Below, in pieces: positions 1 through 64,000 of a stretch of 64,000 bases of DNA. Origin of the DNA: Parapontixanthobacter aurantiacus (GTDB taxonomy: Bacteria > Pseudomonadota > Alphaproteobacteria > Sphingomonadales > Sphingomonadaceae); assembly GCF_009827635.1 (NCBI RefSeq), contig NZ_WTYW01000003.1, positions 248,001-312,000 on the forward strand, read 5' to 3'. The position numbers and the translations under genes were made by a program. The notes under the pieces were generated by a model. It saw nothing but the letters and a program-made list of their open reading frames with translations. It was not told the DNA's origin and ran no database searches. How positions within the stretch are numbered: position 1 is the stretch's first letter; each line of letters opens with the position of its first letter.

Positions 1-160
1 CCGGGGCCGTGATGAAGTCGCCTTCGCCCCCCAGCGGATCGCGCGAAGCATAGTAGCGCGCGTTCGCCTCTCCGAAATATTGCGAGACAGAGAGCGGTCC
101 GGACCGCCTTATGAGCCGGGCGAAACGCCGTGTAAGATCCCGCGGATCGTCTTCGCTCAT
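1..160 (-). CDS. MidA-family SAM-dependent methyltransferase, N-terminal part only
   Basis: The first 53 codons of a minus-strand gene that leaves the window at its left edge. The ATG is at 160-158 and overlaps the lgt stop codon by four bases (ATGA), so it is translated right after lgt. The visible protein begins MSEDDPRDLTRRFARLIRRS and continues through a GPLSVSQYF segment to a YYASRDPLGGEGDFITAP segment. That last segment is the hallmark N-terminal region of the MidA/NDUFAF7-like methyltransferase family (COG1565), in which homologues help respiratory complex I assembly by arginine methylation. From memory, lgt followed by this gene is a common order in Sphingomonadales. The catalytic core lies outside the window, so activity cannot be judged. 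Confidence 0.8.
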   Translation of the reverse strand, partial: MSEDDPRDLTRRFARLIRRSGPLSVSQYFGEANARYYASRDPLGGEGDFITAP

Positions 161-1056
161 GCCGTTCGCGGCTTGCCCGAGACCCTTGAACCGGCAACCG
201 GCGGGCGAGCAAGGGCGAAGACCATGACGGCGAGACCAACCCCGATCATCGGGAAGGACAGCCACTGCCCGCGTGATAGCCCCGTTTCCTCGACGACCTG
301 GACGAGATGCGCGTCGGGCGCGCGGAAGAACTCGGTGATGAAGCGGGCTATGCCGATGCCGACGGTAAACAGCCCGACAAGCAGACCGGGACGATATCGC
401 GCCCGCGTTTTCCAGAACACCAGCAGCATTACGATCATGAGCAGGAGGCCTTCGAGCCCTGCCTGATAAAGCTGCGAGGGATGGCGGGCGACCTGGTCGG
501 GGTCGGTCGGAAAGATCATCGCCCAGGGCAAGCTGCCCTCGACAGGACGGCCATAAAGCTCGCCATTCACGAAATTCGCCAGTCGCCCGAAGAACATTCC
601 GAACGGCACGTTCACCGCGATATAGTCGCAGACGCGCAGCCACGGGAGCCGGTTGCGAAGTGCGACCCAGGTAATCGCGACGAGTACGCCGATGACCCCG
701 CCGTGAAAGCTCATCCCGCCGTCCCAAAGGCGCAGGAGATCCCAGCTGACGAACTCGCTTTGCGTGAACCCGGTGAACAGTTCGGGCTTGTAGAAAGCCG
801 CATAGCCGAGCCTGCCACCAAGGATAATGCCGAGCGTGCAATAGAAGAACAGGTCGTCGACATGGACCTGCGCCATCGGGGCGCCGGGTGCCTTGATCAT
901 CCTGGAAAGATGCCAGTAGCCGAGCAGGATGCCGGCAAGATAGGCCAGCGAATAGAAGCGGAGCGTGAAGAAGCCGAGATCGATGCCGTTCGTCAGACCG
1001 AGATTCTCCCACATGATGGGCTGCGCGGCGGAAGCGTCGGCCAATAGTGACAGCAC
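157..1056 (-). CDS. lgt: Prolipoprotein diacylglyceryl transferase
   Basis: Inner-membrane enzyme that moves diacylglycerol from phosphatidylglycerol to the lipobox cysteine of prolipoproteins, the first step of lipoprotein maturation. The sequence has about seven hydrophobic spans and the family motifs in order: GGRLGY, WDGGMSFHGG, the Lgt signature GRLANFVNGELYGRP, RHPSQLYQ, RFITEFFRAPD and LSRGQWLS. I place the start at GTG 1056-1054, because AGGGA (1070-1066) lies nine bases upstream; this gives 299 residues. A TTG at 1065 is in frame but touches the same Shine-Dalgarno sequence and is too close to use it. Several lipoproteins in this window (near 32.0, 38.9 and 62.0 kb) would be substrates. 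It is followed by the midA-like gene with an ATGA overlap. Confidence 0.95.
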   Translation of the reverse strand: MLSLLADASAAQPIMWENLGLTNGIDLGFFTLRFYSLAYLAGILLGYWHLSRMIKAPGAPMAQVHVDDLFFYCTLGIILGGRLGYAAFYKPELFTGFTQSEFVSWDLLRLWDGGMSFHGGVIGVLVAITWVALRNRLPWLRVCDYIAVNVPFGMFFGRLANFVNGELYGRPVEGSLPWAMIFPTDPDQVARHPSQLYQAGLEGLLLMIVMLLVFWKTRARYRPGLLVGLFTVGIGIARFITEFFRAPDAHLVQVVEETGLSRGQWLSFPMIGVGLAVMVFALARPPVAGSRVSGKPRTA

Positions 1057-1218
1057 GGTATTCAATCCCTAGATGGTCGGTAACGAGCCGGGGCGGCAAT
1101 CGGGTCTGACGGCCTATTGCATAGGGCGCCGCGGGAAAAAACCTTTATTGCGCCGGGTAGCGACGAAAGCCACGAAGTTTCGCGCCGCCCGGTAATTCGG
1201 AGAGGAATTGCCAGAACG

Positions 1219-2895
1219 ATGCGTACAGAACTCGACCAGCTCATGGACCGGATCGCCGACGGACTGACCGCACCGGGGCAGATTTTCGAAACGGTCCCGT
1301 TCGAGCGCGGTGGCGTGGCGATGCCGTCCTTCAAGAACGCCCCGCCAAGCCTGGCGCATTACTTCGCCCATTACTGCAACGAGCACAAGGACGCGACCTT
1401 CCTTGTCGATGGCGATGTCCGCCTCACTTTCGGCGAAGCCTATGGCGCGGCGTTGCGGGTCGCCCGCGGGCTCGTCGCGAAGCAGGGCGTCGCCAAGGGG
1501 GATCGCATCGGCCTGGCGGCGCGCAATTCCGCAAACTGGGCGCTCGCCTATATGGGCATCGTGATGGCCGGAGGGTGCGCGACCCTTCTCAACGGGTTCT
1601 GGGAAGGCGACGAGCTTGCCTATGGCATACGGCTCGCCGGATGCAGCATCGTCCTCGCGGACGACGCGCGGATCGAACGCCTCGAAGGGACCGAGCATTC
1701 GGCGAAGATCGTGAGCCTTGGACACGGCGGTTCCCCTGCTGAAGGCCTGTCGGAAATATGGTCCGAGGACGAGGTCGCCCTGCCCGACCTGACGCAGGAC
1801 GATCTGGCGACGATCCTTTATACTTCGGGATCGACGGGCACGTCCAAGGGAGCCTATTCGGATCACCGCGGCGTGCTGCACGGCATTATGAGCTACATCG
1901 CGCAGACGGCAATGATGCTGCAGGTGCTCGAACATCGCGACGAGGCCCCTACCTCTCCGCCGAGTTCGCTGGTCGCCGTCCCGCTGTTCCACGTGACCGG
2001 CGAGATACCGCTATTCCTGCAAAGCATCGCGATCGGGCGCAAGCTTGTCTTCATGCCGAAATGGGATGCGCGCGAGGCCATGCGGCTGATCGAGGAAGAG
2101 CAGATCAGCTACTTCGTCGGCGTGCCCCTCATGAGCTACGAAATGGCGAACCATCCCGACCGGGACCAGTTCGATCTGTCGTCCTGCAAATCGTTCGCGG
2201 CGGGCGGCTCGCCGCGTCCGCCCGAGCACGTGACGAAGATCAAGAACGCATTCCCCGAAGGCTTCCCGTTGCTGGGCTATGGCCTGACCGAAACCAATGC
2301 GGTGGGCTGCGGCAATCTCAACGAGAATTACCTCGCCAAGCCCGGCAGCACCGGACAGCCGAGCCGGCCGATCGTCGATCTGGCGATCCTGGACGATGAC
2401 GGCAAACCGCTTGGGCACGGAAAGGTGGGAGAGGTCTGCATCCGCAGCACGGCCAACTTCCTCGGCTATTGGGATAACGAGGAGGCAACCGAAGCAGCGT
2501 TCACCGACGACATGTATTTCCGTACCGGCGACCTCGGCTATCTAGACGAGGACAATTACCTGTTCATCGTAGATCGCAAGAAGGACATCATCATTCGCGG
2601 CGGCGAGAACATCGCCTGCATCGAGGTCGAGGACGCCATCTACGCGCACGAGGACGTTGCGGAATGTTCGGTCTTCGGCCTGCCGGACGAGAAGTTCGGC
2701 GAAGTCCCGGCGGCGGTCTATTACGCGGCGGACGGCAGCGACCTGTCGCCCGACGAGTTGCTCGCCTTCCTCGAAGGACGCATCGCGAAATTCAAACTGC
2801 CTGCGAAGATTTGGCGGTCCGAAAGCGCCCTGCCGCGGCTCGGCACGCAGAAGATCGACAAGATCAGCGTGCGCAAGCGTTATGCGCCGACCTGA
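1219..2895 (+). CDS. Acyl-CoA synthetase (class I adenylate-forming enzyme)
   Basis: A 558-residue member of the ANL superfamily that activates a carboxylic acid with ATP to an acyl-adenylate and then to the CoA thioester. The P-loop-like motif YTSGSTGTSKG lies near residues 201-211, the A5 motif YGLTETNA near 353, the hinge region DRKKDIIIRGGENI near 452, and the C-terminal catalytic lysine region TQKIDK near 544. Start ATG 1219 is preceded by AGAGGA at a good distance; an upstream ATG at 1117 in the same frame lacks this and would put the N-terminus in the divergent promoter gap. Substrate is not predictable by eye; fatty or aromatic acids are both possible. The gene is divergent from lgt (162 bp gap) and 16 bp upstream of glnD. 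Confidence 0.9.
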   Translation: MRTELDQLMDRIADGLTAPGQIFETVPFERGGVAMPSFKNAPPSLAHYFAHYCNEHKDATFLVDGDVRLTFGEAYGAALRVARGLVAKQGVAKGDRIGLAARNSANWALAYMGIVMAGGCATLLNGFWEGDELAYGIRLAGCSIVLADDARIERLEGTEHSAKIVSLGHGGSPAEGLSEIWSEDEVALPDLTQDDLATILYTSGSTGTSKGAYSDHRGVLHGIMSYIAQTAMMLQVLEHRDEAPTSPPSSLVAVPLFHVTGEIPLFLQSIAIGRKLVFMPKWDAREAMRLIEEEQISYFVGVPLMSYEMANHPDRDQFDLSSCKSFAAGGSPRPPEHVTKIKNAFPEGFPLLGYGLTETNAVGCGNLNENYLAKPGSTGQPSRPIVDLAILDDDGKPLGHGKVGEVCIRSTANFLGYWDNEEATEAAFTDDMYFRTGDLGYLDEDNYLFIVDRKKDIIIRGGENIACIEVEDAIYAHEDVAECSVFGLPDEKFGEVPAAVYYAADGSDLSPDELLAFLEGRIAKFKLPAKIWRSESALPRLGTQKIDKISVRKRYAPT

Positions 2896-2911
2896 CCCTG
2901 TCTGAAGAACG

Positions 2912-5671
2912 ATGAACCGTACTCGCATCCCCAATCAGCGCCGCATCATCGACCGGCGCGCGCTTGCCGAAGAGATCGGTCGCCTCCACTCGGAGGACGG
3001 CAAGGATGCGCGGCCCGCGATCGTCGAACGGCTGAAGGAAGCGCTGGAAAAGGGGCGCGAGGAACTGGCCGAGCGGCTGCTGGACAAGCCTTCGGCGGGG
3101 CACGAATGTGCTGGCGGCCATAGCTTCCTCATCGATCAGCTTATCCGGGTCATCTACGATCATGTGACGGGCGACCTTTTGCCGCAGTCCAATCCGACGC
3201 CGGGCGAGCGCCTTACCCTGCTTGCGGTGGGGGGTTACGGGCGGGCGGAGATGGCGCCGCAATCGGACGTGGACATCGCCTTCGTTACCCCGCAGCGGCG
3301 CACGCCGTGGTGTGAGCAGGTCATCGAGACGATGCTCTATCTGCTGTGGGATCTCGGACTGAAGGTCGGACATTCGAGCCGCACGGTCGACGAGATGATC
3401 ACCATGTCGAAGCAGGACCTTACGGTGCGAACAGCCATGCTGGAGGGGCGCTATCTGTGGGGCGACCAAGCGCTTTACGATGAGGGGGCGCGGCGCTTTC
3501 GCAGCGAAGTGGTGCGCGGAACGGCGCGGCAGTTCGTCTCGGAAAAGCTGGAAGAGCGCAACGAACGGCACAAGCGCATGGGCGACAGCCGCTATGTCGT
3601 CGAACCCAATGTGAAGGACGGCAAGGGCGGTCTGCGCGATTTGCAGACGCTCTACTGGATCGGCAAATACATCCATAACGTCCGCAGTGCGTCCGAACTG
3701 GTCGATGTCGGGCTGCTCACGCGCGAGGAATATCGCAGCTTCCGCCGGGCGGAAAACTTCCTGCTCGCGGTACGCTGTCACCTGCATACGCTGACGGGCC
3801 GCGCCGAGGACCGGCTGACCTTCGATTTCCAGCGGCAGATCGCCGAACGCATGAATTTCGCGGAACGCCCCGGCAAGGCACCGGTCGAGCGGTTCATGCA
3901 ATTCTATTTCCTCCAGGCGAAGCGGGTGGGCAGCCTGACGGGCGTCTTCCTCGCGCATATCGACGACGAACTCGCGCAGAAGCGGCGTCGCACCGGCCTT
4001 CTCGCCGGTTTCAGTCCCAAGCCGCGAATGCTCAAAGGCTACCGGGTTTTCGGCGGCAGGATCGCGGCACCGGGCGACGACTGGTTCGAGAGGGACCCGG
4101 TGCGGCTTATCGAGATATTCCAGCTGGCCGAAGCCGAGGGGCTCGAAATTCATCCCGACACGATGCGCCTCATCGATCGGGACAACGGCCTCATCAAGCA
4201 GGAGGTGGGCAAGGACCCGCGCGCCAATGCCCTTTTCATCGACCTCCTGACTGGCCGCAACGATCCAGAAACCGTCTTGCGCTGGATGAACGAAACCGGC
4301 GTCTTCGGTCGCTTCGTCCCCGATTTTGGCCGGGTCAATGCGCAGATGCAGTTCGACATGTATCACCACTATACCGTCGACGAGCACACGATCCGGGCGA
4401 TCGGTCTTTTGAACCGCATCGAGAAGGGCGATCTCAGCAAGGATCACCCGCGCAGCACGAAGCTCATCCACAAGGTCGGCTCCCGCCGTGCGGCCTACGT
4501 CGCGGTACTGCTGCACGACATCGCCAAGGGGCGTGGGGGTGATCATTCCGTGCTCGGCGCGGAGGTGGCGCAAAAGCTATGCCCGCGTTTTGGCCTGACC
4601 GCTTCTGAGACGGAACTGGTCAGCTGGCTCGTGCGGGAGCATCTGTTGATGAGCGCGACCGCATTCAAACGCGACTTGACCGATCCCAAGACGATCGAGG
4701 ATTTCGTTGCGAAGGTTCAGGGCATCGAACGGCTGCGTCAGCTGGCGATCTTGACTTCCGTTGATATCCGCGCGGTCGGGCCGGGAACCTGGAACAGCTG
4801 GAAAGGGCAGCTTTTGGGCCAGCTGTTCGACAGCGCGCAGGAGCGGCTCCGCCTCGGCCACAAGCGCGACGGGCGCGATCTCCAGGTGGATGCGAAAAAG
4901 GAGGCAGTCGCCGAAATTTTGGGGGATCGCAGCGCCCTTATCGAGCAATCCGCCGCGCAACTGGACGATGCCTACTGGATCGCGGAGCCGGACGACGTGA
5001 TCGCCCTCAACCTCGTGCATTTCGATGCGGCGAAGGCAGCGGGACACAAGCTGTCGGTCCATTGCGAATTCTACGAAGCGCGCGGCGCGACCCTCGTCAC
5101 GGTCATCGCCGCCGACCATCCCGGCCTGTTCTACCGGATCGCGGGCGGCATTCACCTTGCAGGAGCGAACATCATCGACGCGCGCATTCATACGACGCGC
5201 AAGGGTTGGGCGATCGACAATTTCCTCGTGCAGGACCCGCTCGGCCAGCCATTCGGCGAGGACGACCAGCTCGAGCGGATCGAGACGGCCATCGGCGATG
5301 CGCTCGCCAATCGCATCGAACTGGCGCCGAAGCTCGCTCAACGCCCGCTTCCCCGGACCCGAGCCGCGGCATTCGACGTGAACCCACAGGTCTTCTTCGA
5401 CAACACGGCGTCGCGTCGTTTTACCGTCATCGAAGTCAATGCGCGCGACCGGTCCGCGCTTCTCAACCGCCTTGCCCGCGCGCTGTTCGAGGGCAATCTC
5501 ATCGTGCAGTCGGCCCACATCACAGCCTATGGCGAGCGAGCGGTCGATACGTTTTACGTTACGGATCTCGTGGGCGACAAGATCGTCGACAAGAAACGCC
5601 TTGCCGATATCGAGGCCGCGCTGCTCGAAGCGGCCAGCGACAAGCGTCAGCGAGAGCTGGAATCCGCCTGA
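2912..5671 (+). CDS. glnD: [Protein-PII] uridylyltransferase / uridylyl-removing enzyme
   Basis: Bifunctional sensor of glutamine that uridylylates PII proteins when nitrogen is scarce and removes UMP when glutamine is high. The 919-residue length is typical of alphaproteobacterial GlnD. Visible domains are the nucleotidyltransferase motif GGYGRAEMAPQSDVD near residue 106, the family segment VKDGKGGLRDLQTLYWI near 235, an HD hydrolase domain with LLHDIAKGRGGDHS near 533, and two C-terminal ACT domains starting near residues 727 and 838 that bind glutamine. It fits functionally with gltBD and ald elsewhere in the window. It lies 16 bp after the acyl-CoA synthetase and may share its transcript. 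Confidence 0.96.
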   Translation: MNRTRIPNQRRIIDRRALAEEIGRLHSEDGKDARPAIVERLKEALEKGREELAERLLDKPSAGHECAGGHSFLIDQLIRVIYDHVTGDLLPQSNPTPGERLTLLAVGGYGRAEMAPQSDVDIAFVTPQRRTPWCEQVIETMLYLLWDLGLKVGHSSRTVDEMITMSKQDLTVRTAMLEGRYLWGDQALYDEGARRFRSEVVRGTARQFVSEKLEERNERHKRMGDSRYVVEPNVKDGKGGLRDLQTLYWIGKYIHNVRSASELVDVGLLTREEYRSFRRAENFLLAVRCHLHTLTGRAEDRLTFDFQRQIAERMNFAERPGKAPVERFMQFYFLQAKRVGSLTGVFLAHIDDELAQKRRRTGLLAGFSPKPRMLKGYRVFGGRIAAPGDDWFERDPVRLIEIFQLAEAEGLEIHPDTMRLIDRDNGLIKQEVGKDPRANALFIDLLTGRNDPETVLRWMNETGVFGRFVPDFGRVNAQMQFDMYHHYTVDEHTIRAIGLLNRIEKGDLSKDHPRSTKLIHKVGSRRAAYVAVLLHDIAKGRGGDHSVLGAEVAQKLCPRFGLTASETELVSWLVREHLLMSATAFKRDLTDPKTIEDFVAKVQGIERLRQLAILTSVDIRAVGPGTWNSWKGQLLGQLFDSAQERLRLGHKRDGRDLQVDAKKEAVAEILGDRSALIEQSAAQLDDAYWIAEPDDVIALNLVHFDAAKAAGHKLSVHCEFYEARGATLVTVIAADHPGLFYRIAGGIHLAGANIIDARIHTTRKGWAIDNFLVQDPLGQPFGEDDQLERIETAIGDALANRIELAPKLAQRPLPRTRAAAFDVNPQVFFDNTASRRFTVIEVNARDRSALLNRLARALFEGNLIVQSAHITAYGERAVDTFYVTDLVGDKIVDKKRLADIEAALLEAASDKRQRELESA

Positions 5672-5785
5672 CGCAAAAGCGCCACACCCCACGAAAATCC
5701 TGCAAACTCCACCTGTTCAGCCCTCGCTTTACCGCCTAGTGGGCGCACGACTTTTTTGGGAGAGTTTGAGTATGAATCGTTCAGT

Positions 5786-8512
5786 TTGTTCCTGCGTGCG
5801 CTCGCCGTTCTGGGAGCGGGCATGGCTTTTGTCGCCACCCCTGCTTTCGCGCAGGATGCCGAACCCGCCGCCGACGAAAACCTCGTCGACAATGCGAGCG
5901 TCAATACGGAAAACGTCATCGTCGTGACCGCACAGGGCCGCGAACAGGTGCTGGCCGACGTGCCGGTCGCCATTTCCGCGGTCTCGGCAGAAACGCTGGA
6001 GAATTCAGGCACGAGCGACATCCGCGAACTCAACCAGGTCGCGCCGTCGCTGCTCGTCTCCTCGACCGGTAACGAAGCGAACGGTTCGGCCCGTATCCGC
6101 GGCATCGGCACGGTCGGCGACAACCCCGGCCTCGAAAGCTCGGTCGCGGTGTTCGTTGACGGCGTTTATCGCTCGCGTTCGGGCAATGCGCTATCCGAAC
6201 TCGGCCCGCTCGACCGGGTCGAGATCCTGCGCGGCCCGCAGGGTACGCTGGGCGGCCGTAACTCCTCCGCCGGTCTTATCAACGTCTATACCGCGCAGCC
6301 CGAATTTTCCTTCGAAGCCTATGGCGCGTTCACCTACGGCAATTACGACGCGATCCGCGCCGAAGCCGGCATCAACGCTCCGATCGGTGACACGGTGGCC
6401 GCGCGTATCGACGGCGTCTATTTCAAGCGCGACGGCTTCTACAACGATGTCGTGAACGACACCGACATCAATAATCGCGATCGCTACCTCGTTCGCGGAC
6501 AGTTGCTGTTCGAACCGACCGACGACCTCTCCTTCCGCCTCGTCGGCGACTATTCGAAGAAGGACGAGGCGTGCTGCGCCGCGACCTTCGTGCAGCCGGA
6601 ATTCGCACCGCTTGCGCGTGTTTCGCCGGGTCTCGACCCCTTCACGCGGCCTCAGCCCGGAGCCCCTGCCCTGACGAGCACGAGCAATCCGATCGTTCCG
6701 GTCCTGATCGGCCTCGGTCAGGATCAGCGCGCGCTGACGCAATCGACCTTCAACCGCGACATCTACGTGACACCCGGGCGCTCCTACGAAGGCAGCACGG
6801 AAGATTACGGTATTTCCGGCGAGCTGAACTGGGAATTCGGAAACGTCACCCTCACCTCGATCACAGGCTATCGCGAATACGAGAATACGCAGGGCTCGGA
6901 TACCGACTACACGCAGGTCGACATCCTTTACCGCGCACCCGGCGATTTCGCAGGAGCGCGCCAGTTCAAGACCTTCACGCAGGAAGTTCGCCTGAACGGC
7001 ACCGCTTTCAACGACCGGCTCGACTGGCTCGTCGGCGGATACTACGCGAACGAGGACCTGCAGGTCCGCGACAATCTGCGCTTCGGTGAGCAGTATGGAC
7101 AGTTCGTCTCGTGTCGTCTTGCCATCGCACTTCAGCCCACGCTGGGCGCTGCAATCGGTCGCACGGTCGCCGATCCGTCACAGGCAAACTGCTTCGATCC
7201 GGTCGCTTTCGGCGCGATTCAGGCCGGTGGCGTCTTCGGAGCGGCAACGCCGCTCGTCGTTCCGGCGCTGAACAACCTTGCCTCGATCAGTGATGCAGGC
7301 AGCACGGGTGATGTCTACAACCAAACGAGCGAGAACTTCGCGTTCTTCACGCACAACATCTTCCACATTACCGATACCGTCGACCTGACCCTTGGCCTTC
7401 GTTACACCAACGAAACCAAGGACTTCGATGCAACGTTCGGGAACGACAACACGGTTTGCGCCACGAACCGCGCGCTGCTGAACCCGATCCTGAGCGCATC
7501 CGCATTCTTCCAGGGCATTCTCTCCCTGTCGTGCCAGGGTAACTCCACCTCCGAGTTGAACGGCGTTTCGCTGTCCGACACGCGGGACGAGGACGAGTTT
7601 ACCGGCACGGGTATCCTGAGCTGGAAGCCGAACCCCGACCTCCTTTTCTACGGCAGCTATTCGCGAGGCTACAAGGCGGGCGGTTTCAACCTCGACCGTT
7701 CAGCTCTGTCGGACCCGGTCACCTTCAACGTCGCCGCTCTTGATCCTGCAAACCTGCAGTTCGAAGAGGAAACGGTGAGCGCCTATGAAATCGGGATGAA
7801 GTACTCGACCCGTGAATTCGGCCTCAGCGTCGCGGCGTTCCGGCAGGAATTCTCGAACTTCCAGTTGAACACCTTCAACGGATCGGTCTTCCTCGTGCAG
7901 AACGTCAATGCCTGCGGCACAGATCTGGGTGGCGGCGACCAAGATGCCAGCCCGACGACCGGTGCCTGCGCCGCCGACGACACGGTTCCCGGCGTCATCG
8001 CGCAGGGCGTCGAAATGGAAGCAACGCTGAACCCGGTCCGCGCAGTCGCGGTAACGTTCGGCCTGACCTACTCCGACACGGCTTACGAGAACGATCTGGT
8101 CGGCAACGACACGGGCGTTCCGCTCGATCCGGCCCTGCGTCTGCTGCCGGGTGACAACCTGTCGAACGCGCCGGAAATCGTGGGTACCTCGTCCTTCACC
8201 TGGACGCCGGAAATCGGCACGAGCGGTCTGCGCGGTCTCGTTTATCTGAACGCCCGCCTGACGAGCGACTACAACACCGGTTCCGACCTCCTCTATGGCA
8301 AGGAACAGGACGGTTACGTGCTGGTCAACGGCCGCATTGGCATCACCAACATCGCCGACCGGTTCGCGATCGAGGGCTGGGTGCAGAACATGTTCGACGT
8401 CGACTACACGCAGGTCGCGTTCAACACGCCGTTCGTCGCCCCGCAGCAAACCTACTCGGCCTATCTCGCCGAGCCGCGCACCTACGGAGTGACGGTTCGC
8501 GGACGCTTCTAA
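5786..8512 (+). CDS. TonB-dependent outer-membrane receptor; start uncertain
   Basis: A roughly 908-residue TonB-dependent receptor that would import a siderophore, carbohydrate or other large substrate across the outer membrane using TonB/ExbBD energy. The mature part begins near QDAEP, followed by a TonB-box and plug region (NVIVVTAQGREQVLADVP, then RIRGIGTVGDNP and VDGVYRSRSGNAL, RVEILRGPQGTLGGRNSS), and then a long beta-barrel ending in an aromatic residue (GVTVRGRF). The start is problematic: the in-frame signal peptide FLRALAVLGAGMAFVATPAFAQ has no upstream ATG in frame. I give TTG 5786 provisionally; TTG 5756 is the other in-frame choice. The best ribosome-binding site serves ATG 5772 in a different frame (see findings). 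A terminator follows at 8539. Confidence 0.85.
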   Translation: MFLRALAVLGAGMAFVATPAFAQDAEPAADENLVDNASVNTENVIVVTAQGREQVLADVPVAISAVSAETLENSGTSDIRELNQVAPSLLVSSTGNEANGSARIRGIGTVGDNPGLESSVAVFVDGVYRSRSGNALSELGPLDRVEILRGPQGTLGGRNSSAGLINVYTAQPEFSFEAYGAFTYGNYDAIRAEAGINAPIGDTVAARIDGVYFKRDGFYNDVVNDTDINNRDRYLVRGQLLFEPTDDLSFRLVGDYSKKDEACCAATFVQPEFAPLARVSPGLDPFTRPQPGAPALTSTSNPIVPVLIGLGQDQRALTQSTFNRDIYVTPGRSYEGSTEDYGISGELNWEFGNVTLTSITGYREYENTQGSDTDYTQVDILYRAPGDFAGARQFKTFTQEVRLNGTAFNDRLDWLVGGYYANEDLQVRDNLRFGEQYGQFVSCRLAIALQPTLGAAIGRTVADPSQANCFDPVAFGAIQAGGVFGAATPLVVPALNNLASISDAGSTGDVYNQTSENFAFFTHNIFHITDTVDLTLGLRYTNETKDFDATFGNDNTVCATNRALLNPILSASAFFQGILSLSCQGNSTSELNGVSLSDTRDEDEFTGTGILSWKPNPDLLFYGSYSRGYKAGGFNLDRSALSDPVTFNVAALDPANLQFEEETVSAYEIGMKYSTREFGLSVAAFRQEFSNFQLNTFNGSVFLVQNVNACGTDLGGGDQDASPTTGACAADDTVPGVIAQGVEMEATLNPVRAVAVTFGLTYSDTAYENDLVGNDTGVPLDPALRLLPGDNLSNAPEIVGTSSFTWTPEIGTSGLRGLVYLNARLTSDYNTGSDLLYGKEQDGYVLVNGRIGITNIADRFAIEGWVQNMFDVDYTQVAFNTPFVAPQQTYSAYLAEPRTYGVTVRGRF

Positions 8513-8538
8513 GCATCTGACGAGACATAGAAATCGGG

Positions 8539-8566
8539 AAAGGGCGCTCTTCGGGGCGCCCTTTTT
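8539..8566 (+). terminator. Rho-independent terminator after the TonB receptor
   Basis: Perfect GC-rich stem AAAGGGCGC / GCGCCCTTT with an 8-base loop, running into five T residues on the plus strand. It lies 27 bp after the receptor stop codon and between two convergent genes; on the minus strand the T run is only three bases, so it mainly serves the plus strand. Confidence 0.85.
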
Positions 8567-8591
8567 CTTTACGTGCAATCAGGGCGTGCAA

Positions 8592-9254
8592 TCAGGCGCG
8601 CTGGCCGAAAAGCGCGGTGCCGACCCTGATATGCGTCGCGCCGAGCATGATCGCGGTTTCGTAGTCGCCGCTCATCCCCATGCTGCGCCCGGACAGGCCA
8701 TTATCCTCGGCCAGCTTGTCGAGCAGCGCGAAAAAAGGCGCAGGTTCAATATCTTGCGGGGGAATACACATCAGCCCGGCGAGGGGAATGTCGGAATTGC
8801 GCGCGGCTGCGACGAGCTTCGGCAAATCGGCAATGGTGCAGCCGCCTTTCTGTTCTTCGCTACCGATATTGACCTGGATAAAGCATTCTATTCGCTTGTG
8901 TTTCTTGTCGAAGGCCTTGGCCAGTGCCTTGACGAGGCTCATCCGGTCAAGCGAATGGATACAATCGAACAGATCGACGGCGTCCTCCGCTTTGTTCGAC
9001 TGCAGTTGCCCGACGAGATGCAGCTTCGTGTCAGCAAAGTTTTCCTGTAATTCCGGCCACTTGGCTTGCGCTTCCTGTACGCGGTTCTCGCCGAAGACGC
9101 GCTGCCCCGCCTCGAGCAAAGGGCGGATCGCGGCGGCATCGTGCTTCTTGCTCACGGCAACGAGCGTCACTTCGTCCGGATCGCGGCGCGCAATCTTGCA
9201 GGCCTTTGCGATGTTCGCATGCACGGTTTCTAGCGGGTTTTGCTGCTTTTCCAT
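8592..9254 (-). CDS. yggS: YggS-family pyridoxal-phosphate homeostasis protein
   Basis: A 220-residue single-domain PLP-binding protein of the YggS/PLPBP family (fold type III barrel), which buffers free PLP rather than catalysing a known reaction. The PLP lysine is in VAVSKKHDA (Lys36 by comparison with the family), followed by the family segments FGENRVQEAQAKW, LHLVGQLQSNKAEDAVDLFD, IHSLDR, CFIQVNIGSEEQKGGC, GLMCIPP, and the phosphate-binding SMGMSGDYETAIMLGATHIRVGTALFG near the C-terminus. Start ATG 9254 (MEKQQNPLE) matches the family N-terminus; an in-frame ATG 33 bp upstream would overlap the divergent ThiE-like gene. Only 26 bp separate the two divergent start codons. Confidence 0.93.
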   Translation of the reverse strand: MEKQQNPLETVHANIAKACKIARRDPDEVTLVAVSKKHDAAAIRPLLEAGQRVFGENRVQEAQAKWPELQENFADTKLHLVGQLQSNKAEDAVDLFDCIHSLDRMSLVKALAKAFDKKHKRIECFIQVNIGSEEQKGGCTIADLPKLVAAARNSDIPLAGLMCIPPQDIEPAPFFALLDKLAEDNGLSGRSMGMSGDYETAIMLGATHIRVGTALFGQRA

Positions 9255-9280
9255 GGGATGAGGGCTATAGCGGCAACGCC

Positions 9281-9841
9281 ATGGCAATCCAGACCCTTCC
9301 CGACCTCTGGCTGTTCTCCGACGAGCGCAACGACGCCGCGCTCGAACAGGCCTTGGCGAACCTGCCGTGCCACTCCGGCTTCGTCTTCCGGCACTACCAT
9401 CTGGAGCCTAAGGCACGGCGCCAGCGCTTTGAAATACTGGCGAAAATTGCTCGAAAGCATGGTCATTTCATCGCCGTTTCCGCGAAGATCCTCGATGATC
9501 CACAATGGCACCAAGATGCCCCTCAAGGATGTCTGGACGGCGTTTACGGTGTGCGAGCGACCGGCAAGCTACCCGCCTTTCCCTATCTCGCGACAGCCCA
9601 TGACGAGGCCGAAATGGAAGCTGCGAATTCGGACGGAGCCGCCGCCGTTTTCATCTCGCCGGTCTTCGCCACCCGATCGCATCCGGGCAGCACCGTCCTC
9701 GGTCCCGAGGGCTTCGCAAAACTGGCGGCAAAGGCCACGATGCCGGCCATCGCGCTCGGCGGGATGACGCGAGAGCGGGCAGCCGCGATGAAATGCCGCA
9801 GGTGGGGCGCGATCGACGGGCTGGCCGTGCCATTTCCTTGA
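9281..9841 (+). CDS. ThiE/TenI-like protein (thiamine phosphate synthase family)
   Basis: A 186-residue TIM-barrel protein related to thiamine-phosphate synthase (ThiE) and TenI. The C-terminal half fits the family: AAAVFISPVFATRSHPGS matches the pyrophosphate/phosphate loop consensus GLGPVFPTxTKPG, and ALGGMTRERAAAM matches the second phosphate-binding GGI loop. The first half is divergent and short, and I do not see the usual HLGQxD segment; GVYGVRATG occupies its place. So it may be an active short ThiE, or a TenI-like or vestigial relative. ATG 9281 is chosen because the protein family begins about here. It diverges from yggS, another B6/B1-vitamin-related gene, across 26 bp. Confidence 0.7.
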   Translation: MAIQTLPDLWLFSDERNDAALEQALANLPCHSGFVFRHYHLEPKARRQRFEILAKIARKHGHFIAVSAKILDDPQWHQDAPQGCLDGVYGVRATGKLPAFPYLATAHDEAEMEAANSDGAAAVFISPVFATRSHPGSTVLGPEGFAKLAAKATMPAIALGGMTRERAAAMKCRRWGAIDGLAVPFP

Positions 9842-9910
9842 CGCATCGCCCGCCCGCGGTGCATTGTCCGGGGCGGGGACACTACAAGGACGGACGGCGA
9901 GAAATTGAAC

Positions 9911-12274
9911 ATGGCCTCGCGGGCGATGACGACACGAAAGCAGACCGACTGGCGGGCAGCGTTCCGCCGCTCGGCGGCGCGCGCGATGCAGATGATCGGA
10001 GCGGGCCTGCTCGCCCTGCTCCTCGCCTTCCTGACGCTGTCGCTCGCCAGCTACACCCAGACGGACCCGAGCGGATCGACCGCCGCCGCCGATACCGCCA
10101 TCGCGAACTGGATGGGTGCGAGCGGCGCGTGGGCCTCAGAGCGCATCCTGCTCGTCTTCGGCTGGCCCGCCATCCTCCTGTTGCCGCTCATCTATGTCGC
10201 CGCGCGGCGGCTATGGCGCGCGGTCGAGACGGATGGCGACGACGAGAGCGCGACGCACGGCTCGTGGTGGCGCCCCTTCCTCATGCTGCTGCTCGCCGTC
10301 GCGCTGTTCGGCATCGTCCTCTCGCTCTTGTCCGATGCGAGCGGATGGGGGCTGCCCGCGGGTCTCGGCGGATTGACCGGATTGCTCGGCGCGGCGGGCT
10401 TCGAAGCGATCGCCGGTCGCTTTCCCGATGGCGCACGGGTCTGGATCATCGGCGGTCTGGGCCTTGCGAGCCTTGCCGGCGCACTCGCCCTCGTCACGCG
10501 TGTCTTCGCCATCGACTGGGCCCAGTGGCTTACCCTGCCCGGCTTCCTGAAACGCGAGAGCCTTCCCGTTTTCGACGAGGATGATGCAGAGGACCGCTCG
10601 CCGGTCCGCCCCGCCCGGCGACAGCAGCGAGTGGCGGAGAAGGACGATGAGGCATCGCTCGCCCCGCCCGCGCCGCGCCGCGCGCCGGAAATTTCCGACC
10701 CGTCGGCCCCGCCCCGCGCCCCCGTCAAACCGGTCCAGACGAAGCGCGATATGTTCGCCGACTACGAATTGCCGGGCCTCGATCTGCTGGCCGAAGTGCC
10801 GAAGCAATCGGCGAAGAAGCTCGACAAGATGGCGCTGGAGCGTAACGCCCGCCTGCTCGAGAACGTGCTCGACGACTTCAACGTGAAGGGGGAGATCACC
10901 GCCGTTCGAACCGGCCCGGTCGTCACGATGTACGAACTGGAGCCTGCCCCCGGCATCAAGGCGAGCCGCGTCGTCGGGCTGGCCGAGGACATCGCCCGCA
11001 ACATGAGCGCGATATCCGCGCGCGTATCCCCCATACCGGGCAAGACCGTGATGGGCATCGAACTGCCCAATGCCGACCGGCAAACGGTCGCCTATCGCGA
11101 ACTCGCGGCCTGCGCCGATTTCGTCGAGGCGAAGGGCGGCCTGCCGATCATTCTGGGCAAGGACATCGCGGGCGAGCCGATCATCGCCGATCTTGCCGCC
11201 ATGCCGCATCTGCTGGTTGCCGGGACCACCGGCTCGGGCAAGTCGGTCGGGCTCAATGCCATCCTGCTCTCGCTGCTCTATCGCTTCACGCCCGAGGAAT
11301 GTCGCCTCATCCTGATCGACCCGAAGGTGCTCGAACTTAAGACATATGACGACATTCCGCACCTGCTTTCGCCGGTCGTCACCGAACCTGCGAAATCGGT
11401 GCGCGCGCTCAAATGGGCGGTTGAGGAAATGGAACGCCGCTATCGGATGATGTCGAGCGTCAATTCGCGCAACCTCCACTCCTTCAACGAGAAGGTGAAG
11501 GCCGCCGCGGCCAAGGGCAAGCCGCTGGGACGCCGGGTCCAGACCGGGTTCGACCCGGAAACGGGCGAGGAACTCTACGAAGAGGAACAGCTCGACTACC
11601 AGGCGCTGCCGCAGATTGTGCTGATCGTCGACGAACTCGCCGACCTCATGGTGACGGTCGGCAAGGAGATCGAGGTGCTGATCCAGCGGCTCAGCCAGAA
11701 ATCGCGCGCCGCGGGGATCCACCTCATCATGGCGACACAGCGGCCGAGCGTCGATGTCATCACCGGCGTCATCAAGGCGAACCTGCCGACCCGCATCAGC
11801 TTCAAGGTGACGAGCCGCATCGACAGCCGCACGATCCTGGGCGAACAGGGCGCGGAACAGCTGCTCGGGAAGGGCGACATGCTCTACAAGCCCAACACCG
11901 GCGCAACCGTGCGCGTCCACGGTCCGTTCGTGTCCGACGAGGAAGTCGAGCGGGTGGCCGATTTCTGGCGGGCTCAGGGCAAGCCCGAATATGTCGATGC
12001 CGTCACCGAGGAACCCGAGGATGGCGGAATGCTCGGCTTCGAGGACGAACTGACCGCGTCCGACGATCCCAATGAGCGCAAGTACCGGCAGGCCTGCCAG
12101 ATCGTGATCGAGAACCAGAAGGCCAGCGGTTCGTGGCTGCAACGCCAGATGGGCGTCGGCTACAACACGGCGGCAAAATGGATCGAGCGCATGGAGGAAG
12201 AAGGTCTCGTGGGCCCGGCGAACCATGTCGGTCGCCGCGAAATCTATCGCGATCAGGACGGCAACGTCCTCTAG
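9911..12274 (+). CDS. ftsK: DNA translocase FtsK
   Basis: Septum-anchored DNA pump that clears and aligns chromosome termini at division. The N-terminal ~190 residues hold four or so membrane spans, followed by a short proline/charge-rich linker (about residues 210-275, shorter than in E. coli). The motor has the alpha-domain start (LLENVLDDFNVKGEITAVRTG), Walker A GTTGSGKS near residue 438 and Walker B VLIVDELADLM near 573. The last ~65 residues form the gamma winged helix that reads KOPS sites (KASGSWLQRQMGVGYNTAAK). ATG 9911 gives 787 residues; TTG 9905 and ATG 9926 are also in frame. The plus-strand neighbour upstream is the ThiE-like gene, 69 bp away. Confidence 0.95.
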   Translation: MASRAMTTRKQTDWRAAFRRSAARAMQMIGAGLLALLLAFLTLSLASYTQTDPSGSTAAADTAIANWMGASGAWASERILLVFGWPAILLLPLIYVAARRLWRAVETDGDDESATHGSWWRPFLMLLLAVALFGIVLSLLSDASGWGLPAGLGGLTGLLGAAGFEAIAGRFPDGARVWIIGGLGLASLAGALALVTRVFAIDWAQWLTLPGFLKRESLPVFDEDDAEDRSPVRPARRQQRVAEKDDEASLAPPAPRRAPEISDPSAPPRAPVKPVQTKRDMFADYELPGLDLLAEVPKQSAKKLDKMALERNARLLENVLDDFNVKGEITAVRTGPVVTMYELEPAPGIKASRVVGLAEDIARNMSAISARVSPIPGKTVMGIELPNADRQTVAYRELAACADFVEAKGGLPIILGKDIAGEPIIADLAAMPHLLVAGTTGSGKSVGLNAILLSLLYRFTPEECRLILIDPKVLELKTYDDIPHLLSPVVTEPAKSVRALKWAVEEMERRYRMMSSVNSRNLHSFNEKVKAAAAKGKPLGRRVQTGFDPETGEELYEEEQLDYQALPQIVLIVDELADLMVTVGKEIEVLIQRLSQKSRAAGIHLIMATQRPSVDVITGVIKANLPTRISFKVTSRIDSRTILGEQGAEQLLGKGDMLYKPNTGATVRVHGPFVSDEEVERVADFWRAQGKPEYVDAVTEEPEDGGMLGFEDELTASDDPNERKYRQACQIVIENQKASGSWLQRQMGVGYNTAAKWIERMEEEGLVGPANHVGRREIYRDQDGNVL

Positions 12275-12356
12275 CGAATCCACTTCTGCCACATTTCCGC
12301 CCGAAAGCGTGTTGAACGGTTCGCCGCGCGAATTGCCCGACATACCGAGCCCATTG

Positions 12357-12447
12357 CCCCCTCGGGGGAGCGTTCATGCGACCGACAGGTTAAGCTGAAC
12401 AGCAGAGCGGTGAGTTGTTCGCACGCGGTCCCGCCGGGGTCGCGTGC
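12357..12447 (+). other. Leader region with stem-loops upstream of the OmpA-family gene
   Basis: The 277-bp gap between ftsK and the OmpA-family gene contains a short CCCC/GGGG hairpin (12357-12365) and a strong hairpin with perfect 7-bp arms GCACGCG (12421-12427) and CGCGTGC (12441-12447). Neither is followed by a T tract, so these are not standard intrinsic terminators. They could act as an mRNA leader structure or a Rho-associated end of ftsK. No convincing -35/-10 pair was identified. Confidence 0.4.
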
Positions 12448-12551
12448 ATCGTCATTTGAGAAGGGGTGACAGTCGGCGACGCCTGAGGCGGCCAAGGGAC
12501 TGACGGTGCGAGTTCGCTCGACCGGCTGTGACCGATTGAAGGAGTAGCTTT

Positions 12552-13463
12552 ATGACAATGACATCGAAATATCACCGGGCATTGGTTCCGCTGGCCGCGC
12601 TCGCGGTTGCATTGCCCGCCGGCCTTTCCGCCCAGCAGGACGGTTACGACGCGCAAGACGATTACGAAGCGCAGTCGCAGGACGGCGAAGTGCTCGGAAC
12701 CGTCTATGGCGCGGTTCCTGCCGACCTGTCGGGCTATCCGGAAGGCCCGACGATCGAGGGCATCATCTCCGCCCGCAACGACAACAAGATCCAGATCACG
12801 AGTTCCGATGGTTCCACCGCGGTCGTTTCGCTGAGCGACGGCACGGAAATCAAGTCGAGCGGCGGCTTCCTCGGTCTTGGCCGCGACACGCTCACCGCCG
12901 ACCAGTTGATGAACGGCCTGCCGGTCGAAGTCGAGACGGTCGCCTGGGCGCGCAGTCTCATCGCCAGCCGGGTGGACTTGAAGTCCAAGGATCTGCGCAC
13001 CGCCGCGATGATCAATCAGGGCACGGCGCAGGGCTTTGCCGAGCAGACCGCCGCGACCGAAGCATTGCGCGGACGCGTCGCCAATATCGACAAATACAAC
13101 GTGAAGGGCACGACCAACGTGTTCTTCGATACGGGCAAGGCGAACCTGTCGAGCGAAGCGCAGGCCGATCTTTGCTCCGCCGCTGCGGAAGCCGATGCGA
13201 CCGAGAACGCACTGATGCTGGTCGTCGGCTACACCGATTCGGTTGGTGATTACGAGTACAACCAGCAGCTGAGCGAGCGACGCGCGGCGCGGGTCGTCAA
13301 CTACCTGCAGCAGGCGTGCGGGTGGGAGCCCTACCGGATGCTCACCCCGACCGGCATGGCCGAGGCCGATCCGATGGCCGATAACGAGACCGAGGAAGGC
13401 AAGGCGCAGAACCGCCGCGTGGCCGTCAACATCCTCGTCAGCAAAAGTGTCGACGGGCTGTAA
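12552..13463 (+). CDS. OmpA-family outer-membrane/peptidoglycan-associated protein
   Basis: A 303-residue exported protein. Residues 1-27 form a signal peptide ending near LPAGLSAQQ. Residues ~60-130 resemble a small OB-like or DUF5666-like domain (GIISARNDNKIQITSSDG, VSLSDGTEIKSS). The C-terminal ~120 residues form an OmpA C-terminal peptidoglycan-binding domain: VFFDTGKANLSSEAQADL, VVGYTDSVGDYEYNQQLSERRA and AQNRRVAVNI. It would link the outer membrane or periplasm to peptidoglycan. A strong ribosome-binding site AAGGAG is at 12539-12544, eight bases before ATG 12552. A terminator follows 30 bp after the stop. Confidence 0.88.
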   Translation: MTMTSKYHRALVPLAALAVALPAGLSAQQDGYDAQDDYEAQSQDGEVLGTVYGAVPADLSGYPEGPTIEGIISARNDNKIQITSSDGSTAVVSLSDGTEIKSSGGFLGLGRDTLTADQLMNGLPVEVETVAWARSLIASRVDLKSKDLRTAAMINQGTAQGFAEQTAATEALRGRVANIDKYNVKGTTNVFFDTGKANLSSEAQADLCSAAAEADATENALMLVVGYTDSVGDYEYNQQLSERRAARVVNYLQQACGWEPYRMLTPTGMAEADPMADNETEEGKAQNRRVAVNILVSKSVDGL

Positions 13464-13493
13464 GCCGCCGAGCGTTCAGCACTGCGAACAACG

Positions 13494-13525
13494 AAAGGGG
13501 CGGGCCGCTTGGTCCGCCCCTTTTT
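13494..13525 (+). terminator. Rho-independent terminator after the OmpA-family gene
   Basis: Stem AAAGGGGCGG / CCGCCCCTTT with extra GGCC pairing inside the loop, followed by TTTTT. It separates two convergent genes and may work weakly for the minus-strand DUF421 gene as well. Confidence 0.85.
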
Positions 13526-13555
13526 CGTGGCACGCGCGGGCCGCGCACCGGCCTG

Positions 13556-14074
13556 TCAGACGTCGCACCTGACCCCTTCGAGCAGGGTGTCCTCCAGATT
13601 GTCGCCGTGCAGGACGGAAACGTCACCCGTCGTTTCGAGCACGACCGCGCGAACGTCTTCCAGCCTGAGCACGTTCGCCTCGCGCAGTTTGGCCCGCAAG
13701 TCGCTTTCGGCGACGCGAGTCCGTTTGAGCGCATCGCGATTGAACTCGCCGTTCCGCATCAGCAGGACGGGCTCGTTCTGAATGAATTGTTCGAACCCGT
13801 CCGAACGCTTGCGGACCCAGGCGGTCGCCCACTGCATCAGGAACAGGCCAACCATCCCGGTCAGGGGCTGAAGGAAGGCCAGCCAGTCGCTCGCCTGCGA
13901 GGCACCTGCAACGAGGCTGCCGAGCGCGACCGTCATGACGAAATCGAAGCTCGTCATCTTGGACAAGGAGCGCAGGCCGACGATCCGGACGAGGCAAACG
14001 ACCCATAACAGGGCGACCATGGCGAGCACTACGCCGCGCAGCATGGCATCCAGCACTTCGTTTTCGATGATCAT
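13556..14074 (-). CDS. DUF421 (YetF/YcaP-like) membrane protein
   Basis: A 172-residue protein of the DUF421 family. The first ~85 residues contain three hydrophobic spans with the family sequence RIVGLRSLSKMTSFDFVMTVALGSL. The cytoplasmic C-terminal half holds the typical small beta domain (EPVLLMRNGEFNRDALKRTR, ESDLRAKLREANV, RAVVLETTGDVSVLH). Family function is not well established; members occur in spore-former stress regulons and Gram-negative envelopes. ATG 14074 (MIIENEVLD) is favoured over an ATG 63 bp upstream, because the added stretch has no family resemblance. Confidence 0.85.
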   Translation of the reverse strand: MIIENEVLDAMLRGVVLAMVALLWVVCLVRIVGLRSLSKMTSFDFVMTVALGSLVAGASQASDWLAFLQPLTGMVGLFLMQWATAWVRKRSDGFEQFIQNEPVLLMRNGEFNRDALKRTRVAESDLRAKLREANVLRLEDVRAVVLETTGDVSVLHGDNLEDTLLEGVRCDV

Positions 14075-14244
14075 CGTCAGACAAAGCGGGTCGCGGGCCG
14101 CTTCGTTCCGGGCGAGGCGTTTGAAACCGGCCTGCAATTTGAAAATGGCGGGTTCGGTTCCTATTTCGGCAGTGCCCCGTCCAGCGCGGGTGCTACGCGG
14201 CCGGGTTCCATCTCGGCCATTCCCACCACCTCACCGGAGACATC

Positions 14245-14619
14245 ATGCGACTTTCGACGTATCTTCTTGCTGCCCCGCTCCTCGCGACGAGTGCTCTCAC
14301 CGCCGCCCAGCCCGCCGAGGGCGAAACAGCGATCGTCGTCACGGCGAAGGCACCCAAGGGACTGGACGACAAGCAGTTGCGGCAATGGGAAAAGCTCAAC
14401 AACGAGGCGCGCAAGCTGAGCGAGCGGCGCGAGAAACTCCGCGAGGAGCTGGCCGATGACGAGCATGACGTCGAGGAAGCCGAAGAGGATTTCGAGGACG
14501 CGCGCGACAAGCTGGAGGACGAGCGCGAGGACATGGCGCGCACCGTGAAGGACATCGCCGAACTGGAGCGGGACGTGCAGCGCCTGCTCATGCGCCGGGC
14601 TGAACTGCGCGGCAACTGA
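14245..14619 (+). CDS. Small exported coiled-coil protein, function unknown
   Basis: A 124-residue protein with a clear signal peptide (MRLSTYLLAAPLLATSALTA, cleavage near AAQP), then IVVTAK, and then an uninterrupted highly charged helix from about residue 42 to 122 rich in Glu, Asp, Arg and Lys with heptad spacing (KLSERREKLREELADDEHDV and similar). The structure suggests a periplasmic coiled coil, perhaps a spacer or dimeric scaffold. The IVVTAK segment resembles the start of sphingomonad TonB receptors (IVVTA), but no barrel follows. Good ribosome-binding site CGGAGA before ATG 14245. I do not recognise a named family. Confidence 0.75.
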   Translation: MRLSTYLLAAPLLATSALTAAQPAEGETAIVVTAKAPKGLDDKQLRQWEKLNNEARKLSERREKLREELADDEHDVEEAEEDFEDARDKLEDEREDMARTVKDIAELERDVQRLLMRRAELRGN

Positions 14620-14647
14620 CGCTTCCAGCGACCGATAGCAGATATGA

Positions 14648-14673
14648 AAAAGGGCGCCGCGATGGCGCCCTTT
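14648..14673 (-). terminator. Bidirectional terminator between convergent genes
   Basis: Perfect stem AAAGGGCGCC / GGCGCCCTTT around a 5-base loop. The minus-strand T run (TTTTTC) is better than the plus-strand one (TTTCCC), so it chiefly ends the PEP-CTERM transcript and probably also stops the coiled-coil gene. Confidence 0.8.
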
Positions 14674-14699
14674 CCCTATATATCGGGCTCGAAACAACC

Positions 14700-15230
14700 T
14701 CAGGCGTAGGCGAGACCCGTATTAACGACGGTCGGCTTGCGGCGCCGCATCGCTCCGCCCACGGCTGCGAAGCCGACGAGTAGCAGTGCCCAGGTGCCCG
14801 GTTCCGGCACGGCAGCGGTCGATGCGAAGCTGATTGTGCCCGCAAAGCTCGCATTGCCGCCGCTGATACCGTTGACGGTCAGCGTCTGCGTTCCGGCGAG
14901 CGTGGCAAGCGTCAGGCCGCCGAACTCGAACGTGTCGTTGGCGGACATGATGAACGGCGTGCCGTTCAGCAGGACCGACGTGAAGTCGAGATTGGTCATC
15001 ATGTTGACGGCGATCGAGGTGATCGAAGTGCTGGTAATTCCGTCGGTCGGCAATTCGAACGTGAATTCACGGGTGAATTCGCCCGCGCCCTTCACGACGC
15101 CGGAGAATTTACCGCTTAGCTGCGTGTCGTCGCCCGTCAGGACGATTTCTGCAGCATTGGCAGCGCTGGCCGGGACCATCATCGCGATGGCTGCCGGGGC
15201 GCTCAGCAAGGCTAGGCTGAGGTTTTTCAT
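14700..15230 (-). CDS. FxDxF-type PEP-CTERM sorting-domain protein
   Basis: A 176-residue exported protein with a signal peptide (MKNLSLALLSAPAAIAMMVP...ANAAE) and a C-terminal sorting tag: VPEPGTWALLLVGFAAVGGA then MRRRKP. This tripartite tag (PEP motif, hydrophobic helix, arginine cluster) is recognised by an exosortase, which processes the protein for surface or extracellular release. The body has FTREFTFELPTDG and TNLDFTSVLLNG, as in the FxDxF PEP-CTERM subfamily. The start at ATG 15230 has AAGGGA eight bases upstream; an in-frame ATG at 15248 would make the ribosome-binding site part of the coding region. No exosortase gene is in the window. Confidence 0.88.
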   Translation of the reverse strand: MKNLSLALLSAPAAIAMMVPASAANAAEIVLTGDDTQLSGKFSGVVKGAGEFTREFTFELPTDGITSTSITSIAVNMMTNLDFTSVLLNGTPFIMSANDTFEFGGLTLATLAGTQTLTVNGISGGNASFAGTISFASTAAVPEPGTWALLLVGFAAVGGAMRRRKPTVVNTGLAYA

Positions 15231-15273
15231 CAGGTTGGTTCCCTTCATCGAGACGGTTCTCTCGTAAGGATTT

Positions 15274-15351
15274 GTTTACTTCTACTTCGCAATACCGACA
15301 ATAGAGATAGTGAAGGCTTCCTGTTTCATTACGGGAGTCAACCAAGTAAAC
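15274..15351. repeat. Inverted GTTTACTT pair upstream of the PEP-CTERM gene
   Basis: GTTTACTT (15274-15281) and its exact reverse complement AAGTAAAC (15344-15351) flank 62 bp in the 294-bp gap between the divergent PEP-CTERM and ald genes. A third related site, AAGGTAAAC, lies near 15407. They could be binding sites for a regulator of either gene. Eight-base matches in an AT-richer spacer can arise by chance, and no promoter elements were confidently placed. Confidence 0.3.
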
Positions 15352-15524
15352 AGATGACGAAATGGCGGAAATTGGCGCGTCGTTTCTCCCCCGAATATTG
15401 AAGGACAAGGTAAACGCCAGCGCTTTAGGGGCGATCTGCGCCTATTGCGCCACAGATGATGTTGCCCATTGAAGCGGGTTCGTTTCACCTGTAACGGCTT
15501 GGCCTCCCCCGAAAGAGAGACGTC

Positions 15525-16637
15525 ATGCTGATCGGTTGCCCCAAGGAAATCAAGAACCACGAATATCGCGTCGGGCTGACCCCGGAAAGCGCGCGCGAAC
15601 TTGTCGCGAATGGCAGCGATGTCTGGATCGAGAGCGGGGCGGGGCTCGGCATCGGGGCGACCGACGCTCAATATCGCGCGACGGGTGCGACGATCGTCGA
15701 GGGTCCGGAGCGCATCTTCGCCGAGTGCGAGATGGTCGTGAAAGTGAAGGAACCTCAGGCCGAGGAGCGCGCCATGCTGCGCCGCGGCCAGATCCTCTAT
15801 ACCTACCTCCATCTTGCTCCCGACGAGCCCCAGACGAAGGATCTCGTCGATTCAGGCGTCACCGCGATCGCCTACGAGACCGTCACCGGACCGGGCGGAA
15901 CGCTGCCCCTGTTGAAACCGATGAGCCAGGTGGCCGGCCGCATGAGCGTGCAGGCAGGCGCAACCGCGCTGGAAAAGGCGCATGGCGGACGCGGCGTCCT
16001 GCTCGGCGGGGTTCCGGGAGTGATGCCCGGCAAGGTCGTCGTCATCGGCGGCGGGGTCGTCGGCTTCAACGCCGCGCAGATGGCCGTGGGTCTCGGCGCG
16101 CAGGTCGTCATCATGGACCGCGATCCCGAAGTGCTCGACAAGGTCGGCACCTTTTTCGAGAACCGTGCCAGCACGCGCTTTTCCAACCGCGCCAATCTGG
16201 AGGAAGCGATCGCGGAAGCCGACCTCGTGATCGGGGCGGTCCTCATTCCGGGCGCGTCCGCGCCCAAGCTCGTCACGCGCGAACTGCTCGGCTCGATGAA
16301 GCCGGGCGCCGTGCTGGTCGACGTTGCGATCGACCAGGGCGGTTGTTTCGAAACCTCCAGGCCCACGACCCATGCCGAGCCGACCTATGTCGTTGACGAG
16401 ATCGTGCATTACTGCGTCGCGAACATGCCGGGCGCCGTCGCCCGGACGAGCACCTATGCCCTGAACAACGTCACCCTGCCCCATGCCCTGCACATTGCGC
16501 GGTCGGGCTGGAAGGACGCGATGCGCGAAAATCCGCATCTCGCCGCGGGTCTCAACGTCCATGAAGGACACGTGACCTATGAAGCGGTCGCGCAGGAACA
16601 GGGTTACGACTACGTTCCCGTTGCGTCGCTTCTCTAA
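15525..16637 (+). CDS. ald: Alanine dehydrogenase
   Basis: NAD-dependent enzyme interconverting L-alanine and pyruvate plus ammonia, used to catabolise alanine or assimilate ammonium. The 370-residue length is exact for the family. It begins [20 protein letters not shown], has the catalytic Lys75 (VVKVKEP) and His96 (YTYLHLAPD), the segment [15 protein letters not shown], a Rossmann motif [15 protein letters not shown] near residues 172-186, and the C-terminal [17 protein letters not shown] 15525 has GAGAG a short distance upstream. It is a single gene, divergent from the PEP-CTERM gene. Confidence 0.96.
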
Positions 16638-16711
16638 TCCCGACGGATTAACTTGTCGCATTCATACAATTTTAGAAATTTAACTCAAACCTAGGGAATC
16701 GGCGCTATGAA

Positions 16712-18466
16712 ATGCTCATGCGCCCGACGCTCGACAGTTTTGCAGTAGTGCCCGCAGCACTTCGCAAGGCGGCGATTGCCGTGGCGCTTGCGCTATGCGG
16801 GTTGTTCGCGACTCAGGCCTCAGCCGCCACCGTCGAACCCGACTGTTTTCTTGCCGGACTGCACGAATCGCTGGCGGATATCGAGCGCATTGCCGCCGAT
16901 GCCGAGCCTGGCAACTGCGTACCGGCGAAGGAAGTCTCCGGGCTGGGCGACTGGACCGTCGTCTTCCGGCTCCCGGCGGACAGTAACGCCGAATATCTTT
17001 CGATGCGGCTCGGCAAGGTCGATAGCGTCGCCGTTTCCGCGCGCAATGCCGAGGGGGAATGGCGGCGCACGACCTATGCGGGCGACAAGCTGACCGCGAG
17101 CTACGAAGGCCCGGAAATGGTGGCCGGGCTGCCGCAGGACGGCGGTGAAGCACGGGTGGTAATCGCTGCGATCGAGGGAAGCGGTCATCCGCCAACCATC
17201 CTCAAAAGCGCCATCACGCTCAATGATCCGGCGGAATACGACACCCGCCTCATCGAACTGATGCTGTTGTCCGCGCTCGTGGGAATGGTCGTCATTCCTG
17301 CGCTTATCTATCTCGGCTTCTTCCGCGTTCTGAGCGAAACCTTCCTGATCTGGTATGCCCTGTTCAGCATCAGCCTTGCCGGCATCGTCCTTTTGCGCAG
17401 TGGCCTCATCAACGTGTTCGTGCCGCTCCCGGTCGACATCTGGCGCATCGCGAACATCATCAACATGGCCCTCGTCGTCGCCTTCGCCGTCATGTTAACC
17501 AGCCGCTTCATCGAACGCGACAAGCTGACGCCGCAATTCCGTATGATCGCCCCTTATGTCGCGGGGTGGACCATCGCGATGAGCGTGATCTATGCGGGCG
17601 ATCCGCCCTTCCTCGAACCCTTCGGCTCGGCGTTCCATACGATCGGAATGGTGCCTGCAGCGCTGCTCGTCTGCGCCATGCTGGCCGATGCGTATCGGCG
17701 CGGGAGCCGTTCGGTCATCCTCCAGCTCGCCGCTTGGATTCCGCTGCTTTCCCTGTTCCTTCTCCAGATATTGAACGCGATGCGCAGCGCAAACGCCTAT
17801 TCGGACTTCCTTCCGTGGTTCTATGTCAGCCTGCTCTGGCAGGTCGTCATCTCTTCCTGGGCGGTGGCCGATAGATTCTTCGTGATGAAGCGGCAACGCG
17901 ACAGCGCCATCCTCGAGGCCGACGTCCTCTCGCGGCGCAGCGAGCGCGATCCGCTGACCGGCCTCTATAACCGGCGCGCGCTCGACAGCCGCTGGCACGA
18001 TCTGCAGTCCTGCGACTATCGCACGGTGGCAATTCTCGACATCGACCACTTCAAGACCGTGAACGACGTGCATGGCCACATCGTCGGCGACCAGGTCCTG
18101 AAGATCATCGGCCAGGTGCTGCGCGGCGACCGAGACAACATCGCCATTCGCATGGGCGGGGAGGAATTCCTCATCCTGCTGCGCGGTTCGGACGCGGTGA
18201 CGCGGGCCGACCTGCTGAGGCGGCGCGTCACCGTGCGCGTCGCGGAGGAAATGCACGATCTCGAAATGCCTGTAACGGCGAGCATGGGGACGGTGACCCT
18301 CCCGGAAAAGGCCGACAACCGCCTCGAATTTTCGGACGTCTATTCACGGGTTGACCTGCTTCTCTACGAAGCCAAGCGGTCGGGCCGTAACCGCATGATC
18401 GCGCGCAACTGGGACGTGCTCAAACTGGAGACCTTCCCCGACAAGGATAGCGTCGCAGCCGAATGA
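16712..18466 (+). CDS. Membrane diguanylate cyclase (7TMR-DISM plus GGDEF)
   Basis: A 584-residue inner-membrane protein predicted to make cyclic di-GMP. It has an N-terminal signal or first span (residues ~15-38), a periplasmic region to ~165 of the DISM-extracellular type, about seven spans between ~170 and 390, and a cytoplasmic GGDEF domain from ~405 to 565. The domain contains RDPLTGLYNRRALDSRW, ILDIDHFKTVNDVHGH and the active-site variant GGEEF near residue 482, which is functional in many cyclases. I see no RxxD inhibitory site five residues before GGEEF. ATG 16712 is used; ATG 16718 is equally possible. The stop is 10 bp from the convergent thioesterase stop. Confidence 0.88.
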   Translation: MLMRPTLDSFAVVPAALRKAAIAVALALCGLFATQASAATVEPDCFLAGLHESLADIERIAADAEPGNCVPAKEVSGLGDWTVVFRLPADSNAEYLSMRLGKVDSVAVSARNAEGEWRRTTYAGDKLTASYEGPEMVAGLPQDGGEARVVIAAIEGSGHPPTILKSAITLNDPAEYDTRLIELMLLSALVGMVVIPALIYLGFFRVLSETFLIWYALFSISLAGIVLLRSGLINVFVPLPVDIWRIANIINMALVVAFAVMLTSRFIERDKLTPQFRMIAPYVAGWTIAMSVIYAGDPPFLEPFGSAFHTIGMVPAALLVCAMLADAYRRGSRSVILQLAAWIPLLSLFLLQILNAMRSANAYSDFLPWFYVSLLWQVVISSWAVADRFFVMKRQRDSAILEADVLSRRSERDPLTGLYNRRALDSRWHDLQSCDYRTVAILDIDHFKTVNDVHGHIVGDQVLKIIGQVLRGDRDNIAIRMGGEEFLILLRGSDAVTRADLLRRRVTVRVAEEMHDLEMPVTASMGTVTLPEKADNRLEFSDVYSRVDLLLYEAKRSGRNRMIARNWDVLKLETFPDKDSVAAE

Positions 18467-18476
18467 GGCCGAGCGC

Positions 18477-18881
18477 TCAGTCGCTCTCCGCCATGAACGG
18501 CGCAGCGACCTCGGGACGGATCCGCACGAGCCGCCCGCTGGCGCGTTCCAGCATCGCCCAGGTGCTGCGCGCGGCGACGATCACCTTGCCGCTCTCGTCA
18601 CGGAAATCGACGCAGCGGTCGAACCGCGCCCCCTTGGGCGGATCGGGGATGTAGGTCGTCACCTCAACGCGCTCGCCCTCGCGCACATTGCCGCGATAGT
18701 CGATCTCGTGCCGCGTCACGACCCAGACGAAGCGGTCGCGGTGTTCGGGGTCGGCGACGGCATTCCAGTGCTCGGTCGCGATATCCTGCACCCATTGGAG
18801 CCAGACCGTGTTGTTCACATGGCCGAGCTCGTCAATGTGCCGGGTTTCTGCAGTGAAGTTGCGGGTATACGCCGCGCTCAC
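18477..18881 (-). CDS. Acyl-CoA thioesterase, 4HBT hotdog family
   Basis: A 134-residue hotdog-fold thioesterase like YbgC/FcbC proteins, hydrolysing an acyl-CoA to the free acid. The catalytic region is in TRHIDELGHVNNTVWLQWV with the Asp and neighbouring His-Val-Asn-Asn typical of the family, followed by VVTRHEIDYRGNVREGE and later VIVAARSTWAMLE. It starts with GTG at 18881, overlapping the stop of the upstream S9 peptidase (GTGA), so translation is probably coupled. Substrate length is unknown. Confidence 0.87.
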   Translation of the reverse strand: MSAAYTRNFTAETRHIDELGHVNNTVWLQWVQDIATEHWNAVADPEHRDRFVWVVTRHEIDYRGNVREGERVEVTTYIPDPPKGARFDRCVDFRDESGKVIVAARSTWAMLERASGRLVRIRPEVAAPFMAESD

Positions 18882-21040
18882 TTCTCCAGCCCGAGTTGCG
18901 TCAGGAAGAAGGCGAATTCCTCCGCCTGCTCGTAGAGGCGGCGGAAGCGGCCCGACTTGCCCCCATGACCTGCGCCCATATTGGTCTTGAGCAGGAGGAG
19001 GTTGTCGTCCGTCTTCACCTCACGCAGCTTCGCGACCCACTTCATCGGCTCCCAATAAGTGACGCGCGGATCGTTGAGCCCGGCAGTCACGAGCATCGGC
19101 GGATAGTCCTGCGCCACGACCTGATCGTAGGGGGAGTAGGACAGGATGTAGGCGAAGGCCTGCTTCGATTCGATCGGATTGCCCCATTCCGGCCATTCGC
19201 CCGGCGTCAGCGGGAGACTCTCGTCGAGCATCGTGTTGAGGACGTCGACGAAGGGCACGTGTGCCGCGACCGCGCCCCACAGTTCGGGATCGGTGTTGAC
19301 GATTACGCCCATCAGTTCGCCGCCCGCGCTGCCGCCGCTTGCGGTGATCCGGCCCTTCGCGGTGTAGCCTTGCTCGACCAAGCCCTTCGCCACGTCGACG
19401 AAGTCGTTGAACGTGTTGGTCCGCGCGTTCATCTTGCCCTGCAGATACCAGTTGCGGCCCAGATCGTCGCCGCCGCGAATATGCGCGATGGCATAGGACA
19501 TGCCGCGATCTAGCAGCGACAGGCGCGAAGTCGAGAAGCCCGGCGGCACGGCGTAGCCATAGGCGCCATAGGCATAGAGGTGCAGCGGGGCGCCCCCTGC
19601 GTCGGGGCCGGGCGTGTCCTTCCTTCGGACGACGCTGACCGGGATCATTGCCCCGTCGCGGGCTCGGATGGTCAGGCGCTCCGTGACGTAGTCCGCTGCA
19701 TTGTAGCCGCTCGGTATTTCGTCCTGCTTCAGCAATTCGAGCGTGCCGCTCGCCATGTCGTAATCATAGACCGAACCGGGCGTAACCATGCTCTCGTAGG
19801 ACAGACGCAGCTTCGATACGTCGTATTCAGGGTTGTTGCTGAGCCCGGTCACGTAGCTCGCCTCGGGAAAGGTGATCGGAATGAAGCGGCCTGCATCGTC
19901 GTAAGATCGGATCTGCACCTGGTCGAGGCCGTTAAGGCGGCCTTCCGTGACGTAGAAGTCCTTGAACAGGTCGAAATCGGTCAGGTAGAATTCGTCCGAG
20001 CCGGGGATCAGCGTCGTCCATTCGCCCGGTTTGTCGAGGGGGGCGGTGGCGACGCGGAAATTGACATGCTCGTCATTCGTATGGACGAACAGCGTGTCGC
20101 CGCGCACGTCGACATCGTATTCGATGCCCTTCCGGCGCGGTTTTACGAGGATCTGCTCGCCGGTCGGATCGTCGGCGCGCACGAGGCGGACTTCGCTCGT
20201 CTCGTTGTCGCCGGTCGCGATAACGATCCAGTCTTCCTGCGCGGTCAGGCCGGTTCCGACGCGAAAGCCCTCGTCTTCCTCGCGATAGATCTCGATGTCC
20301 TCGGCTACGTCGGTGCCGATCCGGTGAAGCCGCGCATTGTCGACGCGCCAGTTCTCGTTCGCCTTGCCGTAGAGGATGGCACTGTCGTTCGCGACCCAGT
20401 TGAGGCCGGACAGGGTTTCCGGGATGACGTCGTCCAACAGCTCGCCGGTTTGCAGATCCTTGATGCGTGCGGTGAACCGCTCCGATCCGTTATCGTCGTA
20501 GGAATAGGCGAGATAGCGTCCGTCGTCGCTGACCGAGAATGCGCCGAGGCGGAAATAATCCTTGCCCTCGGCAAGCTGGTTCTGATCGAGCAGCAATTCG
20601 TCGGGACCGCCCGCGACGGGCTTCCTCCAGTGGAGGCGATACTCCTTCCCTTCCTCGACGCTGGACCAGTAGAGCCAGTCGCCATCCTTTTGCGGGACCG
20701 AGGAATCGTCCTGCTTCATCCGGCCCTTCAGTTCCTCGTAAATCGTCTCGACGAGCTGTTCGTGCGGCGCCATCTGCGCTTCGAAATAGGCGTTTTCCTT
20801 CTCCAGATGCGCGATGACGTCGGCATCGTCGATCGTGGGATAGGACTGGTCCTTCATCCAGTGATAGGGGTCGGAAATGGTGATCCCGTGGCGCGTATAT
20901 TCATGGGGTCGCTTTTCTGCGACGGGCGGCGAAACGCGGGTCTCGGTCAAGTCGGTCTGATCCTCGGCTGGCTGGGCGGTGAGCGGCGGCGCCGCGAAAA
21001 GGCCTGCTGCGACGAGCAGGGCGTAGGCGGAGATTTTCAT
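18878..21040 (-). CDS. S9A prolyl-oligopeptidase / oligopeptidase B-like peptidase, exported
   Basis: A 720-residue serine peptidase with a signal peptide (MKISAYALLVAAGLFAAPPLTAQ), so it probably acts in the periplasm on short peptides. The N-terminal propeller part starts HEYTRHGITISDPYHWMKDQ. The catalytic triad is visible in order near the C-terminus: Ser in TASGGSAGGELMG, Asp in GLNDPRVTYWEP and His in NMGAGHGGKSGR. ATG 21040 is chosen because it opens the signal peptide; the reading frame stays open far upstream across the divergent aminopeptidase gene, but that extension is antisense shadow. It is divergent from the Xaa-Pro aminopeptidase by 120 bp, forming a peptide-degradation pair. 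Confidence 0.92.
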   Translation of the reverse strand: MKISAYALLVAAGLFAAPPLTAQPAEDQTDLTETRVSPPVAEKRPHEYTRHGITISDPYHWMKDQSYPTIDDADVIAHLEKENAYFEAQMAPHEQLVETIYEELKGRMKQDDSSVPQKDGDWLYWSSVEEGKEYRLHWRKPVAGGPDELLLDQNQLAEGKDYFRLGAFSVSDDGRYLAYSYDDNGSERFTARIKDLQTGELLDDVIPETLSGLNWVANDSAILYGKANENWRVDNARLHRIGTDVAEDIEIYREEDEGFRVGTGLTAQEDWIVIATGDNETSEVRLVRADDPTGEQILVKPRRKGIEYDVDVRGDTLFVHTNDEHVNFRVATAPLDKPGEWTTLIPGSDEFYLTDFDLFKDFYVTEGRLNGLDQVQIRSYDDAGRFIPITFPEASYVTGLSNNPEYDVSKLRLSYESMVTPGSVYDYDMASGTLELLKQDEIPSGYNAADYVTERLTIRARDGAMIPVSVVRRKDTPGPDAGGAPLHLYAYGAYGYAVPPGFSTSRLSLLDRGMSYAIAHIRGGDDLGRNWYLQGKMNARTNTFNDFVDVAKGLVEQGYTAKGRITASGGSAGGELMGVIVNTDPELWGAVAAHVPFVDVLNTMLDESLPLTPGEWPEWGNPIESKQAFAYILSYSPYDQVVAQDYPPMLVTAGLNDPRVTYWEPMKWVAKLREVKTDDNLLLLKTNMGAGHGGKSGRFRRLYEQAEEFAFFLTQLGLEK

Positions 21041-21160
21041 GCGGACGGCGCCCCCTGTTGAACAAGGCGTTCCCCTGCTATGGTAGAGGGAGCACGCCAA
21101 CACGGCTCCGCATCCGATAAGACAAGTGCGGACGTAAAACCATAGCAGGATCATTCGAAT

Positions 21161-22990
21161 ATGCTGATGCAACCTTACGAAGCCCGCCTCGCCGCCTTGC
21201 GCCGCGAACTGGCGGCCCGCGAACTCGACGGCTTCGTCGTGCCGATCTCGGACGAGCACATGAGCGAATATGTCGGCAATTATGCGCAGCGCCTCAAATG
21301 GCTGACCGGCTTCGGCGGATCGGCTGGCAGCGCGGTCGTCCTCGCCGGTGAATACGAAGGCAAGGGTGCCGCCGTCTTCGTCGATGGCCGCTATACCGTG
21401 CAGGTCCGCGAGCAGGTCGACGAAGCATTGTTCGACTACGTCGGAACGCCTGCGGGCAGCCCCGCCAAATGGATCGCGCAGCACGCCGCCCAAGGTGCGC
21501 GGATCGGCTATGACCCCTGGCTGCATACCAAGGCGTTCGCCAATGCGCTGGGACGCGCGCTCGCGAAGAAGGGCGGAAAGGTCGTTCCGGTAGAAAGCAA
21601 TCCGGTCGATGCCGTTTGGGAGGACCGGCCCGAAACCTCGATGGCCCCCGCCGTGCCGCAGCCGGACGACTATGCCGGACGCTCCTCTGCCGACAAGCGG
21701 TCCGAGATCGCCGACTGGCTGAAGCGCAACGATCACGACGCGACGGTCATCGCGGCGCTCGATTCCGTTGCTTGGCTGATGAACATACGCGGAGCGGATA
21801 TCGACAACACACCGCTCGCCCTCGCCTATGCCATCGCGCACAAGGACGGAACGGCCGACCTGTTCATCGCGCCGGAAAAGGTGACGAGCGAACTCTCGCA
21901 GCATCTCGGCAATGCGGTGCGGGTGCGCGACCGGGGCGACTTCATTCCGGCCTTGCGCGAACTGGGCGGGAAGTCCGTCGCCGTCGATCCCGAACGTAGT
22001 GTTGCCGGCATCTTCCACGCGCTCGAAGCGGCTGGCGCGACCATTGCCCGCAAGACCGATCCGACCATCCTGCCCAAGGCGCTGAAGAACCCGGTTGAGC
22101 AGCAGGGGCATCGCGACGCACAGGCCCGCGACGGGGCCGCCATCGCCAAGTTCCTTCACTTCCTTTCGGTCGAGGGACCGAAGGGCGAACTCGACGAACT
22201 GGGCGCTGCCGCGCAGCTGAAGCAATTCCGCGAGGAGACGGGCGCGCTCGAAAATACTTCCTTCGACACGATTTCCGCCGCGGCGGGACATGCCGCGCTG
22301 CCGCACTACAAGGTGGACGAGGACAGCAACATCCCGATCCCCCCCGGCAGCATCTTCCTGTGCGATTCGGGCGGGCAGTATCTCGACGGAACGACCGACA
22401 TAACGCGCACCGTCTGGATCGACACGCCCGAGGGGAGCGAGCCCACCGCCGAGCACAAGGACCGCTTCACCCGCGTCCTGAAAGGTCATATCGCGTTCGC
22501 CGAGGCGGTCTTCCCGGATCGCACGACGGGCGGCCAGATCGACGCGCTTGCCCGGCAGTTCCTATGGGCCGCAGGAGTCGATTACGCCCACGGCACGGGT
22601 CATGGCGTCGGCGCGTTCCTCTGCGTCCATGAAGGACCGCAGCGCATTGCCAAGCCGAACGGCGGACAGGCGGGGACCGGCGAACCGCTGCGCGCCGGAA
22701 TGATCTGCTCCAACGAGCCGGGCTATTACAAGGCAGGCGAATTCGGCATCCGGATTGAGAATCTGGTGCTGATCGAACCGCGCGAGATCGACGGGGCGGA
22801 AGGCGATTACCTCGGCTTCGAGACGCTGACCTATGCGCCGATCGAGCGGCGACTGATCGAGCCAGAAATGCTGACCGAAGCCGAGCGGAACTGGCTCGAC
22901 GATTACCATCGCAAGGTATGGGACATCCTTTCGCCGCAGCTGGACGGCGCGGTGAAGGACTGGCTGAAGGACCAATGCGCGCCGATATGA
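21161..22990 (+). CDS. Xaa-Pro aminopeptidase (M24B)
   Basis: A 609-residue aminopeptidase that removes N-terminal residues preceding proline. It has two creatinase-type N-terminal domains (residues 1-~310; note the segment NYAQRLKWLTGFGGSAGSAVV) and a C-terminal pita-bread M24 domain. The metal ligands are visible: two Asp in LCDSGGQYLDGTTDITRT, His in GTGHGVGAFLCVHEGP, Glu in CSNEPGYYKAGEFGIRIEN and the second Glu in the same segment. The length and three-domain plan match the larger APP1-like class found in both eukaryotes and proteobacteria. No signal peptide is seen, so it is cytoplasmic. AGGA lies 11 bases before ATG 21161; ATG 21167 is also possible. Confidence 0.93.
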   Translation: MLMQPYEARLAALRRELAARELDGFVVPISDEHMSEYVGNYAQRLKWLTGFGGSAGSAVVLAGEYEGKGAAVFVDGRYTVQVREQVDEALFDYVGTPAGSPAKWIAQHAAQGARIGYDPWLHTKAFANALGRALAKKGGKVVPVESNPVDAVWEDRPETSMAPAVPQPDDYAGRSSADKRSEIADWLKRNDHDATVIAALDSVAWLMNIRGADIDNTPLALAYAIAHKDGTADLFIAPEKVTSELSQHLGNAVRVRDRGDFIPALRELGGKSVAVDPERSVAGIFHALEAAGATIARKTDPTILPKALKNPVEQQGHRDAQARDGAAIAKFLHFLSVEGPKGELDELGAAAQLKQFREETGALENTSFDTISAAAGHAALPHYKVDEDSNIPIPPGSIFLCDSGGQYLDGTTDITRTVWIDTPEGSEPTAEHKDRFTRVLKGHIAFAEAVFPDRTTGGQIDALARQFLWAAGVDYAHGTGHGVGAFLCVHEGPQRIAKPNGGQAGTGEPLRAGMICSNEPGYYKAGEFGIRIENLVLIEPREIDGAEGDYLGFETLTYAPIERRLIEPEMLTEAERNWLDDYHRKVWDILSPQLDGAVKDWLKDQCAPI

Positions 22991-23086
22991 GCGAGCCCGC
23001 CCCCGCTGAGCGACAGCTTGGCGGACACGGCGTGTTCCTGTAATGTTCCCATCGGTCGCGATTCGTTTAGCAAGGAAGCCTTCAAC

Positions 23087-23470
23087 ATGATCGGATATGT
23101 CACGCTCGGAACGAACGACCTCGAACGCGCGGCCGAATTCTATGATCCCATAGCCAAGGAACTCGGTTTCGGACGCATGATGGAATTCGACAGTTTCATC
23201 GCTTGGGGCGACATGACGAGCGAGCAGGCCGGGCTTGCCTTGACGAAGCCCTTCGACGGAGGCGAGGCAAGCGTGGGCAATGGCACGATGGTCGCGCTTC
23301 TGGCCAAGGACGCCGAGCAGGTCCGCCGGGTTCATGCCCAGGCGCTGGAACTGGGCGGGACCGACGAAGGAGCACCTGGACCACGCGGCGATGACGGCTT
23401 CTACGCAGCCTATTTCCGCGACCGCGACGGCAACAAGCTCAACGTCTTCTGCTACCAGACGGGCAATTGA
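23087..23470 (+). CDS. VOC-family (glyoxalase/bleomycin resistance-like) protein
   Basis: A 127-residue vicinal-oxygen-chelate protein with paired beta-alpha-beta modules: MIGYVTLGTNDLERAAEFYDP at the start and the second module ending AAYFRDRDGNKLNVFCY. The His/Glu metal pattern is incomplete, since the usual first His of the family is replaced in the opening strand, so a metal-dependent lyase role is uncertain. ATG 23087 has AAGGAA nine bases upstream; the longer in-frame reading upstream shows no family resemblance. It converges with the HerA-like gene (52 bp between stops). Confidence 0.82.
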   Translation: MIGYVTLGTNDLERAAEFYDPIAKELGFGRMMEFDSFIAWGDMTSEQAGLALTKPFDGGEASVGNGTMVALLAKDAEQVRRVHAQALELGGTDEGAPGPRGDDGFYAAYFRDRDGNKLNVFCYQTGN

Positions 23471-23522
23471 CGGTCCGCTTCACGGCGCCTGCCAGAACGC
23501 CGATGCCGGACGAACCTGAAGC

Positions 23523-25049
23523 CTAACGCATCAGCCCGCCGAGCAGGTTGCGAACGAACGCCGTCGCACCGGTACGGATGGGGTCGGCGCTCGATTTCTT
23601 GCCCAGCACGGCGGCGACCGCGATCGATGCGACCGATCCAGCAGCCGCCCGCGCTGCACCCTTGCCCGCCTTTTCCCAGAGCGAGGGCGATTTTCGCTCG
23701 CGCTTTTCCACTTCGGCCTTGCCCTTCGCCTCGACCTCCTTCGCGGTCGCCTCCGCATCGGCGGCCTTGGCGGCAAGAACCTCCGCCGCGCTTTCGCGAT
23801 CGACCGGCGTATCGTATTTGCCTTCCAGGGGAGAGATCGACTGGATGATCGCCCGCTCCTTCGCCGTCACCGGGCCGAGGCGCGAACGCGGCGGCTTGAT
23901 GAGGGTGCGCTGGACGATCGAAGGCGCACCATCCTCCATCAGTGTCGAAACCAGCGCTTCCCCGACGCGCAGTTGCGTGATCGCTTCCTCGACGTCGAGT
24001 TCGGGATTGATCCGAAAAGTCTCCGCCGCCGCACGGATCGCCTTCTTGTCACGGGGCGTGAAGGCGCGCAGCGCATGTTGCACCCGGTTGCCAAGCTGGC
24101 CTGCCACTTCCTCGGGAATGTCGATCGGGTTCTGCGTCACGAAATAGACGCCGACGCCCTTGGAGCGAATGAGGCGGACAACCTGTTCGATCTTGTCCTG
24201 CAACGCCTTGGGCGCGTCGTCGAACAGCAGGTGCGCCTCGTCGAAGAAGAAGACCAGCTTGGGCTTTTCCGGATCGCCGACTTCGGGCAGGCTCTCGAAC
24301 AATTCGGCGAGCAGCCATAGCAGGAAGGTCGCATAGAGCTTGGGACTGCGCATCAGTCTGTCTGCCGCAAGGACGTTGACATAGCCGCGCCCCTGCTCGT
24401 CCGTTTTCAGGAAATCGGCGATCTCGAGCGCCGGTTCGCCGAAGAAGCGATCGGCACCCTGCGCTTCGAAGGACAGCAATTGCCGCTGGATGGCACCGAC
24501 CGACTGCTTCGAGACGTTGCCGTATTGGGCCGACAACTCTTTCGCGTTCTGCCCCGTATGAAGGAGGAGCGCCTGCAAATCTGCAAAGTCCAGCAGCAGC
24601 AGGCCGTTCTCGTCCGCATAGCGAAAGACGATTTGCAACACGCCTTCCTGCGTGTCGTTGAGATCGAGCAGACGCGACAGGAGCAGCGGTCCCATCTCGC
24701 TTACCGTGGTGCGGATCGGGTGGCCCTGCTCTCCGTACAAATCCCAGAAAATCGCGGGATTGTCGGAATAGGCATAGTCATCCATGCCGAGTTCGGCGGC
24801 GCGTTCTTCCAGCTTGTCGGCGTGTTTGAACGTCGGCGATCCGGGCATGGCAATACCCGACAGATCGCCCTTCACGTCGGCCACGAATACGGGAACGCCG
24901 CTTGCGGAGAAGCTCTCGGCCAACCCCTGCAAGGTAACGGTCTTGCCGGTTCCGGTTGCCCCTGCGACGAGGCCGTGGCGGTTCGCGCGCGAAAGGTCCA
25001 GGACCTGCCTCTCGCCATTTGCAGCGGCTCCAAGGAAAATCTGCGTCAT
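23523..25049 (-). CDS. HerA-like P-loop ATPase, DUF853 (YjgR) family
   Basis: A 508-residue cytoplasmic ATPase of the FtsK/HerA group. Walker A is GATGTGKT at residues 30-37 and Walker B is [14 protein letters not shown], followed by the family segment [18 protein letters not shown]. The C-terminal ~100 residues are Ala/Lys/Glu-rich ([19 protein letters not shown]), then a hydrophobic Ala/Gly stretch and GGLMR. Family function is not established; it is often called a helicase. ATG 25049 has AAGGGGG about 10 bases upstream. A longer in-frame reading reaches the divergent pabBC start but lacks family sequence. Confidence 0.88.
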
Positions 25050-25191
25050 CTCGGCGTTAGCCCCCTTCGTCCAGCTTCGCTCGTCTCCTCGCATCTCTTG
25101 GCGCAAGCCCCTCTGACCGGTCAAGCGGGACCGCTTCGCTTGCGGAATTGCCTGCTTCCAATTCGGCGCATGGTCGGTATGGCATGGGGCA

Positions 25192-27039
25192 ATGCCGGTC
25201 ACGACACCCATGGTCCTGCTCGACGATGCGCGCAGCGCAAGGGCAAGCGACGCGCTGTTCTACAGCGATCCCGAACGGGTCTTCGTCGCGCGTCGTCCGG
25301 ACGAGGTCGCTTCCGTACTGGCGCAAGCGGACGAGGCCTTGGCGAAACAGGGTGGCTCGCTGGCCGGCTATATCTCCTATGAAGCGGGGCTCGCTCTCGA
25401 AGAGCGGCTGCGCCCGCTGGCCGAGAAACGCACCGGCGGGGCTGGTCCGCTAGTGTGGCTGGGCCTGTTTGCAGAACCAGAACGGATACCAGCCGCGCAG
25501 ATGCAGGACTGGCTGTTCGCGCGCTGCGATCACGATGCCATCCTGCCGAGCGTCGGACCGCTCGAGCCGCAAATCTCGATGGGCGCGTATCGCGAAAATG
25601 TCGCCCGATTGCAGGATGCGATCCGCACGGGTGAAATCTATCAGGCCAACCTGACCTTCCCCCTCGTGGGTGGCTATACCGGCGATCCCGTTGCCTTGTA
25701 CCGTGCGCTGCGCCCGCCCTCCGAAGCGGGCTATGGCGGCCTGATCTTCGACGGAACGCACTGGATCCTAAGCTTGTCACCCGAACTGTTCGTCTCCTTG
25801 AAGGATAGGCAGATCAAGGCGAAGCCGATGAAAGGCACGCGGCCGCGCTCGCAAGATCCTGAAGCGGACGAAGCGATGCGGCAGGAGCTAGCCGCTTCCG
25901 AGAAGGATCGCGCCGAGAACCTGATGATCGTCGATCTCTTGCGGAACGATCTCTCTCGGGTGGCGCATGCGGGCAGCGTAGAGGTCACGGACGCCTTCTC
26001 CGTCGAAAGCTATCCCACGGTGCACCAGATGGTGACGACCGTGCACGCCGATCTGGAGCAGGGCACGTCCGCCCTCGACCTCGTCCGCGCGCTGTTTCCC
26101 TGTGGCTCGATCACGGGCGCTCCGAAGATTCGCGCGATGGAATTGATCGCCGAGGTGGAACGGGACGCCCGCGGCCCTTATTGCGGGGCCATCGGACGGA
26201 TCGACGCTGCGCAAGATGGCAAGGGGCAGAGCGCGGCTTTCAATGTCGCGATCCGTACCCTGCGTCTCACCCCGGTCGAGAACCATCGCGGCAAGGCGGT
26301 CCTCGGCGTCGGTTCCGCGATCCTTGCGGACAGCGATCCGCTGACCGAATGGCGTGAGTGTCTGGTAAAGGGCGAGTTCGCACGGGCCAGTTCGCCGGAA
26401 TTCTGCGCCCCGCACGTCGACCTCATCGAAACCATGCGGTTCGACCCCGATGTCGGCATCGCCAATCTTCAGATGCACCTCGACCGCATGAAAGAGAGCG
26501 CGACGCAACTGGGCATTGCGTTCGACCGCCACGAGGGACGCAACCAGATACAGGCCCTGAGTTTCGATCTCGACGAACCCTGCCGCATCCGGCTGCTCGC
26601 TGGCCGACCGGGCACGATGGCGCTGGAAGCGCGCCCGCTGAGCGAAGCGCGCGAATGGCCCGATCCCGTGAAGTGCATCGTCCTGCCCCTGCCCGTCGAT
26701 CCGAACGATTGGCGCCTGCGTCACAAGACGAGCGATCGCGGCTTCTACGACGAAGCCCGCCAGATCGCGGAAGACTGCGGCGCTCAGGAGGCGCTGTTCG
26801 TGCGCGAGGACGGATTGCTGACCGAGGGAAGCATCACGAACCTTTTCGTGCGCGGCGAGGACGACGTTCTCGGTACGCCGCCCACCCGTCTCGGCCTGCT
26901 GCCAGGCATTTTGCGCCGCAGCCTCATCGAAAAGGGCGAAGCGCGAGAACAAGAAGTGCGGATCGAGGATCTGGCGGACGGTTTCTTTCTTGGCAACGCG
27001 CTGCGCGGCTTGATGCGCGCCAGGCTGATGACATCGTGA
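25192..27039 (+). CDS. pabB: Fused aminodeoxychorismate synthase component I and aminodeoxychorismate lyase
   Basis: A 615-residue fusion for p-aminobenzoate, the folate precursor. Residues 1-~395 are PabB, which converts chorismate to aminodeoxychorismate using ammonia from the PabA amidotransferase. Motifs are [12 protein letters not shown] (~148-159), [10 protein letters not shown] (~211-220, with the lysine typical of PabB), [18 protein letters not shown] and [14 protein letters not shown]. Residues ~408-615 are a PabC-like class IV aminotransferase fold that eliminates pyruvate to give [13 protein letters not shown], the PLP lysine near 512 (RHKTSDRGF), and EGSITNLFV. Such fusions are known in several alphaproteobacteria. 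ATG 25192 is used; ATG 25210 is an alternative. The stop overlaps the next start (GTGA). Confidence 0.93.
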
Positions 27040-27734
27040 CCGCGCAAACCGAACTGCCCATCCTGTTCGAGGATGGAGAGGCGCTGATCATCGACAAGCC
27101 GGCGGGCCTGCCAGTCGATCCTCCGCGCAAGGGCGGCCCGAGCCTCGCGGAACACCTCGACCATTTGCGGCTCGGTTTTCAGCGTCAGCCCGCCCCCGTC
27201 CATCGGCTCGACACCGATACGAGCGGCTGCCTTTTGCTCGCGCGCAATCCCAAGGCACTGAAACGCTTCGCCCTCGCCTTCGAGGAACGGCGGGTCGAGA
27301 AGCTTTACTTCGGCCTGCTCGCCGGTGAGGTCGAGGACGATTACGGTTCGGTCGAGATACCGTTGGCGAAAACCAGCACGGCGGAGCGCGGTTGGCGCAT
27401 GGTCGGCAGTGCGAGTGGCAAACCGTCTGTCACGCGGTGGGAAGTGCTTGAGCGCGGCGACGGCATTACGGCCCTCGCCTTCAGACCCGTGACCGGACGC
27501 ACCCACCAGATACGCATTCATGCGCTCGAAGGGTTCGGTGCCGGGCTCGTCGGCGATCCCGTCTACGGCGTTTCGGAAGGGGCGGCGAAGCGAACCATGC
27601 TCCATGCGCGTGCGCTCACCGTGACACGGGAAAAGAAGCCGCCGATCCATGCTTCCGCTCCGCTTCCCGCCGATTTTCTCAATGTATGCCGCGCGGCGGG
27701 CCTTACGGACATGGACCGATGGACCGCAGCCTGA
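27036..27734 (+). CDS. RluA-family pseudouridine synthase
   Basis: A 232-residue enzyme isomerising uridine to pseudouridine in rRNA or tRNA. It starts with GTG 27036, overlapping the pabBC stop (GTGA). Motifs are DGEALIIDKPAGLPVDPP, the catalytic HRLDTDTSGCLLLAR with Asp59, KLYFGLLAGEV and the late segment PVTGRTHQIRIHAL. There is no S4 domain, so it resembles the short RluA/TruC class; the exact target position cannot be told. Its end overlaps arfB by 16 bp, so the three genes pabBC-rluA-arfB form a tightly packed unit. Confidence 0.9.
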   Translation: MTAQTELPILFEDGEALIIDKPAGLPVDPPRKGGPSLAEHLDHLRLGFQRQPAPVHRLDTDTSGCLLLARNPKALKRFALAFEERRVEKLYFGLLAGEVEDDYGSVEIPLAKTSTAERGWRMVGSASGKPSVTRWEVLERGDGITALAFRPVTGRTHQIRIHALEGFGAGLVGDPVYGVSEGAAKRTMLHARALTVTREKKPPIHASAPLPADFLNVCRAAGLTDMDRWTAA

Positions 27735-28126
27735 CGGATCGTGCCCATGCCCTCGCAGAGGAGCAGTTCACCGCCGGCAGCGGTCCGGGCGGACAGAACG
27801 CCAACAAGGTCGCGACCAACGTCCAGCTGCGCGTCAACATCTACAAGCTGCGCCTGCCGCCGCGTGTCTTCGCGCGACTTCGCGATCTCGCCGGTAGCAA
27901 ATTGACTGCGAGCGGGGACCTGCTGGTCAAAGCCAGCCGGCATCGCACGCAGGAGGCGAACCGCACCGAGGCGCGCGAGAAGTTGCAGGAACTGCTCGAG
28001 GAAGCGCACAAGCAACCTCCGCGCCGTGCGAAGACGCGGATCAACCGGCTGGGCAAGACGAAGCGGCTGAAGGAGAAGAAGGCACGCGGCGAGGTCAAGG
28101 CGAAGCGCGGCAAGGTCGACTGGTAG
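27719..28126 (+). CDS. arfB: ArfB/YaeJ-type peptidyl-tRNA hydrolase (ribosome rescue)
   Basis: A 135-residue class I release-factor-like protein. The GGQ motif that enters the peptidyl-transferase centre is at residues 24-26 ([16 protein letters not shown]), and the C-terminal ~45 residues are very basic ([18 protein letters not shown], then [13 protein letters not shown]), which in ArfB lies in the mRNA channel of ribosomes stalled without a stop codon. It lacks the codon-recognition domains of RF1/RF2. ATG 27719 lies inside the end of the pseudouridine synthase gene. It probably rescues non-stop complexes alongside tmRNA. Confidence 0.92.
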
Positions 28127-28149
28127 CCTGCCTGCCTTCTGCAAACCGC

Positions 28150-28178
28150 TTGACTCGGCGGCGCTGTTGCCGCAATGG
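28150..28178 (+). promoter_or_regulatory. Candidate promoter for rpmG
   Basis: TTGACT (28150-28155), 17 bp, then CAATGG (28173-28178). The -35 hexamer is close to consensus and preceded by C, as in strong alphaproteobacterial promoters; the -10 is weak. Transcription would begin about 80 bp before rpmG. Placement is by eye only. Confidence 0.4.
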
Positions 28179-28263
28179 CCCAGACCTTGGGAGCGGCGCG
28201 ATTGTGCCGCTTGAATTTTTTCCGGCGCTCGTCGCCTTATTTGCTCAAATCTGGGAATACGCC

Positions 28264-28431
28264 ATGGCGAAGTCAGCAACCGTCAAGATCAAGCTCGTCT
28301 CGACCGCGGATACGGGTTATTTCTACACGACGAAGAAGAACCCGCGCAACATCACCGAGAAGATGACGTTCCGCAAATACGATCCCGTCGCGCGCAAGCA
28401 CGTCGAGTTCAAGGAAGCTAAGATCAAGTGA
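28264..28431 (+). CDS. rpmG: 50S ribosomal protein L33
   Basis: A 55-residue ribosomal protein beginning [20 protein letters not shown] and containing TTKKNPRN and [20 protein letters not shown]. It matches the zinc-free (C-minus) L33 form, as there are no cysteines. It stands alone between arfB and lolA with its own candidate promoter, as is common for rpmG in Sphingomonadales. Confidence 0.97.
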
Positions 28432-28442
28432 TCGCTTCGCCG

Positions 28443-28465
28443 GATCGCCCCCAATCGGGGCGGTC
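28443..28465 (+). other. Stem-loop just downstream of rpmG
   Basis: GATCGCCCC (28443-28451) pairs with GGGGCGGTC (28457-28465), nine pairs with one G-U, starting 11 bp after the rpmG stop. No T tract follows, so it is not a standard intrinsic terminator; it may protect the 3' end of the rpmG mRNA. Confidence 0.45.
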
Positions 28466-28542
28466 GGCGCTTCCACTCGATGAACCGTCGGAACCCGCCC
28501 GGTTCACGGATGGTTCAACGCTCCAGCCATAGTAATTGGAGC

Positions 28543-29205
28543 ATGAAACACTTGCCTTCGATCTTCCTCAAACCGTCGCGCGCGGCGATGGCCGCGCTTC
28601 TCGTTCTCGGCACTCCCGCAGTCGTCGCCCTGCCTGCAACTGCGGTGCATGCGCAGTCGAGCGATCTCGATCGCGCTGTCACGGCCCTGCGCGGCATCAC
28701 CACGATGAAGGCCGATTTCAGCCAGACCGACCGCAGCGGCGCAAGCGTGAACGGCGTCCTGACCCTGAAACGCGGTGGCAAGATCCGCTTCGAATACGAA
28801 CGCGGCACGAACATGCTGGTCGTATCGAACGGCAAGTCGCTCTACCTCGTCGATTACGACGTCGATCAGGTCCAGCGCTGGCCGATCAGCAAATCTCCGC
28901 TCGGCGCGCTGCTAGATCCCTCGCGCGACGTCAAGCAATACGGGAAGGTCGTCAGCACCGGCAATCCGGACGTGGTCAGCATCGAAGTGCGCGACAAGGA
29001 TCGCCCCGAATTCGGCGCCATCACCATGATCTTCGTGCGCGATGCAAAGTCACCGGGCGGCCTCAAGCTGACTCATTGGGTCGCGCTCGATGCGCAGAAT
29101 CACAGGACCACTGTCCGGTTGCGCAATCACCGCTATGGGGTCGCCGTTAACGACAACGCCTTTACCTTCCGCGATCCCCGCCGTTCCTCTCGTCGACCAA
29201 GGTAA
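28543..29205 (+). CDS. lolA: Outer-membrane lipoprotein carrier protein LolA
   Basis: A 220-residue periplasmic chaperone that carries mature lipoproteins from the LolCDE complex to the outer membrane. It has a long signal region (MKHLPSIFLKPSRAAMAALL... to AVHAQS), then the unclosed-barrel body: ITTMKADFSQTDRSGASVNG, LTLKRGGKIRFEYE, SLYLVDYDVDQVQRWPI, PLGALLD, and a late basic end. ATG 28543 has TTGGAG just upstream; longer in-frame readings are not preceded by such a site. From memory, lolA next to xthA is a usual order in sphingomonads. It works with lgt seen at the left of the window. Confidence 0.93.
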   Translation: MKHLPSIFLKPSRAAMAALLVLGTPAVVALPATAVHAQSSDLDRAVTALRGITTMKADFSQTDRSGASVNGVLTLKRGGKIRFEYERGTNMLVVSNGKSLYLVDYDVDQVQRWPISKSPLGALLDPSRDVKQYGKVVSTGNPDVVSIEVRDKDRPEFGAITMIFVRDAKSPGGLKLTHWVALDAQNHRTTVRLRNHRYGVAVNDNAFTFRDPRRSSRRPR

Positions 29206-29281
29206 ACGCACGGGGCACAAACGGTGCTTTCCCTGCGACGAGATACGTGAGTCATTCACTTATCAGACAGGGATTGATGCC

Positions 29282-29416
29282 TAGATTGATACCTGCAACG
29301 ACGCGATGGATCGGGTTCCCCTGTTATCCGATTTCATCACCAGCCGAGTTGTACAGCGTGACGAACGCTAGATAGAAAGTCCTCGCTCCACTTGCCCCCG
29401 GAGCGGGGGCTTTTTT
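29282..29416 (+). ncRNA. Candidate small RNA between lolA and xthA
   Basis: In the 300-bp gap after lolA a promoter-like pair (TTATCA 29260-29265, 16 bp, TAGATT 29282-29287) would start a transcript near 29294. It would contain a strong hairpin at 29305-29338 (about ten pairs with one bulge, loop GTTCCCCTGTTAT) and end at a strong terminator (29394-29416). Both hairpins expose or contain C runs able to pair with Shine-Dalgarno sequences. No ORF with a ribosome-binding site is seen here. It may instead be only the 3' untranslated end of lolA. Confidence 0.35.
29394..29416 (+). terminator. Rho-independent terminator before xthA
   Basis: Seven-pair perfect stem GCCCCCG / CGGGGGC with a 3-base loop followed by TTTTTT. 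It lies 189 bp after the lolA stop and 90 bp before the xthA start, an odd place for a simple lolA terminator, and could end a separate small RNA. Confidence 0.85.
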
Positions 29417-29505
29417 CGTTCGGCGACCAAATTTCTCTCGGCAGCCGCGCCTTCGATGGACGCCTTCGATGGACAGGGCGTTGTGCAGTCTTTAACGCCC
29501 GGCCT

Positions 29506-30300
29506 ATGGTTTCTGTCACTACCTGGAATATCAATTCGGTCCGCCTGCGCATGCCCATTGTCGAGCGGTTCCTGAAGGAGCAGTCGCCCGACGTCCTGTG
29601 CCTGCAGGAGATCAAGACGGAGGAGAAGTTCTTCCCGTTCGAGGCGTTTCGCGATCTCGGTTACGAGCATATCGCGGTGCACGGGCAGAAGGGCTATCAC
29701 GGGGTCGCGACGGTCAGCCGCATACCGTTTCGCGAATTCTCGCGCCACGATTGGCAGGACAATGGCGAGGCCCGTCATATCGGTGTCGAACTGCTCGGAC
29801 CGGGCAGGGGAATGATCGTCGAGAACGTCTATGTGCCTGCCGGGGGAGACATTCCCGACCGTGAGCAGAACCTGAAATTCGGGCAGAAGCTCGATTTCAT
29901 CGAGCGCATGACGCGGTGGGCCGAGACCGTTGATCGACCTTCGCTGATCGTCGGCGATTTCAATATCGCTCCCTTGGAAAGCGACGTGTGGAGCCATAAG
30001 CAACTCCTGAAGGTCGTCAGCCACACTCCGGTCGAGGTGGACAGCCTCCAGCGGTTCATGGACGCGCACGGATGGAGCGACATCGGGCGCGAACAAGTTC
30101 CGGCACCGGAACGCTACTACAGCTGGTGGAGCTATCGCGCCAAGGACTGGACGAAGGGCGATCGCGGGCGGCGGCTCGATCACATGTGGGCATCGCCCGA
30201 ACTCGCGCGGCAGGTAACCGGCCACCACATTCACGAGAACCCTCGAAGCTGGGAGAAGCCGAGCGACCATATTCCGCTGACGACGGAGTTCTCGCTCTGA
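29506..30300 (+). CDS. xthA: Exodeoxyribonuclease III (AP endonuclease)
   Basis: A 264-residue exonuclease/AP endonuclease of base-excision repair. The motifs are in order: TTWNINSVRLR, the metal-binding Glu35 in LCLQEIKTEE, YHGVATVSR, IVGDFNIAP with the catalytic Asp and Asn, RLDHMWASP, and the final SDHIPLTTEF with His255. ATG 29506 begins the family sequence directly. The stop codon is part of a CTGA overlap with the probable start of ribA. Confidence 0.95.
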   Translation: MVSVTTWNINSVRLRMPIVERFLKEQSPDVLCLQEIKTEEKFFPFEAFRDLGYEHIAVHGQKGYHGVATVSRIPFREFSRHDWQDNGEARHIGVELLGPGRGMIVENVYVPAGGDIPDREQNLKFGQKLDFIERMTRWAETVDRPSLIVGDFNIAPLESDVWSHKQLLKVVSHTPVEVDSLQRFMDAHGWSDIGREQVPAPERYYSWWSYRAKDWTKGDRGRRLDHMWASPELARQVTGHHIHENPRSWEKPSDHIPLTTEFSL

Positions 30301-31367
30301 GCGAAGCACCGCCCTCCCCCGCCCGCCGGGCGGCACAGGGCGTCGATGCCCTGCGGCACGGTTGGCCGATCCGGATCGGGCGGGCGCCGCCCCTGCTCGC
30401 GGCAGAGACGGCCTCCGGCGACGTACGCGCCGATCGAATGCTCATTTCGCATGCGCGCGGCGTAACTCTCAAACTCGCCAATCAGAGCGCCGCCGCGGTC
30501 CCGGAGGCGCCCGTCGCCATGCGCGCCGCCGAACCGCTGTTGCTGGCGCAGGCGCTCGCCATTGCCGACCCTTCCGCTGACCTTGCCAATCCGCTGAAAG
30601 GTCCGTTCAAGGCGCTTTCCATCGACTGGGCTGAAGAGGCGCAGGCGGCCCTCGAACTTGCACGCATTGCCGGCATCCTCCCGGCCTTTCTGATCGAACC
30701 GGAACCGGAAGGTGAAGCGGTATCGCTATCGGCATCGGACCTTGCCGCCTGGCACAACCTCGATACGCTTCGGATCGCGGCTCGTGCGCACCTTCCCATA
30801 GCGGCGACCGACAATGCTGAAATCATCGCGTTTCGCAGCGCGCATGACCTGCGCGAGCATGTCGCGCTCGTCATCGGAGAGCGCAATGCGAACCGCCCGC
30901 CGCTCGTCAGGGTTCATTCGGAATGTCTGACCGGCGACATCCTGGGCAGTCTCAAATGCGATTGCGGGCCGCAGCTCGACGCGGCGCTTCACGCAATGGC
31001 CAGCGAAGCCGGAGCTCAAAACGGGTGGGGCATCCTTTTGTATTTGCGGCAGGAGGGTCGCGGCATCGGGCTGATCAACAAGATGCGCGCCTATCGCCTG
31101 CAGGATCAGGGCTTCGACACCGTGGATGCGAACAACCGCCTCGGTCTGCCGGACGAATCGCGCGACTTTCCGGTTGCCGCCCGGATGCTCGACCTGCTCG
31201 GCGTGTCGTCCGTTCGTCTCCTGACCAACAACCTGGCGAAGGTCGTCGCGCTGGAAGAATGCGGCATCCGCGTGATAGAACGCATCGCGCACCAGTTGCC
31301 TGCAAATCCGCACAACGAACGGTATCTGGCGACGAAACGCGACAGAGCGGGACATTTGCTGACATGA
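30297..31367 (+). CDS. ribA: GTP cyclohydrolase II with a degenerate RibB-like N-terminal domain
   Basis: A 356-residue protein for the first step of riboflavin synthesis, opening the GTP imidazole ring. The C-terminal domain (~residue 165 on) is a complete RibA: zinc cysteines 210, 221 and 223 in HSECLTGDILGSLKCDCGPQ, then YLRQEGRGIGLINKMRAYRLQ and DTVDANNRLGL. The N-terminal ~150 residues resemble RibB in places (ALRHGWPIRI, LLAAETASGD, LARIAGILPAFLIE) but lack its acidic metal site, so they are probably inactive. No ATG, GTG or TTG sits near the start of this homology. CTG 30297, overlapping the xthA stop and preceded by ACGGAG at eight bases, is the best start I can find; ATG 30438 and GTG 30186 are less likely. 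Confidence 0.85.
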   Translation: MSEAPPSPARRAAQGVDALRHGWPIRIGRAPPLLAAETASGDVRADRMLISHARGVTLKLANQSAAAVPEAPVAMRAAEPLLLAQALAIADPSADLANPLKGPFKALSIDWAEEAQAALELARIAGILPAFLIEPEPEGEAVSLSASDLAAWHNLDTLRIAARAHLPIAATDNAEIIAFRSAHDLREHVALVIGERNANRPPLVRVHSECLTGDILGSLKCDCGPQLDAALHAMASEAGAQNGWGILLYLRQEGRGIGLINKMRAYRLQDQGFDTVDANNRLGLPDESRDFPVAARMLDLLGVSSVRLLTNNLAKVVALEECGIRVIERIAHQLPANPHNERYLATKRDRAGHLLT

Positions 31368-31882
31368 GCGCCTTTACGATCCGCCCGGAAGATACTGCCG
31401 ACCACGCGGCAATTCACGCGCTGACGGCGAAGGCCTTCGCCGGACAGCCGCAAAGCGATGGCAACGAACCGCGGATCGTCGACGAACTGCGGGAAAGTGG
31501 CGACCTCGTGCTTTCGCTCGTTGCGGAGGATGCGGAGCGGATCGTCGGTCATATCGCCTTTTCTCCGGTGACGATCAGCGACGGAAGCAAGCGGTGGTTC
31601 GCGCTCGGTCCGGTTTCGGTCAAGCCCGATCTCCAACGCACGGGCATCGGCAACGCGCTTATCCTGCGCGGGATCGCGCGTATGCGACAGGATGGGGCGA
31701 ACGGTATCGTGCTCCTCGGCGACCCCGACTATTATGCGCGCTTCGGTTTCGAGCACGATCCCGAACTTCGCTATCCTGGACCTGAGCCGCGTTATTTTCA
31801 GTGCCTCGTCCTGTCGGGCGAACCACCCCGTGGGAAAGTTTCCTTTCCGGCAGCTTTCGGCACCAATGAGGCTTCGCGATGA
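31364..31882 (+). CDS. GNAT-family N-acetyltransferase (YhbS-like)
   Basis: A 172-residue acetyltransferase using acetyl-CoA; the acceptor is unknown. The GNAT fold is seen in VGHIAFSPVTISDGSKRWFALGP, with the acetyl-CoA loop SVKPDLQRTGIGNALI and the later GDPDYYARFGFE motif that is typical of YhbS-like proteins. The ATG overlaps the ribA stop (ATGA), so it is co-translated with ribA. Nothing indicates a link to flavin synthesis beyond that placement. Confidence 0.87.
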   Translation: MSAFTIRPEDTADHAAIHALTAKAFAGQPQSDGNEPRIVDELRESGDLVLSLVAEDAERIVGHIAFSPVTISDGSKRWFALGPVSVKPDLQRTGIGNALILRGIARMRQDGANGIVLLGDPDYYARFGFEHDPELRYPGPEPRYFQCLVLSGEPPRGKVSFPAAFGTNEASR

Positions 31883-32024
31883 CAAGTGGACCATGCCGTC
31901 TGTTCGAAGCAACTTTCAACCCGGCGGCGCATTGCACGTGCCTTGCGCAGCCGCTATCCCCCTCACCTAGAGGATTGCCTGCATACCCAGTTTTCAGGTA
32001 GTCCCGTTCGACGGAGCAATATTA

Positions 32025-32333
32025 ATGCGTTTCAACATGATCCCTGCGCTTTCGCTGCCGCTGGTCCTCGCCTTGGGTGCCTGCGCCAATTCGGAAGACG
32101 CTTCCACGGAGGCCGAAGCCGATACGGTCGAAATTCCCGCCTTCGACGCGCTGTCGAACGTGGATGAATTACCGGTCGCGGACCCTGAGGCAAACACCGA
32201 TCTAGGTGTCGACGAGGGCGAAGTCGAAGAAGGCGAAGAGGGCGCAGAAGCCACCGACGCCGAAGCGAGCGACGCCGCCGACGAAGCCGCAGAAGCCGCC
32301 CCTGCTACGGCAGGCGACGAAGAAACCGAGTAG
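32025..32333 (+). CDS. Small acidic lipoprotein, function unknown
   Basis: A 102-residue protein with a lipoprotein signal ending at the lipobox LALGAC (Cys21) and Ala at +2, which predicts outer-membrane sorting. The mature part is almost entirely Glu, Asp and Ala (for example GEVEEGEEGAEATDAEASDA) with no aromatic residues after the first third, so it is probably disordered. It sits 21 bp before the acyl-CoA dehydrogenase gene. It has the same design as the lipoprotein at 38874-39131 but no clear sequence match. I do not recognise a family. Confidence 0.7.
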   Translation: MRFNMIPALSLPLVLALGACANSEDASTEAEADTVEIPAFDALSNVDELPVADPEANTDLGVDEGEVEEGEEGAEATDAEASDAADEAAEAAPATAGDEETE

Positions 32334-32354
32334 CAAGAAGAAGGTGCACCCCGC

Positions 32355-33539
32355 ATGAGCGAGACCGTCAGCGCGAACGGCATGGACAGCGAGACTTTCG
32401 ACCAGTTCATCGACCAGCTCGAACGCTATGTGCGCGAGCGTCTCCTGCCCGCGGAAAAGGAAGTCATCGCAAACGATCGGGTGCCCGAGGATATTCTCTC
32501 GGAAATGAAGGATATGGGTCTGTTCGGCCTGACCGTGCCGGAAGACTACGGAGGCGCGGGCCTCAATACGCGGCAATATGCGCAAGTCGTCAGGACGATT
32601 GCCTATGCAGCGCCTGCCTTCCGTTCGATCTTCTCGATCAATGTCGGCATGTTCAATTCCGCCATCAAGAATGGCGGGACGGACGAACAGAAGGCGGAAT
32701 GGTGGCCGCGCATCGCGGCAGGCGAAGTCGCGTGTTTCGGTTTGACCGAACCTGGCAGCGGTTCCGACAGCGCGGCGATGCAGACTTTCGCCAAGCCCGA
32801 CCCGGACGGCAATGGCTGGATCTTGAACGGTACGAAGCGTTACATCACCAATGCGCCTCATGCCGATGTCGGGCTCATCATGGCACGCACCGAAAAGGAC
32901 GCGCTACCCAAAAACGCGCATGTCAGCGCCTTCATCGTGCCGATGGACACGCCCGGCGTCTCGGTCGGCAGCGCCGATGAGAAGATGGGCCAGGCGGGCA
33001 GCCACGTGGCCGACGTCATGCTCGACGACGTCCACGTTCCGGGCGATGCCCTGCTCGGCGGGGAGACGGGGCAGGGTTTCCGCTTTGCGATGCAGAGCCT
33101 CGATAACGGCCGCATTTCGGTCGGCGCAGCGTCGACCGGCTATGCGCGCCGCGCCCTCGACAGCGCGCTTAAATATGCGAACGAGCGGCAGGCTTTCGGA
33201 GAGCCGATCGCCAACTTCCAGCTTATCCAGCAAATGCTGGCGGAAAGCTGGACCGAAATCTACGCTGCCGAAGCGATGATGGCGGACGTCACAGCCCGCG
33301 TGGACCGGGGCGAGGATACGATCAAGCACGCCGCGGCATTCAAGGCGTTCGCTTCTGAAATGTGCGGGCGGGTCGTGGACCGCGTCGTCCAAATTTATGG
33401 TGGGGCCGGCTATCTTGCCGAATATGATGCGGAACGCTTCTTCCGCGATGCCCGCATCTATCGCATCTACGAAGGCACGACGCAGATCCTGCAGTTGCAG
33501 ATCGCCAAGCGGATGTTGCGCGAATATGCCAATATGTAA
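32355..33539 (+). CDS. Acyl-CoA dehydrogenase
   Basis: A 394-residue FAD enzyme that makes an alpha,beta double bond in an acyl-CoA. Motifs are the FAD/substrate loop CFGLTEPGSGSDSAAMQT, the segment GTKRYITNA, and the C-terminal QIYGGAGYLAEYDAERFFRDARIYRIYEGTTQI, here read as two joined family motifs, with the catalytic Glu near residue 372. Subclass (short-chain, branched-chain or other) cannot be set by eye. It leads a run of acyl-CoA genes in the same direction: CoA-transferase, thiolase and hydratase. Confidence 0.92.
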   Translation: MSETVSANGMDSETFDQFIDQLERYVRERLLPAEKEVIANDRVPEDILSEMKDMGLFGLTVPEDYGGAGLNTRQYAQVVRTIAYAAPAFRSIFSINVGMFNSAIKNGGTDEQKAEWWPRIAAGEVACFGLTEPGSGSDSAAMQTFAKPDPDGNGWILNGTKRYITNAPHADVGLIMARTEKDALPKNAHVSAFIVPMDTPGVSVGSADEKMGQAGSHVADVMLDDVHVPGDALLGGETGQGFRFAMQSLDNGRISVGAASTGYARRALDSALKYANERQAFGEPIANFQLIQQMLAESWTEIYAAEAMMADVTARVDRGEDTIKHAAAFKAFASEMCGRVVDRVVQIYGGAGYLAEYDAERFFRDARIYRIYEGTTQILQLQIAKRMLREYANM

Positions 33540-33592
33540 TGGCGATCGCGGACGCCGCTCGGGACCGGCAGTGCGCGTACGGGTGCTGCTGA

Positions 33593-34837
33593 ATGTATAA
33601 TCTGCTGCCCGATCTCTCGATCATCGAGGTGCCGAGTTTCATCGCGTCGCCGACTGCCGGCCTTTATTGTGCGCAGATGGGAGCCGAGGTCATCCGCATC
33701 GACCAGATTGGCGGGGGGCTCGACTACAATCGCTATCAGGTGACGGAGGAAGGCCGTTCGCTCACCTGGGAGAATCTCAATCGCGCGAAGAAGTCGGTCG
33801 CGATTGACATGCGCAGCGAAGAGGGGCGCGAACTCGTCGTCGAACTGGCGCGCAAAACCGGCCAGCTTATCACCAATGTCCCCGAAAAGAGTTTTCTCTC
33901 GCATGAGCGTATTGTCGAAGGGCGACCGGACATGATCACCTTGCGCGTTATGGGCTGGTATGACGGGCGGCAGGCGATGGACTTCACCGTGCACGCGGCG
34001 AGTGGCTATCCCCTCATGACCGGTCCTGACGAGTGGGATCGCGACACCGCGCCGCCGGTCAACCAGATCCTGCCGGCCTGGGACTTCCTGACGGGCGCTT
34101 ATAGCGCATTCGCGCTGATGACGGCGCTGCGGCATCGCGAAAGGACGGGCGAGGGCAATCACGTACGTGTCCCGCTCGGCGACGTCATGATGGCAACGGT
34201 CGCGAATAGCGGCGCGATGGCCGAGATGCTCTACCGTGGGGAGAACCGCGAACGGCTCGGCAATTCGATCTGGGGCGCGCTGGGCCGCGATTTCAAAACG
34301 CGCGACGGCGAGCGCATGATGGTCGCGGCGCTGACGAACAAGCAATGGCGCGCCATGATCGAGGCGTTCGACGTCGCGGACGATATTGCGGCGCTCGAGG
34401 CGGAACGCGGCGTATCCTTCGCGAAGAGCGACCATAACCGGTTCAGCAATCGCGATGCCCTGTTCGCGATATTTCAGAACGCCGCCGATCGCTTCGATTA
34501 TGCCGAGCTGGCTCACCGCCTCACAAAAGCGGGTGCGACCTTCGAGAAGTATCGCACGATGCATGAAGCTGCGAGCGACAAGCGGCTGGTCGAAGACAAC
34601 CCGCTTTTCGGTCCCTCGCCCCGAAATCCGAGCGGGTTCGAATATCCCGCCGCCGGATCGATGGCGAACCTGCCTTCGCAGGAACGCCAACCGCCCGAGC
34701 CAGCGCCCTTCCTTGGCCAGCACAGCGAGGAAGTTCTCGCAGAGCGTCTGGGACTGGCGTCGGGAGAAATCGCCCGACTGATCGACAGGAAACTGGTCGC
34801 GAAGAGCGACGAGCATAATTTCGAGGACAATCGATGA
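33593..34837 (+). CDS. Family III CoA-transferase (CaiB/BaiF), 2-methylfumaryl-CoA isomerase-like
   Basis: A 414-residue class III CoA-transferase. The likely catalytic Asp164 is in LPAWDFLTGAYSA. Other recognisable pieces are AQMGAEVIRIDQIGGGLDYN, LNRAKKSVAIDMRSEEGREL, FTVHAASGYPLMTGP and RTGEGNHVRVPLGDVMMATVAN. From memory, GGGLDY, the TVNAATGFP-type stretch and the xNHxLPAWD stretch are features of mesaconyl-CoA C1-C4 transferase (2-methylfumaryl-CoA isomerase) rather than of carnitine or formyl-CoA transferases; this is an unaided judgement. Its ATGA overlap with the thiolase and the MaoC-like hydratase downstream support a shared pathway. Confidence 0.82.
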   Translation: MYNLLPDLSIIEVPSFIASPTAGLYCAQMGAEVIRIDQIGGGLDYNRYQVTEEGRSLTWENLNRAKKSVAIDMRSEEGRELVVELARKTGQLITNVPEKSFLSHERIVEGRPDMITLRVMGWYDGRQAMDFTVHAASGYPLMTGPDEWDRDTAPPVNQILPAWDFLTGAYSAFALMTALRHRERTGEGNHVRVPLGDVMMATVANSGAMAEMLYRGENRERLGNSIWGALGRDFKTRDGERMMVAALTNKQWRAMIEAFDVADDIAALEAERGVSFAKSDHNRFSNRDALFAIFQNAADRFDYAELAHRLTKAGATFEKYRTMHEAASDKRLVEDNPLFGPSPRNPSGFEYPAAGSMANLPSQERQPPEPAPFLGQHSEEVLAERLGLASGEIARLIDRKLVAKSDEHNFEDNR

Positions 34838-36063
34838 ATCTACGCCGCGCTGCAATCGTTTCTCCCCTGCGTACCCCGGTAGGCAAGTTCCTGGGGACGC
34901 TCGCCCCGCTCGAAGCAGGCGAGCTCGGTGCGATCATCATCAAGGCTCTGGTGGAGAGGACGGGTATCCATCCCGAACGCGTCGACGACGTCGTTTTCAG
35001 CCAAGGTTACGGCAGCGGTGAAGCGCCGGCTATCGGGCGCTGGTCATGGCTGGCCGCGGGAATGCCGATTTCGGTACCGGGCTACCAGCTCGATCGGCGG
35101 TGCGGTTCGGGCCTGCAGGCCGTCGCGAGCGCGGCGATGATGGTCCAGACGGGCGCGGCGGACATGGTGCTGGCGGGCGGCGTCGAGTCCATGTCGAATG
35201 TCGAGCATTACTCTACCGACATTCGCAAGGGAGCGCGCTTCGGCGATCTCGTATTGCATGACCGGCTTACGCGTGGACGGCTGATGAGCCAGCCCATCGA
35301 GCGGTTCGGCGTCATCAGCGGAATGATCGAAACGGCCGAGAACCTTGCGCGCGATTACGGCATCAGCCGGGAAGCGAGCGATGCCTACGCCGTCCGCTCG
35401 CACCGCAACGCCGCGGCGGCCTGGGAAGCAGGGAAGTTCGACGAGCATATCGTTCCGGTCCCCGTCCCGCAGCGCAAGGGCGATCCCCTGATGTTCGCAA
35501 AGGACGAAGGGTTCCGCGAGGATGCGAGCATGGAGACCCTGAGCAGCCTTCGCGCGATCGAGGGCAAGGACAATCCCGATGCGGTCGTCACCGCCGGCAA
35601 TGCCAGCCAGCAGAACGATGCCGCGGCAGCCTGCCTGATCGTGGCCGAGGACAAGCTGGCGGAGTTCGGCCTCGAACCCATGCTGTGGCTCAATGGCTGG
35701 GCAGCGGCCGGTTGCGATCCTTCGCGCATGGGAATCGGTCCCGTACCCGCTGTCGACCGCCTGTTCCATCGCAGCGGAATGAGCTGGGACGATATCGGGC
35801 TCGTCGAACTGAACGAGGCCTTCGCGCCGCAGGTTCTTGCCGTGCTGAAAGGCTGGGGCTGGTCGGATGACGATAGCCGTCGCGAGATGCTGAACGTGAA
35901 CGGGTCGGGAATTTCCCTCGGCCATCCGATCGGTGCCACTGGCATTCGTATTCTTGCCGACATGGCGCATGAGATGAAGCGGCGCGACGTTCGCTTCGGG
36001 CTCGAAACCATGTGCATCGGCGGTGGTCAGGGCATGGCCGCCGTCTTCGAGCGCGCCGTCTGA
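34834..36063 (+). CDS. Thiolase (acetyl-CoA acetyltransferase/acyltransferase)
   Basis: A 409-residue thiolase that cleaves or condenses 3-ketoacyl-CoA. The acylated cysteine is Cys90 in YQLDRRCGSGLQAVASA, the catalytic His is in SLGHPIGATG, and the second cysteine is in CIGGGQGMAAVFE. ELNEAFAPQVLAVLKGWGW holds the family NEAFA. The start overlaps the CoA-transferase stop by four bases (ATGA). It is one of two thiolases in the window; the other is at 46874. Confidence 0.93.
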   Translation: MNLRRAAIVSPLRTPVGKFLGTLAPLEAGELGAIIIKALVERTGIHPERVDDVVFSQGYGSGEAPAIGRWSWLAAGMPISVPGYQLDRRCGSGLQAVASAAMMVQTGAADMVLAGGVESMSNVEHYSTDIRKGARFGDLVLHDRLTRGRLMSQPIERFGVISGMIETAENLARDYGISREASDAYAVRSHRNAAAAWEAGKFDEHIVPVPVPQRKGDPLMFAKDEGFREDASMETLSSLRAIEGKDNPDAVVTAGNASQQNDAAAACLIVAEDKLAEFGLEPMLWLNGWAAAGCDPSRMGIGPVPAVDRLFHRSGMSWDDIGLVELNEAFAPQVLAVLKGWGWSDDDSRREMLNVNGSGISLGHPIGATGIRILADMAHEMKRRDVRFGLETMCIGGGQGMAAVFERAV

Positions 36064-36071
36064 CAAGCGCC

Positions 36072-36932
36072 ATGCCCGGTTGGAAAGACTGGATCGGCCG
36101 CAGGGAAGTTCGCCGCGACCGTTTGACGACGGAACTGGCAGCGCGCTGGCTCGCGACATTCGACAAGGATGCTCGTAGCGAGGGCACGATGCCCCAAGGC
36201 ATTCACCTGTGTCTTGCGACGCCGGACGCCAGGACGGCGGAACTTGGCGATGACGGGCATCCGCGTCGGACTGAGGATGGTAGCTCGTTTCTGCCGGCGA
36301 TTCCGATGCCGCGCAGGATGTGGGCCGGCAGCCGGTTTCAATTTCATTCGCCCCTGACCATCGGAGCGCAGATCGAACGCGTTTCACACATTGTTTCGAT
36401 CGAGAAAAAGTCCGGTGCGACTGGACCTCTTGTTTTCGTCGAAATCGAGCATGACACGCTCGCCGATGCCGAACTTGCCGTGAGAGAGAGACAAACGCTC
36501 GTCTATCGCGAGGCTGCGCCATCCGATGCCCCCTTGTCGCCTGCGATAGTCAACGACGCTAACTTCGATGAAGCGGTCTGGGACGCGCATCATGTCATCA
36601 CTCCCGACGAGCGTTTGCTGTTTCGCTATTCTGCACTGACCTTCAATACACATCGCATTCACTATGACAGGCCCTATGCCGAGGACGTCGAGCGTTATCG
36701 CGGGCTCGTCGTGCACGGTCCCCTGATTGCGACAATGCTGCTCGATCTCGCGCAGTCAAAATTCGGCGATAACACGCTTTCCGAATTTTCATTCCGGGGA
36801 TTGTCCCCGGCGATCGCCGGGGAAGAACTTCACTTGGTGTTACGGCGAACAGGTGAGGATACCATCGAGCTCGCGGCCTTCGCCGGGGACGGACGACAAG
36901 TGACGAAGGCCGAAGCGCGCCTCATGATATAA
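36072..36932 (+). CDS. MaoC-like / FAS1-like acyl-CoA hydratase
   Basis: A 286-residue double-hotdog hydratase. The N-terminal half is of the FAS1-like/HTD2 dehydratase type (PAIPMPRRMWAGSRFQFHSPL, LVFVEIEHDT). The C-terminal half has LLFRYSALTFNTHRIHYDRP and GLVVHGPLIATMLLDL, the usual catalytic region with His. This architecture is shared by mesaconyl-C4-CoA hydratase and itaconyl-CoA hydratase as well as by less-defined proteins. ATG 36072 is eight bases after the thiolase stop; a longer in-frame reading from 36012 overlaps the thiolase. It is the last gene of the cassette. Confidence 0.85.
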   Translation: MPGWKDWIGRREVRRDRLTTELAARWLATFDKDARSEGTMPQGIHLCLATPDARTAELGDDGHPRRTEDGSSFLPAIPMPRRMWAGSRFQFHSPLTIGAQIERVSHIVSIEKKSGATGPLVFVEIEHDTLADAELAVRERQTLVYREAAPSDAPLSPAIVNDANFDEAVWDAHHVITPDERLLFRYSALTFNTHRIHYDRPYAEDVERYRGLVVHGPLIATMLLDLAQSKFGDNTLSEFSFRGLSPAIAGEELHLVLRRTGEDTIELAAFAGDGRQVTKAEARLMI

Positions 36933-36952
36933 GTCGGGCTATTCGCGAACGA

Positions 36953-37732
36953 TTATTCGACCGGAAAGTCGGATATCGGCCGTTTGACGGAGTAGCTCTC
37001 GGCTGCGGGCACATGATCCAGCGGCGGAAGATCGAACTGCGGCGTCGCGACCCGCGTAGCCGGGATGCGGTCCAGCAAATCGCGAACGAGGGTCAGTCGT
37101 CCGCGCTTCTGATCGTTGAAATCGACCAGCGTCCATGGCGCGTGCGGCGTGTCGGTGGCGCGCAGCATCCGCTCCCGCGCGTGCGTGTACGCATCGTATT
37201 GCTCGCGCGCGGCCAGATCGATCGGCGACAGCTTCCATCGCTTGAGCGGGTCTTCGCTTCGCTCTTTCAGACGATCTTCCTGCTGCTTCTGATCGGTCGT
37301 CAGCCAGTATTTGACGAGCAGCATCCCGTCATCGGTCAGCATCTTCTCGAAGACCGGCGCTTCTTCCAGGAACCTGCCCACCTCATCCTCGCTTGCATAG
37401 CCCATCACCGCCTCGACACCGGCGCGATTATACCAGCTGCGATCGAACAGCACGATTTCTCCGGCTGCAGGAAGATGCGCGGCATAACGCTGGAAATACC
37501 ATTGCGTGCGCTCGCGATCGGTTGGTTTGGGCAAGGCGACGATGCGACATTCGCGCGGATTGAGGTATCGCGAGACAGTCCGAATTGCACCGCCCTTGCC
37601 TGCCGTGTCGCGCCCCTCGAAAAGGACGCAGACTCTTGCGCCGGTTTCTCTTACCCAGCGGGCCATAGCCATCAGTCCGATGTTCATCGGTTCAAGCAAC
37701 CGCTCGTATTGCTTGCGCTTCAACTTTTCCAT
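36953..37732 (-). CDS. ppk2: Polyphosphate kinase 2
   Basis: A 259-residue PPK2-family kinase that phosphorylates nucleotides with polyphosphate (or the reverse). Walker A is FEGRDTAGKGG at residues 38-48 and Walker B/lid is LFDRSWYNRAGVE at ~95-107, followed by the arginine-rich lid segment EDPLKRWKLSPIDLAAREQYDAY. A single domain and the length fit class I PPK2 (ADP/GDP phosphorylating). The stop is 20 bp from the convergent hydratase stop; its start is 71 bp from the divergent phhA start. GGAG lies seven bases before the ATG. Confidence 0.94.
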   Translation of the reverse strand: MEKLKRKQYERLLEPMNIGLMAMARWVRETGARVCVLFEGRDTAGKGGAIRTVSRYLNPRECRIVALPKPTDRERTQWYFQRYAAHLPAAGEIVLFDRSWYNRAGVEAVMGYASEDEVGRFLEEAPVFEKMLTDDGMLLVKYWLTTDQKQQEDRLKERSEDPLKRWKLSPIDLAAREQYDAYTHARERMLRATDTPHAPWTLVDFNDQKRGRLTLVRDLLDRIPATRVATPQFDLPPLDHVPAAESYSVKRPISDFPVE

Positions 37733-37803
37733 CTCGCTTCTCCGCCAAACGCTGACGCCATTTGGAAGAAGCGGTCGCGCGTGGTATCATCTTCGCCAAG
37801 CAT

Positions 37804-38757
37804 ATGAATACACACGATCAAACCATTTTCGAAGCATCGACGCAGGATTTTACCGTCCTGCCGGACATGCCCGCCGACGTCTTTACGGCCCCTCTCAAGA
37901 AGCCCGATCATCTGGGTGACGACTGGCTCGAACCCGAGCAGACGCATTACGACACCGAGGATGACGCCATCTGGGACGATCTCTTCGCCCGGCAGATGGG
38001 CGTCCTGCCTGGCCGAGCGGCGAGCGCGTTTCTCGCAGGGCTGGAAAAACTCGACCTCGGGCGTGGCGGCGTGCCGGAATTTAAGGCGATATCCGAAGAG
38101 CTCGACCGGATGACGGGCTGGAGCGTCGTTCCAGTCCCGATGCTGATACCGGATCACGTGTTCTTCTGGCATCTTGCCAATCGTCGTTTCCCTGCGGGCA
38201 ACTTCATCCGGACGCGCGAGACTTTCGATTACATCCAGGAACCCGACGTTTTTCATGACGTGTTCGGCCATGTGCCGATGCTGACCGATCCGGTCTACGC
38301 CGACTACATGCAGGAATACGGGAAAGCCGGGTGGAAGGCGATGCGCTACAACCGTCTGAAAGCCCTTGGCGCGCTCTACTGGTACACGGTCGAATTCGGC
38401 CTCATTCAGGAAGAGGGCGAAATTCGCGCTTATGGAGCTGGTATCCTTTCAGGGCCGACCGAGGCGGTTTTCGCAACCGAGGCGGAAAGCCCCAATCGCA
38501 TCATGCTGAATGTCGATCGCGTCATGCGGACGGACTACGTAATCAGCGATCTGCAACCGACCTATTTCGTGATCGAAAGCTACGAAGACCTCTACCGCAA
38601 GACCGTGGAGCGGGACTTCGACCGCCTCTATCGCAGCTTGTCGCCATCCTTCACCTACGCAAATTCCGCAGTGATCGACGTGGACAATGTCGTCCATCTG
38701 GGCACGCAGGAATATTTGCTGCGGGGTGGTCGCGGGAGTGGCGCGAAACCTGTCTGA
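37804..38757 (+). CDS. phhA: Phenylalanine 4-monooxygenase
   Basis: A 317-residue non-haem-iron, tetrahydropterin-dependent hydroxylase converting phenylalanine to tyrosine. The iron ligands are His151 and His156 in DVFHDVFGHVPML and Glu197 in WYTVEFGLI; these and IPDHVFFWHLANRRFPAGNF match bacterial PhhA. There is no regulatory ACT domain, as is normal for bacterial enzymes. An in-frame TTG at 37762 exists, but ATG 37804 matches the usual N-terminus. No pterin-recycling gene is next to it. Confidence 0.94.
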   Translation: MNTHDQTIFEASTQDFTVLPDMPADVFTAPLKKPDHLGDDWLEPEQTHYDTEDDAIWDDLFARQMGVLPGRAASAFLAGLEKLDLGRGGVPEFKAISEELDRMTGWSVVPVPMLIPDHVFFWHLANRRFPAGNFIRTRETFDYIQEPDVFHDVFGHVPMLTDPVYADYMQEYGKAGWKAMRYNRLKALGALYWYTVEFGLIQEEGEIRAYGAGILSGPTEAVFATEAESPNRIMLNVDRVMRTDYVISDLQPTYFVIESYEDLYRKTVERDFDRLYRSLSPSFTYANSAVIDVDNVVHLGTQEYLLRGGRGSGAKPV

Positions 38758-38814
38758 ATAGCAAGCCGCCCCTAAGCGCGTAGATCGGACGCGCACCGCT
38801 CCATAAAACGCCAG

Positions 38815-38853
38815 AACAAAACGGCCCCGGATTGCTCCGAGGCCGCTTCGATT
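38815..38853 (-). terminator. Rho-independent terminator of the acidic lipoprotein gene
   Basis: Read on the minus strand, GCGGCCTCGG pairs with CCGGGGCCG and is followed by TTTTGTT. It lies 21-59 bp beyond the lipoprotein stop; the plus strand has no T run. Confidence 0.75.
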
Positions 38854-38873
38854 GTTCGTAAACGTAGACGAAA

Positions 38874-39131
38874 TCAGATTTCGTTGCCGTCCATTTCCTC
38901 GCCAACGGTATCGGCCTGCTCTTCCATCGTATCTTCGACGGCGTCGGCACGATCTTCCATCATGTCCGATTCAGCTTCCATGCCCTGCGCGTCGAGAGCT
39001 TCTGCCTGCTCGTCCATCTGAGCTTCCATGGCTTCGCCTTCATCTTCCATGGCTTCTTCGGTCGGGCCATCGCATGCAGCGATCGACAGGCCGAGAACGG
39101 CAACGGATGCGAGAGTAAAGATCTTTTTCAT
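38874..39131 (-). CDS. Small acidic lipoprotein, function unknown
   Basis: An 85-residue lipoprotein with lipobox LSIAAC (Cys20) and Asp at +2, which in E. coli would favour retention in the inner membrane; the rule is less certain in alphaproteobacteria. The mature part is Glu/Asp/Met/Ala-rich with near-heptad spacing (EEAMEDEGEAMEAQMDEQAE), consistent with an acidic helix. A strong ribosome-binding site AAAGGGGA precedes the ATG, and a terminator follows, so it is its own transcript. No family recognised. Confidence 0.78.
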   Translation of the reverse strand: MKKIFTLASVAVLGLSIAACDGPTEEAMEDEGEAMEAQMDEQAEALDAQGMEAESDMMEDRADAVEDTMEEQADTVGEEMDGNEI

Positions 39132-39207
39132 TGCATTCCCCTTTCAACGAGCGGCCCGGATACCATGAGCCTTGATTAATGATAAGCCCCAATTATCGAA
39201 CCCGAAA

Positions 39208-39462
39208 TCAGTCCAGCGCGTGTTTCCCCACGTAATTCGCTGTCGTCACGAGTGCCACCGCGCCAATACAGGCGAGGAGCAGCGCCGTCGTCGTCAGACC
39301 GTTCATAGCAATGCGTCCGCCGACCGCACTTCCCACGATCAACGAACCGACCATTCCCGCACCCACGTTGAGTGCGATGCGCCGCGTATCCGATAAATCT
39401 ACGATGATGGAGAACAGCCAACCGAGGACTGCTCCGACGATCATCAGAACAAGAACACCCAT
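39208..39462 (-). CDS. GlsB/YeaQ/YmgE-type small membrane protein
   Basis: An 84-residue hydrophobic protein with three short membrane spans and glycine-rich turns (IVGAVLGWLFSIIVD, GAGMVGSLIVGSAVGG, TTTALLLACIGAVALV). It fits the GlsB/YeaQ/YmgE family, sometimes labelled transglycosylase-associated, of unknown function and often stress-induced. ATG 39462 has AGGA six bases upstream; a GTG at 39480 in frame is less likely because that would absorb the ribosome-binding site. Confidence 0.75.
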   Translation of the reverse strand: MGVLVLMIVGAVLGWLFSIIVDLSDTRRIALNVGAGMVGSLIVGSAVGGRIAMNGLTTTALLLACIGAVALVTTANYVGKHALD

Positions 39463-39574
39463 AGTACTTCCTGTAATCACGTTTGGAAGTTGAACGGGGG
39501 TGCGCGCGATTAGGTTCCGATCTCGACGCTTCGTTTCATCGCTTTGTCATAATGAAACGGTCCCGATGTCGGCG

Positions 39575-40387
39575 TCAGTTACCCATTAGCCACAGGAAGG
39601 CGAAGCTTCCGAGAACAATGCGATACCATGCAAACGGAGCGAAACCGTGCTTGGAAATATAAGCGACGAACGCCCTGATCACGAGCAGCGCGACGACGAA
39701 GCTGGTGAAGAACCCGATGGCGATCTCATCCCATCCCACCGCACTTGTCCCCGACAAAAGGGCGTCGGGTTCGGACAATATCTTGTAAGTCGCAGCTCCC
39801 AGCATGGTGGGAACGGCAAGGAAGAAAGAAAATTCGGCTGCCGTCTTTCTACCAACCCCCAAGGCGAGCGCCCCGAGTATGGTCGATGCGGAGCGACTGG
39901 TTCCCGGGATCATCGCGAGGCATTGAACGAAGCCGACGCCCAGCGCCGTCTTCATCGAAAGCGCGGCGACGCCTGTATCCTCTCTCGGCTTGATCATGCG
40001 CTCGACCAGCAAAATCGCTATTCCGCCGATGACCAGCGCGACCGCTACGACCAACGGCGATTGCAGCATGATGTCGATCGCATCCTTGGCGAAGACGCCG
40101 ATGACTGCCGCCGGCAAGAAGCCGAGCAGGATATTGCGTGTGAAGCGCAACGCCTCCGTCTCGCGGCGCAGGAGGCCGCGCCCCATGTCCAAGAACAGCG
40201 ACCAGTATGACACGACCACCGCCAGCACCGCGCCCAACTGAATGACGATGTTGAATTGCGCCCACTGGGCGGGGTCGTAGCCGAACAGTTCGGTTGCAAG
40301 GATAAGATGGCCCGTGCTCGATACCGGGAGGAACTCGGTCAGTCCCTCGAGAATGCCGAGCAGGAAGGCGGTCAGCGTCAGGTTCAT
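39575..40387 (-). CDS. uppP: Undecaprenyl-diphosphatase
   Basis: A 270-residue membrane phosphatase that recycles undecaprenyl pyrophosphate to the monophosphate lipid carrier for peptidoglycan and polysaccharides. The two conserved active-site repeats are present: EGLTEFLPVSSTGHLIL near the N-terminus and MIPGTSRSASTILGALALG in the middle. About eight spans are seen. Overexpression in other species gives bacitracin resistance, hence the old name bacA. It follows the M13 peptidase gene in the same direction, but a terminator separates them. Confidence 0.95.
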   Translation of the reverse strand: MNLTLTAFLLGILEGLTEFLPVSSTGHLILATELFGYDPAQWAQFNIVIQLGAVLAVVVSYWSLFLDMGRGLLRRETEALRFTRNILLGFLPAAVIGVFAKDAIDIMLQSPLVVAVALVIGGIAILLVERMIKPREDTGVAALSMKTALGVGFVQCLAMIPGTSRSASTILGALALGVGRKTAAEFSFFLAVPTMLGAATYKILSEPDALLSGTSAVGWDEIAIGFFTSFVVALLVIRAFVAYISKHGFAPFAWYRIVLGSFAFLWLMGN

Positions 40388-40446
40388 AGCTGGCGCTCAA
40401 GCGGTGTTACGGAGAACAGTCAACGCGAAACACGACGATCCGCAGC

Positions 40447-40486
40447 AAAAGAAAGCCCGTCCCGACTTGAAGACGGAACGGGCTCA
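40447..40486 (-). terminator. Rho-independent terminator after the M13 peptidase gene
   Basis: On the minus strand AGCCCGTTCCGTC pairs with GTCGGGACGGGCT around a short loop, followed by TTCTTTT. It lies 27 bp past the peptidase stop. Confidence 0.75.
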
Positions 40487-40512
40487 GTTCTTTCTGTTGT
40501 TCGAGCAGGTAC

Positions 40513-42651
40513 TTACCAGATCGAGACACGCTCTTCGGGCGGGAGGTACAATTCGTCGTCCGGCGTCACGTTGAATGCCTTGTACCAGGCATCGTGATTA
40601 CGCACGGCGCCGTTCACCCGGTACGTCTCCGGCGAGTGGGGATCGGTGAGCAGACGCTGACGCCCCGTTTCCTCGCGCTGCATCGAACGCCAGACCTGCG
40701 CCCAGGCGAGGAAGAACCGCTGGTCGCCGGTCAACCCATCAATCACTGGCGCTTCCTTGCCGTCGAGCGAAAGACGATAGGCGCGGTATGCCATCGAAAG
40801 GCCGCCGACATCGCCGATATTCTCGCCGAGAGTGAAGCGTCCGTTCACGCAGGTCTCGCCCTCGTCGTACGGGCAATAGCTGTCATACTGCTCGGCCAGC
40901 ATGTTGCCGAGTTCAGTGAACTTTTCGAGATCGCTTTCAGCCCACCAGTTGCGCAGCGTTCCGGTCGCATCATATTTCGCGCCCTGATCGTCGAAGCCGT
41001 GACCCATTTCGTGACCGATGACCGCGCCAATGCCGCCGTAATTGACGGCCGGATCGGCATTCGGTCCGAAGAAGGGCTGCTGAAGGATAGCCGCCGGGAA
41101 GACGATTTCGTTGAATACCGGGTTGTAATAGGCATTCACCGTCTGCGGCAGCATGAACCATTCGGTCTTGTCGACATTTGTTCCGAGCTTGGAGCGGTTG
41201 TCCTCGATCTGCCACTGGGTCGCGGCAATCCGGTTTGCGAGCGGATCGTCGCCGGAAATTGCCAGCCCCTCATAGGTTTCGAACTCGTCGGGATAACCGA
41301 TCTTCGGATTGAAGGAATCGAGCTTGGCGTAGGCCTGCTCCTTCGTTTCTTCCGTCATCCAGTCGTTCTGCGCGATGCTTTCGCGCATGGCGACGCGCAG
41401 GTTCTTGACGAGGTCGTCCATCGCCGCCTTGCTTTCCTCGGGGAAGTAGCGCTCGACATACAGCTTGCCGAGAACTTCGCCGAGTTCGCCCTGCGTATTG
41501 CCGATCGCGCGTTTCCAGCGCGGCTCCTGCATTTCAGTGCCTGACAGGGTCTTCCCATAGAAGTTGAATTTCGCCTGATCGATCTCGCTGGGCAGAACGG
41601 ATGCGTTATCCGACAGGAAGCGGGTCGCCATATACGCCTTGATCGTCGCCAGCGGGGTTTCCGTCAGCAGCTTCATCATGGCAGGCGTTCCGCCGCCAAT
41701 CATCCCCGGCGCGTCGGCAGGGTCAATGCCCGCGGCTGCCAGTTCCTCGTCGGTCGGCGGAAGCTGCGACATGAGGAACGTGTCCTGATCGTCGAAACCT
41801 GTCTGCTGCATCAGGGCGGCAATGGGGAAATCGCCGGAAAGCTGCATCAGCTCGGCTTTCGACAGCTTGTTGTAAGTCAGGTCGCTGTTGCGGATCGCGG
41901 TGCGGTCCCATTCCAGTTCGGCAACGTCGCGCTCGAAAGCATAGACCGTCTGTGCGACCTGCGCCGGGTCGTCATATCCCGCCTGATCGAGCAGAAAAGT
42001 CAGGTAATCCATGTAGGCTGCGCGGATCTTTGTGTTCTGCTCGTTATCGACCAGGTAATAGTCGCGATCGGGCAGGCCCATTCCGCTGAAGCCCGTCGAG
42101 ACGACGTAACTGTCCGGGTTCTTGGAATCGACGGTGACGCCCATCGAGATGAGGCCGGGATAGCCCGCCTGCGGGAACAGCCGTGCCAGTTCCTCGAGGT
42201 TTTCCGCGCCGTAGATTTCGCCGAGATAACGCTGCGCCGGCGCCATGCCGGCTGCATCGATCGCTGCCGTATCGAGATAGGCGTTGTAGGAATCGACGAT
42301 GCGCGCTTCCGCCGATCCGGGGGCCGGGTTGGATGCGACGAGTTCGTCGATCAATGCGCGCACGTCGCTGCGCGATTTTTCGCCGAGCACGTTGAACGCT
42401 CCGAAGCGGCCGTATTCGCCCGGTAGTACGTTCGCAGCGACCCACTTGCCGTTGACGTATTCGAAGAAATTGTCGCCCGGATCGACGGACTGGTCGAGCA
42501 GCGACGGATCGACGCCCCACGTCCCGAAGGTCATCGTCGGCGTTTCGCTTTCCTGCGCCATGTCGGTTTCGTTGTGGTCGTCAGCCAGGGCGGGCGTGCT
42601 GCAAAGAAGGGCCAGCACGCTTGCCGCGCCGGTCAATATCCGCTTGTTCAT
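40513..42651 (-). CDS. M13-family metallopeptidase (neprilysin/PepO-like), exported
   Basis: A 712-residue zinc endopeptidase with a signal peptide (MNKRILTGAASVLALLCSTPALAD), so it acts in the periplasm or outside. The zinc motif HEMGH is near residues 547-551, within AVIGHEMGHGFDDQGAKYD, and the third ligand region is ENIGDVGGLSMAYRAY. The NAYYNP substrate loop (TVNAYYNPVFNEIVFPAAIL) and C-terminal W (ERVSIW) are also typical. It probably degrades peptides of up to about 40 residues. Confidence 0.94.
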   Translation of the reverse strand: MNKRILTGAASVLALLCSTPALADDHNETDMAQESETPTMTFGTWGVDPSLLDQSVDPGDNFFEYVNGKWVAANVLPGEYGRFGAFNVLGEKSRSDVRALIDELVASNPAPGSAEARIVDSYNAYLDTAAIDAAGMAPAQRYLGEIYGAENLEELARLFPQAGYPGLISMGVTVDSKNPDSYVVSTGFSGMGLPDRDYYLVDNEQNTKIRAAYMDYLTFLLDQAGYDDPAQVAQTVYAFERDVAELEWDRTAIRNSDLTYNKLSKAELMQLSGDFPIAALMQQTGFDDQDTFLMSQLPPTDEELAAAGIDPADAPGMIGGGTPAMMKLLTETPLATIKAYMATRFLSDNASVLPSEIDQAKFNFYGKTLSGTEMQEPRWKRAIGNTQGELGEVLGKLYVERYFPEESKAAMDDLVKNLRVAMRESIAQNDWMTEETKEQAYAKLDSFNPKIGYPDEFETYEGLAISGDDPLANRIAATQWQIEDNRSKLGTNVDKTEWFMLPQTVNAYYNPVFNEIVFPAAILQQPFFGPNADPAVNYGGIGAVIGHEMGHGFDDQGAKYDATGTLRNWWAESDLEKFTELGNMLAEQYDSYCPYDEGETCVNGRFTLGENIGDVGGLSMAYRAYRLSLDGKEAPVIDGLTGDQRFFLAWAQVWRSMQREETGRQRLLTDPHSPETYRVNGAVRNHDAWYKAFNVTPDDELYLPPEERVSIW

Positions 42652-42798
42652 AGAATACAGTCCTCAATTCGGTATTGCTCGCCTTCAGATACGCGCAGAA
42701 CGCGCGGAGGCGAATACGCTTGCCGAATAGCAGATGTCGTTTGTCGAAAAGCTGAACGAATATCCGATACTTAGTCGCTGCGCGACCGTGCCGGTTAC

Positions 42799-44661
42799 TC
42801 AGGCGGCTTCGCTCGTGAACTGAAGCGCGGCCAGTTCCGCATACAATCCGCCCGCTTTCGTCAGCGTGTTGTGCGAACCCTGCTCGACGATGCGGCCGTC
42901 CTCCATCACGATGATGCGATCGGCTGCACGAACCGTCGCGAGGCGGTGCGCGATGACCAGCGTGGTCCGGCCGATCATCAGGCGTTCGAGCGCGTCCTGC
43001 ACCAGCCGTTCCGACTGCGCATCGAGCGCGCTGGTCGCTTCGTCCAGCAGAAGGATCGGGGCATCGCGCAGGATGGCGCGGGCAATCGCCATGCGCTGTT
43101 GCTGCCCGCCCGACAGGCGCGTGCCGCTTTCGCCCAGAAAAGTGTCGAGACCTTCCGGCAGCGCCCTCAGAAAATCTTCCGCATTGGCCGCTTTCGCAGC
43201 TTCCCAGATCTCCGCATCGCTCGCTTGCCAGTTCCCGTAGCGCAAATTGTCGCGCGCATTGGCGCTGAACAGCACCCCGTCCTGAGGGACGAGCGCCATG
43301 CGCGAGCGGATCGCGGCGGGATCGACACTCGTTAGCGGAACGCCGTCGAGGCGCACTGTGCCCGCCTGCGGATCGTAGAACCGCTCCGCCAGCTGAAAGA
43401 TCGTACTTTTGCCAGCACCTGACGGTCCGACAATGGCGACCGTCTCGCCCGCTTCGATTTCCAGCGTGAAGTCCTGCAACGCAGCCGTATCGGGGCGCGT
43501 CGGATAGCGGAACGTGACGTTGCGAAAGGACAGGCTGCCACGCGCCGGCGTCGGCAGCGTCTCGGGTCGCGAAGGGATGGCGATGGTCGGCTGTTCTTCG
43601 AGGAGTTCGGAGAGGCGACTGGCCGCCCCCGCCCCGCGCAGAAGATCGCCATATACCTCGGTCAGCGCGCCGAACGCACCGGCAACGAGGCCACCTGTCA
43701 GAACGAAAGCCGCGATAGTCCCGCCGCTGATCGTTCCCTCGGCCACGCCGATCGCGCCGCGCCACATCAGCGCGGTGATCGAGCCAAATACCAGCATGAT
43801 GATGATCGACGTCATGGCCGCGCGAATGAGAATGCGCCGCTTCGCCACATCGAAGGTCTGCTCGACCTTGTCGGCGAAGCGCGTGGTCTCTCGTCCCTCC
43901 TGATTGAAGGCCTGCACGATCTTCATGGACGAGAGAACTTCAGTCACCATCGCGCCGACATCGGCAACCCGGTCCTGGCTAGTGCGGGAAATGGCGCGCA
44001 GGCGCTTGCCGAAGATCGTGATCGGGATGATAATCGCCGGGATGACCAGCAAAAGCCCGAGCGTCAGCTGCGGGGCGAGAAAGAACAGATAGGCCGTTCC
44101 CCCGATCGCCATCAGCGTGTTCCTGAGCGCGACCGATACGGTCGTGCCGACGACCTGCTCGATCAGCGCCGTATCGGAGGTCATCCTGCTGGAAATCTCC
44201 TTCGGGCTGTTCTCTTCGTAGAAGGCTGGGGCAAGTCGTAGCAAATTCTCGTGCACCCGCCGCCGGATATCGGCGACGACCCGCTCGCCGAGCCAACTGA
44301 CATAGTAAAAGCGCATCGCCGTACCCGCAGCGAGGACGACGACGATCATCAAGAGATACCGGAACCAGCGTCCGATATCGGCGGCATCCCCGCCGGCGGA
44401 AAACCCGCGGTCGATGATCATCTTGAAGCCTGCCGGAATTGCCAGCGTCGCGGCCGCGGTGATCAGCAGGGCGATGGCAGCCAAGGCCATCTGCGTCGGG
44501 TAGTTGGACAGCGCCTCGGCCACCATCCGCAAGGGCTTCAACGAGCGCGCCTTGGGCTCCGCATTGCGCCGTCGCAGTTTCGTCGGACGCCGGATCTCGC
44601 GCTGCGCCGGAGCATCGCCGCTCCCATCGCCCGCGGTTGGTGTCGCATCGCCTTGTGCCAT
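42799..44661 (-). CDS. ABC transporter, fused permease and ATPase (MsbA-like exporter)
   Basis: A 620-residue half-transporter acting as a homodimer exporter. The N-terminal ~330 residues have six spans after a basic, low-complexity first 60 residues (RRPTKLRRRNAEPKA). The nucleotide-binding domain has Walker A VGPSGAGKSTIF, signature LSGGQQQRMAIARA and Walker B ILLLDEATSALD, then an H-loop in LVIAHRLATVRAADR. Substrate could be lipid, glycolipid or a toxic compound. ATG 44661 is used; ATG 44670 is also in frame, and neither has a clear ribosome-binding site. It diverges from phaZ across about 200 bp. Confidence 0.9.
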   Translation of the reverse strand: MAQGDATPTAGDGSGDAPAQREIRRPTKLRRRNAEPKARSLKPLRMVAEALSNYPTQMALAAIALLITAAATLAIPAGFKMIIDRGFSAGGDAADIGRWFRYLLMIVVVLAAGTAMRFYYVSWLGERVVADIRRRVHENLLRLAPAFYEENSPKEISSRMTSDTALIEQVVGTTVSVALRNTLMAIGGTAYLFFLAPQLTLGLLLVIPAIIIPITIFGKRLRAISRTSQDRVADVGAMVTEVLSSMKIVQAFNQEGRETTRFADKVEQTFDVAKRRILIRAAMTSIIIMLVFGSITALMWRGAIGVAEGTISGGTIAAFVLTGGLVAGAFGALTEVYGDLLRGAGAASRLSELLEEQPTIAIPSRPETLPTPARGSLSFRNVTFRYPTRPDTAALQDFTLEIEAGETVAIVGPSGAGKSTIFQLAERFYDPQAGTVRLDGVPLTSVDPAAIRSRMALVPQDGVLFSANARDNLRYGNWQASDAEIWEAAKAANAEDFLRALPEGLDTFLGESGTRLSGGQQQRMAIARAILRDAPILLLDEATSALDAQSERLVQDALERLMIGRTTLVIAHRLATVRAADRIIVMEDGRIVEQGSHNTLTKAGGLYAELAALQFTSEAA

Positions 44662-44746
44662 GAGAACCATGTAGGCGGATCGCGCCCCGAAATCCACTGT
44701 GACAGACGCGCAATGGTCCGTATCGTTTCGAAACCGTCCGGGGCTG

Positions 44747-44779
44747 TGTGCATTGCACAATTGGAACTTTGAGTGCACA
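44747..44779. promoter_or_regulatory. TGTGCA-T-TGCACA palindrome and spaced half-site; candidate PhaR operator
   Basis: A perfect 13-bp palindrome TGTGCA-T-TGCACA (44747-44759) includes TGC-N3-GCA. A second TGCACA begins exactly 20 bp (two helical turns) after the first, at 44774-44779. PhaR, the PHB-responsive repressor, is reported to bind CTGC-N3-GCAG-like sites. The element is 103-115 bp before the phaZ start in the phaZ/ABC divergent region. Confidence 0.4.
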
Positions 44780-44861
44780 TCGTACCGTTCAAAGATCGGG
44801 GGTGAGCCCGACATTCAAAGATGAAGTATGCCCGAAGAGGGTTTGCAGGAAGGACGTCCAT

Positions 44862-46100
44862 TTGCTCTATCACGCGCACGAGATGCAGAAATCCTGGCTC
44901 AGCAGTGCCAGCGCTTGGGCCAGCATCGGCGCCGAGATGCTGACCAACCCGGTCAATCCATTCGCCTATTCAGGCATGGGACCGGCCGCTGCATCCGCGC
45001 TCGAAGTCTTCGCCCATGCCGCCGCGCCGCGCGGCAAGCCCGCCTTCGGGATCGATAGCGTCGAAGTCGAAGGCACCCAGCATCAGGTCGTCGAAAGCAT
45101 CGTCCTCAACCGTGACTTCGGCGATCTCGTGCGGTTCACGCACGATGCCCTGCCCGAGGATGCGCCGCGCGTTCTCCTCGTCGCACCGATGAGCGGCCAT
45201 TTTGCCACGCTTCTTCGCGGAACGGTGGAGCGTCTCGTCCAGACCTGCGAGGTCTACATCACGGACTGGCACGATGCGAAGCAGGTGCCAACCGAAGCCG
45301 GCCGCTTCGACCTCGACGATTACATCGACTATCTGATCGCTTATCTCGAGTTCATTCACGAGAACGGCACGGGAACGGGCGGATTGCACATGGTCGCGGT
45401 CTGCCAGCCTTCGGTCCCGGCGCTGGCTGCCACCGCCTATATGAATGCGCGCGAGAACCCTGCCCGACCGAAGACGCTTACCATGATGGGCGGACCGATC
45501 GATACGCGGCAATCGCCGACATCCGTCAACGACCTCGCCATGGACAGGCCGCTAAGTTGGTTCAGGCAGAACGTCATCGCCACCGTGCCAATGCAATATC
45601 GCGGCGCAGGGCGGCGGGTCTATCCCGGCTTCATGCAGCTCGCCGGCTTCATGACGATGAACCTCGGCAATCACATCCTCAGCCATTACGAGATGTTCAA
45701 GCATCTGACCGAGGGCGACAATGAAAGCGCGCAGGCGACGAAGGATTTCTACGAGGAATATCGCAGCGTCTGCGACATGACGGCGGAGTTCTACCTCCAG
45801 ACCGTCGAGGAAGTGTTCCAGAAGCATTCTCTTCCGAAGGGAGAGTTCACTCATCGCGGGCAGATCGTCGATCTCGGTGCGATTACCGATACCGCGATTC
45901 TGGCGGTCGAGGGCGAGCGGGACGACATTTCGGGCCTCGGCCAAACGAAGGCGGCTCTCAATCTCGCAACCGGATTGTCGCCCGAGAAGAAGCAGTACCT
46001 GATGGCAGAAGGTGCCGGGCATTACGGCATCTTCAACGGATCGCGCTGGCGTTCGAAGGTTGCCCCGGTGCTGGAGGAGTTCTTCGCAGCGCACGCCTGA
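44862..46100 (+). CDS. phaZ: Intracellular polyhydroxybutyrate depolymerase
   Basis: A 412-residue enzyme hydrolysing amorphous PHB granules inside the cell. The N-terminus MLYHAHEMQKSW, AEMLTNPVNPFAY and the catalytic Cys181 region GGLHMVAVCQPSVPALAA match the family in which a cysteine replaces serine in the lipase-box-like position. The C-terminal His is in GAGHYGIFNG, and DDI in GERDDISGLG lies near the acid. The start is TTG 44862 with AGGAAGGA at 44847-44854, seven bases away; no ATG gives the family N-terminus. No PHB synthase or phasin gene is in the window. Confidence 0.92.
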   Translation: MLYHAHEMQKSWLSSASAWASIGAEMLTNPVNPFAYSGMGPAAASALEVFAHAAAPRGKPAFGIDSVEVEGTQHQVVESIVLNRDFGDLVRFTHDALPEDAPRVLLVAPMSGHFATLLRGTVERLVQTCEVYITDWHDAKQVPTEAGRFDLDDYIDYLIAYLEFIHENGTGTGGLHMVAVCQPSVPALAATAYMNARENPARPKTLTMMGGPIDTRQSPTSVNDLAMDRPLSWFRQNVIATVPMQYRGAGRRVYPGFMQLAGFMTMNLGNHILSHYEMFKHLTEGDNESAQATKDFYEEYRSVCDMTAEFYLQTVEEVFQKHSLPKGEFTHRGQIVDLGAITDTAILAVEGERDDISGLGQTKAALNLATGLSPEKKQYLMAEGAGHYGIFNGSRWRSKVAPVLEEFFAAHA

Positions 46101-46115
46101 GCCGCTGGCGCGGCG

Positions 46116-46724
46116 TCAGGGCGGACTGCCGTCCCGAACCGGGTCGCGGCGAAACAGCCGCCGGACGAGGCGGCGCGCGATCAGCAGCAATCCGACCGCT
46201 ATCGCCAGGAGAATGACCGCGACGACAGCGGCCACGTAAGGGTACTCGTAGACGATCCACAGCGCACCCACGCTCGCAATGTCCTCCATACTCGACACGG
46301 CGATGTTGCTGACCGGCTCGGGGCTGGCGTTGACCACGGCGCGCGCGCCCGCCTTACCGCCATGCGCGAGCAGCGCACCGCCGCCGCCGAGCAGGAACGC
46401 GATGACCTGCCACGCAGGATCGCCCGGATCGACGATAGCAAGCGCGAGCAATGCGCCGCCGACCGGCCGGATCAGCGTATGAACGCTGTCCCATAGCGTA
46501 TCGAGCCACATGACCTTGTCGGCGAAGAACTCCGCCCCCGCCCCGAACAGGGCAATCCCGATGATCCATGGATTGGCGAGCGCGTCGAGGGCTGCCAGTT
46601 GCTCGGGCAGCGGAATCGCCCCGAACCGCATCGCAAGCCCGGTCGCGGCGATGGAGAGATAGAGCCGCCAGCCCGATAGCAGGCTGATACTGCCTGCAAT
46701 GCCCAGAAGTTCGACAATGCCCAT
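46116..46724 (-). CDS. DUF4126 membrane protein
   Basis: A 203-residue membrane protein with about four to five spans and the DUF4126 features ELLGIAGSISLLSGWRLYLSI, LANPWIIGIALFGAGAEFFADKVMWLDTLWDSVHTLIRPVGGA, read here in pieces, and GGGGALLAHGGKAGARAVVNASPEP. The last ~20 residues are very basic (RRLVRRLFRRDP). Function is unknown. Start ATG 46724 is the first plausible; ATG 46736 is also possible. Confidence 0.8.
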   Translation of the reverse strand: MGIVELLGIAGSISLLSGWRLYLSIAATGLAMRFGAIPLPEQLAALDALANPWIIGIALFGAGAEFFADKVMWLDTLWDSVHTLIRPVGGALLALAIVDPGDPAWQVIAFLLGGGGALLAHGGKAGARAVVNASPEPVSNIAVSSMEDIASVGALWIVYEYPYVAAVVAVILLAIAVGLLLIARRLVRRLFRRDPVRDGSPP

Positions 46725-46806
46725 GCGCCCGATCATGCGCGCAAAGCGGTTTTGCGGCAAGCAGGAGGTCTCGCCGACGCTGAGGGGCTTTTAAAGCCGC
46801 TCAATG

Positions 46807-46846
46807 AAAAGGGCGGCGCCGACCGATGCCGACGCCGCCCTTTTTC
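46807..46846 (-). terminator. Bidirectional terminator between the thiolase and DUF4126 genes
   Basis: Stem GGGCGGCG / CGCCGCCC with a 14-base loop that can pair further, flanked by AAAA and TTTTT. It lies 27 bp beyond the thiolase stop on the minus strand and would end that transcript. Confidence 0.8.
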
Positions 46847-46873
46847 GATGCGATGCCGTTTCCGGCGGGCCGA

Positions 46874-48052
46874 TCAGAAGATTTCGAACAGCCCGGCAGC
46901 GCCCATGCCGCCGCCCACGCACATGGTGACGACGCCGTATTTCGCCTTGCGACGCTGTCCTTCGCGCAGGATGTGGCCGACGCAGCGGGCGCCGGTCATG
47001 CCGTAGGGGTGGCCGATCGAGATGGAGCCGCCGTTCACGTTCAGCTTGTCGTTGTCGATGCCGAGCTTGTCGCGGCAATACAGGACCTGCACCGCGAACG
47101 CCTCGTTCAATTCCCACAGGTCGATGTCGTCGACCTTCATGTCGAACCGCTCGAGCAGCTTGGGAATGGCGAAGATCGGGCCGATGCCCATCTCGTCAGG
47201 TTCGGTCCCGGCGACGGCCATGCCGATATAGCGGCCGAGCGGGTTGAGACCGCGCTTCTCCGCTTCCTTGGCTTCCATCACGACGACTGCGGCTGAACCG
47301 TCCGACAGCTGGCTCGCATTGCCGGCGGTGATCGTCGTGTCGGGGCCGAGAACCGGCTGCAACTGCGAGAGGCCTTCCAGGGTGGTGGAGGGGCGGTTGC
47401 CCTCGTCCTTGGCGATGGTGACGTCCTCGTCCGTAACCTCACCCGTCTCCTTGTTCTTGACCTTGTGCTTGGTCGAGACGGAGACGATCTCGTCGTCGAA
47501 CTTGCCCGCTTCCTGCGCCGCTGCCGTACGCTGCTGCGACTGGAGCGCGTATTCGTCCTGCGCCTCGCGGCTGATGCCGTAACGCTTGGCGACGGTCTCG
47601 GCGGTCTGCAGCATGGGCATGTAGATAGCGCCGTGCATCGCGATCAATTCGGGATCGGGCATGACGCGCATTTCCGGCGTCTGCACCATGCTGATCGATT
47701 CCTGTCCGCCGGCAGCGACGACGTTCATGCGGTCGACAATGACCTGCTTGGCCGCGGTCGCGACGGTCATGAGGCCGGAGGAGCACTGCCGGTCGATCGT
47801 CATTCCCGACACGCCGATGGGACAGCCGGACCGAAGCGCCACCTGGCGTCCCAAATTGCCGGACTGCGCGCCCTGCTGAAGGGCCGCGCCCCACAACACG
47901 TCGTCCACTTCGCCCGGCTCGATCCCGGCCCGCTCGATGGCGGGCTTCAGCGCATAGGAGCCGAGCGTCGCGCCCGGCGTGGAATTGAACGCACCCTTAT
48001 AGGCCTTGCCCATGCCGGTGCGGGCGGTGGAAACGATGACTGCATCACGCAT
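46874..48052 (-). CDS. Acetyl-CoA C-acyltransferase (thiolase)
   Basis: A 392-residue thiolase with Cys90 in [33 protein letters not shown], the His motif [10 protein letters not shown] and the second cysteine in [16 protein letters not shown]. The Tyr in GHPYG is characteristic of the FadA-type degradative thiolases rather than PHB-type PhaA. It follows a MaoC-like hydratase gene on the same strand with 75 bp between them, so the two may form a beta-oxidation or (R)-hydroxyacyl-CoA unit near phaZ. Confidence 0.93.
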
Positions 48053-48127
48053 AATTTAAGGAACCTCTTGCTAAGTCCCGCGATCGAACGGGGACGGATT
48101 TCTTGGGGGAGTGTCGGAACGCGGCGC

Positions 48128-48577
48128 TCAGACGAAATACATGGTGATCCATTCGCAGATCAGTGCGGGCTTGTCCTCGCCCTCGATCTCGATCGTGATT
48201 TCCATCGTCTGCTGCCACTGGCCGGAACGCTTCTCGGTCATGTCGAGCAGTTTCATCTGTGAACGGATGCGCTTACCCGACCGCACGGGGTTGATGAAGC
48301 GCGTCTTGTTGCCGCCGTAATTGACGGCCATCTTGATGCCCTCGACCCGCGGAACATCGCTGTTCGCGGTGAGATAGGGGATCATCGAGAGCGTCAAAAA
48401 GCCGTGGGCGATGGTCCCGCCGAACGGCGTCATCTTCGCCTTTTCCTCGTCGATATGGATGAACTGGTGATCGCCGGTCGCATCGGCGAACTGGTTGATG
48501 CGTTCCTGGCTCATTTCGACCCATTCGGACGTGCCGATGGTCTCGCCTTTCTTCGCTGCAATTTCCTGGGGGGTCAT
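48128..48577 (-). CDS. MaoC-like enoyl-CoA hydratase
   Basis: A 149-residue single-hotdog MaoC protein, similar to (R)-specific enoyl-CoA hydratases. The catalytic Asp and His are in FADATGDHQFIHIDEEKA, and the segment GGTIAHGFLTLSMIPYL carries the second conserved region. AAGGAG lies six bases before the ATG. Products of PhaJ-like relatives feed PHA synthesis; thiolase and phaZ nearby fit such a role, but the substrate is not determined. Confidence 0.9.
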   Translation of the reverse strand: MTPQEIAAKKGETIGTSEWVEMSQERINQFADATGDHQFIHIDEEKAKMTPFGGTIAHGFLTLSMIPYLTANSDVPRVEGIKMAVNYGGNKTRFINPVRSGKRIRSQMKLLDMTEKRSGQWQQTMEITIEIEGEDKPALICEWITMYFV

Positions 48578-48887
48578 AGGCTCTCCTTCGGGGGGTGCGG
48601 CTTCGTGCCGGACTTCTTGCTGCGTGTAATGACGGAACTGGCGGATGAGCGCAATGGCAGCGCCGGCGACCCTACGGCAAGGCAGACGGCGCAGGTCCGC
48701 CGGGGTGCGGGCGATGGCGGGTTTCGCCGAGAAAGACCCGCGACTCGGACGATTATCTTAACGTTTACCACCCGCATGATAGGAAAGCGGCGCAAACGCT
48801 TCGGCCCTTCGCATCGTCTGCCTTGCGAAGAGGGTCGCGGCGTGTCGCACCACGATTGGCCCAGAGCGCGAGTTTGACAAGAAAGCG
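48578..48887. other. 310-bp gene-free divergent region
   Basis: Between the divergent MaoC gene and the unknown membrane-protein gene. It contains an AT-richer core at about 48746-48782 (GATTATCTTAACGTTTACCA), the most likely place for promoters. I find no convincing ORF with a ribosome-binding site and no clear -35/-10 pair. TTAACG-TTTACC is weakly like a CtrA half-site, but not enough to call. Confidence 0.5.
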
Positions 48888-50051
48888 GTGACGAAGGACG
48901 GCACTTCCCTGATCGCGCATCGCGGCTTTCCCGCGACACTTGCGCTGTGGTTCGCGACGCTTTTCAGCGGTCTCGCGGCGGTCGTGCCGTCAAGCTACAA
49001 TGCCGCGTTCCTTGCGCAGATCGGGCTGCGCGCCCTGACGCGGGGCGGCGCCGAAACGGGAATAGCGGGCAGAATTCTCTGCATCATCATCGGGCTGGTC
49101 GTCGGTATCGCACTAGGCCTGCTGCTGGCACGGTTCCTGAGGTGGCGGCGGCGCAAGAAGATGCAGCGCTACAGCTTCGATCCGATCCCCCAGAGCGAGT
49201 TCGGCGTGAATGTTTCACGGGAAACCTACACGGAAGACGCGGAGTACGAAGACGTTGTATCCGTTGAAGAAATTACCGAAGAGTATGAGGACGATCCGCT
49301 CGTCGCCCCCGATTTCGCGGAAGCTGAAGATGCCATTTTCGACCTGAGCGAGGAAGCGGAAGGCGAAATCGAACCGGAGCCAACCCCCGGCCCCGCCATC
49401 GCAACCGTACCGCTCGATCACAGCGATGCGGCCCCCTCGGAAGCCGAACAAGGAACGAATGAGCCAAGCATTTCAGTATCCTATGGCGGAGAGGCAACCA
49501 ATCAGCCGGCTGCCGACGCAGCGACGCACAAGGATGGACAAGACACCCTCAATGATGTCGAGCCCGACGCAAGCGATGCCGATGCCGAAAGCAGCGATGC
49601 CGACGTCGCGCCGCCCACCGATACTCTGCCCGAAGACCCCTCCGACCCCGCAGACGAAAGCGACGCGACGCCCCCCGATCCCGAACCCGCTCCCGAACCC
49701 GCGCAAGAAGAACCCGCACCGGAGGAACCGGACCGGGATGTCGGCCCGCCGACCAGCTTTGCGAAATTCGTCGATACCGATGCAATCCCCTCGGAAACGA
49801 TCCGCCATCCGCTGAAGGAGGACGGGTCGCTCGAAAGCCTCCTTCAGCGGCTCGATGCGGCGAAGCGCGAGGTCGCCCCGCCCGATCGTCCGGAGCGTCC
49901 CGCGTCCGCGCCCCCTTCACCACCGCCCTCCCCGGCCCCATCTCCAACGCCGTCCCAGACATCCAACATGGCAGCCGGTGACGAACCCGTTCTCAGCGAC
50001 CGCCTGCGCGCGGCGATCGAGCGGCTCGAAGAGGCCCGGCGCAAGAAATAG
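48888..50051 (+). CDS. Membrane-anchored acidic, proline-rich protein of unknown function
   Basis: A 387-residue protein with two membrane spans (about residues 15-35 and 60-82) followed by RWRRRKK, placing the long remainder in the cytoplasm by the positive-inside rule. Residues ~100-300 are acidic and proline-rich (EEAEGEIEPEPTPGPAIATV; DPEPAPEPAQEEPAPEEPD), probably disordered. Two short ordered-looking segments follow: SLESLLQRLDAAKREV and the end LSDRLRAAIERLEEARRKK. From memory, Sphingomonadales carry membrane proteins with similar N-terminal halves and no named role. It starts with GTG at 48888, with a weak ribosome-binding site AAGAAA. It lies 222 bp upstream of gltB. Confidence 0.72.
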   Translation: MTKDGTSLIAHRGFPATLALWFATLFSGLAAVVPSSYNAAFLAQIGLRALTRGGAETGIAGRILCIIIGLVVGIALGLLLARFLRWRRRKKMQRYSFDPIPQSEFGVNVSRETYTEDAEYEDVVSVEEITEEYEDDPLVAPDFAEAEDAIFDLSEEAEGEIEPEPTPGPAIATVPLDHSDAAPSEAEQGTNEPSISVSYGGEATNQPAADAATHKDGQDTLNDVEPDASDADAESSDADVAPPTDTLPEDPSDPADESDATPPDPEPAPEPAQEEPAPEEPDRDVGPPTSFAKFVDTDAIPSETIRHPLKEDGSLESLLQRLDAAKREVAPPDRPERPASAPPSPPPSPAPSPTPSQTSNMAAGDEPVLSDRLRAAIERLEEARRKK

Positions 50052-50125
50052 CGCCTCGCCTGCGCCCGGCGGCACGGGAAAAGCGCCTGGCGCTTTACGA
50101 GTGTGAAAGATTCCTTCACTTGCTC

Positions 50126-50158
50126 GCAGTTGCAAAATATCTTTCGAAACTGCACAAT
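50126..50158 (+). promoter_or_regulatory. Candidate gltB promoter with an inverted repeat
   Basis: TTGCAA (50130-50135), 17 bp, CACAAT (50153-50158) is the best -35/-10 pair in the 222-bp gap before gltB. It overlaps an inverted repeat GCAGTT (50126-50131) / AACTGC (50148-50153), which could be an operator for a nitrogen or amino-acid regulator. Prediction by eye only. Confidence 0.3.
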
Positions 50159-50273
50159 GGCATTTCGAGACAGGATCGTAGCGCGTAACCGTCGGACGGC
50201 CAGTTCCCCGCCACCGGCACGGCGGACGTCGCGCGATCCAGAATGCCCCGCGCGAAGTATTCGAGGAATGTGA

Positions 50274-54937
<4,664 letters not shown>

Positions 54938-54938
<1 letters not shown>

Positions 54939-56374
54939 TGGGTAAGGAAACGGGTTTCCTCGAAGTCGACCGGCGCGAGCGCGATTACGTCGCGCCCGAG
55001 GAACGGCTGAAGCATTACAAGGAGTTCATCCACACCCCCGACGAGCCGGTGCTGCGGGAACAGGCCTCGCGCTGCATGAATTGCGGCATTCCATACTGCC
55101 ACAATGGCTGCCCGGTGAACAACATCATCCCGGACTGGAACCACCTCGTCTATGAAGGCGACTGGAAGAACGCGCTCGACATCCTGCATTCGACCAACAA
55201 CTTCCCGGAGTTCACGGGCCGCATATGCCCCGCGCCGTGCGAAGCGGCCTGCACGCTCAACATCATCGATTCGCCGGTGACCATCAAGAGCATCGAGGCG
55301 GCGATCATTGATCGCGGCTGGGACGAGGGCTGGGTCAAGCCGCAGATCCCGCAGAAAGCCACCGGCAAGTCGGTCGCGGTCGTCGGCTCCGGCCCGGCGG
55401 GCCTCGCCTGTGCTCAGCAACTTGCGAGGGCCGGTCACGCCGTCACGGTCTTCGAGAAGAACGACCGGATCGGCGGCCTGCTGCGCTACGGCATTCCCGA
55501 CTTCAAGATGGAAAAGCACCTCATTAACCGGCGCTGCGTGCAGATGGAAGCCGAGGGCGTCACCTTCAAGACGAGCGCGGAAGTCGGCGTCGATGTCTCC
55601 TGGTCGGCGCTGAAGGACAATTTCGACGCCATCGTCATGGCGGGCGGAGCCGAGGAAGCGCGGCAGCTCGACATCCCCGGTGCGGAACTCTCGGGCGTCA
55701 GGCTGGCGATGGAATTCCTGACGCAGCAGAACAAGCGCAATGCGGGCGATGACGAAGTCCGCGCCGCCCCGCGCGGCACGCTATCGGCGAAGGGCAAGGA
55801 CGTCATCGTCATCGGCGGCGGCGACACGGGCTCGGATTGCGTCGGCACCTCCAACCGGCAGGGCGCGAAAAGCGTCACACAGCTGGAAATCATGCCCAAG
55901 CCGCCGGAAAAGGAAGACAAGGCGCTGACCTGGCCGGACTGGCCGCTGAAGCTGCGTACGTCCTCCAGCCACGAGGAAGGCGCCAATCGCGACTGGTCGA
56001 TCCTGACGAAGCGCGTGGTAGGCGACGGCACCAACGTCACCGGCCTCGAATGCGTCCGCGTCGAGTGGAAGGACCGGCAGAAGCAGGAAATTCCGGGCAG
56101 CGAATTCACCCTTCCCGCCGACCTCATCCTGCTGGCGATGGGCTTTACCGGCCCGACCAAGCGCGGCTTGCTCGACAAGGCGAATGTCGAACTATGCGAG
56201 CGGGGCAATGTGAAAGCCGACGAATTGCTCTACGCAACCAGCGAGCCGGGGGTCTATGCCTGCGGCGACATGCGGCGCGGACAGAGCCTCGTCGTCTGGG
56301 CCATTCGCGAGGGACGGCAGGCCGCCCGCGCGGTGGACGAGGCGCTGATGGGCAAGAGCGAGTTGCCGCGCTAG
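54938..56374 (+). CDS. gltD: Glutamate synthase, small (beta) subunit
   Basis: A 478-residue NADPH-oxidising subunit passing electrons to GltB through FAD and 4Fe-4S clusters. The N-terminal cysteine-rich cluster region is seen in [20 protein letters not shown] and [19 protein letters not shown]- and NADPH-binding Rossmann motifs are [19 protein letters not shown] and [16 protein letters not shown], and [19 protein letters not shown] is the closing FAD motif. The ATG shares one base with the gltB stop (TAATG). Confidence 0.97.
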
Positions 56375-56384
56375 GCGGCTGGCG

Positions 56385-56555
56385 TCACTTGCGCGCGCGT
56401 TTGAGCGCAATGGCGCTCGCCACGAAGAAACCGAGAGCGAGGGCGACACCGGCAAGTGCGCCGATCGTCATGGCCGTGTCGCCGCCGATCGCACTGCCGA
56501 CAATCACGCCGAGCAGCGGCAGGACGATCAGCAGCAGGCAACCGATGACGGGCAT
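56385..56555 (-). CDS. 56-residue membrane protein, unknown function
   Basis: A short gene reading MPVIGCLLLIVLPLLGVIVG, then SAIGGDTAMTIGALAGVALA and LGFFVASAIALKRARK. It forms two membrane spans separated by a small polar turn (GGDTAM) with a basic C-terminus, a typical bacterial two-span miniprotein. It follows the HD-GYP gene in the same direction with 67 bp between, and converges with gltD (10 bp between stops). I do not see a strong ribosome-binding site, so expression is not certain. No family recognised. Confidence 0.65.
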   Translation of the reverse strand: MPVIGCLLLIVLPLLGVIVGSAIGGDTAMTIGALAGVALALGFFVASAIALKRARK

Positions 56556-56622
56556 CCCGCGTCTCTAGCCGATCGCCGCGCGAGATCACCCCCGCCGCGG
56601 CCATTGCGAACCAGACGATAAG

Positions 56623-57978
56623 CTAGTCGCAGACGATCTGCTTGAGCATTTCGAAACATTCCGCATCGAGCGCGGTGCCGACCTCGCTGCCGATGATCGC
56701 CAGCGCCTTTTCCTGCGGCATCGCCGCGCGATAGGGGCGGTCGGCCGTGAGCGCGTCGTAGAAGTCGCAAGTCGTGATGATCCGCGTCTCTCGCACGATG
56801 TTCTGATCGGCGAGCCCCAACGGATAGCCCGTTCCGTCGAGCTTCTCGTGATGCGAGGCGGCAATCCGCGCCATCTCCGAAAAAGCGCCGATATGCGACA
56901 GGATCGCGTGAGTATGGACGGCATGGTCGCGCATTTCCGACCATTCCTCCGCATCGAGACGCCCCGGTTTTTCCAGGATCGTGCTCGACACGCCGAGCTT
57001 GCCGACATCGTGCAATGCCGCGGCCCGGCGCAACTGGCGCACGCGCGAGGGGACGAGGCCCATTCCGCTCGCCATCCGCTCCGCATAGTCGGCCACCCGC
57101 TCCGAATGACCGGAAGTGAAGGGGCTTTTCGCGTCGATCACCTTGCCGAAAGCAGCGGCGACGGCATCGAGATAGTCCTCGTCGACCGGTTCCTGCGCGT
57201 CGTCGGCTTCGCCCGCCAGCTTTGCTTCGAGGAAGGGAGAGGACAGATTGATCCAGAAGCCGGGTTCCTCCGCCAGCCGCGCGAACGTGGCGGCAAGGCG
57301 GGGATCGAACCAGCTGCCCGAACGCCGGGAAATTTCGAAGCAGGCCGCCTCCTTGCCGCCCTGCCGGTAAAAGACGTCCACCACCTGCGCGAGCAGCGCG
57401 ATGCGGGAATAAAGCGGAATTGCGTCACTTGCCAGCCGGTCGGGTCGGCCCGAACCGTCCCACCGCTCGTCGAGGTGAAAGATCGCGGTCGCGACGACTT
57501 CCGGAAAGCGCAGGTCGCGGGCGATCGCCGCGCCGCGCGTGCAGCGGCTTTCGATCATCTCCTGCGCCACGTCGTCGCCATGCGTCAGGATGTGCTTCAC
57601 CGCCGAAATGCGCCTGCCGAGCGACGCCTCGCGTCCGGTCTGTTCGAACACGAACCGCAAGGTTGCAGGAAGGCCGGGGGCGATGGTCTTCCAGCTCTGC
57701 TTGAAGGCGCGGTCGTCGGTCAGATAGAGTTCCGCGATGCGTGCCGAATTGCTCGAACAGCCCAGATCCTTCAGCAGCACGGCATAGCGCAGCTCCGCCC
57801 GCTCTTCCCGCTCCAGCCCGAGCAGATCGGCGAGGCGCAGGGCGATATAGGAACAGCGCAGCGAGTGTCCGGCGGGCTGCCCCTCCGTCATGTCGAGCGC
57901 ATAGCTGAACGCGCCGAGCAACTCGCTGCGCGAAATGGCGGTGTGGGTCGCCGGGTGCAGGGAAGGATCGTGCCGCAT
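56623..57978 (-). CDS. HD-GYP domain protein with a second, degenerate HD-GYP half
   Basis: A 451-residue cytoplasmic protein, probably a cyclic-di-GMP phosphodiesterase. The C-terminal half (~275-450) is a complete HD-GYP: SGHSERVADYAERMA with His291, the HD pair His323-Asp324 in ALHDVGKLG, HHE at 376-378 and DGTGYP at 381-386, then DFYDALTADRPYR. The N-terminal half (~20-205) aligns as a copy in which HD is Lys70-Asp71 (LLKDLGC), the HHE is HLDE (168-171), and GYP is GRP; this copy has lost its metal ligands. No membrane span is seen. It pairs functionally with the diguanylate cyclase at 16.7 kb. Confidence 0.87.
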   Translation of the reverse strand: MRHDPSLHPATHTAISRSELLGAFSYALDMTEGQPAGHSLRCSYIALRLADLLGLEREERAELRYAVLLKDLGCSSNSARIAELYLTDDRAFKQSWKTIAPGLPATLRFVFEQTGREASLGRRISAVKHILTHGDDVAQEMIESRCTRGAAIARDLRFPEVVATAIFHLDERWDGSGRPDRLASDAIPLYSRIALLAQVVDVFYRQGGKEAACFEISRRSGSWFDPRLAATFARLAEEPGFWINLSSPFLEAKLAGEADDAQEPVDEDYLDAVAAAFGKVIDAKSPFTSGHSERVADYAERMASGMGLVPSRVRQLRRAAALHDVGKLGVSSTILEKPGRLDAEEWSEMRDHAVHTHAILSHIGAFSEMARIAASHHEKLDGTGYPLGLADQNIVRETRIITTCDFYDALTADRPYRAAMPQEKALAIIGSEVGTALDAECFEMLKQIVCD

Positions 57979-58060
57979 CGCTGCGCCCGCTCATAGGCGC
58001 GCAATCGCTAAGACATCGTCAAGGCGACGCGACGTTCGATGATGGAACCGGAGAAGCGGC

Positions 58061-58134
58061 TGGAGCGGGTAAGGGGAATCGAACCCCTCTAGCTAGCTTG
58101 GAAGGCTAGAGCATTACCACTATGCTATACCCGC
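58061..58134 (-). tRNA. tRNA-Gly, anticodon TCC
   Basis: A full cloverleaf on the minus strand: acceptor GCGGGTA / TACCCGC, D arm GCAT-AGTGGTA-ATGC, anticodon arm CTAGC-CTTCCAA-GCTAG with anticodon TCC, T arm AGGGG-TTCGATT-CCCCT, discriminator T and an encoded CCA end. It reads GGA codons. The plus-strand sequence just outside its 5' end forms a CGTGC-TTT-GCACG hairpin. It sits alone between the HD-GYP and cysD genes. Confidence 0.97.
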
Positions 58135-58304
58135 TCGCGTGCTTTGCACGAGGCCGCATGAAGCGCCGATACTGCGGCTTGCCCCCATCCGTCAACACGC
58201 GAATTGGCTTGTCCGATTGCGGTCACCGGCAGCGCTCGGACCTTTCCTTAGCGCAACGCATTCTATGTTTTCATCGCGCCGCCCATCCCCTAGCAGCGAG
58301 CCTC

Positions 58305-59219
58305 ATGCCCCGCACCCTTACCCATCTCGAACGGCTCGAAGCCGAAAGCATCCATATCATGCGCGAGGTCGTCGCCACCGCGCACAAGCCCGTCATGCTC
58401 TATTCCGTGGGCAAGGACAGCGCGGTGATGCTGCATCTGGCGCGCAAGGCGTTCCATCCTTCCGCCCCGCCCTTTCCGCTGCTCCACGTGGATACGACGT
58501 GGAAGTTCCGAGACATGTACGCGATGCGCGACCGCATGGCCGAGACGAGCGGGATGGAGCTGCTCGTCTGGCAGAATGAGGAAGCGAAGGAACAGGGCAT
58601 CAACCCGTTCGATCATGGCTCGCTCCATACCGACATGTGGAAGACGCAGGGGCTGAAACAGGCGCTCGACCATTACGGCTTCGATGCGGCCTTTGGCGGG
58701 GCGCGCCGCGACGAGGAGAAATCCCGCGCGAAGGAGCGCGTCATCTCGATCCGCAATGCGAGCCACGGCTGGAACCCGAAGGCGCAGCGGCCCGAATTGT
58801 GGAACGTCTACAATACGCGCCTGTCCAAGGGCGAATCGATGCGCGTCTTTCCGCTGTCCAACTGGACCGAACTCGATATCTGGCAATACATCATGGGCGA
58901 GGGGATCGACATCGTGCCGCTCTACCTTGCCGCGCCCCGCCCGACCTTCGTGCATGAGGGGCAGCTTTTGATGGCCGACGACGTCGAGCGGCTGGAGCGG
59001 GTGATGGGGCGCCGTCCCGAAATCACCACGCGCTCCGTCAGGTTCCGCACGCTCGGCTGCTTTCCGCTGACGGGGGCCGTGGAAAGCGAGGCGTCGACGC
59101 TCGCCGAAGTGGTGCAGGAAATGCTGCTGACGACGACGAGCGAGCGGCAGGGCCGCGTCATCGACCGGGACGAAGGCGGTGCCGGGATGGAGAAGAAGAA
59201 ACAGGAGGGCTATTTCTGA
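58305..59219 (+). CDS. cysD: Sulfate adenylyltransferase subunit 2
   Basis: A 304-residue catalytic subunit of ATP sulfurylase, making adenosine 5'-phosphosulfate from sulfate and ATP. The PP-loop is in [18 protein letters not shown] near residues 33-50, followed by [31 protein letters not shown] and [18 protein letters not shown] 58305 ([19 protein letters not shown]) matches the family N-terminus; the frame stays open upstream across the tRNA but without homology. It heads cysD-cysNC-cysQ, with TGATG to the next gene. Confidence 0.96.
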
Positions 59220-61138
59220 TGAACGAGCTATCCGACAACGCCTACCAGCCCGACGCTCTCATCGCCGAGAATATCGAGCATTACCTCGCGCAGCATCAGG
59301 ACAAGAGCCTGTTGCGCTTCATCACCTGCGGCAGCGTGGACGACGGCAAGTCCACCCTGATCGGACGCCTCCTCTACGATTCCAAGATGGTGTTCGAGGA
59401 CCAGCTCGGCCAGTTGGAGGCGGACAGCAAGTCAGTCGGCACGCAAGGCGGCGAGCTCGATTTTGCGCTGCTCGTCGACGGGCTTTCGGCAGAGCGCGAG
59501 CAGGGCATCACGATCGACGTCGCCTATCGCTTCTTCTCGACCACGGCGCGCAAGTTCATCGTCGCCGACACGCCGGGTCACGAGCAATATACGCGCAACA
59601 TGGTGACGGGCGCATCGACCGCCGATCTCGCCGTCATCCTGATCGATGCGCGAAAGGGCGTCCTCCCCCAGACGCGCCGCCATTCCTACATCGTCCACCT
59701 GCTCGGCATCAAAAACGTCGTGCTGGCGGTGAACAAGATGGACCTCGTCGATTATTCGCAGGACGTCTTCGACAAAATCGTCGAGGATTACCGCGAATTC
59801 GCGAGCGACATCGGGATAACGGACTTCGTGCCGATCCCCCTCTCGGGCTTCAGGGGCGACAACATCACGCAGGCGCCCTCGGACAATACGAGCTGGTACA
59901 CCGGGCCAAGCCTGATGAGCCATCTCGAACAGGTCGAGGTACGCGGTGCATCGGCTGGCGAAGAGCCTTTCCGCATGGCGGTGCAATGGGTCAATCGCCC
60001 CAATCTCGACTTCCGCGGCTTCTCCGGCCAGATCGCCAGCGGCGTCGTCAAAATCGGCGACACGGTGCGGATCGTGCCGTCGGGACGCACCTCCGTGATC
60101 AAGACCATCTCAACCTTCGACGGCGACCGCGAGGAGGCGCAGGTAGCCCAATCGGTCACCTTGGTGCTGGAAGACGAAGTCGATTGCAGCCGCGGCGACG
60201 TGATCGCTGCATCGGACGACCCGCCGGAGACCTCCGACCAGTTCGAAGCGACGATCGTCTGGATGGGCGAGGAGGCGATGAAGCCGGGTCGCGGATACTG
60301 GCTGAAGCTCGGCACGCAGACGGTCACGGCAAAGGTGCAGCAGCCCAAATACGAGATCAACGTGGATACGCGGGCGAAGCTGGCGGCAAAGACGCTGGCG
60401 CTCAATGCCATCGGCGTCGCGGAACTGCATACCGAGAAGCCGATCACCTTCGAACCCTATGCCGAGAACCGGCAGATGGGCGGTTTCGTCCTGATCGACA
60501 AGCTGACCAATGCGACCGTCGGGGCCGGCATGCTCAATTTCAGCCTGCGGCGGGCCAACAACGTCCATTGGCAACCGCTCGAGATTTCGCGCGCCGATCA
60601 CGCCGCGATGAAGAACCAGCAGCCGCGTGTGCTGTGGTTCACCGGCCTGTCGGGTTCGGGCAAGTCGACCATCGCCAATGCTGTCGAAAAGCGGCTGTCG
60701 GTGATGAACCGGCATACCTTCCTCCTTGACGGGGACAATGTGCGCCACGGTCTCAACCGCGATCTCGGCTTCACCGAGGCCGACCGGATCGAGAACATCC
60801 GGCGCATCGGCGAGGTCGCCAAGCTGATGACCGATGCCGGCCTCATCGTGCTGACTGCGTTCATCTCGCCCTTCCGCGCGGAACGGCAGATGGTCCGCGA
60901 CATGATGCCGGAGGGCGAGTTCATCGAGATCTTCGTCGATACGCCGCTTGAAGTGGCCGAGGAACGCGACGTGAAGGGCCTCTACAAGAAAGCCCGGGCG
61001 GGCGAACTGAAGAACTTCACCGGCATCGACAGCCCCTACGAACCGCCCGAAAATCCCGAGATAACGGTCAATACCGTCGCGATGACCGCGGACGAGGCCG
61101 CTGCCGCGATCATCGAGAAGATCCTCCCCCTCAAATGA
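59219..61138 (+). CDS. cysN: Bifunctional sulfate adenylyltransferase subunit 1 / adenylylsulfate kinase
   Basis: A 639-residue CysNC (NodQ-type) fusion. Residues ~30-450 are the GTPase CysN that drives APS formation: GSVDDGKST (38-46), [13 protein letters not shown], and NKMD. Residues ~470-639 are CysC, which phosphorylates APS to [18 protein letters not shown] near 476 and [15 protein letters not shown]. The ATG overlaps the cysD stop (TGATG). From here sulfur goes to sulfite for cysteine, or PAPS is used for sulfonation. Confidence 0.97.
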
Positions 61139-61911
61139 GCGATCTTGCAAAACTGAGCGACGGCGCACTGGCCGCCGAACTGGCGCAGCGCGCGGGCGAA
61201 TTGCTGCTCGAACTGCGCGAGCGGTCGAGCCTGTCGGGCAAGGACCTCGGCAATGAAGGCGATGCTGCCGCAAACCGCCTGCTGATGCCCCTGATCAGGG
61301 AAGCGCGCCCCGGCGACGGCTATCTGTCCGAGGAGAGCAAGGACACGAAGGAGCGCCTCGAATATGAGCGTGTATGGATCATCGATCCGGTCGATGGCAC
61401 GCGCGAATTCGGAGAGCGCCGCAGCGACTGGGCCGTGCATGTCGGCCTGGCGGTTGGCGGCGAAGCGGTAACGGGCGCGGTCGGCCTGCCGGGATTGGCC
61501 GGGGGAACCGTGCTTCGCAGCGACGAGCCGCGCGATCTGCCGCCTGCACCCGATACGCCGCGCATGGTGGTCAGCCGGACCCGCCCCGCAAAGGAAGCGC
61601 TGGCAGTGGCGGAAAGTATCGGCGCCGATCTCCTGCCGATGGGCTCGGCGGGCGCCAAGGCGATGGCGGTGGTGAGAGGCGAAGCGGAAATCTATCTACA
61701 CTCGGGCGGTCAGTACGAATGGGACAGTTGTGCGCCGATCGCGGTGGCCACCGCGCATGGCCTCCATTGCAGCCGCCTCGACGGATCGCCGATGCGCTAC
61801 AACCGGGAAGACGTTTACCTGCCCGACCTGCTCATCTGCCGTCAGGAACTGGCAGCGCCGATCCTGGAAATGCTTGCTGGGCTGCGCGAAGAGGCGGCGA
61901 GCGAAAGCTAG
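61135..61911 (+). CDS. cysQ: 3'(2'),5'-bisphosphate nucleotidase (inositol monophosphatase family)
   Basis: A 258-residue Mg-dependent phosphatase that clears 3'-phosphoadenosine 5'-phosphate, the by-product of PAPS use. Metal-binding motifs are [12 protein letters not shown] (Glu-Glu), [19 protein letters not shown] and the late [18 protein letters not shown]. The ATG overlaps the cysNC stop by four bases. Placement after PAPS synthesis genes supports CysQ over inositol monophosphatase. The stop is one base from the convergent OmpA gene's stop. Confidence 0.93.
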
Positions 61912-61912
61912 G

Positions 61913-62563
61913 CTAGAGCGCCTGATCCTGCATCAGCGCGGGCGCGTCGCCCACTTGCGGCTCGTCCTGGCGGACCCGCGCACCTTCCGGGACTTCGAAC
62001 GTCACTTCGACCCGGCGGTTGGCCGCCCGCCCTTCCTCGTTCGGCGTTCCGTCGGGCAACGCATTGGGTTCGACGGGGTTCTGCTCGCCCATCGCGATGA
62101 TGGTGATGCGCTCCGCATCGACGCCGCTGTCGATGAGCCACTCGCCAACGCGCTCTGCCCGGCGCTGACTTGCGCGCAGATTGGCCGCGTCGCGACCGGC
62201 GCTGTCCGTGTGCCCGCGCAGGACGATCGTGCCGCCACTTTCGAACTGTTCCGAGTCGAGCGCCTGGCGAAGCTCGGTCAGCGCCTCTTCCGACATCGCG
62301 GCATCGGCATCGCCGAACGGAACGGTGACCGTCAGCGGCTCCAGCAATTCGGGTTCGAGTTCGGGCTGCTGCAGGTCGTCACGAAAGATGGACTTGCGCG
62401 GCTGATCCTCCGGCACCGGCTCTTCCTCGATCTGCTCCTCGCCGCCGATCAGCGGTCCGTCCCGTTCCCGGTCGCGATTGCACGCGGACAGCGACAGGGA
62501 AAATGCGGTGGTCAGAATCAGGGCAGTGGCGGCGCGGGAGCGCATGGAAAACCTCTTCGTCAT
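61913..62563 (-). CDS. OmpA-family lipoprotein (peptidoglycan-binding)
   Basis: A 216-residue lipoprotein with lipobox LSLSAC (Cys28), Asn at +2 (outer-membrane sorting predicted), an acidic Pro/Glu-rich linker to ~residue 75, and a C-terminal OmpA domain: TVTVPFGDADAAMSEEALTELRQAL, IVLRGHTDSAGRDAANLRASQRRAERV and NRRVEVTFEVPEG. Its ATG overlaps the antiporter stop (ATGA), so the two are translated together. It would tie the outer membrane to peptidoglycan, like Pal. Confidence 0.88.
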   Translation of the reverse strand: MTKRFSMRSRAATALILTTAFSLSLSACNRDRERDGPLIGGEEQIEEEPVPEDQPRKSIFRDDLQQPELEPELLEPLTVTVPFGDADAAMSEEALTELRQALDSEQFESGGTIVLRGHTDSAGRDAANLRASQRRAERVGEWLIDSGVDAERITIIAMGEQNPVEPNALPDGTPNEEGRAANRRVEVTFEVPEGARVRQDEPQVGDAPALMQDQAL

Positions 62564-64000
62564 TGAGCCGGCTGGGGATTGCCGCCGCTCTTGCTTTCGC
62601 GCTTGGCGGCCTTCTCTTCCGGGGTCTTGGTATGGGGCGGGGAGAAGCTGACGATGGTGTCGCCCGCTCTCGGCTCCGGCCGCGCGGCATGGGTGAAGAA
62701 GCGCATCCGCCCCTCTTCGCGCAGCAGCAACAGGTAATGCGTATCGGGCGGCAGCTTTTCGAGCGCGTTCTCGAAGGTGAACTCCTCCGACAGCTTCGTC
62801 TTGCGCAGCACCCAGCCCTGTTTCGACAGATCGGTCACTTCCGCGACGCCGAAGCCACTTTCGAAAAGCGCCCTTCCCCGGATCGACAGCGGGATTGCAT
62901 GACGGTTCTCGTCATCCCCGGCATCGCCCAGCTGATAAACCGAATCGCGCCCGATCTCGTAGGCGAATTCGTTGCAGACGAGTGCGTTGTAGGCCTCGTT
63001 GTCGGTCGCCGCGACCAGCACGTGATAGGGCGAGAGGTCGAGATTGTGCTCCGTCGCCTCGTTCAGGATTTCGCCGTGATAGAAGGGCAAACCCTTGCGC
63101 CTCGCGGCGGCAAGGCGTTGCCAGCTGGCATCGACGATCATCACGGGCGTTTTCAGCGCCTGCATCTTTTCCGCGAGGTCGATGGAGAACGGCGTGCTGC
63201 CCACGATCAGGAGGCCGGGCCGCGTATTGCCCTTCACCTTGAGCAGGCGTGCGACGAGATCGATGGAAAAGCCATGCGCCACGATCGTCACGACGACCAC
63301 GGCAAAGCTCAATCCGATCAGCACGTTGCCGCCCTCATAGCCGAGTTCAGTGAGGCGGATCGCGAACAGACCGGAAATGGCGACGAGGACGATACCGCGC
63401 GGCGCGATCCAGGCGAGCAGCAACCGCTCGTTCCACGGAACGCTGCTGCCGAGAAGGCTGATGAGGACCGTCGCCGGGCGCACAATGAACAGCAGCGCCA
63501 GCAGGAACGCGGCGAAGCGCCAGTTGAAGAACGCCATGTCGGAATAATTGAGCGAGGCAGACAGCAGGATGAAGATGCCCGAGACGAGCAGCACAGCGAT
63601 GTTCTGCTTGAACGGGTGGATGCTCCTGAGGCTGGAGACGTTCATGTTCGCAAGCGCGACGCCCATCACCGTCACCGCGACCAATCCGGCTTCGTGTTCG
63701 ATGAGGTTCGACAGTACGAACACGCCGATTACCACGACCAGCAGGACGGGTACCTTGAGATATTCGGGAATGAGGCCGCGCGGGAACGCCCAGGCAATGA
63801 CGACCGCCGCGGCGTAGCCGATGAGGCCGGCGATGACGGCAGCGATGATCAGCGGCGGAACGACGGCGAACAGGGTGGCATCGGGCACTTCACCGAGCTT
63901 GCGGAAATACTCGTAAGCGATGACTGCGCACAGCGCACCGGTCGGATCGTTGACGATCGCTTCCCATTTCAGGATCGAAGCGGGGCGCGACTGAATCGAG
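62560..64000 (-). CDS. CPA1-type cation:proton antiporter with C-terminal TrkA-N domain, 5' end outside window
   Basis: The last ~480 residues of a NhaP/KefB-like monovalent cation:proton antiporter. The frame is open to the right edge of the window: it reads RPASILKWEAIVNDPTGAL before a GTG at 63888, and that conserved Asn-Asp segment is part of the transporter core, so 63888 is not the start. About six further spans follow, including WIAPRGIVLVAISGLFAIRL. Then comes a cytoplasmic TrkA-N/RCK domain (LLIVGSTPFSIDLAEKMQAL, VLVAATDNEAYNALVCNEFA) likely to sense nucleotide or ligand. The C-terminus is Lys/Glu-rich. Confidence 0.9.
   Translation of the reverse strand, partial: SIQSRPASILKWEAIVNDPTGALCAVIAYEYFRKLGEVPDATLFAVVPPLIIAAVIAGLIGYAAAVVIAWAFPRGLIPEYLKVPVLLVVVIGVFVLSNLIEHEAGLVAVTVMGVALANMNVSSLRSIHPFKQNIAVLLVSGIFILLSASLNYSDMAFFNWRFAAFLLALLFIVRPATVLISLLGSSVPWNERLLLAWIAPRGIVLVAISGLFAIRLTELGYEGGNVLIGLSFAVVVVTIVAHGFSIDLVARLLKVKGNTRPGLLIVGSTPFSIDLAEKMQALKTPVMIVDASWQRLAAARRKGLPFYHGEILNEATEHNLDLSPYHVLVAATDNEAYNALVCNEFAYEIGRDSVYQLGDAGDDENRHAIPLSIRGRALFESGFGVAEVTDLSKQGWVLRKTKLSEEFTFENALEKLPPDTHYLLLLREEGRMRFFTHAARPEPRAGDTIVSFSPPHTKTPEEKAAKRESKSGGNPQPAQ

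Follow-up and report, generated by a model that had tools for sequence, protein, structure and literature searches.

Mct, the mesaconyl-CoA C1-C4 transferase, counts as a rare hallmark of the 3-hydroxypropionate bi-cycle. A contig of the marine-type sphingomonad Parapontixanthobacter aurantiacus, of which 64,000 nucleotides (the window) were analyzed, carries an Mct-like gene next to genes for a hydratase, an acyl-CoA dehydrogenase (ACAD), and a thiolase. The original prediction had named these four families from the letters of the DNA and had quoted transferase motifs in support. Pfam and NCBIfam searches agreed with these families, and GGGLDY, TVHAASGYPLMTGP, and LPAWD were present in the transferase and alignable to Mct. 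The four genes are intact and closely spaced on the plus strand (32355-36932):

32355..33539, + strand: acyl-CoA dehydrogenase (ACAD), 394 aa; Pfam Acyl-CoA_dh_N/M/1
33593..34837, + strand: Mct-like family III CoA-transferase, 414 aa; TIGR04253, PDB 8apq/7xkg, tree, residues
34834..36063, + strand: LinJ-type thiolase, 409 aa; PRK06205 above cut-off, 76% identity to the thiolase of a linGHIJ-like locus
36072..36932, + strand: double-hotdog hydratase of the itaconyl-/mesaconyl-C4-CoA hydratase type, 286 aa; PDB 8khg, pairwise identities, core motif

The start of the thiolase gene overlaps the end of the transferase gene by 4 bases. The listed open reading frame of the hydratase opens at a GTG at 36012; the ATG at 36072 yields 286 aa, in agreement with the relatives. 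Promoter and terminator scans gave no signal clearly exceeding that of shuffled sequences. Of the 24 other loci in the window's transferase clade, 23 have ACAD and thiolase close to the transferase and 17 have the hydratase there, which is missing from the remaining 7. Pairwise dN/dS of the transferase was about 0.10 to 0.13 for close pairs within the clade. Because the partner genes recur and dN/dS is low, the four-gene unit is genuine and more than a chance assembly.

The transferase matched Pfam CoA_transf_3, and its best NCBIfam model was TIGR04253 (2-methylfumaryl-CoA isomerase) with 300 bits versus 92 bits for the next family. This is below the equivalog cut-off of 725 bits, which was also missed by relatives encoded near the hydratase or near Mcd, the methylsuccinyl-CoA dehydrogenase (419 bits for L065 and 349 bits for L091). 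The best PDB matches were the Mct structures 8apq/7xkg (E about 1e-84), and identity to Chloroflexus Mct was 40% over 398 columns. In a tree of Mct-like proteins the window transferase fell inside the Mct lineage, with Chloroflexus Mct distant from its clade. The transferase and ACAD trees are one 'quick' run each with SH-aLRT support only; the short rows L064, L077, and L167 were removed from the former, and the two underlying locus sets overlap in places, yielding the identical rows L062/L151 and L090/L170. Rooting and the precise sister group of the window's clade are uncertain, given the long outgroup branches. These comparisons place the transferase in the mesaconyl-CoA C1-C4 transferase lineage, apart from the general CaiB proteins and the itaconate CoA-transferases, which bears out the features of 2-methylfumaryl-CoA isomerase that had been ascribed to it. 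Two other identities were rejected: chains of the methyl-branched acyl-CoA racemase AMACR scored 23 bits versus 289 for Mct, and identity to the transferase of a Burkholderia itaconate-type cluster was only 24%.

Residues of known function were located by hand-counting on the PDB alignment. Window Asp164, Arg47, and Leu43 correspond to Asp165, Arg47, and Leu43 of Mct, and window Phe131 takes the place of Mct Tyr136. Published work describes Asp165 as catalytic and Arg47 as binding the substrate carboxylate (PMC9813914, PMC9196870). Arg47 also occupies the space of the mobile glycine loop, and Leu43, the "cork", narrows the tunnel; this position is Leu or Ile in every intramolecular enzyme compared there (PMC9813914). 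The catalytic Asp was kept in 133/133 Mct-like rows and Arg47 in 132/133, the remaining row having a gap. At position 43 the window protein has Leu, as do 23 of 25 clade rows; all 29 rows of the neighboring clade have Pro. Position 136 is Phe in 25/25 rows of the window's clade; Tyr is found there in 29/29 neighboring-clade rows and in 75 of 78 others. The open-license literature examined did not yield an assayed enzyme of the window's clade.

Family III CoA-transferases are for the most part intermolecular, and the operon has no CoA ligase among its four genes. Both points would fit a conventional intermolecular enzyme, one that supplies a beta-oxidation operon with a dicarboxylic acid activated as its CoA ester. 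Against this stand the placement in the Mct lineage and the retention of Leu43 and Arg47, features tied to intramolecular enzymes (PMC9813914). In addition, the Mct-like gene of several relatives is accompanied by a second transferase gene, of the succinate/glutarate type. We regard an intermolecular function as rather improbable.

The hydratase was not matched by any NCBIfam model, and Pfam PF13452 covered part of one hotdog region only (31.9 bits). Its best solved relative was itaconyl-CoA hydratase 8khg (252 residues, E 2e-51). It was 55% identical to the hydratase of an operon of the order Mct-Mcd-HYD-CCL (HYD, hydratase; CCL, citramalyl-CoA lyase) and 42% identical to that of an itaconate-type cluster; most hydratases of Mct/Mcd operons shared 54-64% with it. 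LFRxSAxTFNxHRIHYD and VVHGP, picked in this analysis as a common core rather than taken from a published definition, were invariant in 20/20 aligned rows. By these criteria it is of the itaconyl-/mesaconyl-C4-CoA hydratase type, the design originally recognized, and mesaconyl-C4-CoA or itaconyl-CoA is its predicted substrate. The pair was not placed among unrelated CaiB and MaoC proteins; for the transferase this was read from the tree, for the hydratase solely from pairwise identities.

The thiolase scored 682 bits with PRK06205 (cut-off 551). Over 408 residues it shared 76% identity with the thiolase encoded at a linGHIJ-like locus, an enzyme taken as LinJ by gene order and PMC4289293. LinJ is described as a beta-ketoadipyl-CoA thiolase (PMC7119470), and we propose that the window enzyme may cleave a 3-oxoadipyl-CoA or methyl-3-oxoadipyl-CoA. 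For the ACAD, the closest solved chains were short-chain acyl-CoA dehydrogenases. It was 34% identical to Mcd and, in its tree, grouped in one lineage with the ACADs of operons of the order SDR-ACAD-Mct-THL-Mcd-HYD. With just 24% identity to the ACAD of the Burkholderia itaconate-type cluster, an identity as a C4-type methylsuccinyl-CoA dehydrogenase of the pseudomonad kind was rejected; the proposed role is a first oxidation step on a dicarboxylyl-CoA.

The genome that contains the window was searched for the remaining pathway genes. Mcd was absent, with plain ACADs at ≤37% only and none at E 1e-100, as was a close SDR (best 43%). No full-length Mch (mesaconyl-CoA hydratase) was present, the only hit being a half-length MaoC match to an annotated mch, and nothing scored above the TIGR01751 cut-off for crotonyl-CoA carboxylase/reductase (Ccr). 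A single lyase of the HpcH/CitE type was found, at C2:283896-284780, a generic CitE-like protein with 172 bits to RipC_Ccl (cut-off 375; a cluster-borne lyase gets 154), 46 bits to the haloarchaeal malyl-CoA lyase model, and 33% and 30% identity to the CCLs of the two cluster types. The ethylmalonyl-CoA pathway was rejected for this genome, which lacks both Ccr above cut-off and Mcd, and so was the 3-hydroxypropionate bi-cycle, given no full-length Mch, no trifunctional malyl-CoA/citramalyl-CoA lyase (Mcl), and one generic lyase. That the usual Mcl and Mch are missing from the operon had been noted in the original prediction. A remnant or variant of the bi-cycle serving carbon assimilation would draw on the fact that Mct and Meh act consecutively there, and sphingomonad 2-methylfumaryl-CoA isomerase and meh genes have been filed under carbon fixation (PMC9967899). 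Such an origin is very improbable in view of the genes missing from the genome, the thiolase and dehydrogenase neighbors, which point to catabolism, and the distance of Chloroflexus Mct from the window's clade. The link to the bi-cycle that had been drawn for this pair was not upheld. The earlier reference to related genes in Erythrobacter was right for this family, but the connection of those genes to the bi-cycle was not supported.

Which pathway the pair might serve instead was suggested by its relatives in other Alphaproteobacteria. Among 80 Mct-like loci of named genomes, 43 had Mcd, 31 the hydratase, 24 a LinJ-type thiolase, and 7 a CCL no more than 10 kb from the Mct-like gene, with neighbor-counting thresholds chosen after inspection of the loci. 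Mcd, hydratase, and CCL occurred jointly in six (L091, L138, L141, L142, L153, and L173). The best PDB chain for the relatives' Mcd was 6es9, which we take to be methylsuccinyl-CoA dehydrogenase (618 bits versus 278 for the next). Other sphingomonads possess the fuller operon SDR-ACAD-Mct-THL-Mcd-HYD(-CCL), and plasmid pSHV1 of Sphingobium herbicidovorans MH has a contiguous Mct-Mcd-HYD-CCL run. Mct-like gene clusters also occur on plasmids of herbicide degraders. Kin of the hydratase were present in 40/45 genomes with and 11/152 without an Mct-like gene, and a close CitE-like lyase (55% identity cut, set post hoc) in 24/45 and 7/152, respectively; the presence lists were read off by hand, and the Fisher tests ignore shared ancestry. 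The two enzymes are consecutive in known chemistry, as had been stated, and relatives carry them beside Mcd and sometimes citramalyl-CoA lyase. With these neighbors and the LinJ-type thiolase, the sphingomonad Mct-like genes appear to be catabolic.

Gene families and order, lineage, residues, and the absence of Mcd from the window genome are observations on sequence; from these we infer all reactions and substrates, here first for the full version. ACAD, a hydratase, and SDR would convert a methyladipyl-type CoA ester to methyl-3-oxoadipyl-CoA, which the LinJ-type thiolase would cleave to acetyl-CoA and methylsuccinyl-CoA. Mcd would oxidize the latter to mesaconyl-C1-CoA, and the Mct-like enzyme would move CoA from C1 to C4 via an anhydride on its aspartate (Asp164 in the window). 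The hydratase would then form citramalyl-CoA from mesaconyl-C4-CoA, and CCL would split it into pyruvate and acetyl-CoA. A description of an Mcd-Mct-hydratase-lyase route was not found in the part of the open-license literature examined.

By gene content, the window's unit is a reduced relative of this operon, having neither Mcd nor SDR nor an adjacent CCL. As the window genome lacks Mcd and a close SDR, the known parts do not suffice for the full route there. Genomes without Mcd might isomerize first: methylsuccinyl-C1-CoA from the thiolase would be converted to methylsuccinyl-C4-CoA by the transferase and to mesaconyl-C4-CoA by the ACAD, with hydratase and CitE-like lyase finishing the route. 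This order would account for loss of Mcd with retention of the other four genes and for the uniform Y136F exchange in the clade, and it fits the enrichment of the close CitE-like lyase; moreover, a C4-specific methylsuccinyl-CoA dehydrogenase is known in pseudomonads (PMC12290011). It is nevertheless unlikely. The ACAD probably has another job, because it shares one clade with ACADs adjoining an intact Mcd and is so remote from the itaconate-type ACAD, and locus L041 combines Mcd with the remodeled (Phe136) transferase. Because of L041, loss of Mcd alone was rejected as the cause of Y136F.

On balance, we slightly favor the view that the operon serves the catabolism of branched C5-C6 dicarboxylyl-CoA esters, probably methyl-substituted ones. 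The Mct-like enzyme most likely still relocates CoA within a 1,4-type dicarboxylyl-CoA so that its less hindered end becomes accessible to ACAD and hydratase. A branched dicarboxylyl-CoA is the best guess for the substrate since the pair in relatives lies beside Mcd and sometimes citramalyl-CoA lyase. The new variant for branched dicarboxylyl-CoA degradation proposed originally thus survives as a best guess, qualified by the score below the Mct cut-off and the changed Tyr136. Because Tyr136 is gone throughout the clade and Mcd mostly so, the substrate of the clade may differ. A tentative extension is that the clade represents a new functional type of intramolecular CoA transferase, which after loss of Mcd and change of the mesaconate-binding Tyr might isomerize another branched dicarboxylyl-CoA, probably a saturated or longer one, and so let beta-oxidation go on from its second carboxyl; it would then be the aerobic family III equivalent of ThnP. 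The clade can be viewed as a natural experiment in substrate change of such an enzyme, and the proposed route offers a testable answer for the fate of methylsuccinyl-CoA in the breakdown of methyl-substituted aromatics or dicarboxylates. On their own, mct and meh are unsafe markers of autotrophy.

Compared with Mct (8apq, 7xkg), the window transferase shares the lineage and has the catalytic Asp, Arg47, Leu43, Asn100, and Asp135 in common, but differs by Tyr136 to Phe, Phe101 to Val, Arg104 to Lys, and Arg314 to Gly, by its low TIGR04253 score, and by an operon without Mch or Mcl. The hydratase has its core motif in common with Ich/Meh (8khg) but is closer to the Mct/Mcd-operon hydratases. The pseudomonad itaconate/methylsuccinate cluster (ict-ich-ccl-mcd-msi) resembles the window in its kind of hydratase, in having an ACAD, and in a likely similar C5 dicarboxylate chemistry, whereas the transferase and ACAD of its Burkholderia representative are each 24% identical to those of the window; its known route operates on C4 esters and does without an isomerase (PMC12290011). 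LinJ of lindane-degrading sphingomonads is close to the window thiolase, which is linked to ACAD, transferase, and hydratase rather than to linGHI. In anaerobic naphthalene degradation, ThnP shifts CoA between the carboxyls of a branched dicarboxylyl-CoA, enabling a dehydrogenase and letting beta-oxidation proceed from the other carboxyl (PMC11659651). This is a precedent for the step proposed here, although ThnP is an anaerobic family I (Cat1) enzyme and the window enzyme belongs to family III.

The four genes of the unit form a real operon, which is laid out together with its neighbors as follows.

32025-32333, + strand: ORF for a small, acidic, lipoprotein-like protein of 102 aa whose signal ends in LALGAC, upstream of the unit
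32355-33539, + strand: acyl-CoA dehydrogenase (ACAD), unit
33593-34837, + strand: CoA-transferase, unit
34834-36063, + strand: thiolase, unit
36072-36932, + strand: hydratase, unit
36953-38757: polyphosphate kinase 2 (PPK2)-like ORF, on the strand opposite to the unit, and phenylalanine hydroxylase, downstream of the unit

The lipoprotein-like ORF ends 21 bases ahead of the ACAD start. Of the named records that share this gene order, the closest is plasmid plas1 of Qipengyuania citrea, an annotated relative in which the downstream phenylalanine hydroxylase is phhA. The genome (2.9 Mb, 7 contigs, 99.99% complete) was of the Erythrobacteraceae type as judged by matches.

In an NCBIfam profile search, the top family of the transferase was TIGR04253 (2-methylfumaryl-CoA isomerase) with 300 bits, which is below the equivalog cut-off of 725; the runner-up reached 92. 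Its best solved chains were two mesaconyl-CoA C1-C4 transferases (Mct), 8apq and 7xkg (E about 1e-84), all others being no better than 1e-21, and it shared 40% identity with Chloroflexus Mct over 398 columns. In a tree of 136 rows (single quick run, SH-aLRT supports, root unsure), Mct-like rows were separated from succinate/glutarate-type and own-genome CaiB outgroups (support 99), and the window's protein grouped with 24 to 25 rows (supports 99 and 96), every one of them from loci of its own family. The catalytic Asp165 of Mct as well as Arg47, Asn100, and Asp135 were retained. Position 43 was Leu in 23 of the 25 clade rows and Pro in all 29 rows of the neighboring clade and in 68 of 78 others. 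The Mct Tyr136 position was Phe throughout the clade (25/25) and Tyr in 29/29 neighboring-clade rows and 75/78 others. According to PMC9813914, Leu43 narrows the tunnel, Leu or Ile occurs there in all intramolecular enzymes compared, and the free carboxyl of mesaconyl-CoA is bound by Tyr136 and Arg47. Thus, by the sole published sequence criterion, the clade's transferases look intramolecular, but their substrate pocket is altered. Close pairs of the clade had dN/dS values near 0.10-0.13, which indicates that the transferase is under purifying selection.

The nearest solved chains of the ACAD were short-chain acyl-CoA dehydrogenases. Its identity to the corresponding enzyme from an itaconate-type cluster was only 24%, and in a separate ACAD tree it shared one clade with ACADs from fuller operons. 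The ACAD and transferase trees were discordant within the same gene order: relative to the window, loci L050 and L051 had ACADs at 89-90% and transferases at 65-67%, and L033 and L034 had ACADs at 68-69% and transferases at 72-73%. This discordance suggests that the ACAD gene was replaced in part of the family.

The thiolase cleared PRK06205 (682 bits, cut-off 551), and the PcaF cut-off of 597 was missed both by it and by the thiolase of Sphingobium sp. MI1205 (346 and 365). Beyond its own family, its best plasmid matches (75.7%) were in MI1205 and Sphingomonas sp. MM-1, the latter record being presumably pISP0. Ahead of the MI1205 gene lie an IclR regulator and, running divergently, a transferase of two subunits that pass PcaI/J-type models, an order equal to linGHIJ. 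LinJ is a beta-ketoadipyl-CoA thiolase, as stated in PMC7119470.

The best solved relative of the hydratase was itaconyl-CoA hydratase. It was 55% identical to the hydratase encoded in the pSHV1 operon and 42% identical to its counterpart in an itaconate-type cluster of Burkholderia; no NCBIfam model matched either the window's or the Burkholderia protein. The core LFRxSAxTFNxHRIHYD was invariant in 20 aligned rows.

Transferase relatives at ≥41% identity were present in 45 of 197 genomes, the window's own included. A full operon, SDR-ACAD-Mct-thiolase-Mcd-hydratase, was found at L041, L057, L060, L158, L166, L168, and L169. Its large ACAD is of the methylsuccinyl-CoA dehydrogenase (Mcd) type, matching 6es9 over the whole length with 618 bits versus 278 for the next chain. 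Named genomes contained at least 584 loci, and the top 80 were compared for genes within 10 kb of the Mct-like gene: Mcd (≥50%) was present at 43 of them, the hydratase at 31, LinJ-type thiolase at 24, SDR at 16, and citramalyl-CoA lyase (CCL) at 7. When only the 55 of those 80 loci flanked on each side by 5 kb were counted, the numbers were Mcd 32, hydratase 22, thiolase 19, SDR 12, and CCL 5. Plasmid pSHV1 of Sphingobium herbicidovorans MH (L091, 15001-19499) carries consecutive genes for Mct, Mcd, hydratase, and lyase. In Sphingomonas sp. ERG5, plasmid pCADAB1 (L090, 12001-15049) has Mct and Mcd on either side of a small ORF. Both strains degrade MCPA-type herbicides, and these genes are a candidate tail for methylsuccinyl-CoA derived from methyl-substituted aromatics. 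A Paraburkholderia plasmid combines hydratase, lyase, ETF genes, a long acyl-CoA dehydrogenase, and the transferase.

The window's clade carries a reduced operon: its 24 other loci contained ACAD (23), thiolase (23), hydratase (17), SDR (3), Mcd (1), and CCL (0). Mcd occurred anywhere in the genome in 6 of the 24 clade genomes and was absent from the window's own, where the best match was 37% and lacked the N-terminal domain. Hydratase kin were present in 22 of the 24, usually as a more distant copy elsewhere when the locus had none. Across the 197 genomes, with shared ancestry ignored, transferase-positive versus -negative genomes contained hydratase kin in 40/45 versus 11/152, a close CitE-like lyase (≥55%) in 24/45 versus 7/152, and Mcd in 19/45 versus 23/152.

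PPK2 and phenylalanine hydroxylase adjoin the operon in most clade loci, which is probably plain synteny. In one relative, locus L064 (G009:C2:1-12500) is a second, split operon copy with transferase, thiolase, and ACAD matches in pieces beside pieces of both neighbors; this is either a duplicate in decay or an artifact of assembly. The window's genome has a second cluster (L081, contig C3, 6825-11014) with family III transferase and acyl-CoA dehydrogenase ORFs plus enoyl-CoA hydratase-like and MmgE/PrpD-like ORFs, both named by eye. At L080 (contig C2, 7844-10634), a family III transferase lies between a nitronate monooxygenase-like ORF and a single-domain MaoC, these two named by eye; the MaoC was the sole own-genome match to annotated mch, across half its length.

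Families, gene order, lineage, kept or changed residues, and the presence or absence of partners were observed directly, and from these we infer the reaction steps. Asp164 would attack the thioester, the acid would turn after CoA returns to the aspartate, and the other carboxyl would receive CoA, as proposed for Mct in PMC9813914. In the fuller operons, the transferase would bridge Mcd, the maker of a C1 ester, and the hydratase, the user of a C4 ester. A different enzyme pair would have to be bridged in the window. Either a saturated ester might be isomerized ahead of the ACAD step, comparable with ThnP of anaerobic naphthalene degradation, which isomerizes a saturated ester ahead of ThnO (PMC11659651), or a longer methyl-branched diacid might be turned round so that beta-oxidation starts from the free end. 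Either option is compatible with the linked thiolase of 3-oxoadipyl type.

We regard the operon as catabolic, not autotrophic. The Kentron authors (PMC6593406) describe bi-cycle genes as uncommon and disjunct, and a Sphingopyxis/Sphingomonas paper (PMC9967899) assigns meh and 2-methylfumaryl-CoA isomerase to carbon fixation. None of the open-licence texts consulted describes a route in which Mcd is combined with Mct and a hydratase of the Meh type. According to PMC12290011, the pseudomonad route works on C4 esters at every step and requires no isomerase, and the ethylmalonyl-CoA pathway proceeds via the C1 ester and Mch; in the 3-hydroxypropionate bi-cycle, according to PMC8307300, Mct and Meh are present and entry is from Mch.
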